DNA from: Muricea muricata
Lineage: Eukaryota > Cnidaria > Anthozoa > Malacalcyonacea > Plexauridae
Assembly: GCA_963855995.1 (NCBI GenBank)
Contig: OY979726.1
Coordinates: 5,872,201 to 5,936,200, forward strand
Length of the DNA stretch: 64,000 nucleotides
Direction of reading: 5' to 3'
Shown here: in pieces, positions 1-64,000 of the stretch
Layout: every line of letters begins with the position of its first letter
Numbering within the stretch: the first letter of the stretch is position 1
Translations under genes and position numbers: made by a program
The notes under the pieces: model-generated
Database searches by the model: none
What the model saw: only the letters and a program-made list of their open reading frames with translations
Told to the model about the DNA's origin: nothing

Positions 1-15
1 AGGGAAAATGTTGAG

Positions 16-78
16 CCAATCAAATTTCATAACATTTTTTCTCGCATGACGTCATTATAAGAAGGTCTATTTATAAAA
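16..78 (+). promoter_or_regulatory. Core promoter of the J-domain gene
   Basis: Three promoter-like motifs are stacked in the right order upstream of a spliced 5' leader: CCAAT at 16-20, a perfect cAMP-response-type TGACGTCA at 47-54 and TATAAAA at 72-78. A start about 30 bases after the TATA box would fall near 100-110, before the leader exon that ends at 211. The motifs are seen directly. Their use is inferred from position. Confidence 0.55.
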
Positions 79-211
79 ACATACATCATATCAATGTTAC
101 AGCTTTATAAATTCTGCGTTTCTTCGAAATTTAATTACAGTTAAACAAAATTCTCTCTTGATACGTTTAGCTAAAATATTTGCTGAAAATAGAGAAATAT
201 ATAGAGGAAAG

Positions 212-436
212 GTAAGTAAACATCAAAATGTTAGAACCATTTTCCAAAAAAGAAGTAAGTCTGTAGTAATTGTCTCACTGATGCCAGCAATGTCTGGGTT
301 TATATTCTCGCTTTAAGTTCGATATTTGGCATTCAAACGCCAACTGTATGCAGGTAGTTATAGCTATTAAGCTGATCCGGTTATGAACAGGCCTCGTTTA
401 ACAGTGTTTCCATAATTTCATACAATTTTTTTACAG
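212..436 (+). other. 5' UTR intron of the J-domain gene
   Basis: A strong donor (AAAG followed by GTAAGTAA, GT at 212-213) pairs with a pyrimidine-rich acceptor (TTTTTTACAG, ending at 436). The acceptor lies 17 bases before the start codon at 454. No reading frame crosses the interval, so it is best read as an intron in the leader. Confidence 0.65.
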
Positions 437-453
437 CTTTATCAATTGCAACG

Positions 454-3400
454 ATGGCACAATTCCAGGACCCCGGATACAGCTCGATTTTAGTTAAAAA
501 CGACACGAGCGAGTCAGAAGTTTTTCTGTTTGTGTATCCTCGTGGTAGATGGTTTCCTGTTTACTGGATAAGTTATAAATCACAAACTATTCAAGCAGGA
601 AAGAGATATTTGTACAGGTCTGCAAAAAACTTTAAGTATGAGGTTAGACTAAAAAGTCGAACCGATAAAAGACGAATAATTGTACCTCCTACAATGTGGA
701 CGCACAACAAACGGTTGCTCATTACTGACGAAGGCAGTGTTATTGAAGATGACCTGTCAAAATATCCTTGGGAACACCAGATGTGTGTTAGATGGAATAA
801 TATGAGGGAAGAAACTTCAGAGAAACATGGATGCAACCTTTATGCCATTTTAGGACTTGATATGAGAGAAGTTCGAAAGGAGTCGTTAGAAGAACAGGAT
901 AGGATAATTAGACAGGCTTTCCGACGTCGGATGTTTGACTGTCATCCTGATCGTAATCGAATGCAAGATAATCATTTATGCCAGGAAATAACATATGCCT
1001 ATAGTATTTTGGGACACCATGAGAAAAGAGCACAATATAATGATTTAGCTGATTACAACAGTGGCTGGCTATCCAAGTCTAAGTGGAAAGCTATATTTAA
1101 ACCTGAAGCACATGGAAAATCTGAAAAACTAAGAAGAATCGGACTTTTATTGCTTTCTAGTCTAAGTGTAGTTGGAGGAGTGGTATTAAGCTTCATGACT
1201 GCAGGATTAGCAGCTCCTGCTGTTATTGGTTGGAATGTTGTTGTTGGTGCATTAATAGGAGGAGGGATTCAAAGTGCTCAAAGAACAGTAAGCTATGATT
1301 CAATTGCTAATGGTGTTAGTATGAAAAAGTTTCTTCAAAGTTATGCATTTGGGGCAGGGTTTGGTGCAGTTGCTGGTGTGGCTACAGCGGGAATTGCCTC
1401 AGCGATGGTTGGAGTTGGAAGTTCTGCTGTCTCTGTTGCTGAATTGTCTGTACTTGAACTGCTTCAAAATGGAGCAGCAACTGGTTCTGTTAATGGGGCA
1501 TTAGCTTTACTAGCATCAGATGCAGATCAGGCATTTGTTGATGGAAAAAAGGTCACTTGGAAAGAGGTTGCATGTCATGCAATTCTTGGTGGCTTGACAG
1601 GGGCAGCTGCTGGTGCAGGAGGTGGACTATTAACCAAAGGAATTCATGTTAAAGCCTCAGCTGTCACTGTTGAAGGAGAAGTAGTAGAGCAAGGCTTCAA
1701 CAAATTTGTAACCAAATATGCTGTCAGACATGCACCGACTATAGGGAAAATTGCTGAAGGAGCAAAAAGAAAAACATTGAATGCAGGGATCGATGTTATT
1801 GAAGAAAGTTTGAAAAACGAACCAGAAGCATACTCTCCTGATACAAGGGAAAATGTTCCTGAAAAGCCCAATGAAAAAGACACCAATCTTGAAGAAGCAA
1901 TATTCAAATTATATGATGAAAGGAGGTAATTATTTGATTGAAGCAAATAACTTATCCATCACATGAGTTTGAAGAAGGTGTTCTGTTACTTGTTGGCTTT
2001 GTTATTATACACTATAATCAATTAAAATTCCAACCCTCAGCCCTGTGGAGTTTACCCGGATATTTCTACTGCCCCCCTAAGAAATTGCCAATCTAATTAA
2101 TCAAGTTCTCAGAGCAGGTCCACCCCCCCCCCCAGGTTTTCTTGCCACTCCCCTGAGAGGAAATCCTAGCTATGCCTCTCAATATTGCAAATAAAACAGC
2201 ACATTATAAAATTGTAATAGCCTGCTTTACCAAGCCCCAGTATTTCTCATTGTGAGAAAAGCTCAGGCATATAAATGGTTGTGATCACAAATGGTTGCAA
2301 TCTAAATTTAAAAATTAATGTAGTGCACAATAGTCAAGAGTTAACTTTTGGCAGCTGAGGATATTGTAAATTTTATCTGTCTATTCATATTAATAAAGGG
2401 AGGAGGAAACGAATAGTACAAGCAGTGGCGGATCTAGCGTAAGTCAAAATATTAATTACCACAGCTCATTCTAGGATATATTTACATTTTAAAATACCTT
2501 CAAAGCAACTTCATTGGTTAGATTTTATTCTTTTAAAATTCATAACCTATGACATTGTTATAAAGTTATTTTGAATTTGAAATTGAGCTGCTATAATTTA
2601 TTTTGACTTACCCTGGACCTGCCACTGAGTACATTAGTGTTGAAGTATATCTTTAAAACATGCATCCTGCCCAAATTTAGGCAAAATGTGATTATAACAA
2701 TAAAAAATTTAGTATTGGTATATTGTCTGGAAAAAATAAAAAAAGTTAATTCAGTTCTACCTGCTTGACCTTGAGATTTTTGCCACGTCTCTAGGATTTT
2801 AACCCTTAAAAAAATAAACTGTGGTTTGACGATAGTGCATAAAAAGTTTAGACCTCTTGTTCATAATATGTTAATGTTTCCCATTGTTTTGACACTAAAT
2901 AATTTTTTTTCTAGGCACAGACAGCATTTGTTGGGCCCTGTCATTGTTGAAAATTCAAAGGAAGAACAAGAAGCACATTCTCCTGAAACAAGGGACAATT
3001 TTACTGAGAAGCCCAATTATGAAGATATCAATTTTAAAGGAGCTATATTTAAATTATATGATGAACAGAGGTAATTCAAGCTTATTTTATAAATAATTTA
3101 GTTCTATTTTCACGTATAGTTAATGTTTGGCCAAAATATGTTTCTCAATTTGCGCTATCATAACGACCATATTTGCTAAATTACAAGCTAGCTTGAAATA
3201 TGCGGGTTTAAAATTGTTAAAGGACCCTCAATGATTCATTGTTAGCATAAGTAAAAATTGCCACTAAGAAGGGAACGAACAAGATCCGAATCTAGAACTC
3301 ATCACATTCGAATCGCAATTCGGGTGGCTTTGGTAAAATTTATACATCCCCGGACAAGTTGGCCCAGCTAGGCGAGTGCCCTTGTCTGCAGAGGTGAGTC

Positions 3401-4359
3401 ACCCGAGACAGTTCTTGTCCCAGGACAATCTAATGGATTGAATGAAATGAATTGATTTTTAATCTTTTTGGGATTATTTTTAGGGATCATATGTTTTCTT
3501 TTGAAAAGTAATCTAATTAAGTGGAACACTGAAAGAGTGTCTCTCAATCTATATTCAATCTGTTAGATTAAAAAATAGTCTATTAGATTGAAAAATTCTT
3601 CAAACGTTTGAAAGATTGAAAAAATCCCTCAAACCAATCTTTTAAATTAAGAGAGCACATAGAATTCTATGTTACAAGATTCTGTGTAGCAAGATTCAAA
3701 CAGCCTACAAGATCCTACAAGATCTCATAAATTATTGTGATATACTACTATTCCGTAGGCTTTCATTTTTATGAGGATAATTCCTTCAATGTCAAATGGG
3801 TATTGAATTGTTGTTTATTCGGGTACGTCGTGCTTCTTTGAATGAATATCTTTTTATCCCGGGCATTTAGTACGAAAGTTACAGCGAGGGTTAGGACTTT
3901 ATTTTCTCATACTGATACAATATGCCATGACATGAAATTTGGCCGACAAACTGTTAACTATTGTCATATATAATATGTAGAGTCCACTTTGATCCTGAAG
4001 AATACAAAAAAGAGAAGATTCGCTACGTTTGCAAGAAAGGATGGTCCTCAAGAATGATTGTTGAATACGCAGACGCCACAAAATCATGGAAGCGATCAGT
4101 GGTTGAAGGTAGTGGGTCAACAGTTGAAATTCCTGAGAAAGCTACAAATATCTTAGTGGGATTTCAGGCTTGGCGCGGTTGTATGTGGTGTGACGTAAAA
4201 AAATATGATCGAATTAGCAAGCGTTGGTGTGAACGAACAGAGCCTCACTTGTTTATGTTTGACAACCCTCTCTCCTGCACCTTCACTTTGGATGGTGGTC
4301 GTTTCTACGAGCATGTGTCAAGAGTCACAAATGAAAAATATGACGAGGTCAATATTTAA
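454..4359 (+). CDS. J-domain protein with Gly/Ala-rich hydrophobic core, three coding exons
   Basis: Coding exons are 454-1925, 2915-3070 and 3981-4359. Both introns are phase 2 with the same donor (AG then GTAATT), and the spliced frame is 668 residues. Residues 10-80 form a beta-rich segment of unknown function. Residues 128-196 are a J domain with the HPD triad at 164-166, the motif by which DnaJ-type co-chaperones stimulate Hsp70. Residues 230-350 are Gly/Ala-rich and hydrophobic, so they could insert in or associate with a membrane. An acidic Pro/Glu-rich unit follows twice. The C-terminal 125 residues are Trp/Cys-containing and beta-like. A frame read straight through exon 1 stops at once at 1927-1929, exactly where the donor lies, so the spliced form is preferred. 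The Hsp70 link is family knowledge. Client and location are unknown. Confidence 0.8.
1926..2914 (+). other. Intron 1 of the J-domain gene
   Basis: This 989-base intron is bounded by GTAATT and TTCTAG. It holds a C-rich tract near 2121-2135 and a hAT-like MITE at 2423-2627. I see nothing else in it. Confidence 0.7.
2423..2627. mobile_element. hAT-like MITE in intron 1
   Basis: The element begins CAGTGGCGGATC and ends with the matching inverted GATC-less GGACCTGCCACTG. The inner part of the inverted repeat continues with a GTAAGTCAAAATA-type segment. It is flanked by AGTACAAG on the left and AGTACATT on the right, an 8-base duplication with two mismatches. The CAGTGGC start and 8-base duplication fit the hAT superfamily. 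The 205-base length without a reading frame makes it a non-autonomous copy. Confidence 0.65.
2915..3070 (+). CDS. Coding exon 2 of the J-domain gene, a copy of the exon 1 tail
   Basis: This 156-base exon lies between TTTTTTTTCTAG and GTAATTC and is symmetric (phase 2 on both sides), so including or skipping it keeps the frame. Its 3' two-thirds encode a unit of about 40 residues that matches the end of exon 1. Shared landmarks are a SPxTRxN core, EKPN and the closing FKLYDE, and both copies end at the same splice donor sequence. The first dozen residues have no counterpart in exon 1. Confidence 0.75.
3071..3980 (+). other. Intron 2 of the J-domain gene
   Basis: This 910-base intron runs from GTAATTC to TATGTAG. 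It contains an AT-rich stretch at about 3535-3640 with repeated TTAGATT/GATTGAAAAA words. I see no element with clear ends. Confidence 0.65.
3981..4359 (+). CDS. Coding exon 3 of the J-domain gene (C-terminal domain)
   Basis: The exon follows an acceptor ending at 3980 (TATGTAG) and restores the split arginine codon of the upstream exons. It encodes about 125 residues, with a KGWSSRMIVEY segment and a later KKYDRISKRWCERTEPH segment, and ends in TAA at 4357-4359. There is no start codon in frame at its beginning, which supports its being an internal or terminal exon and not a separate gene. Confidence 0.75.
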
Positions 4360-4363
4360 TAAA
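4358..4363 (+). terminator. Poly(A) signal of the J-domain gene
   Basis: AATAAA overlaps the last two bases of the stop codon (TAA at 4357-4359). No other AATAAA is seen in the next several hundred bases. The 3' UTR would therefore be very short. Confidence 0.45.
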
Positions 4364-6529
4364 TGGATTTCATTTTTGCGCGTGTCTGCACTAATAGATC
4401 ACAGATGAGGTCGAGACGAGGGTCGAGGACCGTGACTTTTTGTTCATCGCACGCAATGACGTCTTCTGTGATCTATAACAGCACAGAAGCACAAAAAATG
4501 AAATGTTTAAAGTTGTTTCACGCAGTAAAAAACTTTAACTAAACGAGACAACCCCCCGCGACAACATTTTCACATCAGGGCATAATAACACACAGCTCTC
4601 GACCAATGGAAATGCTGAATGAACTTTGATTATTGTATAAAATTTAATTATAATATAGCATTTGTAAATTCTGAACGCTGATTGGCTAAGAGCCGTGTTG
4701 ATATAACTCTATGTCAACACGGAAAATTTCCCGCCACTCTTCTGTTAAAGTTCTTTGTGCTATATTATAAAAGAAATATAAAACATTTTTTCCGTATTGA
4801 TATACAGTTATATCAACACTCGTGAAAACTGGAAAAACTCGAAATTGTGTGAAAACACTCCGCCCTGCGGGCGTCGTCTTTCCACACAATTTCTCGTTTT
4901 TCCAATTTCCACTCGTGTTGATATAACTGTATATCAACACGGAAAATGTTTTATATTTCTTAAATAATGAATGTTGTCGTCTCATTCAGTGACTTTACAG
5001 GATGCATGCCTAGTGCAAGAGTACTACTGCTTCATTAAGAAACTGCTTTCATCTCTTAGACAAATAGATTTCATTCCCAATATTGACATATTATTTAACA
5101 ATTATTCGCCGAAGCGAAGTGATTAATCACATAGGTGAAAAATGACAAAAATATGTTTCATATTTCAAAACAGCATCTGTCACATTGACAAAACGACTGG
5201 TGGTGGCCATTTTGAAAAAACCCGCTTAGGTGGTTATTGTGTCATAGTCACCTCTAGGGCAACCAATCAGAGTACTGAATTTTCATTTTTCTTCTTCTAT
5301 ATGTGATTATACTTAACATATATAATTTACGAAACCGTTTGATTTGTGCAAAAATTGTTTTTTAAGATTAAGTAGTCGCTTACGGACAATCGTGCGCTCT
5401 TTAAAAAGGTGTTTTGGTCAGCCCACATTTAATCTGTAAATATTTAAGCACCTCAGTTTGCATGCGACTTATTTAATGCTCAGGCATTCAAATTGCAAGT
5501 TGTAACAACACGTCATTTCATTCGTTTGAGACAGCTGCAGTCATGTCTGTGTCGTCCACAAAATGTTCAATAGTAATGTTTACGGGTGACCATAGCAGGA
5601 TAATAAAAACGCCTTTATTTTGTAACTATGTTGGTAACAATTTGTGTTTGCTTCTGTGTTAAGTTCAGTTTAGTTTTAAACCAATGTTAGAAAGTCATTT
5701 GATGGTGGGTGATTCACATTGTTATGTCACGTGAGTCGCATCACTTATTGCTACAATAAATAATTCTTTTATTAAAATTTCTATCGCGAGTGTTGTAAAT
5801 ATTTTCTTGTAACAAATGCCGTGCAAAATGAGAATTAACAATCGTTGGCGAGTCACAAACTAAAAGTACTGTCATGTGTGGCTGTCACGCGATTCGTGTG
5901 AAAAAAGTTTCAAATATTTTTGTGAAAGTATAGAATATTTATCTAGCTACTTCCACACCTTATATTGGAATTGCAATCTTTGTACTGACCGAACATTGAC
6001 ATTCAGTACTCCTACTTTGTCTAGTTTTATAACTGACTAGACTTCAGCAATTTAAGCTATTTGGTGCACTCATCTAACCAAATTTCGTTTCGTTAATGGT
6101 TTATTTGCTTTTTAAAATCGAAAAATCGCGTCGCCTTGGCAAATCGCGTCGGGTCTGCGTAAGCCTTATATGATTTTTTTGCCTATGGACGTGATTAGTG
6201 CTGTCCAGCAAATAAAGTCACTTTTTATCTACTACGAGTTTGATATTTCGTTTTATTCCTTCACTATCCGGTGGATAGCGCTAATCACCAATCATAACCC
6301 CCCCCCCCCCCCCAGTTCATGAATTTCTTCTGAAAGTTAATAACTGCCATCATCAAACGTAAATCATACAGTAAGCTGGAGTAGCAATAATGATCCAATT
6401 AATATTAAATACAAAGCAACGACTGTTTGTTGCACCACAATTAACCCTAACAGCGAATGTCAATCTGTTCAATTAATACAAATTCAGAATCCCGGATTTC
6501 ACTTGCATGTGAGCGACCTCTTCTAATAC
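4364..6529. other. Gene-free interval with a fold-back repeat
   Basis: The interval holds a small inverted repeat around 4392-4484 (AGATCACAGA and its complement), the larger hairpin at 4771-4961, a C-tract at about 6297-6314 and a fragment at 6258-6290 (ACTATCC...GGATAGCGCTAA). The fragment resembles the end of the MITE at 19208-19448. No exon with flanking splice sites was recognised. Confidence 0.5.
4771..4961. repeat. Fold-back MITE-like hairpin
   Basis: Two arms of about 90 bases face each other across a short GC-rich centre near 4866 (CGCCCTGCGGGCG). Both arms carry the words TCAACAC, ATATAAAACA and TTTTTCC in mirrored order. A related diverged copy is at 31684-31895. It has no coding potential. 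Confidence 0.7.
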
Positions 6530-7684
6530 TTAACAGTAATTAATGGCAGAACTCTTAGCTGTTGGTTTAAATGAGGTTTCGTCTACGAAGTACATTTCTG
6601 CTTCGCTGTGGTACATGAGACTACCATGGCGTTTTAGGGCCTTTTCGTCTTTGAAGGCACACGTTTTCGCGAGACGTCTCGCGAGACCGTCCTCGTCGCG
6701 CGCGGAACACGGGATGCAGTAATACGGATGTTCCGAATTATGAACGGTCGCGTGATGTTCCGCCTGGTAGAGTACACTTTGAAATCTGTGTGGACATTTG
6801 CGGTTCTCGAAGCAAGCCAAGGGATAGACGGTGTAAAAATGTGCCAAATAATGCGCCCGAGTCTCAAAGTACATCTCGCAACCGCAATTGCACTTCTTGT
6901 GCGTGTTTTTCATGTGAATGTCACGTTGTGCGGAGCTTGAAAAGACTTTTTTCGGGCAAAAATCACATGTTAGAACGTTTTGAGAAACGTCTTGTTCATG
7001 GACTACTTGCATGTGAAGAACTTTCGCACCTTGTTCGCAGAAAGTAGGACTGTCATTGCTGCACAATAAACATTTGGTTTGCTTTGATTTATGCAAAGCT
7101 TGTTCGTGTTCATTTCTGAACGGTGTTGTGCTGTGTCGACATAACTTATTATCGCAAAATATATTGTGGTTCGCGCCATTGTGTGCGTGTAGTTGGTTCT
7201 CATCCTCAAATGCTTTGCTACAAATCTTGCAGAAATGAAATCCCAACGTTTTGTAAATATCATCCACCTGTCCATTTATGGTGGACATTTTAACTTTCGA
7301 CGTGCAAGTTTGTTGCTGTAATATCGCAATTAGTTCGTCGTACTTCCGTTCAGTTTCCGAATCGACCACGAAGAAAAAATCCACGGGTTCGAAACCGTTT
7401 TCGGGAGTGTCGTTGTCGATTTCGTCGCTCAAGCAAGCTAAATCTTTAAAATACTTTATTAAAAACGCCATCAGGGTCGTGTCAGAAGCGTAGGGCGAAG
7501 TCGTAAAGGAATCGTAGAGTTCAATCCATTTCATCGTTGCTGGGCGATTTTTTATCGGCGTGTCCTTGCGCAGGAATATGCGCAGTTTAATTTCATCTAA
7601 AAGTTCGTCGGGTAGACAGGCCAGATCTTCCAAAATATTTCGACAGTTGCTCTCCCAGACCATGAATATCTCAATTCGCTCCAT
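6530..7684 (-). CDS. C2H2-type zinc-finger protein, single long exon
   Basis: A 384-residue uninterrupted frame with well-formed fingers. C152-x2-C155-x12-H168-x4-H173 and C240-x2-C243-x13-H257-x4-H262 are canonical C2H2 spacings, and C205/C208 with H224/H229 form a looser one. Several more Cys/His pairs follow to about residue 345. The N-terminal 145 residues are acidic and helical, with repeated DLACL(P/S)DE segments at 20-28 and 81-88. The start is the ATG at 7684. The frame upstream of it is closed by TGA within a few codons. Nucleic-acid binding is the family expectation, but no target can be inferred. It lies head-to-head with SMC6. It could be the last exon of a longer gene or a domesticated transposon gene. 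Confidence 0.6.
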   Translation of the reverse strand: MERIEIFMVWESNCRNILEDLACLPDELLDEIKLRIFLRKDTPIKNRPATMKWIELYDSFTTSPYASDTTLMAFLIKYFKDLACLSDEIDNDTPENGFEPVDFFFVVDSETERKYDELIAILQQQTCTSKVKMSTINGQVDDIYKTLGFHFCKICSKAFEDENQLHAHNGANHNIFCDNKLCRHSTTPFRNEHEQALHKSKQTKCLLCSNDSPTFCEQGAKVLHMQVVHEQDVSQNVLTCDFCPKKVFSSSAQRDIHMKNTHKKCNCGCEMYFETRAHYLAHFYTVYPLACFENRKCPHRFQSVLYQAEHHATVHNSEHPYYCIPCSARDEDGLARRLAKTCAFKDEKALKRHGSLMYHSEAEMYFVDETSFKPTAKSSAINYC

Positions 7685-8106
7685 CAGTATATGAAGTAAT
7701 CATGTATGTCTTATTCTGGGTAATGTGCAGCACTGACTTTTCTGATTTTGATAATTCAGCTAATCCAGTGATGGCTGGATTGATAATGCTGACAATATTC
7801 TTCAACTCGACTTTATTAATTTGCTTTGTCATACTAAGGATTAATTTTCTGTCTGTGTGACGCTTCACACAAAAGGCATTTCTACCTAGGCATTCAGCTG
7901 GCTTAAGAAGATAAACAAATCTCAATTTACCGCCTGTCGACCGAATTTCAATGTCGTCAGTAATTATATGGTGACCGTGATAAATTTATTGGATTTTTTG
8001 GCGGAGTCACCTGAGCTTTCACTACCGGAGTAGGCTGCTTTCAAGGGTGGAAATTTACAATTTGAATCAGCATTATTTAGGACTGGTAATTTTGAAACTT
8101 GAGCTC
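7671..8106 (-). pseudogene. Coding-like sequence upstream of the zinc-finger frame, broken or alternately spliced
   Basis: Directly upstream of the zinc-finger ATG, a different minus-strand frame is open for about 105 codons (to about 7984). It has a protein-like composition, with segments LRFVYLLKPAECLGRN and HTDRKLILSMTK. It overlaps the zinc-finger start by a few bases and ends in TGA. Further upstream (to about 8106) a third frame is open for about 44 codons and ends at TAA. No convincing donor or acceptor joins them. Either frameshifts have broken an older, longer gene or small introns were missed. The product was not recognised. Confidence 0.35.
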
Positions 8107-8987
8107 AATCTGGTAGAACTTTCTTAATTTTTAACATGCATGACTTGGCAATTTATAGGTAGGATTAAAGGATTATGAATGTAGCAGTACGTTTGTAGAC
8201 CACACATGTCTTCATGAGGTGTGAGGAAGGCAACGGAGAAGAAATATAATATACAAAGAAACTAGTGCATTTGACATTGGGAGTCGAGAGTGTGAAAATA
8301 CATCATTTAGGCGAATTGAATTTTTGTAAACAGTTTAAAGAACAAAGAATACGTTACTAAAGCAAAAAATCTTGAAAGAAACTTTGTTTTTAACGTATTC
8401 TTCGTTCTTCAATTCTAAGAATCATTTACAAAAAATTCGATTCAAAAAATTCGATCAATCCTCAACTTTTACAAACACTCAATAAAATTTTGCCAGTTGT
8501 TAGTGAACTCAGTAATTAATTTCATTTCGTTTTGGTTGTTTTGTTGGTTTGGTACCCTGGGTACTTGGATGGTTTCGGTTCTTTTTGTAGCTTCGTCCCA
8601 ACGTTTCGGGCTTTAGTAAATGCATTTAATAATCGCTGTCCATATTAGAGAGAGGGAGACATAAGATCTCAGTATTTTATCAGTATTGTCATAAAATATT
8701 ATTGTACATCACTTTGAGTTCATGTTTTAACTAATAAATTGTATTTCTACTGAATGTCTCTATCTCTCGTGAGGTGCGGAAAGAAAAGGATTTGCATGGT
8801 TCCATCACAAGCTTACCGTTCAATGGGGCTCCAATGCCATAATTTCACCATATCCCCTCGCAGTACCATCATAGGATCACATATCCTCCGGTACTACGAT
8901 ATGATCCTGTGAATCCGTAAGTTGATGGGGACTGGGGCGATTTCACTATTCCCGCTTTCCCGCTCTTTCCCGGTATTTAAACTCTCT
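8107..8987. other. Intergenic DNA before the P-type insertion
   Basis: It holds a hairpin at 8313-8443 and otherwise unremarkable AT-rich sequence. The 50 bases before the insertion carry CCCGCTTTCCCGCTCTTTCCC, pyrimidine-rich and possibly part of the original SMC6 promoter, now separated from the gene by the transposon. Confidence 0.4.
8313..8443. repeat. Short fold-back element
   Basis: GAATTGAATTTTTGTAAA at the left is mirrored by TTTACAAAAAATTCGATTC at the right. Inside, AAGAATACGTTA and AACGTATTCTT also pair. The loop is about 40 bases. It has no reading frame. Confidence 0.6.
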
Positions 8988-8995
8988 AGGACAAT

Positions 8996-10824
8996 CACTG
9001 ACCTGAATGATATGGACCGCGCACGTCATACAAATGACTGAAGCCAAAATGACGCCATCGCCGCCATGTTTTGGTGCTAAAATGTTCGATTTTCGAAGTT
9101 TTACCATGCCAATTTCGACGCCAAAAAATACGCCGTTACATTTTGAAATCCTAGCAGTTTTTCATGTCAACAAAACCAGGACATATTCAAGAAACTTTTT
9201 AAAGCTTACAACGTTTGAACAAATCCTGTATATCGAAAAGATCGCATGATAAAGACGAAGATTCGACCAATTCCTGCATTCGAATTTTCCTGTTGAGGCG
9301 AGCTGATTTCCCGCCATCGCTGGTCTGGCCGTTCTCATCTCCCGAGTGGAAAAGTACACACTTTATATTAAATGTTTGAAACCAAATCGGCTTTCGTCGG
9401 CAAGTTTTTCAGCAGAGATCGCTTGGGTAAGTGTCGTGATTTTTCCCCAAAAAAATGTAGTCAGAATATACCCAGATCGTCGAGTAAATACTTCAATTTT
9501 TGAAGATGGGATTTAGCCTAAAATAACTCGAACTAGTTTTAGCTTCCCTCTTTTTACAGTTTGGGTGAGTTTGCCATGTTGCAGGCAATGAAAAGTCTAT
9601 AAAATCTTGCGAAAAACGACGCTATTGTTTGATTCGTGTGATCTATTTTTTAGGCTTACTCTGTGTTCAATACGCGAGATATACGTTTATAAAAAGGAAA
9701 TACTAGAATTTTTTAAAATTTAGTATGTCAGTTAACAGTATATATAGTGAAGTTGGTTTCATAATTTTTTTGTGCGAGTGAGCGTTCATATTTTACCATG
9801 CATACGTTCTAGAACGAAGGAATAACGTGCAAGGCAGGCTGCAAGTCTAACACAACGCAAGGTGAACCGGCTACAAAAGGCAACAAAATCCTTCGATAAT
9901 TTTCTTTTTTCTTTTTAAATAATCTTATTTTTATACATATTTAATGAAACAACCACTACATTGATATCGTAAAGCCTCTGAATGCACTGGCTCACAAGGT
10001 TGGCACGCTCTTTTCCTGTTAATGAATCAACCAAAAAGTATCCAGAAGGGACCTTCCATGATTCATTAAGTGCAACAACCATGAGAACCAGTGCATTTTT
10101 TGCCATAGGTGAAGAATCATCATCATTGACATTACAGCCAAGATCAACATATCCCAAAAATGACTTTCCATTCCACGACACATGTTTTCGAATAGCCATT
10201 TCATCAAGCAGTAGAGCACACAGTACCGGCTTGTTTTCATTCTTTGCTTTATCAGCATGGGTCTTTAAAGCATCAAATGCTGGTTGAGTAAAGCCTGGGC
10301 CAGCTGGTACTTTGCTATACCATTTCCTGATCTGTGCTTGATGAGGCAGGGCAAGATTAAATGTAGTGCGAACATATTCATATGCCTTTGCAGAGTAATA
10401 TTGCAAAGTCATTGCAAATGATCTCAGTTCTGGTGGGTAAGGTGTGTTCTTTTTGTTAGTCAACCTTTTAATGAGTTGTGTAGGGACACCAGATAGAGTA
10501 TTATGCAATGAATCCTCACATTCTGGGGAGATTAGACCACTTTTAGAGAGGGTTTGCACAACATCATTTAATGTATTGAACCATTGTGATAATCTCCTGT
10601 TTTTTTGTTGGGCTATTTTTAGCTTTTTTCTTAGCACAGTATTCTGCTGTGACAAAATTTTGTTTTTTCGTTTAAGTACGCTTACTGGTGATGCATGGAA
10701 TGTGTTACTGTTATCAAGAGTAAGACCTACTTCAGGCTGTGGAGGTGTACTGGTGATGGCACTTGTTTTTGGCTCACTGCATTCTTTAGGTGCTTTTCTT
10801 TCCTTTGTTTCCTAAGCAGAACAA
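8996..10824 (-). repeat. Left arm of the P-type palindrome
   Basis: This 1,829-base arm is the exact mirror of 11082-12910 wherever I compared it. From the axis outward it carries a transposase exon (9915-10811, minus strand), then about 900 bases of non-coding 3' end. The homology stops at 10824, where the word GCAGAACAA ends. Confidence 0.9.
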
Positions 10825-11084
10825 CATGTTTATTTCATACTTTATTTGTTATCTTTAATTAGGTGGTACAAAATTACACAGGAAATGTAAAGAAATTAAT
10901 GTGTGGTCATAAATTGTACCTTTTGCAAATGCTCAGGAAAATGAAAGATGGTGGGCACTGCATCTTGATGTAGGTGTACTCTTGTTGTTGTCCGGTTAAA
11001 GCACGACTCATTAAAGTGATCTGAGCACAGCCTGTCGTTGGGAGAGGGTTGGTAATCTTTCAATCTCAAGTTCCAGAGCCATTG
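9915..11084 (-). pseudogene. THAP / P-element transposase remnant (minus-strand copy)
   Basis: The exon at 11084-10920 encodes the second half of a THAP zinc-binding domain: QWLWNL, a CSDHF motif with the zinc-ligand Cys and His, then the AVPTIF box. It is spliced in phase 0 to 10811-9915 (298 codons). That exon has a leucine-zipper-like segment (LSQQNTVLRKKLK), then the P-transposase RNase-H-like start with LLLDEMAIRK, whose D is the likely first catalytic acid. It stops soon after a VVVVSL segment. The GTP-binding-type insertion and the remaining catalytic acids are absent. Upstream, the arm junction puts TAA two codons before the THAP remnant, so there is no start. THAP plus this core is diagnostic of P-element/THAP9-type transposases. 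Confidence 0.85.
10825..11081 (-). other. Loop of the P-type palindrome, carrying a THAP exon remnant
   Basis: This 257-base single-copy loop lies between the arms. On the minus strand it contains the C-terminal part of a THAP-domain exon, a GT donor at 10919-10918 and the intron leading to the exon in the left arm. Because only one copy exists, only the minus-strand transposase remnant has THAP sequence. Confidence 0.85.
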
Positions 11085-12910
11085 TTCTGCTTAGGAAACA
11101 AAGGAAAGAAAAGCACCTAAAGAATGCAGTGAGCCAAAAACAAGTGCCATCACCAGTACACCTCCACAGCCTGAAGTAGGTCTTACTCTTGATAACAGTA
11201 ACACATTCCATGCATCACCAGTAAGCGTACTTAAACGAAAAAACAAAATTTTGTCACAGCAGAATACTGTGCTAAGAAAAAAGCTAAAAATAGCCCAACA
11301 AAAAAACAGGAGATTATCACAATGGTTCAATACATTAAATGATGTTGTGCAAACCCTCTCTAAAAGTGGTCTAATCTCCCCAGAATGTGAGGATTCATTG
11401 CATAATACTCTATCTGGTGTCCCTACACAACTCATTAAAAGGTTGACTAACAAAAAGAACACACCTTACCCACCAGAACTGAGATCATTTGCAATGACTT
11501 TGCAATATTACTCTGCAAAGGCATATGAATATGTTCGCACTACATTTAATCTTGCCCTGCCTCATCAAGCACAGATCAGGAAATGGTATAGCAAAGTACC
11601 AGCTGGCCCAGGCTTTACTCAACCAGCATTTGATGCTTTAAAGACCCATGCTGATAAAGCAAAGAATGAAAACAAGCCGGTACTGTGTGCTCTACTGCTT
11701 GATGAAATGGCTATTCGAAAACATGTGTCGTGGAATGGAAAGTCATTTTTGGGATATGTTGATCTTGGCTGTAATGTCAATGATGATGATTCTTCACCTA
11801 TGGCAAAAAATGCACTGGTTCTCATGGTTGTTGCACTTAATGAATCATGGAAGGTCCCTTCTGGATACTTTTTGGTTGATTCATTAACAGGAAAAGAGCG
11901 TGCCAACCTTGTGAGCCAGTGCATTCAGAGGCTTTACGATATCAATGTAGTGGTTGTTTCATTAAATATGTATAAAAATAAGATTATTTAAAAAGAAAAA
12001 AGAAAATTATCGAAGGATTTTGTTGCCTTTTGTAGCCGGTTCACCTTGCGTTGTGTTAGACTTGCAGCCTGCCTTGCACGTTATTCCTTCGTTCTAGAAC
12101 GTATGCATGGTAAAATATGAACGCTCACTCGCACAAAAAAATTATGAAACCAACTTCACTATATATACTGTTAACTGACATACTAAATTTTAAAAAATTC
12201 TAGTATTTCCTTTTTATAAACGTATATCTCGCGTATTGAACACAGAGTAAGCCTAAAAAATAGATCACACGAATCAAACAATAGCGTCGTTTTTCGCAAG
12301 ATTTTATAGACTTTTCATTGCCTGCAACATGGCAAACTCACCCAAACTGTAAAAAGAGGGAAGCTAAAACTAGTTCGAGTTATTTTAGGCTAAATCCCAT
12401 CTTCAAAAATTGAAGTATTTACTCGACGATCTGGGTATATTCTGACTACATTTTTTTGGGGAAAAATCACGACACTTACCCAAGCGATCTCTGCTGAAAA
12501 ACTTGCCGACGAAAGCCGATTTGGTTTCAAACATTTAATATAAAGTGTGTACTTTTCCACTCGGGAGATGAGAACGGCCAGACCAGCGATGGCGGGAAAT
12601 CAGCTCGCCTCAACAGGAAAATTCGAATGCAGGAATTGGTCGAATCTTCGTCTTTATCATGCGATCTTTTCGATATACAGGATTTGTTCAAACGTTGTAA
12701 GCTTTAAAAAGTTTCTTGAATATGTCCTGGTTTTGTTGACATGAAAAACTGCTAGGATTTCAAAATGTAACGGCGTATTTTTTGGCGTCGAAATTGGCAT
12801 GGTAAAACTTCGAAAATCGAACATTTTAGCACCAAAACATGGCGGCGATGGCGTCATTTTGGCTTCAGTCATTTGTATGACGTGCGCGGTCCATATCATT
12901 CAGGTCAGTG
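11082..12910 (+). repeat. Right arm of the P-type palindrome
   Basis: This is the mirror copy of the left arm. It begins TTGTTCTGC, the complement of the word that closes the left arm, and ends CATTCAGGTCAGTG next to the target duplication at 12911-12918. Confidence 0.9.
11095..11991 (+). pseudogene. P-element transposase remnant (plus-strand copy)
   Basis: This is identical in translation to the minus-strand exon at 10811-9915 and starts at the same acceptor (CTGCTTAG, ending at 11094). It lacks any THAP exon because the loop encodes that only on the other strand. An internal ATG at 11251 could start a 246-residue fragment covering the zipper and the first catalytic acid. The C-terminal half of the enzyme is missing, so it cannot be catalytically active. 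A fragment with the dimerising zipper could in principle act as a repressor, as truncated P products do in flies, but that is speculation. Confidence 0.8.
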
Positions 12911-12995
12911 AGGACAATGGACAACACAAAATGGTGAAAATCATCGCTTTATTTTGTGGTTATTAACGTACTCTCCCCCTAAAGACGAAAAGATA

Positions 12996-15900
12996 ATGGA
13001 AAGAAAGCGTGGTAGAAGTGAAGCAGAGAGCAGTGGCTCCAAACGGCTGCGTACTGATGAGAATAGAGATGGCCATGTTCGTGATGTTCCTGATACTGAC
13101 AGTGATGAAGAAATTAACTGCTCTCAAAATCCTGATTTTACAGCACCAGGACAAAATGTGAGATGCATGCTATTCTAGCTAATGTAAAGATAGTTTCAAT
13201 GAATGATTTTGTTCAAGGTTGTGTGTATTTTACTGGGAATTTTGGAAGGCAAATACGGCTACTTAAGCGAGCTATGTGGTTGTTGTTCATATCCATCAAT
13301 CACGTGCAAGGTGTTGCATTACCAAAGTTACACTTGTATCTTGGGTTTACATATATTGCAAGTTTAGAGGTGATTTCTTGAGAGACTTGCTGAAATACTA
13401 CTAGCAGAGGCACATTATCAAGAAACAAGACTAGCAGCTAAAAGTATAATTGGTCAGATGTCTGCCATGTCAATAGACTTAATATTAAACAATTATTGCA
13501 TGAGGTCGAGCTGGATATGAGGAATTATTAAGGCAGAGGTTTGTGTTAACACAAACCGAGGCCTTAGTAATTCCTTGTATCCTGCGAGAATCAAATTCAA
13601 TCATTGTTTTTTTATTTTTTGACAAATATTTTAAACTCAGTTTAAATGCTTGCTTTGTAAGAAAGAAGACACAAGCTGCTGAAATGCATGAAATTGTTCA
13701 GAAACTTTAAAAAGCCAATCAGACACGAAAAGAATATTCTTAATTGTCAGCCACATCAAATGAAACAATTTGCCTGGCAACAATATGTGCAAACATCAGT
13801 TTTTAAAGCTCCTCTGTTGCACATGACCTGCTTTGCCATGTGTACGTACATAATTGGACATTGCTCTGACTTTACAAAATAACATATACACAAAATAATG
13901 CATTGTTGCCAGGCAAATTGTGTCAAAATATGCAAAATTGAAAAGTTTGTATTGTGTGGTAGTGATATCTGCTGAATAATTTTGATCTCTTCCGTATATT
14001 TTCTATTAAATTTTGTGAATCTCTGGCACAGAACTTTCAACTTTTCCAGTCTGGCCTTAGGATGGCAATGAGAATGAACTGCCTGACGATGTTCTCTCTT
14101 TAGTAATAGTATAACAGTGATGGGATTATGTTGTGTAGAATGAGGCTGAAAGTGGAGTTATAGAAGAAATTACACTGCAGAATTTTATGTGTCATTCACA
14201 TCTCAGAGTACCGTTTTCATCCAATGTGAATTTCATTACTGGAAGAAATGGAAGTGAGTAACAATTATTATTTTGTAAAGTCTGACCAGTGGATTGTTTG
14301 TACTCTGAGCAGGGGTGGGGGAACTAGTGAAAGGTCAGGTTTGAGCCCGATTTGACACTTCCAACATTCACTAACCTTGTCTGTAAAAACAATGGCTTAG
14401 AAATTGTCAGTCTGTTGATTTGCAGTTTATAAGTTACAGCAAAATTATTTTCATCAATAAATAAAGACAAGTTAGGTCATACTAAGTTTGATGCCTGCTG
14501 TGCATTTGACAATTGGACAGACACTCATGCAATAAATTGGTTTTTCAAGGTGGAAAAAGTGCTATTATGACAGCTATAGTGGTTGGTTTGGGTGGGAAAG
14601 CGTCTAACACAAACAGAGGAAGCTCCTTGAAAGGATTTGTCAAAGACAAGTGCAAGTAAGCCTACAAAATTTAATGGTATTATTATTATCATCTTTATAT
14701 GCATTCTAATTAGTATATTTACCTATATACAAATAAATGCATACAAATAACACTCCAAGCATGCACCTTGGCTGCTCACTTTGCTGAATGTTCGAAAGGT
14801 TTGGGTGGAAAGCTTGTTGTTACTAGTTATAAAGTCTATATAATAGAATGTAAGAATGATGAAACAATTATTGAACTTGGTTCTTGCTAAACATAGTGAT
14901 TTGTCGGTCGCTCGCTGTTCAATTATTTGCCTCTGGTTTTCTGTAGTCTCTATCTTTTTGTTTTTCTATACAATTTGCACTTTGATACAGTACTGCTGTG
15001 ATCAAAATAAAACTGAAAAACTATGGTGAAGATGCATTCAAACCAAATGATTATGGATTGCATATCATTGTTGAAAGAAAGATATCAAGTGATGGCGCTG
15101 GCTCTTATAAAATATGTAATGAAAGAGGTAAGTTAAATCAGAGAGTTAAATGTTTGAAAATGCAGGGCTCAAAAGTCCATGCCTGTATGTTTTTTGCAGG
15201 TAGCCAAAAGCAATTTGCAGTAACTGTTAGCTCTTTACGGTTCAAATTTACAGTTAATTTCAACTAACTGTTTGCAATAAAGTTCAAAGGCTTGTTGTAA
15301 AATTCAGTAGTTCATTTCAGAATTTGCAAGCTGGTTTGTAAACGAAGACTGTTATTGGCCCCTGAACTTAAAGATTGAAGCAGATCAAATGCTTACTGTG
15401 CAAACTGGCTTGCAAATTCGGAAATAACCTATTAAACTTTGCAACAAACCTCCAAACTTTGATTCCAACAAAGTTTGGTATATTATAGTAGAAAGTTAGC
15501 TGAGGTTGTCTGTAAAGCTCAGAAGCTGCAACAGTTCTAATGCATCAACCATTTTTTTGTGAGTTGTGTATCATATTGCCAAAGATGACTAGATGAGACC
15601 TGCTAAGTTGCTCAAAGCTAGTTGCTTTAAAATTTCATGTATTTAATTAGGGCATTCAAGATTGTAGCTGATGATACAATATAATATTAATTAAAACATT
15701 TTTCATATCAGTAATTTAAATAGCTGCAATCAGCAAAAGGTTAAGTGGCAAAATATCAACAACAAAATATGACTAATCCCCTTGACCTGCATCAATCAAC
15801 TTTGACTAGTTAAATAAAAAAAAATTGGCCAGTCATTGATTGGCGAATCCTTTACCAGCTGATAATTTCAACGTAGATAAAAGTAAAGTAATTCTGAATA

Positions 15901-18900
15901 TTGTGTTCATAATAAAACTTTACACAATTTAATTTTACATTGATTGGTGACCTGGCCTTTTCTTTAGCCCTCAACTGTATCAGGGTGTTGCCAGAAGTAA
16001 AAAAATCTGCATTTAACTAAAATTGGAAAATATAGTCTGAATGTGTTGTAGTTTCATATTTCTTTCTGGGGCTAAGCCGCGTTCCCCTCCGATTCTTGTG
16101 CATGGTTGCATCTTTGAAATGCCATTCCCCACATTTTAAGAGCAATACAAATACAACAACATGCTATGCAGTGCTGCCAAAATATTTAGGTCAAGGCATT
16201 GCTGCCACATTGGAGTTATACAAAACACAGTGATGTTAATCCAGTCTAAATGAGTATTGAAAACATGGTATTGCCTGATTCACTCCTGTGAAGGATACAG
16301 TTACTGTCCGTGCGAGTTTATTATTAGATGTGAAAACAGACTTAATTGAATATTTATATTAAAACTCTGATTTGGCTGACCCAAATTGAGAAATTGCAGC
16401 CTCAAACTGATTGGAAAAACTTTGGTTGATATTTGTTTTTGACTGTAGCTACACCCTTTGTATTACTACAACTTTTAAACTAATGCACTTTATCACTCTT
16501 GCTCTGTCTCCTAACACAAACTTGTATAATATAAACTGAACTTTTTATCTAGCTTGATGTATCAGTAACTTGTATTAACAACTGCATCGCTTGTGGATAG
16601 TGGGTGCCTGGGTCATCCGGGGGCTTCCACTTCCAAAGCCAGCCCCCAGATAAACATACCACTCTCATGGCTTGCAGTTCCCCCAACCTAGCCATGAGCC
16701 CCCACACCAAGCCCCCCCCCCCCCCCGTCACATTGACCGGGTCAGTGGATATTAAAAAAAAATCAAAAAGAAACCACCTTTCCGCTTTGATAACCTTGGC
16801 CCAGAATTATTTCCAAACAATGCATGCCTGTTTGTTCGTGCACGCTCAAAACATTGACAACCCCTGCCCTACTTTTGTCACACGCATGCTAGTATGTTAA
16901 ATATCACTGGCCATAATTACTGCCGCACCAACTTCACTCTTTGTTGTTAACTTAGTTAAATTGCATTTAACTGCATTTAGTTTCATCACTATTTTCTATT
17001 ACCAATTTTTCATTTTAGGAAGTCTAGTATCAAACAAAAAGACCGAGCTAGATCACATACTTGATCATTTTAATATTCAGGTACCGGTATTGTTAGAAAT
17101 GTGATATACTGTGTATGAACAACATGGTAGCAGAAACATTGAAGTAACATGAATCCTACATTTTTAAGGTGGATAATCCAGTGTCAATTTTGAACCAAGA
17201 CACCAGTAGAAATTTCTTATATGCATCAGATCCTTCCAAGAAATACAAGGTATTTCCACCTCGTCATCAATATCATCATTATTATGATCACTATCCTCAT
17301 CAGTTATTATGACTTTCCTCATTATAAACACTATCCTCATTATAAATGCTATCTTCAAATTATCATCATTGTCATCAATACTCTCCTCATTATAACCCAC
17401 TAACCTCATTATAATCATCAGTATCATCATTATAATGAATAACCTTATTATGATGAGTAATATCATTATCATCATGATCATCATGATCATCATTAATATC
17501 ACCAGTATCATTACCAATATTAGGCATCATCAATATCATCATCAATATTACACATCATCAATGTCATCATCATCAACAAATGTCATCAATGATATCATTA
17601 TTATATATATCATAATTATCAATATGATCATCTTCAACATCTTCACTATAAACATTGCCAATATTATTACCATGAATAATCATCTACATCATCACAATAT
17701 TAATATATCATCATCATTATCATCAATATTATGACATTAATATTATCATCAATATGATCATCATTAGAACCATGATCTTTATGACTATTATAAACACCAG
17801 TGTATATATAATACATCATGAAGATCACTGATCTTCACCCCATCAAAGCTTCACTCTCATCATTTGCTATCTTTGTAGTTATTCCTGAAAGCGACTCAGT
17901 TAGAAGAAACAAAAAATAACTACCTTACTATACAAGAAAACCTGAAAATGATGTCAGTAACACTTGAAAATAAAAAAGAGGTAGTTCTTCATTACTAAAC
18001 AATGCTCATAATACAGGGGATTGTTTTAAGAAGGAAGTTGTGTTGATATAGAAAGCTATGGAGACATTATGTGTATGATGTACAGAGAGTAGAAAAAAAT
18101 GGAATTTCAGGAATTAAAGAAGATGGCAAGCTACATATACCGTTATATATACTAATTAGGCAAGCTATTTTGGCCCACAATTTTAATGTGTCAACGTTTA
18201 ATATGTCAAATTTGAGCAATTAGTTATTGAGAGATTAGCACGTTCAGTTGGAAGATTTAATTTATGAAAATTAATTTGATTTAATTACTGACATAAATTT
18301 CGTTTAAAATTTTTAATAACTTTGTCTGATCCCTTTATGAATCACCTGAGGCAGCAACTGTCGTAATGTTCTGCTTCAAGTGGGTTTCATCCATAGTCTT
18401 GTTTGTTGCGATCGAAATGTGTCCGCCACTTTCCTCTCGCTGTTTACGGAAATCTGCTCTCTGAACGATCTACACACTGAATTTGGCAAGCTGTGATGCG
18501 GGAAAGAGTAATACAAACTGCTTTGTAATTGAGAAGCAATAGAGACCCATGTTATAATTTGAACCCTTTTAGGGAATAGAGGAGATGAAGAATGAGGTGA
18601 TTCAGCTGGAGCAAAAATATCGAGATATACAACAACTAAAAGTTCTTGAAGAAAAAATTACAGATTTGAAAAAAGAAATCGCGTGGGCGCAAGTTGTCGA
18701 GAAAGAAAAGGTTGAGATTTCTTTCTCGTTAGGTTTATCTCAATCATCTTCTTCTAGCCTCTGCTCTGTCTGCTCCGATGAAAACATTGGTGTTCGCGCC
18801 GGTCTAAAGAAAAACCGTCTTTATGTTTCAGAAACAAAAACCTTTAATTACAGACATCGCTCGAGAAAAAGAGAGACTGCCACAATGTGATGAAAAAATT

Positions 18901-21900
18901 CAAACATGTGAGGTATACTGTTTTACGTATCACTGGTTTAAATATTAGTCTCAATCAGCCATGTGGGTTCCCCGTGACTATGTCCTCCCCCTGCAGGTAC
19001 TGTATGTGATCCGCCTATGGATATGTCTTCTCCCTATTGGTATGTGGGCCCCTATAGGTGTTAGGCTACAATTCTTCATTGAAACTGCATGAAATTCACG
19101 GTTAGTTTACAAAATTCGAAAAAATAAGGTTTTGTGTTAATTATCTACAGGTATGTATGACTGTTGGGGGCAAAGTATGCCAACTGATTTATCAATATAA
19201 CCATCTGCGGTAGGTTGTACGAAAGTTGAACATCGCTACCCACCGTATAATGATTTATTCAAACTTTCTAAACATGTTTAGTGACTGGTAAACCCATATT
19301 AAAGTTCAGCATTTTCGAGTTAAAGTCTCTTTTTGTCTCTTTTGAGTTCAATATCCCTGGTGTAATTGCTTTTTATGCCTTTCTGCAGCAGTTGAAAAAA
19401 TCACTATCCATTGGATAGCGCTATCCCACCTTTCGCACAACCGGCCCCAGGTCACCACCTGCAATGTGAGCCTAACCCTGTGCTCTAACTGCAGGACTTT
19501 GCATCATATTTGAATGATTTCTCTTCTCAGGCGAGTATTGCAAAAAACGAATCAACCTGGGGTGACGTAAAGTTAGAGTTGGATCAAATATCTGGTGAGA
19601 GCGATCAACTCACAGTCCGCCAAGAAAGCATCAACAAAGAAGTGAAGGCAATAAGAAATAACGTACGAGCCAGTCAGGTGGGTTAACCAGAGTTGTTCTC
19701 AGATGCGATCATATTGCAAGCATAATACCACACGAAACGTATATATTCACTACCTGAAACGATAAAGTAAATATCGACTTTTCCAGCGAAGGCCCTTTGT
19801 TGGGATGTTATTAATGGAAGTCACAAAGTTATTAGTAGGAGAAACGAGGTTAGAACTGGGGGTCGACGATTGGCTTTCCCCAGCCCTCACAATTTGGAGA
19901 AATTCACGGGGGCAAAAAATGCCGCCGATAATTTCATGTTCGGCAGCAGTTTTTGTTGTTGCTAAATAGGCAGGATAATAAGGAAAAACCCTTAAAATAT
20001 TGATGGATTTTCTCATTTTATGATATGAACACAGTGGGTACACGTACATTGGCTTTAAAATAGGAGTACAATTAGCAATGACCACAAAAAATTCGCCGGA
20101 TACAAAAAAATGCTGCTGATAAGTTCATTTTGGGTGGCATCATCGGCGGCAGTTGCCTTTTGCCGCCGATAACTGCGAGGGCTGCTTCCCTCGGAACGTT
20201 GATTTTCACTTTATCGTGTCAGGTAGTGAAATAATCTATACTATTCCAGTACTATTTTAGTGCGCTACCTACACTAGTTGCTCTTTGTTTTTACACAAAA
20301 TACTTGATGCGAGTTTTCCTTTTTCTTCAGAGTGAGTTGCGAAAACTGGAACGAGAGTTGCAAAGCACGGAAAAAGAAAAGAATGTTTTGGAACAACAGA
20401 TACAGGACATCTGCACAAAGTAGGATTTGTGTGCTATCTTTTTAACCCTTGATCAAACGAGGATAATTTTAAAGGGCAGGGAATCCCCGTCCCGCTCCTC
20501 ACTAAATATCCCTGGTCCAGAACTGACAATAATATCAATTCACTTTAAAGTGTAAACTTCAACCTTGAGTATCTTTTATGTCTGTCTTCAGCGCAATGAA
20601 AGACAAAGAACCTGAACGGCTAGAAAGAGAAAGGCAACTACAACAGAAGAGAGAAAGCTTGCAAGCAATGCAGTTTCAACTCAATGCAACGAACAATCAC
20701 AAAAAACAAGTTGAAAACAATGTTGAACTTTTATCGAACCAAAATTATCAACTTCGGTATGGAGCCATGTTCAAATTGATAGCAGTAGATGCTTGGGAGA
20801 ATGCCCCAATGTTTCCGCGCCTAGATTGTGTTAAACTTGCCTCTTCTGATACTGTAAATATGGAAATATTTTGTCAGAAAATGGCGTTTCAAAACATGAC
20901 TGGTTTTGTGCATTGAAACATTTAGAAACGAAGTGAATGATGCGAGGAACAACGTGGAACAATCGCAGAGAAAGCTCAGTTCTCTTCGTGAAGGTCAAAA
21001 AGATCGTTTAAAAAGATTTGGTAGTAAGGTTCCTGAGCTGTTACGTAGAGTTGAAACTGCTGTGCGAAGAGGACGCTTCCATAAACCACCAAAAGGACCA
21101 GTGGGTATGATGTTTTACACAGCAAGAAAAGCTACAGACTTGCTGCAAGTTGTCGACTTTAACTGCTTGCTGCAAGTTGTCAAACTAATCATTCTCAGGG
21201 TCTAGGTGTTAGGGAAACATTGAAGTGTTTCACTCGCTTTAAGGGTCGGTTACAAGCAGATAATAAGGAGCTTAACATCGACAACGCGACAAGCTCAATG
21301 ACACGGTGTCAATATGTAGAGGATATTACAAGGTGCCGCGAAGATATGAATATTATTTTCGAGTGCATGGTGAAAACAGCATTGTTTTCAACACGAGAAA
21401 ATAATATTCATATCTTCTAGCTACCGTGTAATGTGCTGTTTATTATACGGTCAGAAGTCGGAACAACCGAACAGAGAACATATAATCTCACGCGTTACAT
21501 ATTTTTTCATATCTTCTAGTGAAAATATGGAAAATACGAGTGTTTTAGTTTACGGTAAAACACCCATAACCATGGGAGCGGCATTATATTCTTGACGGCA
21601 GTCGATTTGAAAATATTTATCATTCGAGATGATCTTCTGAATCCGCAATGTATTGGTCAGTAGTGGTGTAGTAATCTTTCTAATACTCGATTTAAGAGGA
21701 TTTAAGGATATTTTTCATGGTTCAACAGCAGGCGTTATAAAACTATAGCTACGCGCACGCACGAGTTTAAGGTAATGCAACTACTATATTCTATACCTCG
21801 CAGCATTCCCTTTCTATTAGAAATTTCTAGTAAATAATAATATATAGCTTTTCCAATTATTGTAGGAGAAATATGCAGATTTATGTTTGTTTTATTTTTA

Positions 21901-24900
21901 ATTTGACTCAAACTTATGAAGAGCCTGACTGACTGCTGGTTCTGAAATCGGCAAGGTGACTTGCGTTATGGCCAAGGTGCCGTAGTACCAAGCTGTTCTA
22001 ACTTACCTAAACTCCATTTTTAGGTGCTTGTATCACGCTTCGTGAAGATATTTGGGCCGTTGCAGTGGAAACGTGTCTCAAGGGGCTGGCGTTTGCATAT
22101 TGTTGTCATGATTTTCATGATTCAACTGTCTTAAGAGAAGTTATGAAAGAATTGTTTGATCAAGACAGAATGCCAGCGATTGTCATATCCAAGTTTCAGG
22201 TTCGTCTTAACACGCAATGATGTCGCTATTGACAACTGTGTTTCTAGTATCATTCATGCAGAATCGAAAAAAGAAACTAAAACAAACCAATACAATAGAT
22301 CCCACCTTGCTAGGTTGGCTCATATTTCATTTTCCAGTTTATTGTCCTCGAATAAATAGACCTCAAAATAATGAGAATTTTTAAAAATTATCAATGCTGC
22401 ACATATTTGTTTTTTTATTTTTCACTACAGGATGCGTTTTATGACGTCTCAGCAAACGTAAGTTCCATGTAAACGATATGTATGTGTTGTGAATGCTGAA
22501 TTGCTTGGTCTAAATGTCACTTGTTTGTTTGATTGTGATGATTTACATTTCTTTTTGTTTAGAAACCTCGATGTCGTTACCCAACTGTCACTGATGTTCT
22601 ACAGATTGACGATCCTGTCATTTTTAACTGCATTGTTGATCAAGTATGTATTTATATATGTTTAAATACACCACTAACGCACATCTCTCTAACAGACATC
22701 CCTCTGATATAGACATCTCTCTAATACGTCTGTATTAGAGAGATGTTTATATTAGAGATATGTCTGTATCTCTAGTACAGACATCTGTAATATGGACATC
22801 TCTCTAATACAGACACCTCTCTAATACAGACACCTCTCTAATACAGACACCTCGCTAATACGGGCATCTCGCTAATACGGGCATCTTTCTAATACAGACA
22901 CCTCTCTAATACGGACATCTCTCTAGTACAGACACCTCTCTAATACGGGCATCTTTCTAATACAGACACGTTTCTAATACGGACATCTCTCTAATACAGA
23001 CACCTCTCTAATACGGGCGTCTTTCTAATACAGACACCTCTCTAATACAAACACCTCTCTAATACAGACATCTTTCTCGTACAGGCACCTCTCTAATACA
23101 GGCACCTCTCTAATACGGGCATATCTCTAATACGGGCATCTTTCTAATACGGGCATCTTTCTAACACAGACACCTCTCTAATACAGACATCTCTCGAATA
23201 CAGACATCTGTCTAACACAGACATCTCTCTAACACAGACACCTCTCTAATACAGACACCTCTTTAATACAGACATCTCTCTATTACGGGCATCTTTCTTA
23301 AACAGACATCTTTCTAATACGGGCATCTCTCTAACGCAGACGTCTCTCTAATACAGACATCTCTCTAATACCTATTACAGGTATCTAATACAAACTTCTT
23401 AAATGTAGAGGAATAGCTCTAGTACGCACACCTCTCTAATATGAACATCGTTATAGCCTGGACACACAGCTAACGTTCAGCTTTATTAATACCATTATCT
23501 ATATTGAAACATATAGAGAGGTGCGGAGTGTATTCTGTTGATCAAAGATCCTAAAGAAGCTCGGGATGTTATGTTTAACCGTCCTCCTACCAAGGCTGAA
23601 GTGGTGAGTTCTCTGCAGTTTTCACGAGCGATTTTATCTTTTTGGCATTGTGAACGTCTGAACGATGGGAAGTATTACGGTTCTTCACACTTGCACCACT
23701 TGTCATGGAGATTCACGTCTAATTTACATTTTGCATACACCAGAAGTAGAATATCGCACCTTAAGTCGTCCATGTGAACTGTACTAGTGAGTAGATGTAA
23801 TATAAGATATCGTAAGTTTCCCAATGATGAATCCATCCTTGCGCTCATAGTTATATATTACGTCATGATTGGCTGTATCAAATTACGTCATGATTGATTA
23901 TGGTATATGTGAAGATTCTTATGGGACTCTTCTCTTGTCGTGCAACGCAGGAGGGGAGCTGAGGGGAACCAACTTGATATTTTATCCTGTTTATGTTGTA
24001 CATGGTATGGTATGGTATGGTGTGGTATGTTGTAGTATGGTGAGATAGGATGTGATATGATGTATGTGTTAAAATATGGTGTAGGGTGGTCTGCATGGTG
24101 AGCTGGTAGGGTATAGCATTCTACCATAAGGTGTGAGCGAGTACAATATAATATGATAATATATTGAATTTATATTGTGCATGTTGGCATAGATTATGTT
24201 CACATGCGCATGGCATGGGGCGGTAGATTTTGGTATGTACTCGCACATGAAATTACTCTTATCAAGACAAAATTAGCTTCGCTCTTAACTGTTGTTGATT
24301 TGGAACTCTCTGTTATCCCACTTTCACTATCTCACGGCATGTTTACTTTTTTAGGCATTTGCATCTACTGGTGAAGAAATTCACGGTGGGGCGAGTGCCA
24401 AATCTTATGGTTACAGTGGCAGTGGAAGTAGTTATTTAAAGGGAAATATTGAAGATCAAATAAGGTATGACATTATTAGATCAGTATTTGTGTGTTGTCG
24501 GACAAGCAATTACTATTACAATCATCTTTCCTCTAATCTTTCTGCAGGTAAACAGAGTGGAAAAAAAGAACGCGTTTCAAACTATTATTTTCCTTTCTCT
24601 CAGACGTGTCCAAGCTCAGCTGGATGAAGAAACTGGTAGACATAATGATCTGAAAAGTAAACAAGTCAAACAGGAAAAAGATTTAAAAGAACTTCAAGCA
24701 GAATTGAAGAAAAGTAGAATAAAAAGCATGAAAGAACAAGAAAAATACAACAACATCTTACAGGTTTGAGTAAACTCGACATTTTTTCGTTCTTCAGGCT
24801 CGTGTCTGATTCATGCACAAGCTGAAGATTTGCCATAACTGTAATACATAACTGTACATATTAAAATACTTCAGGATATAACAGAACTGGAACAATTTGA

Positions 24901-27900
24901 AGAGGAACTTGCACCTGATGTTACTGTTTTGGTAAGACCTGGGAAAAGAACAACAATTATATTGTTTGAAGATCAAATAATTTAATTCTGTTGTCAATAT
25001 AGCTAGATCGCGGATTCCACCTGCTTCTTAAATATTGTACGCAGTCTGTTTTGTAAACACTCGCCTTGTTTACAATTTAACTTCAAGATCTGTAGAATAT
25101 AATCAGTTGGTTTGCTCTGCTTATGAAATGATGGACACCAGAGTTTTAATTCAGAAAGTTTAGATGCGAAATTTAGGCAATCTTCATATTTGGGAGTCTC
25201 TCTTTCTTATCACCTGAACTGATATGGGCAGAAGGGACTGTACACTGTCGTAGATCATTTTCAAGACTTCAGATTTTCCTTAAGCAACATTCTAATGTGT
25301 CAAATGTTGTGTTTTGAATTGTGTAGCAAGAAGATGTGAACACTCTAACCCAACAGATTGAAGATATGACATCACAGGCAAGACCTTATCATGAACATGT
25401 GTTACCAGTGTCCCAGCATTGACAGGCTTCCTGATTCGATTAAACGGTAAATTGTTGTCATTTCATTTCTGTTTTGAATATGTAGAACGACAACAGAACA
25501 AAAGATTTTTTGCAAGCTAAGAAGTCTCTGGAGGAAAAAACTAAAGAGTCAGACGCGAATAAAGCCAAGATCCAGGAAGTCATTGACAAGGCAGAACCAC
25601 TTACGGTAATACAATGGTTCATTGGAGGGCATTCACTGATGATATCCGAGGCAAAGACCTGGTTACTAAGCTTTACGCATTCAAAAAAGAAACAAAAATT
25701 ACAGAGAAAAGCCGAATGTGAAAAAGCGTTTCAATTCATAGCGTAATTATAGTGAGAACAAATCTAAAATTGTACATTTTTTTGACATGCTATAAATGTC
25801 CAAGCGCGGAGAGGGAGTCACTAAGGCCTTTGCCGAGGTTCTTTGGAATGAACCCTTTATTTCTATTTCGTTCAAATTAAGAAATTGCTCAGTCTCGTAG
25901 CTATTTACACGCCGTCCTCATTTTGTAAATTTATCCAGAATATCTTGTTTTGTTGTAGTTACAATTAAATTCTATCGAAGCTGAGATCGCCAAAGCTAAA
26001 GGCCATTTGAAATATTATCGTGACAAGAAGAATGAGATTACAAAGAAAATATCTGCTATGGAAAAAGATTTGAAAAGCTTGAATGAAGAAGCTAAGGTTT
26101 GTGGAAATTATCTCTCCACCGTGTTGTCTAACTCGTGTTATCTAACTCGTGTTATCGTGTGACCTAGGGTACCATAAGAGTTGCAATCTGTCTCTCTTGT
26201 CATATCTCCTGCAAAACTTGTTGTCGACTGACCAGGACATTGGAGTTGAGGAAAGAATCCCTTGTGAGGGAGTTAGCTAGAACGCCGTGTAGGCCCTATT
26301 TTCACGGGCAAATATGAAGAAAACAAGGCAAAATTTTCTATTTTATATAAAGCCGTGTTTGTTTATGATACAGAATGTTAGTACTTACTGATAAAGAATT
26401 CTCTAAACTTTGTATCTCGTAAATTCTTGGCCCTCAAAGTGCGCACTCTGAAATGTTTCAAAACACGGTCAAGATCGGAATTCCCAGCTACACGCGTAAA
26501 AACGCACGAATTGTAACAAGTCTGTTCACAAGTTGTCAACAAGTTGTGTTCGCACTGCTTGTTTCTAGTTTGTCGTGACTAGTTTGGAGCAAGTTGTTAA
26601 CAACTTGTAACAAGCTTGATGACATTATCAGACTTGTTACAAGGTTGTTCTAACAAGTCCGATACAGACATGATACAACAAGAATGTTACAAGGTTGACG
26701 ACACAAGGTTGTAGCAATATCGTTATATCATGATTGTAACAGGCTTGTTAGAACAACCTTGTAACCTTGTAAGTCTGACAATATCAACAAGGTTGTTGCA
26801 AGTTGTTAGCAGCTTGTTTCAAACTTGTTGACAACTTGCAACAAGCCGTGCGAACACATCTTGTTGACGGCTTGTTTGCAGACTTGCTACAAGTTGTGAC
26901 ATTTTTACGTATGTACGACCCATTAAATTGCACGCACTGTGTTCTCGCTATAACCTAAAAATAATATTAAGGGGAATTTTGAGCGACAGTTTTTATGGTA
27001 ATTCAAGTTCCATGCGTTTGCTAAAGTCTAATAAAAAATATGAAGAAAAAATTTATGTTCAATGGAGTTTCCATCTAGAACCAAAAATATAAAGAAAACT
27101 AAATCAATCTCGTGTTTTGAAAGAAGTTGCCTCTCGTCGCTTTTGAAATAACACGATTCTTGTAAATAGATACTTTGAATAATTTTAAATATTCAATATT
27201 CAACGTATATATGAATCTTTCTTTGTTTGTTCATTTCATTTATTTGTAAATGCGTTATTGTATATTTTACACGGGAGAAGCAGACTTTGCTGACTTAGCT
27301 GACCGCGATCGCTTGGGGAAATAAAGTTACGATCATCAACCACGATAGTTGAAAAATCATTCATTGAAAGTTTTTCTTACCCGTTGTAACACTCAGGGAC
27401 CATGCACAGAAGATGCGTAATTGAGGGGGCATATTCATATACGTGGGTTTATAAACCGTATAAACATTAATTTGAAAAGAAATTAATCAGCTAGAATCCG
27501 AATATTCATATGGGCCCTTCAATTGCCGATCTTCCGCAGTTCGGCAGTTACATGGCCTTTATACATAAAGTGCTGCGTTATTTTTATGTTTCCTTATAGG
27601 ATGCGGCTCAGAAAGCTGAACAATATTGCGGCGAACGTCTGGAAACGACACGAAGCGTGGAAAGTTTAGCAAGAGAGATACAACAAACAGAACGAGTCTT
27701 AAGAGCTGAACAACAATCGTATGGAGATATTCTTAATGCAATGATCATTTTCTCTCACTTGCTTTTCCATCGCGGATGTTATTCAATTTAATTATTTTTG
27801 TATTCTTGTAGTCGTGGCCAAGTTGAGGAAATTACCAGACTTTTCTTAGAGGCGAAAAAACGTTATGATGATGTAGATGCTACAATGAAGAGCCTGATAA

Positions 27901-30900
27901 GTTTACACAAGGTAATGTAGAATTTCAATTCACTAGAGGCTAGCACCCATTGTAATAGGATGTTGATTGTTGTATAGATAACCTGCGTGGCTGGGAGTAA
28001 AAATCTGCCTTGTAAAAGTGACACAGTTTGTTGTTTTGTTCAGAAACTGCGTGAAATATTGAAGGAGAGAACTCAACTGTATACAGAATACAGAAAGCAT
28101 ATCGCACTTCGAGCCAACTATCATTTCCAGATGATGTTGTCTCAGCGTGGATACACAGGAAGAATAAAGTTTAGACATAATGAAGGAGAATTACATTTAC
28201 TGGTAAGCATTATTCCCTTCTAGAGAATTCCCTTCTAGTCTTGCTCAAACGAAGATTAGAGTTGAGAGTTTTCTTAATGCTCTGGTCAAACGATAACAAG
28301 AGCTGTATGAGAGATGAGAAGTGAGGTTTCGCATGAGAGTCTTCTAAATTCTTTTGCCCTAGTCAAACGAGAGCAAGAACTACATGCGTGGGAGATGAGA
28401 AGTGAGGTTTCGCATGAGAGTCTTCTCAATGAAACCCTGACTACTCGTTACAAATTCAACTTTCATACCATTCTGCAAAAATTTCGTCAACTCTCGTCAA
28501 AATTTTGAAGCACTTTGATTTCGGTGCGTAAGAATTAGAAGTCACGCGCAATTCTTATTAACTCGCATCCTCGATTAGCCGAGATTTGAATCGAAAGCAT
28601 TGGATTGGGAAAGTGTTTTGCATTGTACGACTCTGTTCACAGGACCCTGTTCACATGATCGTGGGATAAAGAAATGACCCAGGATGCTAATACCTTTAGA
28701 GTACTCATATTCATCAACAAAGTTGACTGTCAACCGTAGAGATATGCATTCAATTCATCGTTTTTTTCCCGGGTAAATTTTTCGAGTGGCATGCTGCATT
28801 TTCCAATAATTTCATATGTTTTCATGTTGTAGCAAAGTCATTCTCGACGATGTGATATAGCCTAGATCTACATTTTTCTTTGTTAGGCTGCATTCAAATG
28901 AGTGTCATTAAGTGTACATTAGCGTACAAACTTTATCACATCGGTCACTTTGATATGTTCACGACATTCGCAACTAAATGGAAACTAGGTGTAAGTGCTG
29001 ATCCTGATTGTATCTCATCTTAAGGTGGACGTTGATCAAGCTGGTCGAAGTGGAACTAAGAGTACCAAGTCTTTGTCTGGAGGAGAAAGATCTTTCGCAA
29101 CTGTCTCGTTTATTATGGCGCTATGGGATGCTATGGAGGCGCCATTCAGGGTCCTCGACGAGTTCGATGTCTTCATGGTAAGCATTACTGAAGCATCTTG
29201 GCGTGCCCTCACTATGATTTTATAAGAGCACTGCTCAAATACTTTCCAGGATATGGTGAATCGTAGAATTACAATGGATTCCATCATGAAAGTCGCCGCG
29301 GAACAGCAACACAGACAGTTTATCTTGTTAACTCCGCAAGATATGAGGTATGCGATTTAGAATTTGTTATTCTTATTCTACTTAATTTCGACCAAATGCC
29401 AAATTGATCGAGAATTTTGTACGTATGGAGAATTCTTGACATTGTTCGTTGATATAGTTATAGTTATAGTTGACTCCAAATAAAGTATGGCATGTCGAAG
29501 AGCCCGCAGTCACGAGGATCGCGGACTCAGAAAGTGAGCGAAGCGTTTTGGAAAACAATGTGTTTTGAGAAGAAGTTTCCGGCATGCGGACAATTTGCTG
29601 TTACTTAGAAATGTGCAATCCAAGGAGTTTCTAAAGTGTTTCATTGTCACTGGCGAGTCTATTAGATAGTGGGAGTAAAGTCATTGTTCCCATGAAGGAT
29701 TTAAACGACGTGGGATGGAACCGAGGCAAAAAAATTCAATCCAATTTGAAATTTTCCGATCAAATTTTGAATCCGATCCGAAATGTATTCCGGAAAAAAA
29801 TTTAAATTATTTACGGCTTTGCCATAAAATAAAGCAATAAAGTTATAAAATAAAGCCCGTTTTCCACTCGGCAAATTTGTTTGCGTGAAAAAAAGTGGGA
29901 ACGGTTCCTGCTTGTTCGCAGCGAATTTTTTCGCTAACCAATGTTAACCTGTCACGTTGTCGAATTCTTGTTTTCATGTCTCACGAATGAAGTCACCAAG
30001 TTGACTCACCTCGCGTCACACGACTTTAATTGCATTTATTATTTATTGAAAATATTTTAGGAGTTTTGATTGGTTAAGAGCTAAAGGTGAAATCGTCATA
30101 TTCGCTCAGTAGTTGTCCAAATTTGGGGTTGAAAATAAATATACGACATTATGAGTCATTTCCTCGTATATTGAAAACAAATATACGACATCATGACTCA
30201 TTTCGTCGTATATTGACTGACCTTTGTTAATCGACCTTTCGTCGTAATCTGACAATTGTTTTAAGAATATTTTTTCCGTAGTCTGATTGGCTTTCGAACA
30301 ATTTCATGCTGTTCCATTATTAGCAGCTTGTGTCTTCTTACTTTACAAGCTAGCGTTTAAATTGAGTTTAAAATATTTTCAAAAAATAATAAAACAATTA
30401 TTGAATTCTCGATTCTCGCAGGACATTTAACAATTAGTCGCCTCAGGCTCGGTGATTACAAGCCTATATTCACTGAGCTGAAGGCGAAGTTTTAGTATAA
30501 ATTTCTGCTGTTTACAAATAATAATCAACTAAACTTTACAAAAATTCACTTCAAATTTATTACTGTGTAGAAAAGCAAAAATCAAAAAGCTATAGTCACT
30601 GGTCAGTGACTATCACTTCAGAGACAGTGAATCTTGACCAATCAGAATGCAGGAAAATCAATAGTCACCTGGAAATTTATACTAAGAGGAATTATAAAGG
30701 CCTCGGTTTGTGTTATCATAATAACACAAACCTCTGCCTTAATAATTCCTCGTATCCTGCTCGACGTTATTCAATAATTGTTTAATAATCAACATCCTTA
30801 GGTCAAAAGAGAGGGATACTCGGTTACCTTTGTTTTTTAATAATTTTGTCTTGCTTTTCACAGCAATATTGTGCAGACAAATCGAATACGAATATTCAAA

Positions 30901-30954
30901 CTCCAAGATCCGGAACGTGGCCAAACTACGTTACCTGTTGACTGGTGTACGTAA
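12996..30954 (+). CDS. SMC6: SMC6, ATPase of the SMC5/6 chromosome-maintenance complex, 29 coding exons
   Basis: Exons: 12996-13157, 14139-14253, 14550-14655, 14991-15127, 17019-17080, 17169-17249, 17879-17980, 18573-18710, 18832-18912, 19531-19677, 20331-20419, 20592-20756, 20926-21104, 22024-22199, 22431-22457, 22563-22643, 23517-23603, 24355-24464, 24604-24763, 24875-24931, 25327-25377, 25486-25605, 25959-26096, 27600-27718, 27812-27911, 28044-28202, 29025-29177, 29250-29347, 30864-30954. All phases agree and the sum is 3,291 bases (1,096 residues), close to the usual SMC6 length of about 1,100. Seen: a basic N-terminus, Walker A GRNGSGKS at 89-96, the family block [14 protein letters not shown], long coiled coils, a hinge at about 490-700, LSGGERS at 1000-1006, Walker B FRVLDEFD at 1024-1031 and the terminal [10 protein letters not shown]. 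It pairs with SMC5 in nuclear DNA repair. Exon 21 uses a GC donor or a downstream GT (+7 codons). Exon 17's acceptor is weak. Confidence 0.95.
13158..14138 (+). other. SMC6 intron 1 with a fold-back element
   Basis: The donor is GTGAGA and the acceptor GTTGTGTAG. Positions 13490-13604 form a hairpin around GTTTGTGTTAACACAAAC, mirrored by GGAATTA and AATTCC further out. It belongs to the same family as 30684-30790 and, more distantly, 41200-41340. Confidence 0.6.
14139..14655 (+). CDS. SMC6: SMC6 exons 2-3: Walker A split by an intron
   Basis: Exon 2 (14139-14253) ends one base into the serine codon of the P-loop, and exon 3 (14550-14655) completes it, so the intron cuts GRNGS|GKS. Exon 3 continues into the strongly SMC6-specific [21 protein letters not shown] block, which separates this protein from SMC5 and from Rad50. 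The 296-base intron shows nothing else. Confidence 0.93.
15128..17018 (+). other. SMC6 intron 4
   Basis: This 1,891-base intron holds a fold-back element at about 15278-15470, where CAGAATTTGCAAGCTGGTTTG faces CAAACTGGCTTGCAAATTCGG, and a 15-base C-tract at about 16713-16727. The remainder is AT-rich without recognised features. Confidence 0.6.
17250..17878 (+). repeat. SMC6 intron 6, mostly imperfect ATC/ATT-rich microsatellite
   Basis: From about 17257 to 17790 nearly every word is a variant of ATCATC, ATTATG or AATATC. The tract gives long meaningless Met/Ile-rich frames on both strands, which should not be called as genes. Confidence 0.75.
19208..19448. mobile_element. MITE in SMC6 intron 9
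   Basis: The right end reads, inverted, GGGGCCGGTTGTGCGAAAGG, and the left end has the diverged counterpart GTAGGTTGTACGAAAG. Next to the right end is CTATCCATTGGATAGCGCTA, a small palindrome. The GGGGCCGGTTGT end is shared with the MITE at 39319-39560. Confidence 0.55.
19746..20230. mobile_element. Second MITE, SMC6 intron 10
   Basis: TTCACTACCTGAAACGATAAAG at the left is mirrored by CTTTATCGTGTCAGGTAGTGAA at the right (20209-20230). The 485-base interior is A+T/G rich with repeated GCCGCCGATAA words. Related ends (TTTCACTACCTGAAACAATAAA) appear inside the giant palindrome at about 51625. Confidence 0.65.
20926..23603 (+). CDS. SMC6: SMC6 exons 13-17: hinge domain
   Basis: Exons 20926-21104, 22024-22199, 22431-22457 (only 27 bases), 22563-22643 and 23517-23603 encode the hinge. 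It opens with FGSKVPELL and continues through [17 protein letters not shown] and a [16 protein letters not shown] strand to AECILLIKD. The hinge joins SMC6 to SMC5 and binds single-stranded DNA in known family members. The acceptor of the last of these exons (CATATAG at 23516) has a poor pyrimidine tract and follows a minisatellite. Confidence 0.88.
21105..22023 (+). other. SMC6 intron 13 with a hairpin
   Basis: Positions 21339-21419 form a strong hairpin: GAAGATATGAATATTATTTT faces its complement across a loop of about 25 bases. The rest has no recognised feature. Confidence 0.6.
22674..23470 (+). repeat. Minisatellite in SMC6 intron 16
   Basis: About 40 copies of a 17-18-base unit of the type CACCTCTCTAATACAGA run almost to the next exon. 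Variants replace CACC with CATC and ACAGA with ACGGG. Near the start (22725-22770) the unit also occurs inverted (TATTAGAGAGATG), making a hairpin. The array ends about 50 bases before the weak acceptor of exon 17. Confidence 0.85.
23604..24354 (+). other. SMC6 intron 17
   Basis: It contains an ATGGT-type microsatellite at 24001-24065 (GGTATGGTATGGTATGG and variants). Two direct copies of the word TACGTCATGATTG lie at 23860-23895. Confidence 0.55.
26097..27599 (+). other. SMC6 intron 23 with a long fold-back element
   Basis: Positions 26484-26920 form an imperfect fold-back built from ACAAGTTGT, TAACAAG and CAAGGTTGT words. The ends GCGTAAAAAC and TTTTTACGTA face each other. Beyond it the intron is AT-rich without recognised features. 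Confidence 0.6.
28203..29024 (+). other. SMC6 intron 26 with a short tandem duplication
   Basis: A block containing GAGATGAGAAGTGAGGTTTC and then GCATGAGAGTCTTCT occurs twice, at about 28312-28348 and 28393-28429. Related flanking words (GGTCAAACGA, AGTCAAACGAGAGCAAGA) precede each copy, so an 80-base unit was tandemly duplicated. Nothing else was recognised. Confidence 0.6.
29025..29347 (+). CDS. SMC6: SMC6 exons 27-28: ABC signature and Walker B
   Basis: Exon 27 (29025-29177) contains the ABC signature LSGGERS and the Walker B FRVLDEFD with the catalytic glutamate. Exon 28 (29250-29347) starts DMVNRR and carries the [10 protein letters not shown]-loop/H-loop region. Both end in good GT donors (GTAAGC, GTATGC). 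All residues needed for ATP binding and hydrolysis are present. Confidence 0.93.
29348..30863 (+). other. SMC6 intron 28
   Basis: This 1,516-base intron contains two copies of an AAATATACGACAT...TCGTATATTGA inverted module (about 30138-30175 and 30177-30215), a CAGTGACTAT-type hairpin at about 30595-30645, and a fold-back at 30684-30790 around GTTTGTGTTATCATAATAAC. No exon was recognised. Confidence 0.5.
30864..30954 (+). CDS. SMC6: SMC6 exon 29: C-terminus
   Basis: The acceptor TTGCTTTTCACAG ends at 30863, and the exon completes the split serine codon left by exon 28. It encodes [20 protein letters not shown] followed by TTLPVDWCT and [14 protein letters not shown] is the conserved end of animal SMC6. 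This copy ends a few residues later than the motif. Confidence 0.9.
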
Positions 30955-31053
30955 TAACAGTTCATGTTGCTGCATTTTTATGGGAATTGCTGATGTATTA
31001 CAAGAAAAATGTATAAATTGAAATTATTAATGTTTCTGACCAAGACGGTTAAT

Positions 31054-31059
31054 AATAAA
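31054..31059 (+). terminator. SMC6: Poly(A) signal of SMC6
   Basis: AATAAA lies 100 bases after the SMC6 stop codon and is the first such hexamer seen downstream. Confidence 0.55.
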
Positions 31060-31204
31060 CGACGTTTATTCAATCCTGTTTCCATGTGAAGCCGACTTAC
31101 TACCGACTTTTTATTCAGGGGCTTCTTGTATAAAAAAGTGATTAAAGTTCACTGTGATTAGTTCAGACATTCGCCAATCAGAACCAATTTTGTAGTTTCT
31201 CTAG

Positions 31205-31682
31205 AAAAGCATTAGAAGGTAAGGAGAATGGCAAGTAACAGTTTCATTGATAGACATCACTTTTTGTACAGATTACTACTTTAAGGCCGTATCGAGTGCA
31301 GAGAAATATTGAAAATATTTTCCTTCTTTCTGTTACTTTTTTCTTCGAAACTTTTTTCTGATTTTACAATTTGTCCTGCTTTTTTTCTGCCAACCTCAAA
31401 ACCTTCCTAGAATCAATGATGCTGCGGTCCGCTATGATACACTTTATCGATATTTGACTAGAAAAGGGGAATTAAAATTGATTAAAATCAGAAAAAGCAA
31501 GATAAATTGTAAACTTAGAAATCGTCTTAAACAAAAACTAACAGAAAGAAAAAAATATATGAGAAGATAATTTTAATATTTTTTTGCACACTCGATACGG
31601 CATTAAAGTAGTTCTCTGTACAAAAAGCGATGTCCATCAATGAAACTGTTGCTTGCCATTTCCCTTGTGTTCTTACGCTTTT
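31205..31682. repeat. Fold-back element with arms of about 150-200 bases
   Basis: The outer words AAAAGC and GCTTTT, then AATGGCAAG and CTTGCCATT, then ACTTTTTGTACAGA and TCTGTACAAAAAG, and finally GTATCGAGTGCAGA and TGCACACTCGATAC all pair across a centre near 31443. The arms are about 85-90% similar by eye. The element starts about 250 bases after the SMC6 stop codon. Confidence 0.7.
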
Positions 31683-31683
31683 C

Positions 31684-31895
31684 TACAGAGACTCGTGGAA
31701 ATTGAAAAAACTCGAAATTTTCTAAAAAACCCCTCTAATTTCAACTCGTGTTGATGGAACTGTATCAGCACGGAAAATGTTTTTTATTTTTCAAATAAAA
31801 TGTTTTGCATTTCTTAAATACCAAACATTTTCCGTGTTGACATACAGTTCTATCAATACGGGTCTAAGCCAATCAGCGTGCTATATTATAATTCC
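31684..31895. repeat. Diverged relative of the fold-back at 4771-4961
   Basis: It shares the words ACTCGTGTTGAT, ACGGAAAATGTTTT, TCCGTGTTGA and CCAATCAGCGTGCTATATTAT with the 4.6-4.96 kb repeat, in the same mirrored arrangement. It is less regular and may be a deleted copy. Confidence 0.5.
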
Positions 31896-32539
31896 TAACG
31901 TATTTTCTAATTGCTTCTTGAAGAGAACAAGTTTTCCCATCTTGTGACGTCATGCAGTTTTTAATATCTAAGACGCCAGATTGCTAGTGTCTTCTCCAGC
32001 AATTGAACATGTTATAAAAAAACAAGACGCCTGCTAAGGCGTTCACTCCGCCTGCCAAACGAAAATGGGCACAAGGCCAGGCAGGGCTGTAACTAGAGAG
32101 TTCATTGGGGGTGGGGTACATTCACTTATTTCTGTTCTGTCCAACTAATTCCTTTTTAAATCAATTATTATTACGGTACCTTCCAAGGCATTTTAAGACA
32201 TTGCTAGCACATCTTATGCAATCACTAAGATAACCAAAAATCAATGTCTGAGTGACCTGCCAGGCACTCTGTCCAGAGTCCTAGTAGGATTGCATTTTTT
32301 AGAATTTAATTTAGATTAAAGACTTTAATAGTACATATGTTAAACAAGATTCTTTTGCCATAATGCCACCAACAAATAGCTGTTTTATTTTGCAAGTAAA
32401 GAAAATTTTACTAAAAGTGTATACAATACATCAGTCTATTAAATCCATCAATTTATTAAATCTATTCTGTAGCACACTGCCTGAAGTCTCCACGATATAA
32501 TTTGTTGGGAAAATGTTGGCTAGCCTTTTGATATATTGA

Positions 32540-32960
32540 CCAGCTTTGAATTAGATATTTGATGTGTTGATAAGGTGTCAGGTAAATATTTGGCATGTTT
32601 ATAAAATGTTGGTAAGGATTTTGACTAGTTGACAAGTTTTCGAGCAGACTTTTGACATGTTGATAAGATCTGAGTTAGTCTTTTGATATGTGGACAAGCT
32701 TTGAAATGGACTTTTGACATGTTGATATGCTCCTAGTTAGATTTTTGGCATGTTGACAAGATGTCGGTTAGGTTTTTGGCTTGTTGAAAAGATGTCGGTT
32801 AGGCTTTTGGCTTGTTGACAAGATGCCGGTAAGGCTTTTGGCTTGTTGACAAGATGTCGGTAAGGCTTTTCACTTGTTGAAAAGATATCAGTTAGGCTTT
32901 TGGCTTGTTGACAAGATGTCGGTTAGACTTTGACCTGTACATGCCCACAAGTTGTCAGTT
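32540..32960 (+). repeat. Degenerate minisatellite
   Basis: Units of about 34-36 bases (GGCTTTTGGCTTGTTGACAA then GATGTCGGTTA) repeat ten or more times. They are best conserved at 32750-32930 and decay outward. Confidence 0.7.
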
Positions 32961-33504
32961 AGACTTTCGACATGCTGACAAAGTATTTACTTCCAGAAAG
33001 CTTCAGGTGTCAGTTAAAACATTGGTATATAGGCAGGGTGTCTGATAAAGTTTTGGCAAATTAAGAAAGTGCCAGTTGAAATTTTACTAAATTTAAGTTA
33101 AATTTTGTTCTTTTTTTTATTTTGCATTTTTGAGTTTTTTTCTTGCTATTTTAATAATTATAGCAACAATCTTTACAGTAATCGACTTAAAAGTATTTCT
33201 GTGATCTGTATTTTCTGTGATATCCAATTTGAAATCCTTTCTCTGAGTCAACTATTCAACGTGACGTTCTAACAAAACAAGTATTAAAATCGCTCATAAA
33301 AACAACAAAAATTAAAAATTAGACTAAGCTATTAAGTCTGAAGTCTCCACGATATAATTTGTTGGGAACTTTAGACTAACATATGTATTTCTGGAATTGG
33401 AATGTAAAATGTCTCTTACCTTTTATTTGCCGTTTTAAAACATTTCTGGAGCAATTTTTTGATAAAGAACCTTCCTGTCCCTTTTTGTTGACTATTACAT
33501 GTTA

Positions 33505-33912
33505 AAAATTGTGTTTTGTATGTAGATATTTCAGTAGAATTTGCGTTTGATTCTTGTGTAGAAATTTCTAAATTTCCTTAAAAGTAGGAATACAACAGAA
33601 AATGACGGAAGCACGCTCTCATCGCTCCTCGGTAAAGTTTCGCGGTGGAATTTGTCGTTTTAAAACATTTTGCATGAGAATTTTTGCACGTAAAACCTTC
33701 TTGCGGTTTAGATGTTCTAGCATACATGTTAAAATGCGTGTTTTGTTGACATATTCCGCTGGAAATTGAGTTTAAACGACGTGTTTAGGTCGGCTCACGC
33801 GGCTTGTGCCCAGCGGTATCACCCATTAGCGGCGGCACCGACTTCTGACACCGAAAAAAAAAACAGAAACCGGGCGAATTTAAAACTCCGCCTCGCCTAC
33901 GGCAGGCGGAGT
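33505..33912 (+). repeat. Dispersed repeat, copy 1, abutting the giant palindrome
   Basis: About 408 bases match 61178-61597 in the same orientation. Landmarks are GTAGATATTTCAGTAGAATT, GCGGTTTAGATGTTCTAG and CACCGACTTCTGACACCGAA. It ends with the hairpin ACTCCGCCT...AGGCGGAGT. Its last base is the last base before the palindrome arm. Inside, a module of about 240 bases has a diverged tandem relative just upstream (33425-33545). Confidence 0.75.
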
Positions 33913-34257
33913 AAAAAGGCAATTTAATTTTAATTTTGTGAATTTCGATTACAAAACATGCCTTGGACTGTCGACCAATTGATTTCGTCAGGCGATTACA
34001 GACTTGTGAGAGGAGGGGGGTAGCCTAATTACTAAAATGTAGTGAAAGAAGGACTTTCCATCTAATGGTGGGAGCAGGTTGGCGGGAACACTGGAGAATA
34101 AAGGTCCTGTCACAATGCAATTTTTCTTGCAACTTGAAATGCAATTCTACTATTGGGAGATGTAAAATTGGCAAATGCAAGTTTCCATCACAGTTTGCTG
34201 GGGTTTTTTAACGTACCAAACATTTGTCACAAATTTACTTAAGAGTAGATTTTCCCT

Positions 34258-34493
34258 GTAGCAAAAAAGATGGCAAATGTCGATTTTACCAGAGTGCATG
34301 GTAGTCTGAAATTGTTTAAAAAGGCAAATTAACGTCTTTTAAAGAACAGACAGAAGACAATAGGTTATTTTCACACTTGTGTTAAAATTTCAATCCAGTA
34401 GCTTTGTTTCTTGTCATCTTTTCCCACGTATTCTTTCTTGATACCTGCAATGCATTCTGGTAAAATCGACATGTCGCCATCTTTTTTGCTACG
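34258..34493. mobile_element. MITE copy A (left arm)
   Basis: The left end GTAGCAAAAAAGATGGCAAA with TCGATTTTACCAGA is mirrored at the right by TCTGGTAAAATCGACATG and CCATCTTTTTTGCTAC. It has imperfect inverted repeats of about 40 bases and is 236 bases long. The same family occurs at 40062-40292, with mirror copies at 59893-60128 and 54230-54460. Confidence 0.7.
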
Positions 34494-37400
34494 GTGAATG
34501 CATAGGTGAATGCAAGGAAAAGTGCACCGTGTGACAGGGCCTTAAGGGTAAGAGGTGGATAGAGAAGGACACGGAGCAGTTACAAGTGCAAGAAAAATTC
34601 ATAGAAATAAAAGATATAGAATGCGCGCTCCTATCTATTTTCAGGTAAACAAATGACGCCACATTAAAATTCAAAATGGCCGATTTATATGGAAAAATTG
34701 CACCGTGTAACAGGGCCTTGAGGGTGGGAGGTGGATAGGAGGAGACGGAGCAGGATGTGGGAGTCGTGCAAGGTCGGGAGGTTAAAAAAGAACAAGGAAT
34801 GTTATGTTTTTAATGCCTTTTAGACTTTTCTTGAGGCAATTAAAATTCAAACTGTCAAATCCAAACACTGTACAGAATGGCCGACTTTACGTGGTCTTTA
34901 GTTTTTACACAACCACTTGCATTGTTATCTTTTGCAGTTTGTTTACCATTTCAGTTATCTATCTTCAATAGAATTCTTTGAAATTTGTTTGTAGATCGAC
35001 AAAATGCTTAACCTCCTCTCAACAACTGGCAGATTATGAAAAATGAAATTGTTAAAGGTATTGGAATATTGCATGTACAATATTGAATATGGGACAATTT
35101 GGGACGGTATAATTTGGACATGACGGTTTCATTCTCACCTAATTTGACGATTATTTTGTGGGTACACATACCGTGGAATCTCATGTGCTCCAGAAGCATT
35201 TTAATCTTAGAAAAAGTCAAATAATGATGAACTGTGTTTTAAAAGAAAGTTAGAATCTTATTTGGTTCAAATCAATTGAATTATGGCCCAAGAGTTCATG
35301 AAAACACATACAAAAGGCTTTCTTAAAAAACTGAAATATCAAATCTAGCAATTTTATATGTTATGCCTCTAAACAACACAATTCTGTTTCTAAAAATTGG
35401 TACCCTACTAGACCTATATGCATGATTATACTAATTTGGACATATTTATTTTTACCCATTAAAATATAAATTTGTGTTTAATCATTCGTGTTTGTCATTA
35501 TTTGACTTTGTAATGTTGGTTAAACATAAGGAGATTGAGGTGACTTTGCCAGAAACAAAAACATCCATTATTATACTAAAATTTCAATATATGTAGCAGT
35601 TAAAACTAACCACAGGAAATATATTTCTACTTTTTAATTGAAATGTTTCTGTTATATGCACTATATCATATTTTTGATAAAAAATTACAACACCTATGTT
35701 ATTTCCTGGTTTACTATCTCAATCATCTTTTGTTTAAGCTGGCTTTGAGTGTTCATTTGAAAGTTTGGAAAGTTCATTTGAAAATCACAATAGTTCTCAA
35801 TGTTATATTGGACCCTTTAAAGTTAAAAAAATACTTTGTAATATTTTATACTACTGGTAATTTATCTTAGATACAGACTTTGTGATTTTGTACTAGAATG
35901 TTGACTTTCAAACTTTAAGATGAACTACTTATTAAGGACAAAATAAGCTAGCATATTGTCTTTTGTTTACAAAGTGGAACTTGTTTGGAATTGAGATGAA
36001 CTGATGCAGTTGTTCTTTAACTTTATCAATTAATTACATATCTTAAATGAAAAAGAAAACCACAACTTGCCAAATAAATTCTGTAGGCTCTTTTTATTAG
36101 CAAAGAAAAGATGTGGCAGATGTAAGAATTTAAGAGTAAAAAAGTTTCCTTGGACTAAAAAAATTGACAGTATGCCAGATTTTCTAGATAAACAAGCAGT
36201 ACAGATGTCGGCCAATAATAAGTATAAGTAACTACAATTTTTAATTTTAAAAGTTTTCTATTGATGCCTGGATACAGTAAATACTTTACCAGAGTTCTTC
36301 GTATTACATCGACTTGAAAAAGTTTTAAGTCACATGAAGCTTTTAGTTGATACTATGCAATTTCAAATTTTACAGACTTCTTAATTAACATGCCAAATTT
36401 ACCTTGTTGAACATAAGGTCTTTCCTGAGAAAAAGTAAAACTGTCTGGCATTATATGGAGTAGAATAATTTAAATTAGTTTGAGACTTTGATTTGATAAC
36501 AATTTTGATTTGTACTATTTACAATACAAGTGACCGGGTTGTATCGGGTATACAAACCCAAGCTGAAGGCGAGATATCTGACATACACAGATGCGAATGT
36601 TGTAAATGGCTTGTGAAACTCGTCAATTTTATACATCAGATCTATAGCAAAGTGATTTTGAAAATACCGATTCTGTAAGATGAGAAAATGATTTCTTTTG
36701 TGTTTCCTGTATGATTTATTACTTTATAAGTTTCTTAATTAAAATTACAACATATTGCCTACTGGAACTTTTTATATTGTTTGGTTGTGGTGAATTTGTA
36801 TTTTGGCAATTGAAATATTTCTGAATTTGTATGTGCATTTCCTTTGCTTCAGTTCAAGTTTACATTTCAAATATTCCACTTTGTAATACTTGCGTGGTAA
36901 TAATAATATAAGAAAACAGGTTTACATGGCTCTTGAATATAGTCTTTTCAACAAGTAAGTAAAGATGAATTTATACTTCAAAGAGATATGTTCCTAACCT
37001 GACAATGGTACCTTCCAAAAAGACTAAATTTAAATTGATTCTTCGAATAAATTTTTTACTTTTCAATCCAAGATCAATCTAAGTTATGTATTTCTACTTT
37101 TATTTTGGTCTCTTTAACACTGAAACTATCAATTGTATATAAAGCAACTTCACTATCGAGTGACTTCATTAGTTGCTGGGCAAAGCCAAAGCATTGATTT
37201 TTCGGCTGTTTTCAATGAAAAATAGAATTTTGCCCAAAGTTATCTCAAATAAATTATCACAATTTGAACAAAAAGCTTCTGTTCTTGTGCCCACCAGAAA
37301 AATGAGATGTCTGAGACTTTCTTTGTATTTTTTTGCGAAAAATAGATCGCATGCACTGTTATGCAAAGAAAAGTGTAAGAGATTGGTTTCTGAAAAATGT

Positions 37401-39318
37401 CGTGCTACACACAATATTCTAAAAATGCTTCGTTTTTATTCTATGTATTTTTGAATTTTTTGTCAAAAAAAATAAAGGTAGCAATGTTTAGTGCATTTCA
37501 CATTGTCAGGTTAGAAACGCAATAAGAAAAATGTGGCTCCGAACATTACAGCTTGGTCAATTTGGAATTTATAAAAAAATCGTTTCTTCGTTGTTTTTCG
37601 ACGTTTTGAAGGGTTGTTTCGAGTACAAAAAAGTATTTTTAGGAAGAATTATGTGCCCACGTTACATGTCTCAAAGCCATCAAAATTCGTTGGTAATTCG
37701 TGCATGTATTTTTTCTGACTTATAAAAGCACAATTGATTAAAAATGATATTTTTCTTTTGACAAAAATACCTTTCTTCTGTGAGGCTGGCTGTATTTGAA
37801 AAAGCGTTGGTCAACGCTCCGCCAAAACTCGTGGGTTTTCTCCGGGTACTCCGGTTCTTCCCACTGGGAGAGTTGACAGGGTAGTTACATATGGTTATAA
37901 AAATGTGACTAACTTTTGAAAACCTTTCTACTTAGACTTGTTAAGCCTTCTCGTCATCTCTATCAGTTGCATGTTTTGAGCCACATGTTTTTCTTTGTAA
38001 TTGTGAAACAACTCGTTATATGCTGGGTAAACCTTTGCAAAACTCTCAAAATTTATCACTTCAAGTTGTTTCATTGTTATAATATATTTTGAAGTATAAA
38101 CATTTACTTACGTTGAAAAGACCCAAGTTTTTTAGGACTTTGTTCATTCACTTGTGTTATTGTTCTCTCTGCCATGTTCTGTTTTCTTCTGTTGTTATTT
38201 TAATAAGTACAATGTGTGGTAGTTAATCTCTTTTTATTGTTATTCAAATTGTATGTAATCTTTACAAATTTTTTTAATAAATTGTTTACAAAATTTACTT
38301 GTGACCCCTTTTTAATTAAAAATTCAATTCCCATGGGAATTGAGAAATTGAATAAAAAAAATCCCCCTACCCCGGCCAGCTCCCCAAGTGCCACTTCCAC
38401 CTAAGTAAAAGTACTTATACATGTAGTACAAGTACTTCTACTTATTCACGGTGGAAGTAGCACTCGGAGAACTGGCCGGGGTAGCCGGCAAAGAGAAGAC
38501 CAACTTTGCAAGTGCTAATACAATTGCTAAGTTGATCTTCCCTAGAGAGCAGCCGCGCGTACCTAACAAATTAAAACAACAAACGTTAGTGACTTAAGTA
38601 CTTAGCATGCAAATTTGATTCCCAAAGCCAAAATGTCAAGTGCCCCCCGCTGATCCTACCAACTGCCTACCTGCCTCAGTTCTAAGCTGTCTTCCTCAGT
38701 TCTAAGCTCCTGCATTCCATTCGTTACCTTCACTTTCCTCACCATCGCACAGTCACTCACAGCTGATAAACCCGCATGCACCACCACCACCCCGACTGCC
38801 ACCCAATTTCGAAAATTAAAAGAGTTAAAATTTCGGTAAAGTATGCATTTTAAATGCAATTTATTTGGATATTTTAGATCAAACGTAAACAGAAAAAGCT
38901 CGTACATAAAAACAGGTGAGAATTCTATTTAAAATTTGCTTGCAAAATATAAAACTTAATTCGCATTTTTCATAGTTAATAGTATAGATCAATTTAGTTG
39001 ATGTTGAAACCTACTCTTAACTGTTTTATTAGAAGTGACAACAGATTTTGGTTTTTAAGCATACTTTCAAAAATTTTAATTCCTTTAATAAACCTAATCC
39101 CATGCAACTTACACACGGCGCACACCCTCGCAGTCCATACATTTAGCTAATAAATTACGTTATAAACAAAAAAGCAAAATAAAAAGATAAATTACGTTAT
39201 CTCTAGCTACTTAAACCCACTTAGACTGAGTTTTTGATTGAATTTTCAAACGTAAAACCTTAGCTGAATGGGCATGGGCTTTTCGTTGTGTTAACTGTTC
39301 CGGAGTAAATATAAACCT

Positions 39319-39560
39319 GGGGCCGGTTGTATCAAAGGCGTTTAGCTTAAACGGTGGATAAGTGAAATTTAAAAATCAGTTTTACACCTGGTACGGAACC
39401 GAAATTATGAGTTGAAATAGAATAAATATTTAGTTTTATATATAATTGTTCTTCTCAGGTCAAATAACTTCAGCTGGTTTGTTTATACAACATGGAAACT
39501 TGTTTCATATTTTTGACTTATCCACCGTTTAAGCTAAACGCCTTTGATACAACCGGCCCC
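39319..39560. mobile_element. MITE with 45-base perfect terminal inverted repeats (left arm)
   Basis: Both ends begin GGGGCCGGTTGTATCAAAGG and continue identically through TTAAACGGTGGATAAGT. Length is 242 bases. The mirror copy in the right arm is 54937-55178, and the two have the same length, so the element was present before the palindrome formed. Confidence 0.8.
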
Positions 39561-40061
39561 TGATACTTACCAAAGTCCAAGGCTGGGTCAAATAAGCATG
39601 AGAATTAGGCAAAAATAAAAAGCAATTGAAACTCAACAGATTCACTAAAGTTGTTTTTTTTTTGCAACTTATATCCTTAAGTGTAGATGACATGCAATTT
39701 TTAATGCCGTAATTCTCACACTTATTTAACCGAAACGCCTTCATTTGCATGGTACCTCGCAGCTGCTCTCAAACCACCTTCGTAATTTGCTTTAGTGTAC
39801 ACAAACAATGACTTCATTGTTCCTGCTTACCAAAACAAATCTGAAAGCACCAAGATACTTATCATATTAATAATCAAAGAGGATTCGCATTATGCAGTAA
39901 TTACCATAAACAGACGCATCACCATTGAAACAAAGCATGCTGTATTCCCATGGGAATTTAAAATGCACAAAAAAATATAATGATCCTACTGATTTGCATG
40001 GATGTATGAACCAAATTAGCTAAGAAACAAAGAAATGATATATTCCCTTGGGAATTTAATG

Positions 40062-40292
40062 TAGCAAAAAGATGGCGGGTGTTGATTTTACCAGAATGCC
40101 TTGCGGTCTGAAATCGTTTAAAAACTTAAGGTAAATTAACCTCGTTTGAGGAACAGACAGATAGGTTATTTTGTCACTTGTGTTAAAATTCCGTCCATTA
40201 GCTTATGTTAAATATCATTTCACTGCTATTCTTGATTGATACCCGCATTAAATTCTGGTAAAATCGACATGCCACCATTTGTTTTGCTACGG
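40062..40292. mobile_element. MITE copy B (left arm)
   Basis: Same family as 34258-34493, with ends GTAGCAAAAAGATGGCGGG and CCATTTGTTTTGCTAC. The internal sequence is alignable (GAACAGACAGATAGGTTATT, CACTTGTGTTAAAAT). Confidence 0.68.
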
Positions 40293-41199
40293 TGAATTGG
40301 AATACAAGTCAAATTTTCTCGCTTTTTAACCAGAGAACGCATTCTTTAAAGGTAGAACGACGGAATTGATCGTTTACAATCGACGCCATCTTTGTTGACG
40401 TTTGAAACACATGGCAACCACAAAGTATCTATTCATTATATCTGATCCTATCGAGCCATACATCTTTAAAGTATCATTCATAATACGCTAAAACTAACGA
40501 TGAAATAGTAAATTGACACAAGTACTTCGCTGTAAACAGCTGAAGTAATCTGCAGAGTCAACCAAGATGGCGCCCAATCACACGAAATGACGGCATGTGC
40601 AAACCAAAAATAGTGACCAAATGCATCAACTATAATTTAGTGGCATTATTACGAAACTTATTTTTGTAAAACGTTCAATCCTACATGTTATTTTGTTTTG
40701 TTTTTAGAAATATCCAAATCCAAATGTTAGAGACGAAATTTCCAGGCGTTAAGGTATTGTTTCTTTAAAAAATATTGTCGACATTTACCATATTTTTACC
40801 TGTTTTTTGACTCGAAAATTGACTGCCAAACTCCTAGGTATTCTATTTAATTATTTTGTTGAATGTATTTGATATCAATGTTATTTCAATCCAATTTTTT
40901 TCACTTAATTTGCTGTCTTCTCTTTTTCATTAACGAGAAATATCTATTAAATCCTCTTTGATCCCTCAATAATAAGTATCTTGTTTTCTACTAACTTGCA
41001 CATTACCACTACTTTCTATTACAATGTCGTGTCTTCTCATTCTTGTGGATTGTTGTTTTGTGGGTCTTGTCGTCCAGGATCGTTCATTCTTTTCTTTTCT
41101 TGTGCGTTTTTTTCACATCCCATCACCCTTTGCAATAGTAGAAAGAATTAAATCATGAGATGATAGTTACGAGTAATTTATAAACTATAACATATTAAA

Positions 41200-41340
41200 C
41201 AATTATTGGATGAGGTTTTTGTGATATGCGGAATTATCAATGTCGAGGTAAGAGTTATCAGCCGAGCCGAAGGCGAGTCAGATAACTCTTACCGAGAGAT
41301 TGATAATTTTGCATATCACAAAAACCGAATCCGATAATTG
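41200..41340. repeat. Fold-back element (left arm)
   Basis: CAATTATTGGATGAGGTTTT and GGTAAGAGTTATC are mirrored by GATAACTCTTACC and CGGATAATTG, around a GCCGAGCCGAAGGCGAG centre. The mirror copy lies at about 53046-53182. Confidence 0.65.
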
Positions 41341-43322
41341 CTTTATTATACATTTTAAGTCTTTTTCCTCGAGCAATTGACGCATTTCGCCCTCGGAAGA
41401 GCTTAAAAAGGAAGATGCCATAACATGAAACAGAAAATATCGAAAAAATGTTGTTGCCATGCCAACCATTGATGCCAACGAATACCGCATACCGTAATAA
41501 TCTGCACCGTAGGCTCAACATCCAGATAACTCAGTTATCTGCTAGCAGATAACTGAGTTATCTGCAGATTGTGTGATAGTCGCATTTATCTGCATACAAC
41601 TGATCAATCACAACGCATAAAACAACTGCAATGTATAATAAAATAGTTTATTAATTAGGCCGGCCAAATTATTGTGTAAGCTGTTAATATGAAATTTTTT
41701 TATTAAAATCTCGAGAATCATTAGTAAATCGTGAACAAAACACAAAAGAAAATCATAGCCGTGAAGGAGTCTTTATTTCTCACACGCACACAACTTGCAG
41801 CTACCCTAATTTATGATTTTAAATCAAAATATCTCGAGAATTAAACAACACGTAAGGAATGTGTAAATTCTTAAAGCTCTTTCGAACAATAAAAATTAAT
41901 ATCTCGCACTAATCTCTCTCAAAAGCTCTCTCAAATTTATTACCAATATCTCTTCAACTATTACTTTGCAGGTGAAATGTAACTTCTATCAAAACTAGCT
42001 TACTTCAAGTTGTTTGGGAATTAAGATTTTACGTGTCAACGAGATCAAATATGAATCTAAGATGGCAGACAGCGCATTAAATTTCTATCTTTACGACCAA
42101 CTCCCCAACGAAAGGCTTTAATTCGCTCGAAAGTCGAATTTTGTTTTTTTATTGTTTAATGTAGTGAAAGATCCTGTGTGCTTTTTACAGCACTGCCAAC
42201 ACTAGCAACGTTAGTGCGAGATGTTAATTTTTATTGAAACGAAAGCTGAACTGCTAAAGAAAATAGAAACGATAAGATAAAATCAAAAAACTTACTTTCA
42301 CTCTATCTTTGGATCTTCTTGGCTTCGGTTGTTCTCGTTTCATCATGCTGTTTATGGTTTCATCTGGTTGGCGCACTCTCTTCACGGAACATCACGCCGG
42401 TCCAGTAGGTAACTAGCTCACTCGTGTCCAGTCAACCAACATAAAATAAGGAGAAAATTAATGTTACAAAATATTTTAGAATATAGGACACTAAGCGTTA
42501 ATTGAAATTGACTTTAACAAACCGTACATTGTGATAGTATTTGCATCTTAACATCTGATGGAGACGGCTTGTGATTTACTTCTTATGTCGATATGAATTC
42601 TTTCCCATCTTGTTGCGTCATTAGTTGATGGTTGTTGTATTCACTTTTTACTTGGCATTCTTTGAAAAAAAAATTACGATGTTCAGGAAACTGTTTACAA
42701 GATAAGCAAAGAAAACTACGTTCACAAGCATTAGAGAGGACTAAGTAATTATAATAGGCGTGACAGGTCACAGAGGTTAGTCGACGAAGAAACTCATGGA
42801 CAAATTCCCGGCATGATGATATTCCGATAGCAAGAAGTACAGCAAGTGTAGAACGTGTACGTGTAAGCTTAAACTGTATCTATGCAACTCCAAGAAAAGC
42901 GCAACACAAAATGGCGGAATTTAAAGACATTTCTGGTGTCATTTCCAGTTCCCTAACTTTCGCGGACAAATATATTTATATATTTTTCTCAAATTTTTTT
43001 GAAGTAAATCTAGATGGATTTTGTGAATAAACAAATTGAAAAAAGTATTGCCCACGTTAGGAAACTAGAACGGGCGCCCAAGAATGCCCACAATTTCTCC
43101 AATCTGGATTATATTTATTGATTGCGCAAATGACTGATAAAAAATAAGAGAGTAATAAAATACCAAATGGTTTCCTCTTCAAGATAGTGTCATACATGCG
43201 CGCGGCATTTCGGGATATTTGGGAAAACTCATGTTGAAGTTGAACCTAAGGCAACATGCCAAGTACATGGATGACGCTATCCTGCTCAGGAAACTATTTA
43301 GTAATTGTCTTACAAAATGATT

Positions 43323-43646
43323 ACAGTGAAACACAAGTCAACGCCACGGCATTTAAATTTCTCGTGTAGGATTGTTTGATCCTGCACAGTAATAGCCAAG
43401 TGGCGCAATCGTCAGAGCAAACGCCTATCACATGTGAGGTCGTGGGTTCAATCCTTACTTCAGACTCGTGACACCCATGTGAGGAGTTAGTCAGTCGTGG
43501 GTTTATCCCGGGTACTCCGGTTTGCGAATGTTGACTGGATGGTTAAAATTGTAAAATATCAGTAATCACCGGAACACGGGTACTTAACTAAACTGCTGAC
43601 GATGAGGCGGAACTCATAATGAATTAATGAAAATGTGTTTCACTGT
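43323..43646 (+). mobile_element. tRNA-derived SINE flanked by 13-base inverted repeats (left arm)
   Basis: The head has pol III promoter boxes at tRNA-like spacing: A box TAGCCAAGTGG at 43393-43403 and B box GTTCAATCC at 43446-43454. A tail with GTGGGTTTATCCCGGGTACT then CCGG follows. A similar tail fragment without head is at about 37830-37860. The whole is bounded by ACAGTGAAACACA at 43323-43335 and its complement at 43634-43646, which is not a normal SINE feature. The mirror copy is 50147-50470. It is a SINE, not a working tRNA gene, because the cloverleaf arms do not close. Confidence 0.6.
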
Positions 43647-45298
43647 AGTTATCATATAATGTAATTGCCAAGCTGAATGAATAATTCTCCAGTAACTACG
43701 TCATATGAATAACTTACAATTATGAGAGTAGTGGGGGGGGGGGGGGGGCAGCATAAAGATTGAAATAGTGTGAAGGAAGGGGTACTACCCTGACGGGTAC
43801 TAGGCGAAGAAGTAGAGTAAACAGGAGGAAGAAAATTAAATTGGAGTAAATAAGGGGGATTGGGGTAAAGAAGGGGAGAAGCAGGATAAAGAAACCAGTG
43901 GAAGGGGGTGCTATCCTGGAAGGAGTACCCGGGAAAGAAGAGGGTGAACAGGAGGAAAAGTAGATTGGAGTACAGAAAGGGGAAATTAAACGGATCAGGA
44001 AATTCAGACTTGCAATTCAAATGAAAGGCAGCTCATTGGTCATGTAAACACTCGTTAAATCATGGTTCTCGCTTGCCTTTAGCTTGGAATCATCTTTGAA
44101 TTTGAACTGAAAGTCTGAATTTGCATGTTTCTTGTATAGAGTGCAGTGTATCAGAACAGAAGAGGTTTTGAAGAAAAAGAAAGAAAGAATAAAAGTAAGT
44201 TAAAATTTGTAAAGAATAATGAAGAAACTATTGGTACAGCACTTGATACATGATGATAATCATCATTATAAACTCTCTATTAATCCGGGGGGGGGGGGTA
44301 TAATAGAGAATTTGCAATGATAGTAAGTATATTGTAATATTTGGGTTTTTACCACTAAATCCTCTTGAAAGTTCTTTTTGGCTGTGGCTTCTCTCATCAC
44401 AGTTGTCTGTGCTTGTCTTGCAAAATCTCTGGAATATCTATAACGTGAAGGTCAATATTTAAGATTAGAAAAATAGAAACCGTAAAATAGAAAGAAATTT
44501 AAATCGTGGCGAATACTTTTTACGGTCTTGCTGGCATGACAAAAAGAGAGTATAGATTTATAAGATCATGTTGATTTATCCTTTATCTGAACTATATTTA
44601 ACTTAGATTTTAAAATAGATTTCACCCTGGTAAGCAGACCGAATGGGTTTTCAAACAAGATAACATTTAATGACTAAAACGTGCACAGAATAGTTAGAGA
44701 ATGCTTACATGTCGAATAAAAATCCAATACTTTTAATGTCCAACTACACAATAGCGATTTTCGTTGCATTTCTAGACTGGAGAAGAAGACGACGCCATTT
44801 TGATTTTGATTTCTCCCGACAACGGCAGATTTGTCTTCGCAATTTTTTTCCATTTCTTCGTCGTTTCAGCTCCAATTTGCTCGTTGTGTTTCTTTCGTAC
44901 CTTCCTCGCCATTTCCGTACAACCAATGGACATTTATACTCAAGATTAAGACTGTATTGAGACTTTCAAAATGTTCGTCAGGAGACATAAAAATCGAAGC
45001 TTCTTCTTCGGGTTGCAGAAGCAAATGACGTCAGACGACCTTTGTCCGCCAGCAAATACCCGTATGTATAACATTCAATGATCTTTTTAGGAAGCTGAAA
45101 ATCAGTTTTTATTGCGCGAACGAAATGTTTTTGCCATTATTTCTTACTCAGGTCTTTGTTCTACTACTTTACTTCCAGTTTAGTTAGGTAACTTGCCAAA
45201 AGAAACGCCTGTAAGGGACAATTTTGCATTTTTTTTTTTATTTCGATGCTGATGAAGAAGAGAAGACTCGTTAGAGCTTTCATTGGCAAATATCTTTC

Positions 45299-45483
45299 CC
45301 TCCGTGGCCGAGAGGTAAAGACAACTGTCTTGACTTCGATTTTGGGTGGATCGAGGACCGGTCCAGTTCAACTGAGTTTGGTAAGAATTTAATTCTGATC
45401 GGTGCTCGATCCACCCAAAACTGAATTCAAAGCTGGGCGTGGAGTGCAGGAAAACACTAGGCAGTACCGCGAGGCCAAGGAGG
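45299..45483. repeat. Fold-back element with tRNA-like words (left arm)
   Basis: CCTCCGTGGCCGAGAGGTA with TTTTGGGTGGATCGAGGACC at the left faces the inverted CCTCCTTGGCCTCGCGGTA with TTTTGGGTGGATCGAGCACC at the right. The words look like pol III A and B boxes, so two inverted tRNA-derived fragments are possible. Confidence 0.45.
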
Positions 45484-45565
45484 CAAACGTTATTTTCCTA
45501 GTGTTGTTAACTAATATTTAAGCAAATTTCATTAACTTGACTGTTGGGGACAGACCTGTAGGGTT

Positions 45566-45658
45566 GGTGCATTGAAGACTTCTCGTCGTTATTTCCCTTC
45601 GTTCAAGAAGACAAGTTGTCTTCATCGAGAAATAACGACGAAAAGACTTCAAGACACC
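45566..45658. repeat. 93-base hairpin (left arm)
   Basis: GGTGCATTGAAGACTTCTCG and CGTTATTTC face GAAATAACG and the matching complement ending GACACC, with an inner AAGACAAGTTGTCTT palindrome. Confidence 0.65.
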
Positions 45659-45759
45659 ACTAAACCACTACACTTTAAAGCTACACTTTAAAGCTACCTT
45701 TAGCTAGCTAAACCACTACACTGTGCCAATAATATATGGCTGACTTCTTCCTAACGCTT

Positions 45760-48050
45760 ACGGTACGACCATGGATGCGCAAAGATGCGCAAACACATTA
45801 AAGCCTTGAAAGCAAGTGTTTTCTTTTAGGAAAGAATCAAGGACGACAACGCTTACTAAATCAAAGCCGTCTAGTCATGTTTTAAGTACTTCAGCTGTTT
45901 AACGATCTTTTACCAGATCTTTGCAAGAGGAAAAGTAAAATTTTGCATCATTATTATTAACTTTCCGTCAGTCGTTTCTTTCTTGATCGAGCATTATATG
46001 CCATTGTGTTCAGTGTCCTTGATATAGGAGCCATATACTTATGGCCTTGGGTTTAATTCCCAAACACTGAATGGCAGTGTTTTGCTCTTCCAATGAGATA
46101 ACAAGATGGCACTGTAGAACGCGTGGTTTTATATAAGCTACGAGCGTCAAGATATCCTTGATAGGTAACTATTGATCCTACAATGGCACTTATGTTCACT
46201 GCCAATAGGAACGTTTTCAACTCACAGCTTGTACATAATGGCTTTTATAGGTTGTGTCACAAGGAAACTGCAGTTCGGTCGTAAAATCAACTTGTTTTCA
46301 AGGTTGCCGGGTTTTAAACATTACTGACACTGTTAATGTTGTAGCTCGGAATTGTAAAACAACGGCGGCAATGCAGTTTTCTTGTGCCATAAACATATAA
46401 GCTACGACCGCCAAGCTTTATCCTTGATAGGAAAGAATTGATCCCACCAACGACATTTGTATTCTCTACCGATAGGAACGTTTGAGACTTACAGCTTGTA
46501 CATAACGCATTTTATCGGTGAGTCGTAAAACCAACCTGTTACTGCTCAGCAAACTACCATTTCCCTCGATCAACGATAGTCGATGAAGCTTGGCGCTCGA
46601 GTTGTTCAGCTAAGTTAAACGATCTTTTATGGCGAGGTCTTTTCAAGAAGGCATGAAGCATAGATGCGCAAACACTGTACAGCCGGTAAAGAATATGTCT
46701 TCTTTCGGGAAAGAGTCAAAGACGATAACGCTTATTAAATCAAAACTGTGTAGGCATGTTTTAAGTTGCTCAGCTATGTTTAACGATCTTTTATGACCAG
46801 GCCTTTGCAAGAAGGAAAGTCGAAGTTTGCATATACTATTGACTTTCCGTCGGTCGTTTCTTTCTTGATCGAGCTTTATATGTCATTGTGTTCAGTGTCC
46901 TTGATATAGGAGTCATGTATTTATGGCCTTGGGTTTGATTCCCAAACACTGCATGGCAGTCTTCAGCTCTTTCAAGTAATAAGATAACTTTGGAACAAGA
47001 TGGCAATGCGTTATTTACTATATGCCTGGTCATGCTGTAACTAATCATGTAGTATATTCTACAAACCTTAACTCAGAACGTTGGCTGTCAGTTTCTATTC
47101 GTGGTTGCTTTGAAACATTGCAGATACTGCTAACCTGGCTATAACCTGTAAAATGCTTGGTTTTACACAACCTACGAGCGCCAAGCTTCATCGACTATCG
47201 TTGATCGAGGGAACTGGTAGTTTGCTGAGCAGTAACAGGTTGGTTTTACGACTCACCGATAAAATGCGTTATGTACAAGCTGTAAGTCTCAAACGTTCCT
47301 ATCGGTAGAGAATACAAATGTCGTTGGTGGGATCAATTGTTTCCTATCAAGGATAAAGCTTGGCGGTCGTAGCTTATATAAATGATAAAACCACCCATTT
47401 TACAGGTTATGGCACAAGAAAACTGCATTGCCGCCGTTGTTTTACAATTCCGAGCTACAACATTAACAGTGTCAGTAATGTTTAAAACCCGGCAACCTTG
47501 AAAACAAGTTGATTTTACGACCGAACTGCAGTTTCCTTGTGACACAACCTATAAAATCCATTATGTACAAGCTGTGAGTTGGAAACGTTCCTATTGGCAG
47601 TGAACATAAGTGTCCATTGTAGGATCAATAGTTACCTATCAAGGATATCTTGACGCTCGTAGCTTATATAAAACCACGCGTTCTACAGTGCCATCTTGTT
47701 ATCTCATTGGAAGAGCAAAACACTGCCATTCAGTGTTTGGGAATTAAACCCAAGGCCATAAGTATATGGCTCCTATATCAAGGACACTGAACACAATGGC
47801 ATATAATGCTCGATCAAGAAAGAAACGACTCACGGAAAGTTAATAATAATGATGCAAAATTTTACTTTTCCTCTTGCAAAGATCTGGTAAAAGATCGTTA
47901 AACATAGCTGAAGTACTTAAAACATGACTAGACGGCTTTGATTTAGTAAGCGTTGTCGTCCTTGATTCTTTCCTAAAAGAAAACACTTGCTTTCAAGGCT
48001 TTAATGTGTTTGCGCATCTTTGCGCATCCATGGTCGTACCGTAAGCGTTA
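45760..48050. repeat. Central repeat cluster of the giant palindrome
   Basis: Within the left arm, a block at about 45775-46080 (GATGCGCAAACAC, GTTTCTTTCTTGATCGAGC, GTGTTCAGTGTCCTTGATAT) recurs diverged and in the same orientation at about 46661-46970, inside the loop. A 265-base module (TAGGAACGTTT, ACAGCTTGTACATAA, ATAAGCTACGA) is repeated at about 46132 and 46397. The right arm carries the mirror copies, so the axis sits inside an older tandem repeat. Confidence 0.65.
46601..47173. other. Loop of the giant palindrome
   Basis: The arms stop pairing after GCTTGGCGCTCG (left, to about 46600) and resume at CGAGCGCCAAGC (right, from about 47174). The 573 bases between are single-copy with respect to the palindrome and largely consist of the diverged tandem block described for the central cluster. 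No gene was seen. Confidence 0.75.
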
Positions 48051-50146
48051 GGAAGAAGTCAGCCATATATTATTGGCACAGTGTAGTGGTTTAGCTAGCT
48101 AAACCACTACACTGTAGCTTTAAAGTGTAGTGGTTTAGTGGTGTCTTGAAGTCTTTTCGTCGTTATTTCTCGATGAAGACAACTTGTCTTCTTGAACGAA
48201 GGGAAATAACGACGAGAAGTCTTCAATGCACCAACCCTACAGGTCTGTCCCCAACAGTCAAGTTAATGAAATTTGCTTAAATATTAGTTAACAACACTAG
48301 GAAAATAACGTTTGCCTCCTTGGCCTCGCGGTACTGCCTAGTGTTTTCCTGCACTCCACGCCCAGCTTTGAATTCAGTTTTGGGTGGATCGAGCACCGAT
48401 CAGAATTAAATTCTTACCAAACTCAGTTGAACTGGACCGGTCCTCGATCCACCCAAAATCGAAGTCAAGACAGTTGTCTTTACCTCTCGGCCACGGAGGG
48501 AAAGATATTTGCCAATGAAAGCTCTAACGAGTCTTCTCTTCTTCATCAGCATCGAAATAAAAAAAAAAATGCAAAATTGTCCCTTACAGGCGTTTCTTTT
48601 GGCAAGTTACCTAACTAAACTGGAAGTAAAGTAGTAGAACAAAGACCTGAGTAAGAAATAATGGCAAAAACATTTCGTTCGCGCAATAAAAACTGATTTT
48701 CAGCTTCCTAAAAAGATCATTGAATGTTATACATACGGGTATTTGCTGGCGGACAAAGGTCGTCTGACGTCATTTGCTTCTGCAACCCGAAGAAGAAGCT
48801 TCGATTTTTATGTCTCCTGACGAACATTTTGAAAGTCTCAATACAGTCTTAATCTTGAGTATAAATGTCCATTGATTGTACGGAAATGGCGAGGAAGGTA
48901 CGAAAGAAACACAACGAGCAAATTGGAGCTAAAACGACGAAGAAATGGAAAAAAATTGCGAAGACAAATCTGCCGTTGTCGGGAGAAATCAAAATCAAAA
49001 TGGCGTCGTCTTCTTCTCCAGTCTAGAAATGCAACGAAAATCGCTATTGTGTAGTTGGACATTAAAAGTATTGGATTTTTATTCGACATGTAAGCATTCT
49101 CTAACTATTCTGTGCACGTTTTAGTCATTAAATGTTATCTTGTTTGAAAACCCATTCGGTCTGCTTACGGTCGGGGTGAAATCTATTTTAAAATCTAAGT
49201 TAAATATAGTTCAGATAAAGGATAAATCAACATGATCTTATAAATCTATACTCTCTTTTTGTCATGCCAGCAACACCGTAAAAAGTATTCGCCACGATTT
49301 AAATTTCTTTCTATTTTACGGTTTCTATTTTTCTAATCTTAAATATTGACCTTCACGTTATAGATATTCCAGAGATTTTGCAAGACAAGCACAGACAACT
49401 GTGATGAGAGAAGCCAAAGCCAAAAAGAACTTTCAAGAGGATTTAGTGGTAAAAACCCAAATATTACAATATACTTACTATCATTGCAAATTCTCTATTA
49501 TACCCCCCCCCGGATTAATAGAGAGTTTATAATGATGATTATCATCATGTATCAAGTGCTGTACCAATAGTTTCTTCATTATTCTTTACAAATTTTAACT
49601 TACTTTTATTCTTTCTTTCTTTTTCTTCAAAACCTCTTCTGTTCTGATACACTGCACTCTATACAAGAAACATGCAAATTCAGACTTTCAGTTCAAATTC
49701 AAAGATGATTCCAAGCTAAAGGCAAGCGAGAACCATGATTCAACGAGTGTTTACATGACCAATGAGCTGCCTTTCATTTGAATTGCAAGTCTGAATTTCC
49801 TGATCCGTTTAATTTCCCCTTTCTTTTCTCCAATCTACTTTTCCTCCTGTTCACCCTCTTCTTTCCCGGGTACTCCTTCCAGGATAGCACCCCCTTCCAC
49901 TGGTTTCTTTATCCTGCTTCTCCCCTTCTTTACCCCAATCCCCCTTATTTACTCCAATTTAATCTTCTTCCTCCTGTTTACTCTACTTCTTCGCCTAGTA
50001 CCCGTCAGGGTAGTACCCCTTCCTTGACACTACTTCAATCTTTATGCTGCCCCCCCCCCCACTACTCTCATAATTGTAAGTTATTCATATGACGTAGTTA
50101 CTGGAGAATTATTCATTCAGCTTGGCAATTACATTATATGATAACT

Positions 50147-50470
50147 ACAGTGAAACACATTTTCATTAATTCATTATGAGTTCCGCCTCATCGTCAGCAG
50201 TTTAGTTAAGTACCCGTGTTCCGGTGATTACTGATATTTTACAATTTTAACCATCCAGTCAACATTCGCAAACCGGAGTACCCGGAATAAACCCACGACT
50301 GACTAACTCCTCACATGGGTGTCACGAGTCTGAAGTAAGGATTGAACCCACGACCTCACATGTGATAGGCGTTTGCTCTGACGATTGCGCCACTTGGCTA
50401 TTACTGTGCAGGATCAAACAATCCTACACGAGAAATTTAAATGCCGTGGCGTTGACTTGTGTTTCACTGT
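50147..50470 (-). mobile_element. tRNA-derived SINE flanked by inverted repeats (right arm)
   Basis: Mirror copy of 43323-43646, of equal length (324 bases), with the same ACAGTGAAACACA / TGTGTTTCACTGT bounds. Confidence 0.58.
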
Positions 50471-52155
50471 CATCATTTTGTAAGACAATTACTAAATAGT
50501 TTCCTGAGCAGGATAGCGTCATCCATGTACTTGGCATGTTGCCTTAGGTTCAACTTCAACACGAGTTTTCCCAAATATCCCGAAATGCCGCGCGCATGTA
50601 TGACACTATCTTGAAGAGGAAACCATTTGGTATTTTATTACTCTCTTATTTTTTATCAGTCATTTGCGCAATCAATAAATATAATCCAGATTGGAGAAAT
50701 TGTGGGCATTCTTGGGCGCCCGTTCTAGTTTCCTAACGTGGGCAATACTTTTTTTAATTTGTTTATTCACAAAATCCATCTAGATTTACTTCAAAAAAAT
50801 TTGAGAAAAATATATAAATATATTTGTCCGCGAAAGTTAGGGAACTGGAAATGGCACCAGAAATGTCTTTAAATTCCGCCATTTTGTGTTGCGCTTTTCT
50901 TGGAGTTGCATAGATACAGTTTAAGCTCACACGTACACGTTCTACACTTGCTGTATTTCTTGCTATCGGGGTATCATCATGCCGGGAATTTGTCCATGAG
51001 TTTCTTCGTCGACTAACCTCTGTGACCTGTCACGCCTATTATAATTACTTAGTCCTCTCTAATGCTTGTGAACGTAGTTTTCTTTGCTTATCTTGTAAAC
51101 AGTTTTCTGAACATCGTAATTTTTTTTTCAAAGAATGCCAAGTAAAAAGTGAATACAACAACCATCAACTAATGATGCAACAAGATGGGAAAGAATTCAT
51201 ATCGACATAAGAAGTAAATCACAAGCCGTCTCCATCAGATGTTAAGATGCAAATACTATCACAATGTACGGTTTGTTAAAGTCAATTCAATTAAAGCTTA
51301 GTGTCCTATATTCTAAAATATTTTGTAACATTAATTTTCTCCTTATTTTATGTTGGTTGACTGGACACGAGTGAGCTAGTTACCTACTGGACCGCCTTGA
51401 TGCTCCATGAAGAGAGTGCGCCAACCAGATGAAACCATAAACAGCATGATGAAACGAGAACAACCGAAGCCAAGAAGATCCAAAGATAGAGTGAAAGTAA
51501 GTTTTTTTATTTTATCTTGTCGTTTCCATTTTTTTAGCAGTTCAGCTTTTGTTTCAATAAAAATTAACATCTCGCACTAACGTTGCTAGTGTCGGTAGTA
51601 CTGTAAAAAGCACACAGGATCTTTCACTACCTGAAACAATAAAAAAAAACAAAATTCGACTTTCGAGCGAATTAAAGCCTTTCGTTGGGGAGTTGGTCGT
51701 AAAGATAGAAATTTAATGCGCTGTCTGCCATCTTAGATTCATATTTGATCTCGTTGACACGTAAAATCTTGATTCCCAAACAGCTTGAAGTAAGCTAGTT
51801 TTGATATAAGTTACATTTCACGTGCACAGTAATTCTCAAAGAGATATCGGCAATAAATTTGAGAGAGCTTTTGAGAGAGATTAGTGCGAGATATTAATTT
51901 TTATTGTTCGAAAGAGCTTTAAGAATTTACACATTCCTTACGTGTTGTTTAATTCTCGAGATATTTTAATCTAAATTCATAAATTAGGGTAGCTGCAAGT
52001 TGTGTGCGTGTGAGAAATAAAGACTCCTTCACGGCTATGATTTTCTTTTGTGTTTTGCTCACGATTTATTAATGATTCTCGAGATTTTAATAAAAAAATT
52101 TCATATTAACAGCTTACACAATAATTTGGCCGGCCTAATTAATACTATTTTATAA

Positions 52156-52394
52156 TATACTGAGTGTCAAAGTTCATTTATTCCTGTTTCTTATTGGTTA
52201 AGAACGTATCACGTGATAGTGGAGAAATTCTATTGTCTCCCTGGCAACGTAGCTAAGCGGTGGACATTACTTTTATTCACCGGTAGACAACAAATCCACA
52301 AAGCCTCACGTAGCCATGTCAGGTAAAAGGTAATCCTTTTTACACATGTTTGATTGATTTGTGGTACTTTTCTTCTCTTTCGGCACTCAGTATA
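52156..52394. mobile_element. MITE present only in the right arm
   Basis: The ends are TATACTGAGTG and CACTCAGTATA (11-base inverted repeats), next to TA-rich target sequence. The corresponding left-arm site (about 41633-41650) lacks it. Immediately after it (about 52388-52515) is a fold-back (CTTATTGACTGAGACCTCGG and its complement) that is also absent from the left arm. Confidence 0.65.
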
Positions 52395-52603
52395 TAATAA
52401 AATACTTATTGACTGAGACCTCGGGAAAGCAGTATGTTTTGTGGACCCTCGACATCGACAGTCTCTGGTCCACAAAACATACTGTTTCCCTCGGTCTCAG
52501 TCAATAAGTGTTAATTACTATACATTGCAGTTGTTTTATGCGTTGTGATTGGTCAGTTGTATGCAGATAAGTGCGACTATCACACAATCTGCAGATAACT
52601 CAG

Positions 52604-52828
52604 TCATACAATAAGAATACATAGAAGGGCCACTCAGCAGTGCAACATGTCACACTATGTTTATGCAGTTTACTGGCTGCCACCAGCCAGTTCAGCATTC
52701 CTATTGGCCAGAAAATGCAATTGACTGGCTGAGAAAATGCTAATAACGTGCGTAATGCGACATGCGCGGCTTCAAAAACTCCAAAGGCTCCGACGCGAGT
52801 GGCCCTTCTATGTATTCTTATTCTATGG
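52604..52828. mobile_element. MITE present only in the right arm, with 5-bp target duplication
   Basis: This 225-base element has inverted repeats of about 32 bases containing ATAAGAATACATAGAAGGGC and then CACTC. CTCAG flanks it on both sides (52599-52603 and 52829-52833). The mirrored left-arm site has a single copy and no insertion, giving a filled/empty pair. Confidence 0.8.
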
Positions 52829-53207
52829 CTCAGTTATCTGCTAGCAGATAACTGAGTTATCTGCATGTTGAGCCTACGGTGCAGATTATTACAGTATGCG
52901 GTATTCGTTGGCATCAATGGTTGGCATGGCAACAACATTTTTTCGATATTTTCTGTTTCATGTTATGGCATCTTGCTTTTTAAGCTCTTCCGAAGGCGAA
53001 ATTCGTTTATATTGCTCGAGGAAAAAGACTTACAATGTATAATAAAGCAATTATCGGATTCGGTTTTTGTGATATGCAAAATTATCAATGTCTTGGTAAG
53101 AGTTATCTGACTCGCCTTCGGCTCGGCTGATAACTCTTACCTCGACATTGATCATTTCGCATATCACAAAAACCTCATCCAATAAGTGCTTAATATGTTA
53201 TAGTTTA

Positions 53208-53328
53208 CTTATTAAGCTTTGTGGAAACACCACGTAAATTTATTATTGCAATAATAAATTTACGTGGTGTTTCCACAAAGCTTAATAAGTATATTGTATT
53301 CACCATGCAAACGTACAAGAAACTTATC
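53208..53328. mobile_element. 121-base insertion with an 84-base perfect palindrome, right arm only
   Basis: ATGTTATAGTTTA occurs on both sides (53195-53207 and 53329-53341), while the left arm has one copy (41181-41193, inverted) and no insertion. The insert begins with an 84-base spacerless perfect palindrome (53207-53290, centre TTGCAA), followed by about 38 unremarkable bases. The 13-base duplication is longer than usual for DNA transposons. Confidence 0.75.
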
Positions 53329-54229
53329 ATGTTATAGTTTATAAATTATTCGTAACTATCATCTCATGACTTAATTCTTTCTACTATTGCAAAGGGTGAT
53401 GGGATGTGAAAAAAACGCACAAGAAGAGAAAAGAATGAACGATCCTGGACGGCAAGACCCACAAAACAACAATCCACAAGAATAAGAAGACACGACATTG
53501 TAATAGAAAGTAGTGGTAATGTGCAAGTTAGTAGAAAACAAGATACTTATTATTGAGGGATCAAAGAGGATTTAATAGATATTTCTCGTTAATGAAAAAG
53601 AAAAGACAGCAAATTAAGTGAAAAAAATTGGATTGAAATAACATTGATATCAAATACATTCAACAAAATAATTAAATAGAATATCTAGGAGTTTGGCAGT
53701 CAATTTTCGAGTCAAAAAACAGGTAAAAATATGGTAAATGTCGACAATATTTTTTAAAGAAACAATACCTTAACGCCTGGAAATTTCGTCTCTAACATTT
53801 GGATTTGGATATTTCTAAAAACAAAACAAAATAACATGTAGGATTGAACGTTTTACAAAAATAAGTTTCGTAATAATGCCACTAAATTATAGTTGATGCA
53901 TTTGGTCACTATTCTTGGTTTGCACATGACGTCATTTCGTGTGATTGGGCGCCATCTTGGTTGACTCTGCAGATTACTTCAGCTGTTTACAGCGAAGTAC
54001 TTGTGTCAATTTACTATTTCATCGTTAGTTTTAGCGTATTATGAATGATACTTTAAAGATGTATGGCTCGATAGGATCAGATATAATGAATAGATACTTT
54101 GTGGTTGCCATGTGTTTCAAACGTCAACAAAGATGGCGTCGATTGCAAACGATCAATTCCGTCGTTCTACCTTTAAAGAATGTGTTCTCTGGTTAAAAAG
54201 CGAGAAAATGTGACTTGTATTCCAATTCA

Positions 54230-54460
54230 CCGTAGCAAAACAGATGGTGGCATGTCGATTTTACCAGAATTTAATGCGGGTATCAATCAAGAATACCAGT
54301 GAAATGATATTTAAGATAAGCTAATGGACGGAATTTTAACACAAGTGACAAAATAACCTATCTGTCTGTTCCTCAAACGAGGTTAATTTACCTTAAGTTT
54401 TTAAACGATTTCAGACCGCAAGGCATTCTGGTAAAATCAACACCCGCCATCTTTTTGCTA
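54230..54460. mobile_element. MITE copy B (right arm)
   Basis: Mirror copy of 40062-40292, with ends GTAGCAAAACAGATGG and CCATCTTTTTGCTAC. Confidence 0.65.
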
Positions 54461-54936
54461 CATTAAATTCCCAAGGGAATATATCATTTCTTTGTTTCTT
54501 AGCTAATTTGGTTCATACATCCATGCAAATCAGTAGGATCATTATATTTTTTTGTGCATTTTAAATTCCCATGGGAATACGGCATGCTTTGTTTCAATGG
54601 TGATGCGTCTGTTTATGGTAATTACTGCATAATGCGAATCCTCTTTGATTATTAATATGATAAGTATCTTGGTGCTTTCAGATTTGTTTTGGTAAGCAGG
54701 AACAATGAAGTCATTGTTTGTGTACACTAAAGCAAATTACGAAGGTGGTTTGAGAGCAGCTGCGAGGTACCATGCAAATGAAGGCGTTTCGGTTAAATAA
54801 GTGTGAGAATTACGGCATTAAAAATTGCATGTCATCTACACTTAAGGATATAAGTTGCCAAAAAAAAAAAACAACTTTAGTGAATCTGTTGAGTCTCATG
54901 CTTATTTGACCCAGCCTTGGACTTTGGTAAGTATCA

Positions 54937-55178
54937 GGGGCCGGTTGTATCAAAGGCGTTTAGCTTAAACGGTGGATAAGTCAAAAATATGAAACACGTT
55001 TCCATGTTGTATAAACAAACCAGCTGAAGTTATTTGACCTGAGAAGAACAATTATATATAAAACTAAATATTTATTCTATTTCAACTCATAATTTCGGTT
55101 CCGTACTAGGTGTAAAACTGATTTTTAAATTTCACTTATCCACCGTTTAAGCTAAACGCCTTTGATACAACCGGCCCC
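54937..55178. mobile_element. MITE with 45-base terminal repeats (right arm)
   Basis: Mirror copy of 39319-39560, identical in length and ends. Confidence 0.78.
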
Positions 55179-58100
55179 AGGTTTATATTTACTCCGGAAC
55201 AGTTAACACAACGAAAAGCCCATGCCCATTCAGCTAAGGTTTTACGTTTGAAAATTCAATCAAAAACTCAGTCTAAGTGGGTTTAAGTAGCTAGAGATAA
55301 CGTAATTTATCTTTTTATTTTGCTTTTTTGTTTATAACGTAATTTATTAGCTAAATGTATGGACTGCGAGGGTGTGCGCCGTGTGTAAGTTGCATGGGGT
55401 TAGGTTTATTAAAGGAATTAAAATTTTTGAAAGTATGCTTAAAAACCAAAATCTGTCGTCACTTCTAACAAAACAGTTAAGAGTAGGTTTCAACATCAAC
55501 TAAATTGATCTATACTATTAACTAAGAAAAATGCGAATTAAGTTTTATATTTTGCAAGCAAATTTTAAATAGAATTCTCACCTGTTTTTATGTACGAGCT
55601 TTTTCTGTTTACGTTTGATCTAAAATATCCAAATAAATTGCATTTAAAATGCATACTTTACCGAAATTTTAACTCTTTTAATTTTCGAAATTGGGTGGCA
55701 GTCGGGGTGGTGGTGGTGCATGCGGGTTTATCAGCTGTGAGTGACTGTGCGATGGTGAGGAAAGTGAAGGTAACGAATGGAATGCAGGAGCTTAGAACTG
55801 AGGAAGACAGCTTAGAACTGAGGCAGGTAGGCAGTTGGTAGGATCAGCGGGGGGCACTTGACATTTTGGCTTTGGGAATCAAATTTGCATGCTAAGTACT
55901 TAAGTCACTAACGTTTGTTGTTTTAATTTGTTAGGTACGCGCGGCTGCTCTCTAGGGAAGATCAACTTAGCAATTGTATTAGCACTTGCAAAGTTGGTCT
56001 TCTCTTTGCCGGCTACCCCGGCCAGTTCTCCGAGTGCTACTTCCACCGTGAATAAGTAGAAGTACTTGTACTACATGTATAAGTACTTCTACTTAGGTGG
56101 AAGTGGCACTTGGGGAGCTGGCCGGGGTAGGGGGATTTTTTTTATTCAATTTCTCAATTCCCATGGGAATTGAATTTTTAATTAAAAAGGGGTCACAAGT
56201 AAATTTTGTAAACAATTTATTAAAAAAATTTGTAAAGATTACATACAATTTGAATAACAATAAAAAGAGATTAACTACCACACATTGTACTTATTAAAAT
56301 AACAACAGAAGAAAACAGAACATGGCAGAGAGAACAATAACACAAGTGAATGAACAAAGTCCTAAAAAACTTGGGTCTTTTCAACGTAAGTAAATGTTTA
56401 TACTTCAAAATATATTATAACAATGAAACAACTTGAAGTGATAAATTTTGAGAGTTTTGCAAAGGTTTACCCAGCATATAACGAGTTGTTTCACAATTAC
56501 AAAGAAAAACATGTGGCTCAAAACATGCAACTGATAGAGATGACGAGAAGGCTTAACAAGTCTAAGTAGAAAGGTTTTCAAAAGTTAGTCACATTTTTAT
56601 AACCATATGTAACTACCCTGTCAACTCTCCCAGTGGGAAGAACCGGAGTACCCGGAGAAAACCCACGAGTTTTGGCGGAGCGTTGACCAACGCTTTTTCA
56701 AATACAGCCAGCCTCACAGAAGAAAGGTATTTTTGTCAAAAGAAAAATATCATTTTTAATCAATTGTGCTTTTATAAGTCAGAAAAAATACATGCACGAA
56801 TTACCAACGAATTTTGATGGCTTTGAGACATGTAACGTGGGCACATAATTCTTCCTAAAAATACTTTTTTGTACTCGAAACAACCCTTCAAAACGTCGAA
56901 AAACAACGAAGAAACGATTTTTTTATAAATTCCAAATTGACCAAGCTGTAATGTTCGGAGCCACATTTTTCTTATTGCGTTTCTAACCTGACAATGTGAA
57001 ATGCACTAAACATTGCTACCTTTATTTTTTTTGACAAAAAATTCAAAAATACATAGAATAAAAACGAAGCATTTTTAGAATATTGTGTGTAGCACGACAT
57101 TTTTCAGAAACCAATCTCTTACACTTTTCTTTGCATAACAGTGCATGCGATCTATTTTTCGCAAAAAAATACAAAGAAAGTCTCAGACATCTCATTTTTC
57201 TGGTGGGCACAAGAACAGAAGCTTTTTGTTCAAATTGTGATAATTTATTTGAGATAACTTTGGGCAAAATTCTATTTTTCATTGAAAACAGCCGAAAAAT
57301 CAATGCTTTGGCTTTGCCCAGCAACTAATGAAGTCACTCGATAGTGAAGTTGCTTTATATACAATTGATAGTTTCAGTGTTAAAGAGACCAAAATAAAAG
57401 TAGAAATACATAACTTAGATTGATCTTGGATTGAAAAGTAAAAAATTTATTCGAAGAATCAATTTAAATTTAGTCTTTTTGGAAGGTACCATTGTCAGGT
57501 TAGGAACATATCTCTTTGAAGTATAAATTCATCTTTACTTACTAGTTGAAAAGACTATATTCAAGAGCCATGTAAACCTGTTTTCTTATATTATTATTAC
57601 CACGCAAGTATTACAAAGTGGAATATTTGAAATGTAAACTTGAACTGAAGCAAAGGAAATGCACATACAAATTCAGAAATATTTCAATTGCCAAAATACA
57701 AATTCACCACAACCAAACAATATAAAAAGTTCCAGTAGGCAATATGTTGTAATTTTAATTAAGAAACTTATAAAGTAATAAATCATACAGGAAACACAAA
57801 AGAAATCATTTTCTCATCTTACAGAATCGGTATTTTCAAAATCACTTTGCTATAGATCTGATGTATAAAATTGACGAGTTTCACAAGCCATTTACAACAT
57901 TCGCATCTGTGTATGTCAGATATCTCGCATTCAGCTTGGGTTTGTATACCCGATACAACCCGGTCACTTGTATTGTAAATAGTACAAATCAAAATTGTTA
58001 TCAAATCAAAGTCTCAAACTAATTTAAATTATTCTACTCCATATAATGCCAGACAGTTTTACTTTTTCTCAGGAAAGACCTTATGTTCAACAAGGTAAAT

Positions 58101-59892
58101 TTGGCATGTTAATTAAGAAGTCTGTAAAATTTGAAATTGCATAGTATCAACTAAAAGCTTCATGTGACTTAAAACTTTTTCAAGTCGATGTAATACGAAG
58201 AACTCTGGTAAAGTATTTACTGTATCCAGGCATCAATAGAAAACTTTTAAAATTAAAAATTGTAGTTACTTATACTTATTATTGGCCAACATCTGTACTG
58301 CTTGTTTATCTAGAAAATCTGGCATACTGTCAATTTTTTTAGTCCAAGGAAACTTTTTTACTCTTAAATTCTTACATCCGCCACATCTTTTCTTTGCTAA
58401 TAAAAAGAGCCCACAGAATTTATTTGGCAAGTTGTGGTTTTCTTTTTCATTTAAGATATGTAATTAATTGATAAAGTTAAAGAACAACTGCATCAGTTCA
58501 TCTCAATTCCAAACAAGTTCCACTTTGTAAACAAAAGACAATATGCTAGCTTATTTTGTCCTTAATAAGTAGTTCATCTTAAAGTTTGAAAGTCAACATT
58601 CTAGTACAAAATCACAAAGTCTGTATCTAAGATAAATTACCAGTAGTATAAAATATTACAAAGTATTTTTTTAACTTTAAAGGGTCCAATATAACATTGA
58701 GAACTATTGTGATTTTCAAATGAACTTTCCAAACTTTCAAATGAACACTCAAAGCCAGCTTAAACAAAAGATGATTGAGATAGTAAACCAGGAAATAACA
58801 TAGGTGTTGTAATTTTTTATCAAAAATATGATATAGTGCATATAACAGAAACATTTCAATTAAAAAGTAGAAATATATTTCCTGTGGTTAGTTTTAATTG
58901 CTACATATATTGAAATTTTAGTATAATAATGGATGTTTTTGTTTCTGGCAAAGTCACCTCAATCTCCTTATGTTTAACCAACATTACAAAGTCAAATAAT
59001 GACAAACACGAATGATTAAACACAAATTTATATTTTAATGGGTAAAAATAAATATGTCCAAATTAGTATAATCATGCATATAGGTCTAGTAGGGTACCAA
59101 TTTTTAGAAACAGAATTGTGTTGTTTAGAGGCATAACATATAAAATTGCTAGATTTGATATTTCAGTTTTTTAAGAAAGCCTTTTGTATGTGTTTTCATG
59201 AACTCTTGGGCCATAATTCAATTGATTTGAACCAAATAAGATTCTAACTTTCTTTTAAAACACAGTTCATCATTATTTGACTTTTTCTAAGATTAAAATG
59301 CTTCTGGAGCACATGAGATTCCACGGTATGTGTACCCACAAAATAATCGTCAAATTAGGTGAGAATGAAACCGTCATGTCCAAAATTATACCGTCCCAAA
59401 TTGTCCCATATTCAATATTGTACATGCAATATTCCAATACCTTTAACAATTTCATTTTTCATAATCTGCCAGTTGTTGAGAGGAGGTTAAGCATTTTGTC
59501 GATCTACAAACAAATTTCAAAGAATTCTATTGAAGATAGATAACTGAAATGGTAAACAAACTGCAAAAGATAACAATGCAAGTGGTTGTGTAAAAACTAA
59601 AGACCACGTAAAGTCGGCCATTCTGTACAGTGTTTGGATTTGACAGTTTGAATTTTAATTGCCTCAAGAAAAGTCTAAAAGGCATTAAAAACATAACATT
59701 CCTTGTTCTTTTTTAACATCCCGACCTTGCACGACTCCCACATCCTGCTCCGTCTCCTCCTATCCACCTCCCACCCTCAAGGCCCTGTCACACGGTGCAA
59801 TTTTTCTTGCACTTGTAACTGCTCCGTCTCCTTCTCTATCCACCTCCTACCCTTAAGGCCCTGTCACACAGTGCACTTTTCCTTGCATTCAC

Positions 59893-60128
59893 CGTAGCAA
59901 AAAAGATGGCGACATGTCGATTTTACCAGAATGCATTGCAGGTATCAAGAAAGAATACGTGGGAAAAGATGACAAGAAGCAAAGCTACTGGATTGAAATT
60001 TTAACACAAGTGTGAAAATAACCTATTGTCTTCTGTCTGTTCTTCAAGAGACGTTAATTTGCCTTTTTAAACAATTTCAGACTGCCATGCACTCTGGTAA
60101 AATCGACATTTGCCATCTTTTTTGCTAC
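59893..60128. mobile_element. MITE copy A (right arm)
   Basis: Mirror copy of 34258-34493, with ends GTAGCAAAAAAGATGGCGAC and CCATCTTTTTTGCTAC. Confidence 0.65.
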
Positions 60129-60473
60129 AGGGAAAATCTACTCTTAAGTAAATTTGTGACAAATGTTTGGTACGTTAAAAAACCCCAGCAAACTGTGATG
60201 GAAACTTGCATTTGCCAATTTTACATCTCCCAATAGTAGAATTGCATTTCAAGTTGCAAGAAAAATTGCATAGTGACAGGACCTTTATTCTCCAGTGTTC
60301 CCGCCAACCTGCTCCCACCATTAGATGGAAAGTCCTTTTTTCACTACATTTTAGTAATTAGGCTACCCCCCTCCTCTCACAAGTCTGTAATCGCATGACG
60401 AAATCAATTGGTCGACAGTCCAAGGCATGTTTTGTAATCGAAATTCACAAAATTAAAATTAAATTGCCTTTTT

Positions 60474-61177
60474 TCAATAAATTTGAACCAGAACCAACTC
60501 TATACATAGAACTGTCTCAGCATACTTTCTTCGACAATCTCAACAATTCAAGACCTCATTCAGTTTCTATAGCGGATTTCATGGTATTATTATCGAACCA
60601 ACTTCAACTGAAAACGGTAGCCTTAATCTTACATGCGACCATAGCCATGCTTGGAAAGCACAAACTTACAATACTCGAAAATTGTACTTATTTCCAGTCT
60701 GATCTCTCAAAAATCGATCTCTATGCACAATCTAAGTACTTTGCTACAAATAATGATAGAAAATAAAGCATATTACCTTAAAACAAAGTTAGGATGCATG
60801 AAAATTTAGAGGACTTTCAAGGAGCAAAATCTTCGAGCTAGAGAAAAATTTTGAAAAAATAGTATTCGGAAAATCTTCGAGCAGCGTCGGAAACCGACGA
60901 ATTCCGAGGAACGCCGAAACTACCACTTTGTGTTGACATGCTCCGAGCAAGTTCCTTGTTCCTGATTCAGAAGAAGCTGTATCACAGATCAGATATATAC
61001 AGATAGGGAACTCGCACTCAATAACCTCAATTTTTGTGTCCCCGTGCTCACGTCATTCCACGCGCCACGCAAATTGCTCTGGCAAGTGTCGTTCGTCGTG
61101 TTTTCAGTCAAAAGCATAGGAAAAACGCCGTTCGAAAGTACAAAAATGAATATTTTTGCGAAGTTCCTTCACCGATC
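60474..61177. other. Interval between the giant palindrome and repeat copy 2
   Basis: Single-copy AT-rich DNA. A plus-strand frame of 123 codons at 60395-60766 runs out of the palindrome arm into it, without protein-like features. Nothing else was recognised. Confidence 0.4.
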
Positions 61178-61597
61178 TTCATTTTGTATGTATGTAGATA
61201 TTTCAGTAGAATTTGCGTTTGATTCTTGTGTAGAAATTTCTAAATTTCCTTAAAAGTAGGAATAAACCAGAAAATGACGGAAACACGCTCTCAAAACTTC
61301 ACCGCGACACATCGCTGGAATTTGTCGTTTTAAAGCATTTTGCATGAGAATCTTTGCACGTAAAACCTTCTTGCGGTTTAGATGTTCTAGCATGCACGTT
61401 TAAATGCGTGTTTTGTTGACACATTTCGCTAGAAATTGAGTTTAAACGCCGTGTTTAGGTCGGCTCAGGCGGTTTGTGCCAGCGGTATCACCCATGAGCG
61501 CTGCACCGACTTCTGACACCGAAAAAAAAATAAAAAAAAAAAAAAACAGAAACGGGGCGAATTTAAAACTCCGCCTCGCCTACGGCAGGCGGAGTAA
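61178..61597 (+). repeat. Dispersed repeat, copy 2
   Basis: Direct-orientation match to 33505-33912, ending with the same ACTCCGCCT...AGGCGGAGT hairpin. An extended A-tract (about 61525-61550) distinguishes it from copy 1. Confidence 0.72.
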
Positions 61598-62566
61598 TTA
61601 GCGACGTATACTTTTGGCTATTGTCCTCACCATCAGGCTTCACCTTAATCGGTAAGAGAAATGTATTGCGTCAGAACCTGCGAAAATACTGAAATTTGAT
61701 AACTCATATAATTTTCCTGAAAATTTATTTCGAAAAAACAATAAATTAAGAATGACAGAAACCGACATAGTCATGTTCGTTGACGACACTGAGGTTGACC
61801 TCTAAAGAATTATTTTGACGTCCTTTTATAATAAAAGAAAATTTACCCTCAGTTTAATTCTTAATTCGGGTTAACTGCCCCACGACCCGGGCAAAAAGGG
61901 GACCCGGTCTCGTTTAATGTATTTAAGTTATTTACGACACAAACTGTTGGTGAAAACAAATAAGAATTATACAAATTTGCAATTGCTGTGAAATATGATG
62001 GTAATGCCTACTGACGGAGGAACGATTCCGCTCGTATTAAATGCGTCAAGCTACGTTTGCCAATGGTTTCGGTGTGATGAGACGTAGAATAAACTAAAAC
62101 CGTGATTATCTTGCCATACTTGCCTTTCTTTGCTAATTTGACTGCTTTAGCGGTAGTCTATCGCGTCTGTATGGCGAGGGAAGTAGCTGGCCAAAGGACG
62201 TCACCGATAAGGCGTGCGTACGGACTCATAGAGTGTACGTACGGTGACGTCATGATGCAGTGTTATAAGTACGTTGTTTTCAGCGAGAAATGGTATAGTG
62301 CATATATTGTTCATTAGAAAAACAAATATGAATAAAGAAATAATCAAAAGGGCGATAAGGGGGTACGACGAATACGAAAATGTATAGAGTTTCTTTGGTT
62401 GCATACATTAACACACAGATTTACGTTTGGAATAATTTATTTCTTATAGACTATAACAATATAAAACGGTATTTAAACATATTGTCCTCTTCTACATTGT
62501 TCTCCATTTTCGATCGTTTAACTTTTAAATATTCAATGTGAGCGTGTGTAAAGTGTCTATGGAGCT
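61598..62566. other. Gene-free interval
   Basis: No coding region, repeat with clear ends or RNA gene was recognised. GACGTCA-type words occur at about 62197 and 62246. Confidence 0.4.
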
Positions 62567-63683
62567 TGTATGTATGTAAAACTTTATTTAATGACGCTAG
62601 CCCCATCAGCAAATGCTGGTTTCCGTGGAGGGCGTCCTAGCATATAATTGTTTTCAAAATGTCTACCTATTACTATAATACATTATTCTGGTGTGACTCT
62701 GGTATGATATTTATAAAAGAGTGGACAGAACTTGCCAATTTGGCATTCGGTGGAAGACTGTTCCACATTGCCCCACTATAACTAAAACTTGGGAGCGCTA
62801 AGTCGGTTCGGCTATTCCTAAGATCATAATTAGCTTGCCAGATGTTTCTCCTTATTAGAGATTCTTTTAGGTTACGTCTCGTATAATCATTGAGAATTTT
62901 GTATTTCAATAGTGATTGCTTATTATTCCAACTTAGGGAACGGAGAACATCAGCAGATCTGTCGAAGCTAAACCCGGCGGTCATTTTTGCTGCCCGGTTT
63001 TGAAATTTTTGAAGTTTATCTTTAGGAGTCTTATTACATACTCCCCATAGGGGTGAGCAGTAATCAAAGTAAGGCTGGATTAAGGCGCTGTATATTGTTT
63101 GCAAGGTGTAGGCGGGAACATATTGTTTGATACGTTTCATCAATCCAATACCCGCCGCAACCTTATTACAAATCATTTCAATATGATCATTCCACTCACG
63201 GCTTTCATCCAGTTCCACTCCAAGACAGGTAAATGACCCCACAGGTTGAATATACATTAATTCCGTTTTAGTTGGAAGATTTTGTAATTTATTTCTAGTT
63301 CAGTTAGTTTGTCAATATCATGATTTAGGTTTTGATTGCGTTCTGTTAGGCCAGTCACGGCCGAAAATATCTGAGTATCATCAGCATATAAGCAAGGCGT
63401 TGTTTTAACAAGACAGTCTGTCACTCTGTCTGATCATTAATGTATAGCAGAACTAAGAAGGGGCCCAAAATTGATCCCTGTGGTACGCCACAGGTGATCT
63501 TTTTGGGTAATGATGTGGTGCCATTTACAGTACAAACTTGTTCCCTACTTGTTAAATAGGAGTAGATCCGTTCTAATTTCTTATTTCTTATTCCAAATAG
63601 AAATCTTATTTTCTGCAATAAAATGGTATGGTTAATTCAATCAAAGGCTTTACGGATATCGAGAAAGACTACGCCGTTCACCG
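62567..63683 (-). pseudogene. Decayed, 5'-truncated LINE (jockey/CR1-like reverse transcriptase)
   Basis: Reading the minus strand from 63683: a VVFLDIRKAFD segment (motif A with the catalytic Asp) is followed by an in-frame TGA. Then come [11 protein letters not shown], the [10 protein letters not shown] box (63421-63618) and LYADDTQIF with the catalytic Asp pair (about 63371-63390). After a frameshift near 63258, the C-terminal thumb region follows (62673-63257), with LGVELDESREWNDHI, PYFDYCSPLWG and an FQNRAAK motif. The 3' end has ATTAAATAAAG and a short TACA-type tail near 62567-62595. The order is that of non-LTR elements in animal genomes. The breaks mean it is dead. Confidence 0.85.
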
Positions 63684-63846
63684 CTGTAAAGCTGTTGGTC
63701 TTAAAGGACGCCAGGCCATTATAGCTATATCTTGTTCGTCTTGTACAATTTTATCCGATGAGCATGTGCTCATCACGTAAAATTGCACGGGACTAACAAG
63801 AATAGCTATAGCGGCCTGGTGTCCTGTAAGAACTATTGCTTTACAG
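63684..63846. repeat. 163-base hairpin abutting the LINE
   Basis: CTGTAAAGC and GCTTTACAG are the ends. Inside, AGGACGCCAGGCC pairs with GGCCTGGTGTCCT, TATAGCTAT with ATAGCTATA, and GTACAATTTTA with TAAAATTGCAC, around GAGCATGTGCTC. The reverse-transcriptase frame ends at its edge, so it either inserted into the LINE or marks the truncation point. Confidence 0.75.
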
Positions 63847-63902
63847 AAGCCCCACAGAAACTTCACAGACGCCCACATTAGACTCTCCGAAAATGGTAAA
63901 CA

Positions 63903-64000
63903 TTTTTATTCTTTACGTTTCGACTTTACACTTTACATTCTTTACGTTTTATTCTTCTGCAGATGACTTAAATGTAAAGTCGAAATGTAAAGAATAAAAA
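63903..64000. repeat. Inverted repeat at the window edge
   Basis: TTTTTATTCTTTACGTTTCG then ACTTTACA (63903-63930) pairs with its near-complement at 63973-64000 across about 42 bases. It may be a small MITE or the start of a larger element cut by the window. Confidence 0.65.

Follow-up and report, generated by a model that had tools for sequence, protein, structure and literature searches.

The 64-kb window of the Muricea muricata genome analysed here (64,000 nt, contig OY979726.1, positions 5,872,201 to 5,936,200) contains a 3,915-nt palindrome, which is probably a derivative of a P-superfamily element that arose in two steps, was moved as a palindrome by the transposase of its relatives, and has arms that have since been copying each other. 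The palindromic arrangement in the window is genuine. Its arms (8996-10824 and 11082-12910) are identical at 1829/1829 bases in a reverse-complement comparison, make up 3,658 of the 3,915 nt, and are separated by a loop of 257 nt (10825-11081). Both outer ends start with 5'-CACTGACCTGAATGATATGG, and exact copies of AGGACAAT stand directly outside the arms at 8988-8995 and 12911-12918; the chance of an exact 8-bp identity at two preset places is 4^-8, or about 1.5e-5. An earlier, sequence-only reading of this DNA had reported both the identical facing arms of 1,829 bases and the exact 8-bp duplication around the whole palindrome, and both observations were reproduced. It had also called the element an inverted dimer, which is too simple. 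Each arm is a composite of 945 nt of the 5' end of the element and 884 nt of transposase exon and intron edge, and this second part is inverted relative to its orientation in the intact element. The features are listed below by position in the window and strand.

8988..8995, no strand: left target-site duplication AGGACAAT, exact copy at 12911-12918
8996..10824, plus strand: left arm (arm positions 1-1829), equal to the reverse complement of 11082-12910
8996..9603, plus strand: arm 1-608, the terminal inverted repeat (TIR) of the family, which relatives carry at either end (98.7% identity over 608 bp in L011)
9604..9940, plus strand: arm 609-945, which in relatives adjoins the 5' (transposase-proximal) TIR, from the comparison of 5' and 3' ends
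9941..10811, minus strand: arm 946-1816, outward-reading fragment of the main transposase exon, from Pfam matches on ORF 9915-10811
9940/9941: junction a (arm 945/946), which cuts the exon fragment and is full-length only in palindrome arms
10825..11081, minus strand: single-copy loop with most of an intron and the 3' part of the THAP exon, from the homologous region in relatives
11082..11086, plus strand: TTGTT, 5-bp microhomology at junction b (loop/right arm), where the query halves 1-87 and 83-171 overlap by 5 nt
11082..12910, minus strand: right arm (arm positions 1829 to 1 on the plus strand), identical to the left arm
12911..12918, no strand: right target-site duplication AGGACAAT, exact copy of 8988..8995
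12996..13157, plus strand: putative first coding exon of SMC6 (host DNA, outside the element), an open frame from ATG assigned by position only

Each arm holds 871 nt of transposase exon, and this fragment encodes the HTH and the start of the RNase H domain. The intron donor in the loop lies near 10919, with splice sites inferred by eye, and TTGTT at junction b can be assigned to the loop side or to the right-arm side. A truncated THAP protein read from the loop was considered and rejected: by eye, the minus-strand frame hits TAA where the right arm begins, and no start codon precedes this stop within the stretch read.

Judged by its coding sequence, the element is a member of a P-superfamily family with long TIRs, Galileo-like in structure only, the comparison being one of descriptions. 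ORF 9915-10811 matched the Pfam families PF12017 (P-element HTH, E 2.6e-24) and PF21787 (P-type RNase H, E 7.1e-41). An arm query against the host genome (453 Mb in 74 contigs) gave at least 67 matches with the best 40 of 53 candidates scored, and 19 regions, covering the arm matches outside the window, were fetched. Two candidates for the intact monomer, for which the earlier reading had proposed a genome search, were found. L011 and L012 are 5,227-nt elements, each with an open transposase exon of 803 aa that matches the P/THAP9 transposase domain models PF12017, PF21787, PF21788, PF21789 and PF22824. The relatives have the P-type traits of an HTH, an RNase H split by a GTP-binding insert, and a THAP domain, which was detected in the upstream exon of L011 (PF05485, E 6e-14, profile positions 22-87). 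The transposase of L011 and L012 is known in part, from the 803-aa exon and, in L011, also from the THAP exon. The only PDB match of the L011 exon at E 0.001 or better was the Drosophila P transposase (6p5a and 6pe2, E 1.4e-23 for 6p5a), which together with the Pfam domains in the arm and its relatives bears out the P-family identity proposed earlier. Part 946-1829 of the arm is 95.0-97.7% identical to L011-L014 and L019 over 820-884 nt, with lower identity in some other relatives (down to 87% in L025). Perfect 8-bp duplications flank 13 of the 14 family members with both ends placed, including all three palindromes described below; the exception is L012 (5 of 8 positions), and the count omits L015, L023-L027 and the second element of L021, in which one terminus is missing or was not placed. 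The family's own target-site duplication length is 8 bp, the P-family length that the earlier reading had cited.

The polarity of the doubled end was assessed by comparison with the relatives. The TIRs were measured in three elements, namely L011 (608 bp at 98.7%), L019 (609 bp at 99.5%) and L013 (97.2% over 607 columns). The first 305 nt of the arm gave at least 41 genome matches, the best 40 of 41 candidates being scored; five loci with weaker end matches (C5, C53, C2 twice, and C3:38040487) were left unfetched. When oriented by their transposase, all 11 relatives with both ends share arm positions 1 to 945-949 at the 5' end, whereas 10 of the 11 share positions 1 to 604-607 at the 3' end (1-370 in the first piece of L014), and none of the 11 3' ends passes arm position 607. 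The second element of L021 (L021b) has no 5' end and was left out of this comparison; L027, a diverged single end with no polarity assigned, matched arm 1-715 at 88%. With TIRs that are nearly equal, arm 1-606 is compatible with either end, and 607-945 points to the 5' end. Because arm 607-945 matches the 5' ends of relatives and not their 3' ends, the palindrome most likely carries the 5' (transposase-proximal, upstream) end twice. The earlier reading had correctly placed the same end at both bounds but had taken it for the downstream terminus, an identification that we reject on these end comparisons. Two equal ends are unsurprising in this group because the family already has 608-bp terminal inverted repeats. 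The earlier proposal that two equal ends suffice for transposition can stand for this long-TIR family and says little about Drosophila P, since the native ends of L011 are themselves almost the same sequence. Drosophila P reportedly requires one 5' and one 3' end, a finding ascribed to Mullins, Rio and Rubin in 1989.

Two further palindromes with the same two internal junctions were found in the host genome, where the earlier reading had advised looking for such copies. L009 (C3:36958531-36962441) lies between two copies of GATCGGAT and L010 (C3:12955317-12959238) between two copies of ACCACGTT, so that each of the three palindromes has its own, different, perfect 8-bp duplication. No similarity was found between the 1-kb flanks of different palindromes. 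Junction a occurs at full length in six places, the two arms of each of the three palindromes, and 18 of its 24 matches cover one side only (24/24 candidates scored). Junction b is full-length in three places, and the remaining 37 of its 40 matches extend over a single half (21/21 candidates scored); its left-half matches place the THAP exon end at no fewer than 20 loci, three of which are the palindromes. In the loop, L009 and L010 share a 5-nt duplication, and there are loop variants exclusive to the palindromes. The six arms form one clade, with support of 100/99 in the tree of the 5' part and 98/98 in that of the exon part, the trees having taken part of the relatives (5' ends from 11 monomers and exon pieces from 7). 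The arm trees disagree with the loop and, with weak support (80/74 and 92/90), unite L009 and the window copy, a conflict that loss of the 5-nt loop duplication would explain. These comparisons show that three sites now carry descendants of a single ancestral palindrome, whose two internal junctions are fixed. Independent formation of each palindrome, in place, from a monomer would fit the arms of two of the three, which are more alike within a copy than between copies; with both junctions common to all three, a single arm clade and loop variants confined to the palindromes, it is very improbable, and we reject it.

The pre-insertion site is visible for L009 and L010, because copies of host repeats run across the insertion point. 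The flanks of L010, joined with a single copy of the duplication between them, match a host repeat family (at least 41 matches, best 40 of 652 candidates scored); the matches listed comprise both flanks of L010 itself, 38 that cross the join at 81-89% identity, and a short second piece. Alignment of eight of these 38 showed an uninterrupted site, with nothing inserted, in every one. These empty paralogous sites carry ACCACGTT in six cases and one-base variants in L033 (CCCACGTT) and L035 (ACGACGTT). The joined flanks of L009 match another host repeat family, in which 40/40 scored matches (best 40 of 538 candidates) span the join at 96-98%. A second, empty copy of the window site was not found in the genome, where both matches were its own flanks; the evidence for insertion of the window copy is its duplication together with the shared junctions. 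Identical arms in two of the three palindromes could also reflect a false inverted duplication made during assembly. That reading is scarcely credible and was set aside, because the palindromes lie at three loci with different flanks and clean duplications, the L009 arms differ at 12 positions, which means that the assembly resolves arms, and empty sites exist for two of the three copies.

The empty sites of L009 and L010 imply that something was inserted there, and it does not follow that it was palindromic at insertion. The same palindrome, found at three sites with separate 8-bp duplications, has very probably moved as such: barring ectopic gap repair, in which it would have been copied into places occupied by monomers, a single origin and three sites call for two or more relocations in palindromic form. 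It may have arisen at one of the three sites. The earlier reading had concluded that the palindrome existed before its insertion. This gains from the three sites, their own duplications and the single origin, but the duplications and empty sites, taken by themselves, fit a prior monomer equally well. Under ectopic gap repair, monomers would have been excised at the other sites and the gaps filled with the palindrome through the shared TIRs, keeping the monomer duplications. Gaps left by excision of Drosophila P can be repaired from other templates, the 608-bp TIRs offer long homology, and a monomer insertion accounts for the empty sites and duplications. Such repair would nevertheless require that a 3.9-kb palindrome be copied in full, twice, from a distant location, and no remnant of a monomer was seen in L009 or L010: their arms and loop correspond to those of the window palindrome over the whole length. 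We consider it unlikely. In the preferred reading, transposition of the palindrome itself, the non-autonomous palindrome would obtain transposase in trans from its relatives, and this transposase would cut at the two equal ends and insert the palindrome elsewhere, at least twice. The three copies would then amount to a natural experiment, suggesting that two identical 5' ends are enough for a P-superfamily element with long TIRs to insert and that an almost complete palindrome can move and persist.

For the formation of the palindrome we infer a two-step model. In the first step, repair of a break in the 3' half would have used the shared TIR to copy in the 5' end as far as position 945, and the copied 5' end would have been joined to the broken exon, creating junction a. 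In the second step, a break in the 5' half would have been repaired by copying the new 3' half to position 1829, with joining at the microhomology TTGTT to give junction b. For Galileo, the available part of the published account proposes that when one TIR is broken the second serves as the repair template, and that the inverted repeat grows when copying runs past the TIR (PMC3573991). No intermediate with junction a at just one of its ends was found in the genome search, in which 24/24 candidates were scored. Alternatively, a broken strand may have folded back at TTGTT/AACAA and copied itself to the end, the hairpin being opened and later excised by the transposase. This snap-back concerns the origin only and could be combined with later transposition. 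It is a possible though rather doubtful course of events: the 5-bp microhomology at junction b agrees with it and identical arms would follow automatically, but it leaves junction a unexplained, so that a separate event is needed, and it predicts a birthplace with inverted flanks, which none of the three copies shows, though the birthplace may be lost. When the two flanks of each copy were compared with one another, no long inverted match was found; there were only short ones, of up to 32 nt in L009.

The two-step model is joined by a second process, in which the arms overwrite one another. The arms of the window copy are identical to each other, as are those of L010, and a comparison of arms between these two copies gives 15 substitutions and 17 gap columns. 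The differences between the L009 arms comprise 11 substitutions and one 1-base gap. Relative to the monomers, L010 has nine private events (seven substitutions and two deletions, one of these deletions recurring in 2 of the 15 monomer rows), compared with four in the window copy (one insertion, which resembles one monomer row, and three substitutions, with position 1111 common to one monomer row). All of these are present in both arms, and neither copy has a private change in one arm only. L009 has two private changes in both arms and ten in one arm only. The window copy and L009 share, in all four arms, substitutions at 879, 1031 and 1216 and the absence of 9 nt after 880. Among the positions at which the L009 arms differ are 454 and 1684, where the window copy has the state of one arm at 454 and that of the other at 1684, a mosaic as expected from arm-to-arm conversion. 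Because the arms form one clade and yet are identical within two of the three palindromes while the copies differ, this pattern shows that the arms of one copy have, as far as can be read from their sequences, copied from each other since the copies parted. The copying would not be continual, because the L009 arms have diverged. The Galileo authors, in the sections consulted, propose that long TIRs attract recombination and conversion (PMC3573991).

Several known systems share parts of this organization. Partial accounts of Galileo, a P-superfamily element of Drosophila, describe a THAP-domain P transposase, long TIRs of hundreds of bp, and 7- or 8-bp duplications in D. willistoni, compared with 8 bp in the Muricea family (PMC3573991, PMC4168063). 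They include copies with TIRs extended by inverted internal sequence, and in D. willistoni copy 147 the TIR has taken in more than 500 bp of the transposase ORF (PMC3573991, PMC4168063). THAP domains are also reported, in the portion consulted, to bind several sites in the long TIRs of Galileo (PMC3688188). Galileo is set apart by description: in the window palindrome both ends are 5' ends, nearly the whole length is arm and three copies have one origin, and, again unlike Galileo as described, the arms are identical in two of the three palindromes. The earlier view of a natural fold-back P element is supported by the palindrome at three sites, but the kind is not new, Galileo being known already from the parts of the accounts cited (PMC3573991, PMC4168063). 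The Muricea family resembles P of Drosophila melanogaster in transposase homology, 8-bp duplications and internally deleted non-autonomous copies, whereas Drosophila P, according to the sections available, has 31-bp TIRs and unequal ends that differ in their spacing to the transposase site (9 and 21 bp), in contrast to the 608-bp TIRs and the palindrome with two equal ends found here (PMC7776569). Zebrafish Pdre2/THAP9 is likewise a THAP-type P transposase system outside insects with 8-bp duplications, but its TIRs are 13 bp long and a palindromic form is unmentioned in the part of the account consulted (PMC10983969). In the literature searched, which left most subscription journals outside, no P-superfamily palindrome was found that combines two 5' ends with copying between the arms.

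A matching layout outside the P superfamily is that of Mu killer in maize (MuDR/Mutator), a silencing locus which, according to the sections available, has two TIRs of transposase-proximal origin and an inverted duplication of part of the transposase gene (PMC3440606). Short antisense transcripts are favoured there as the silencing agent, and a contribution of a long hairpin is left possible, in the same partial account (PMC3440606). The Muricea palindrome shares the two transposase-proximal ends and the inverted part of a transposase gene; as described, Mu killer belongs to another superfamily and is one locus with silencing reported, whereas here there are three sites and silencing is only conceivable (PMC3440606). 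Transcripts of the palindrome could, by analogy, form hairpin or antisense RNA and give rise to small RNAs against the family. The same doubling of the transposase-proximal end with an inverted transposase piece (PMC3440606, in part), the length of exon in each arm and the close match of arm 946-1829 to L011-L014 and L019 would favour such an action. On the other hand, the 5' end is joined here to a reverse-oriented exon, unlike Mu killer in the portion of its description consulted (PMC3440606), and open transposase exons persist in L011 and L012, so that we think a Mu-killer-like role improbable. The further idea of a mobile self-silencer, in which the family's transposase would spread a hairpin locus that shuts the family down while arm copying keeps the hairpin perfect, is a long shot, though the palindrome offers a concrete place to ask if self-silencing hairpins of the Mu killer type can be mobile.

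The window copy lies close to a host gene. No tRNA was found in a search of the 64-kb window. The right duplication is separated by 77 nt from the inferred ATG of SMC6, and an exon at 14139-14252 matched SMC6 chains in the PDB (best E 3.4e-7). Further SMC6-like exons were recognised by eye to about 29.1 kb.

The inferred start codon of the SMC6 gene lies 77 nt downstream of the palindrome (intervening stretch and start at window 12911-12996), a distance from which the insertion is predicted to occupy the promoter or the 5' untranslated region of this gene. Two further features were recorded around it, one on the other side of the palindrome from SMC6 and one within the stretch assigned by eye to that gene:

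6533-7699, minus strand, open reading frame with C2H2 zinc-finger matches, all of them sub-threshold
22769-23371, tandem array of 603 nt made up of 17-nt units, in the SMC6 stretch

Several relatives of the palindrome elsewhere in the host genome were also noted for their flanks, arrangement or size. The 5,227-nt copy L012 (G000:C3:55804231-55809457) has an open transposase exon and is flanked by unlike 8-mers, CCTGTGAT on one side versus CCATTGAG on the other. The breakpoint of a recombination or an inversion may lie at this copy, by analogy with Galileo, the Drosophila P-superfamily transposon for which such breakpoints are reported. L021 (G000:C1:11275158-11282366) is a head-to-head pair of family members separated by 22 bp, the first of which carries its own duplication, GAAAACGC. 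Two other copies, L014 and L022, exceed the 5,227-nt elements at 6.9 and 8.2 kb, respectively, and have perfect 8-bp duplications; their extra length probably comes from inserted sequence.

Across 13 target sites, there was an apparent weak palindromic preference around the duplication, with a left-hand T.TG and a right-hand CA.A.

A second COX1-like match (L037, G000:C1:38414782-38416095) was located in a 124-Mb contig and contains one internal stop; it may be mitochondrial DNA that was copied into the nucleus.
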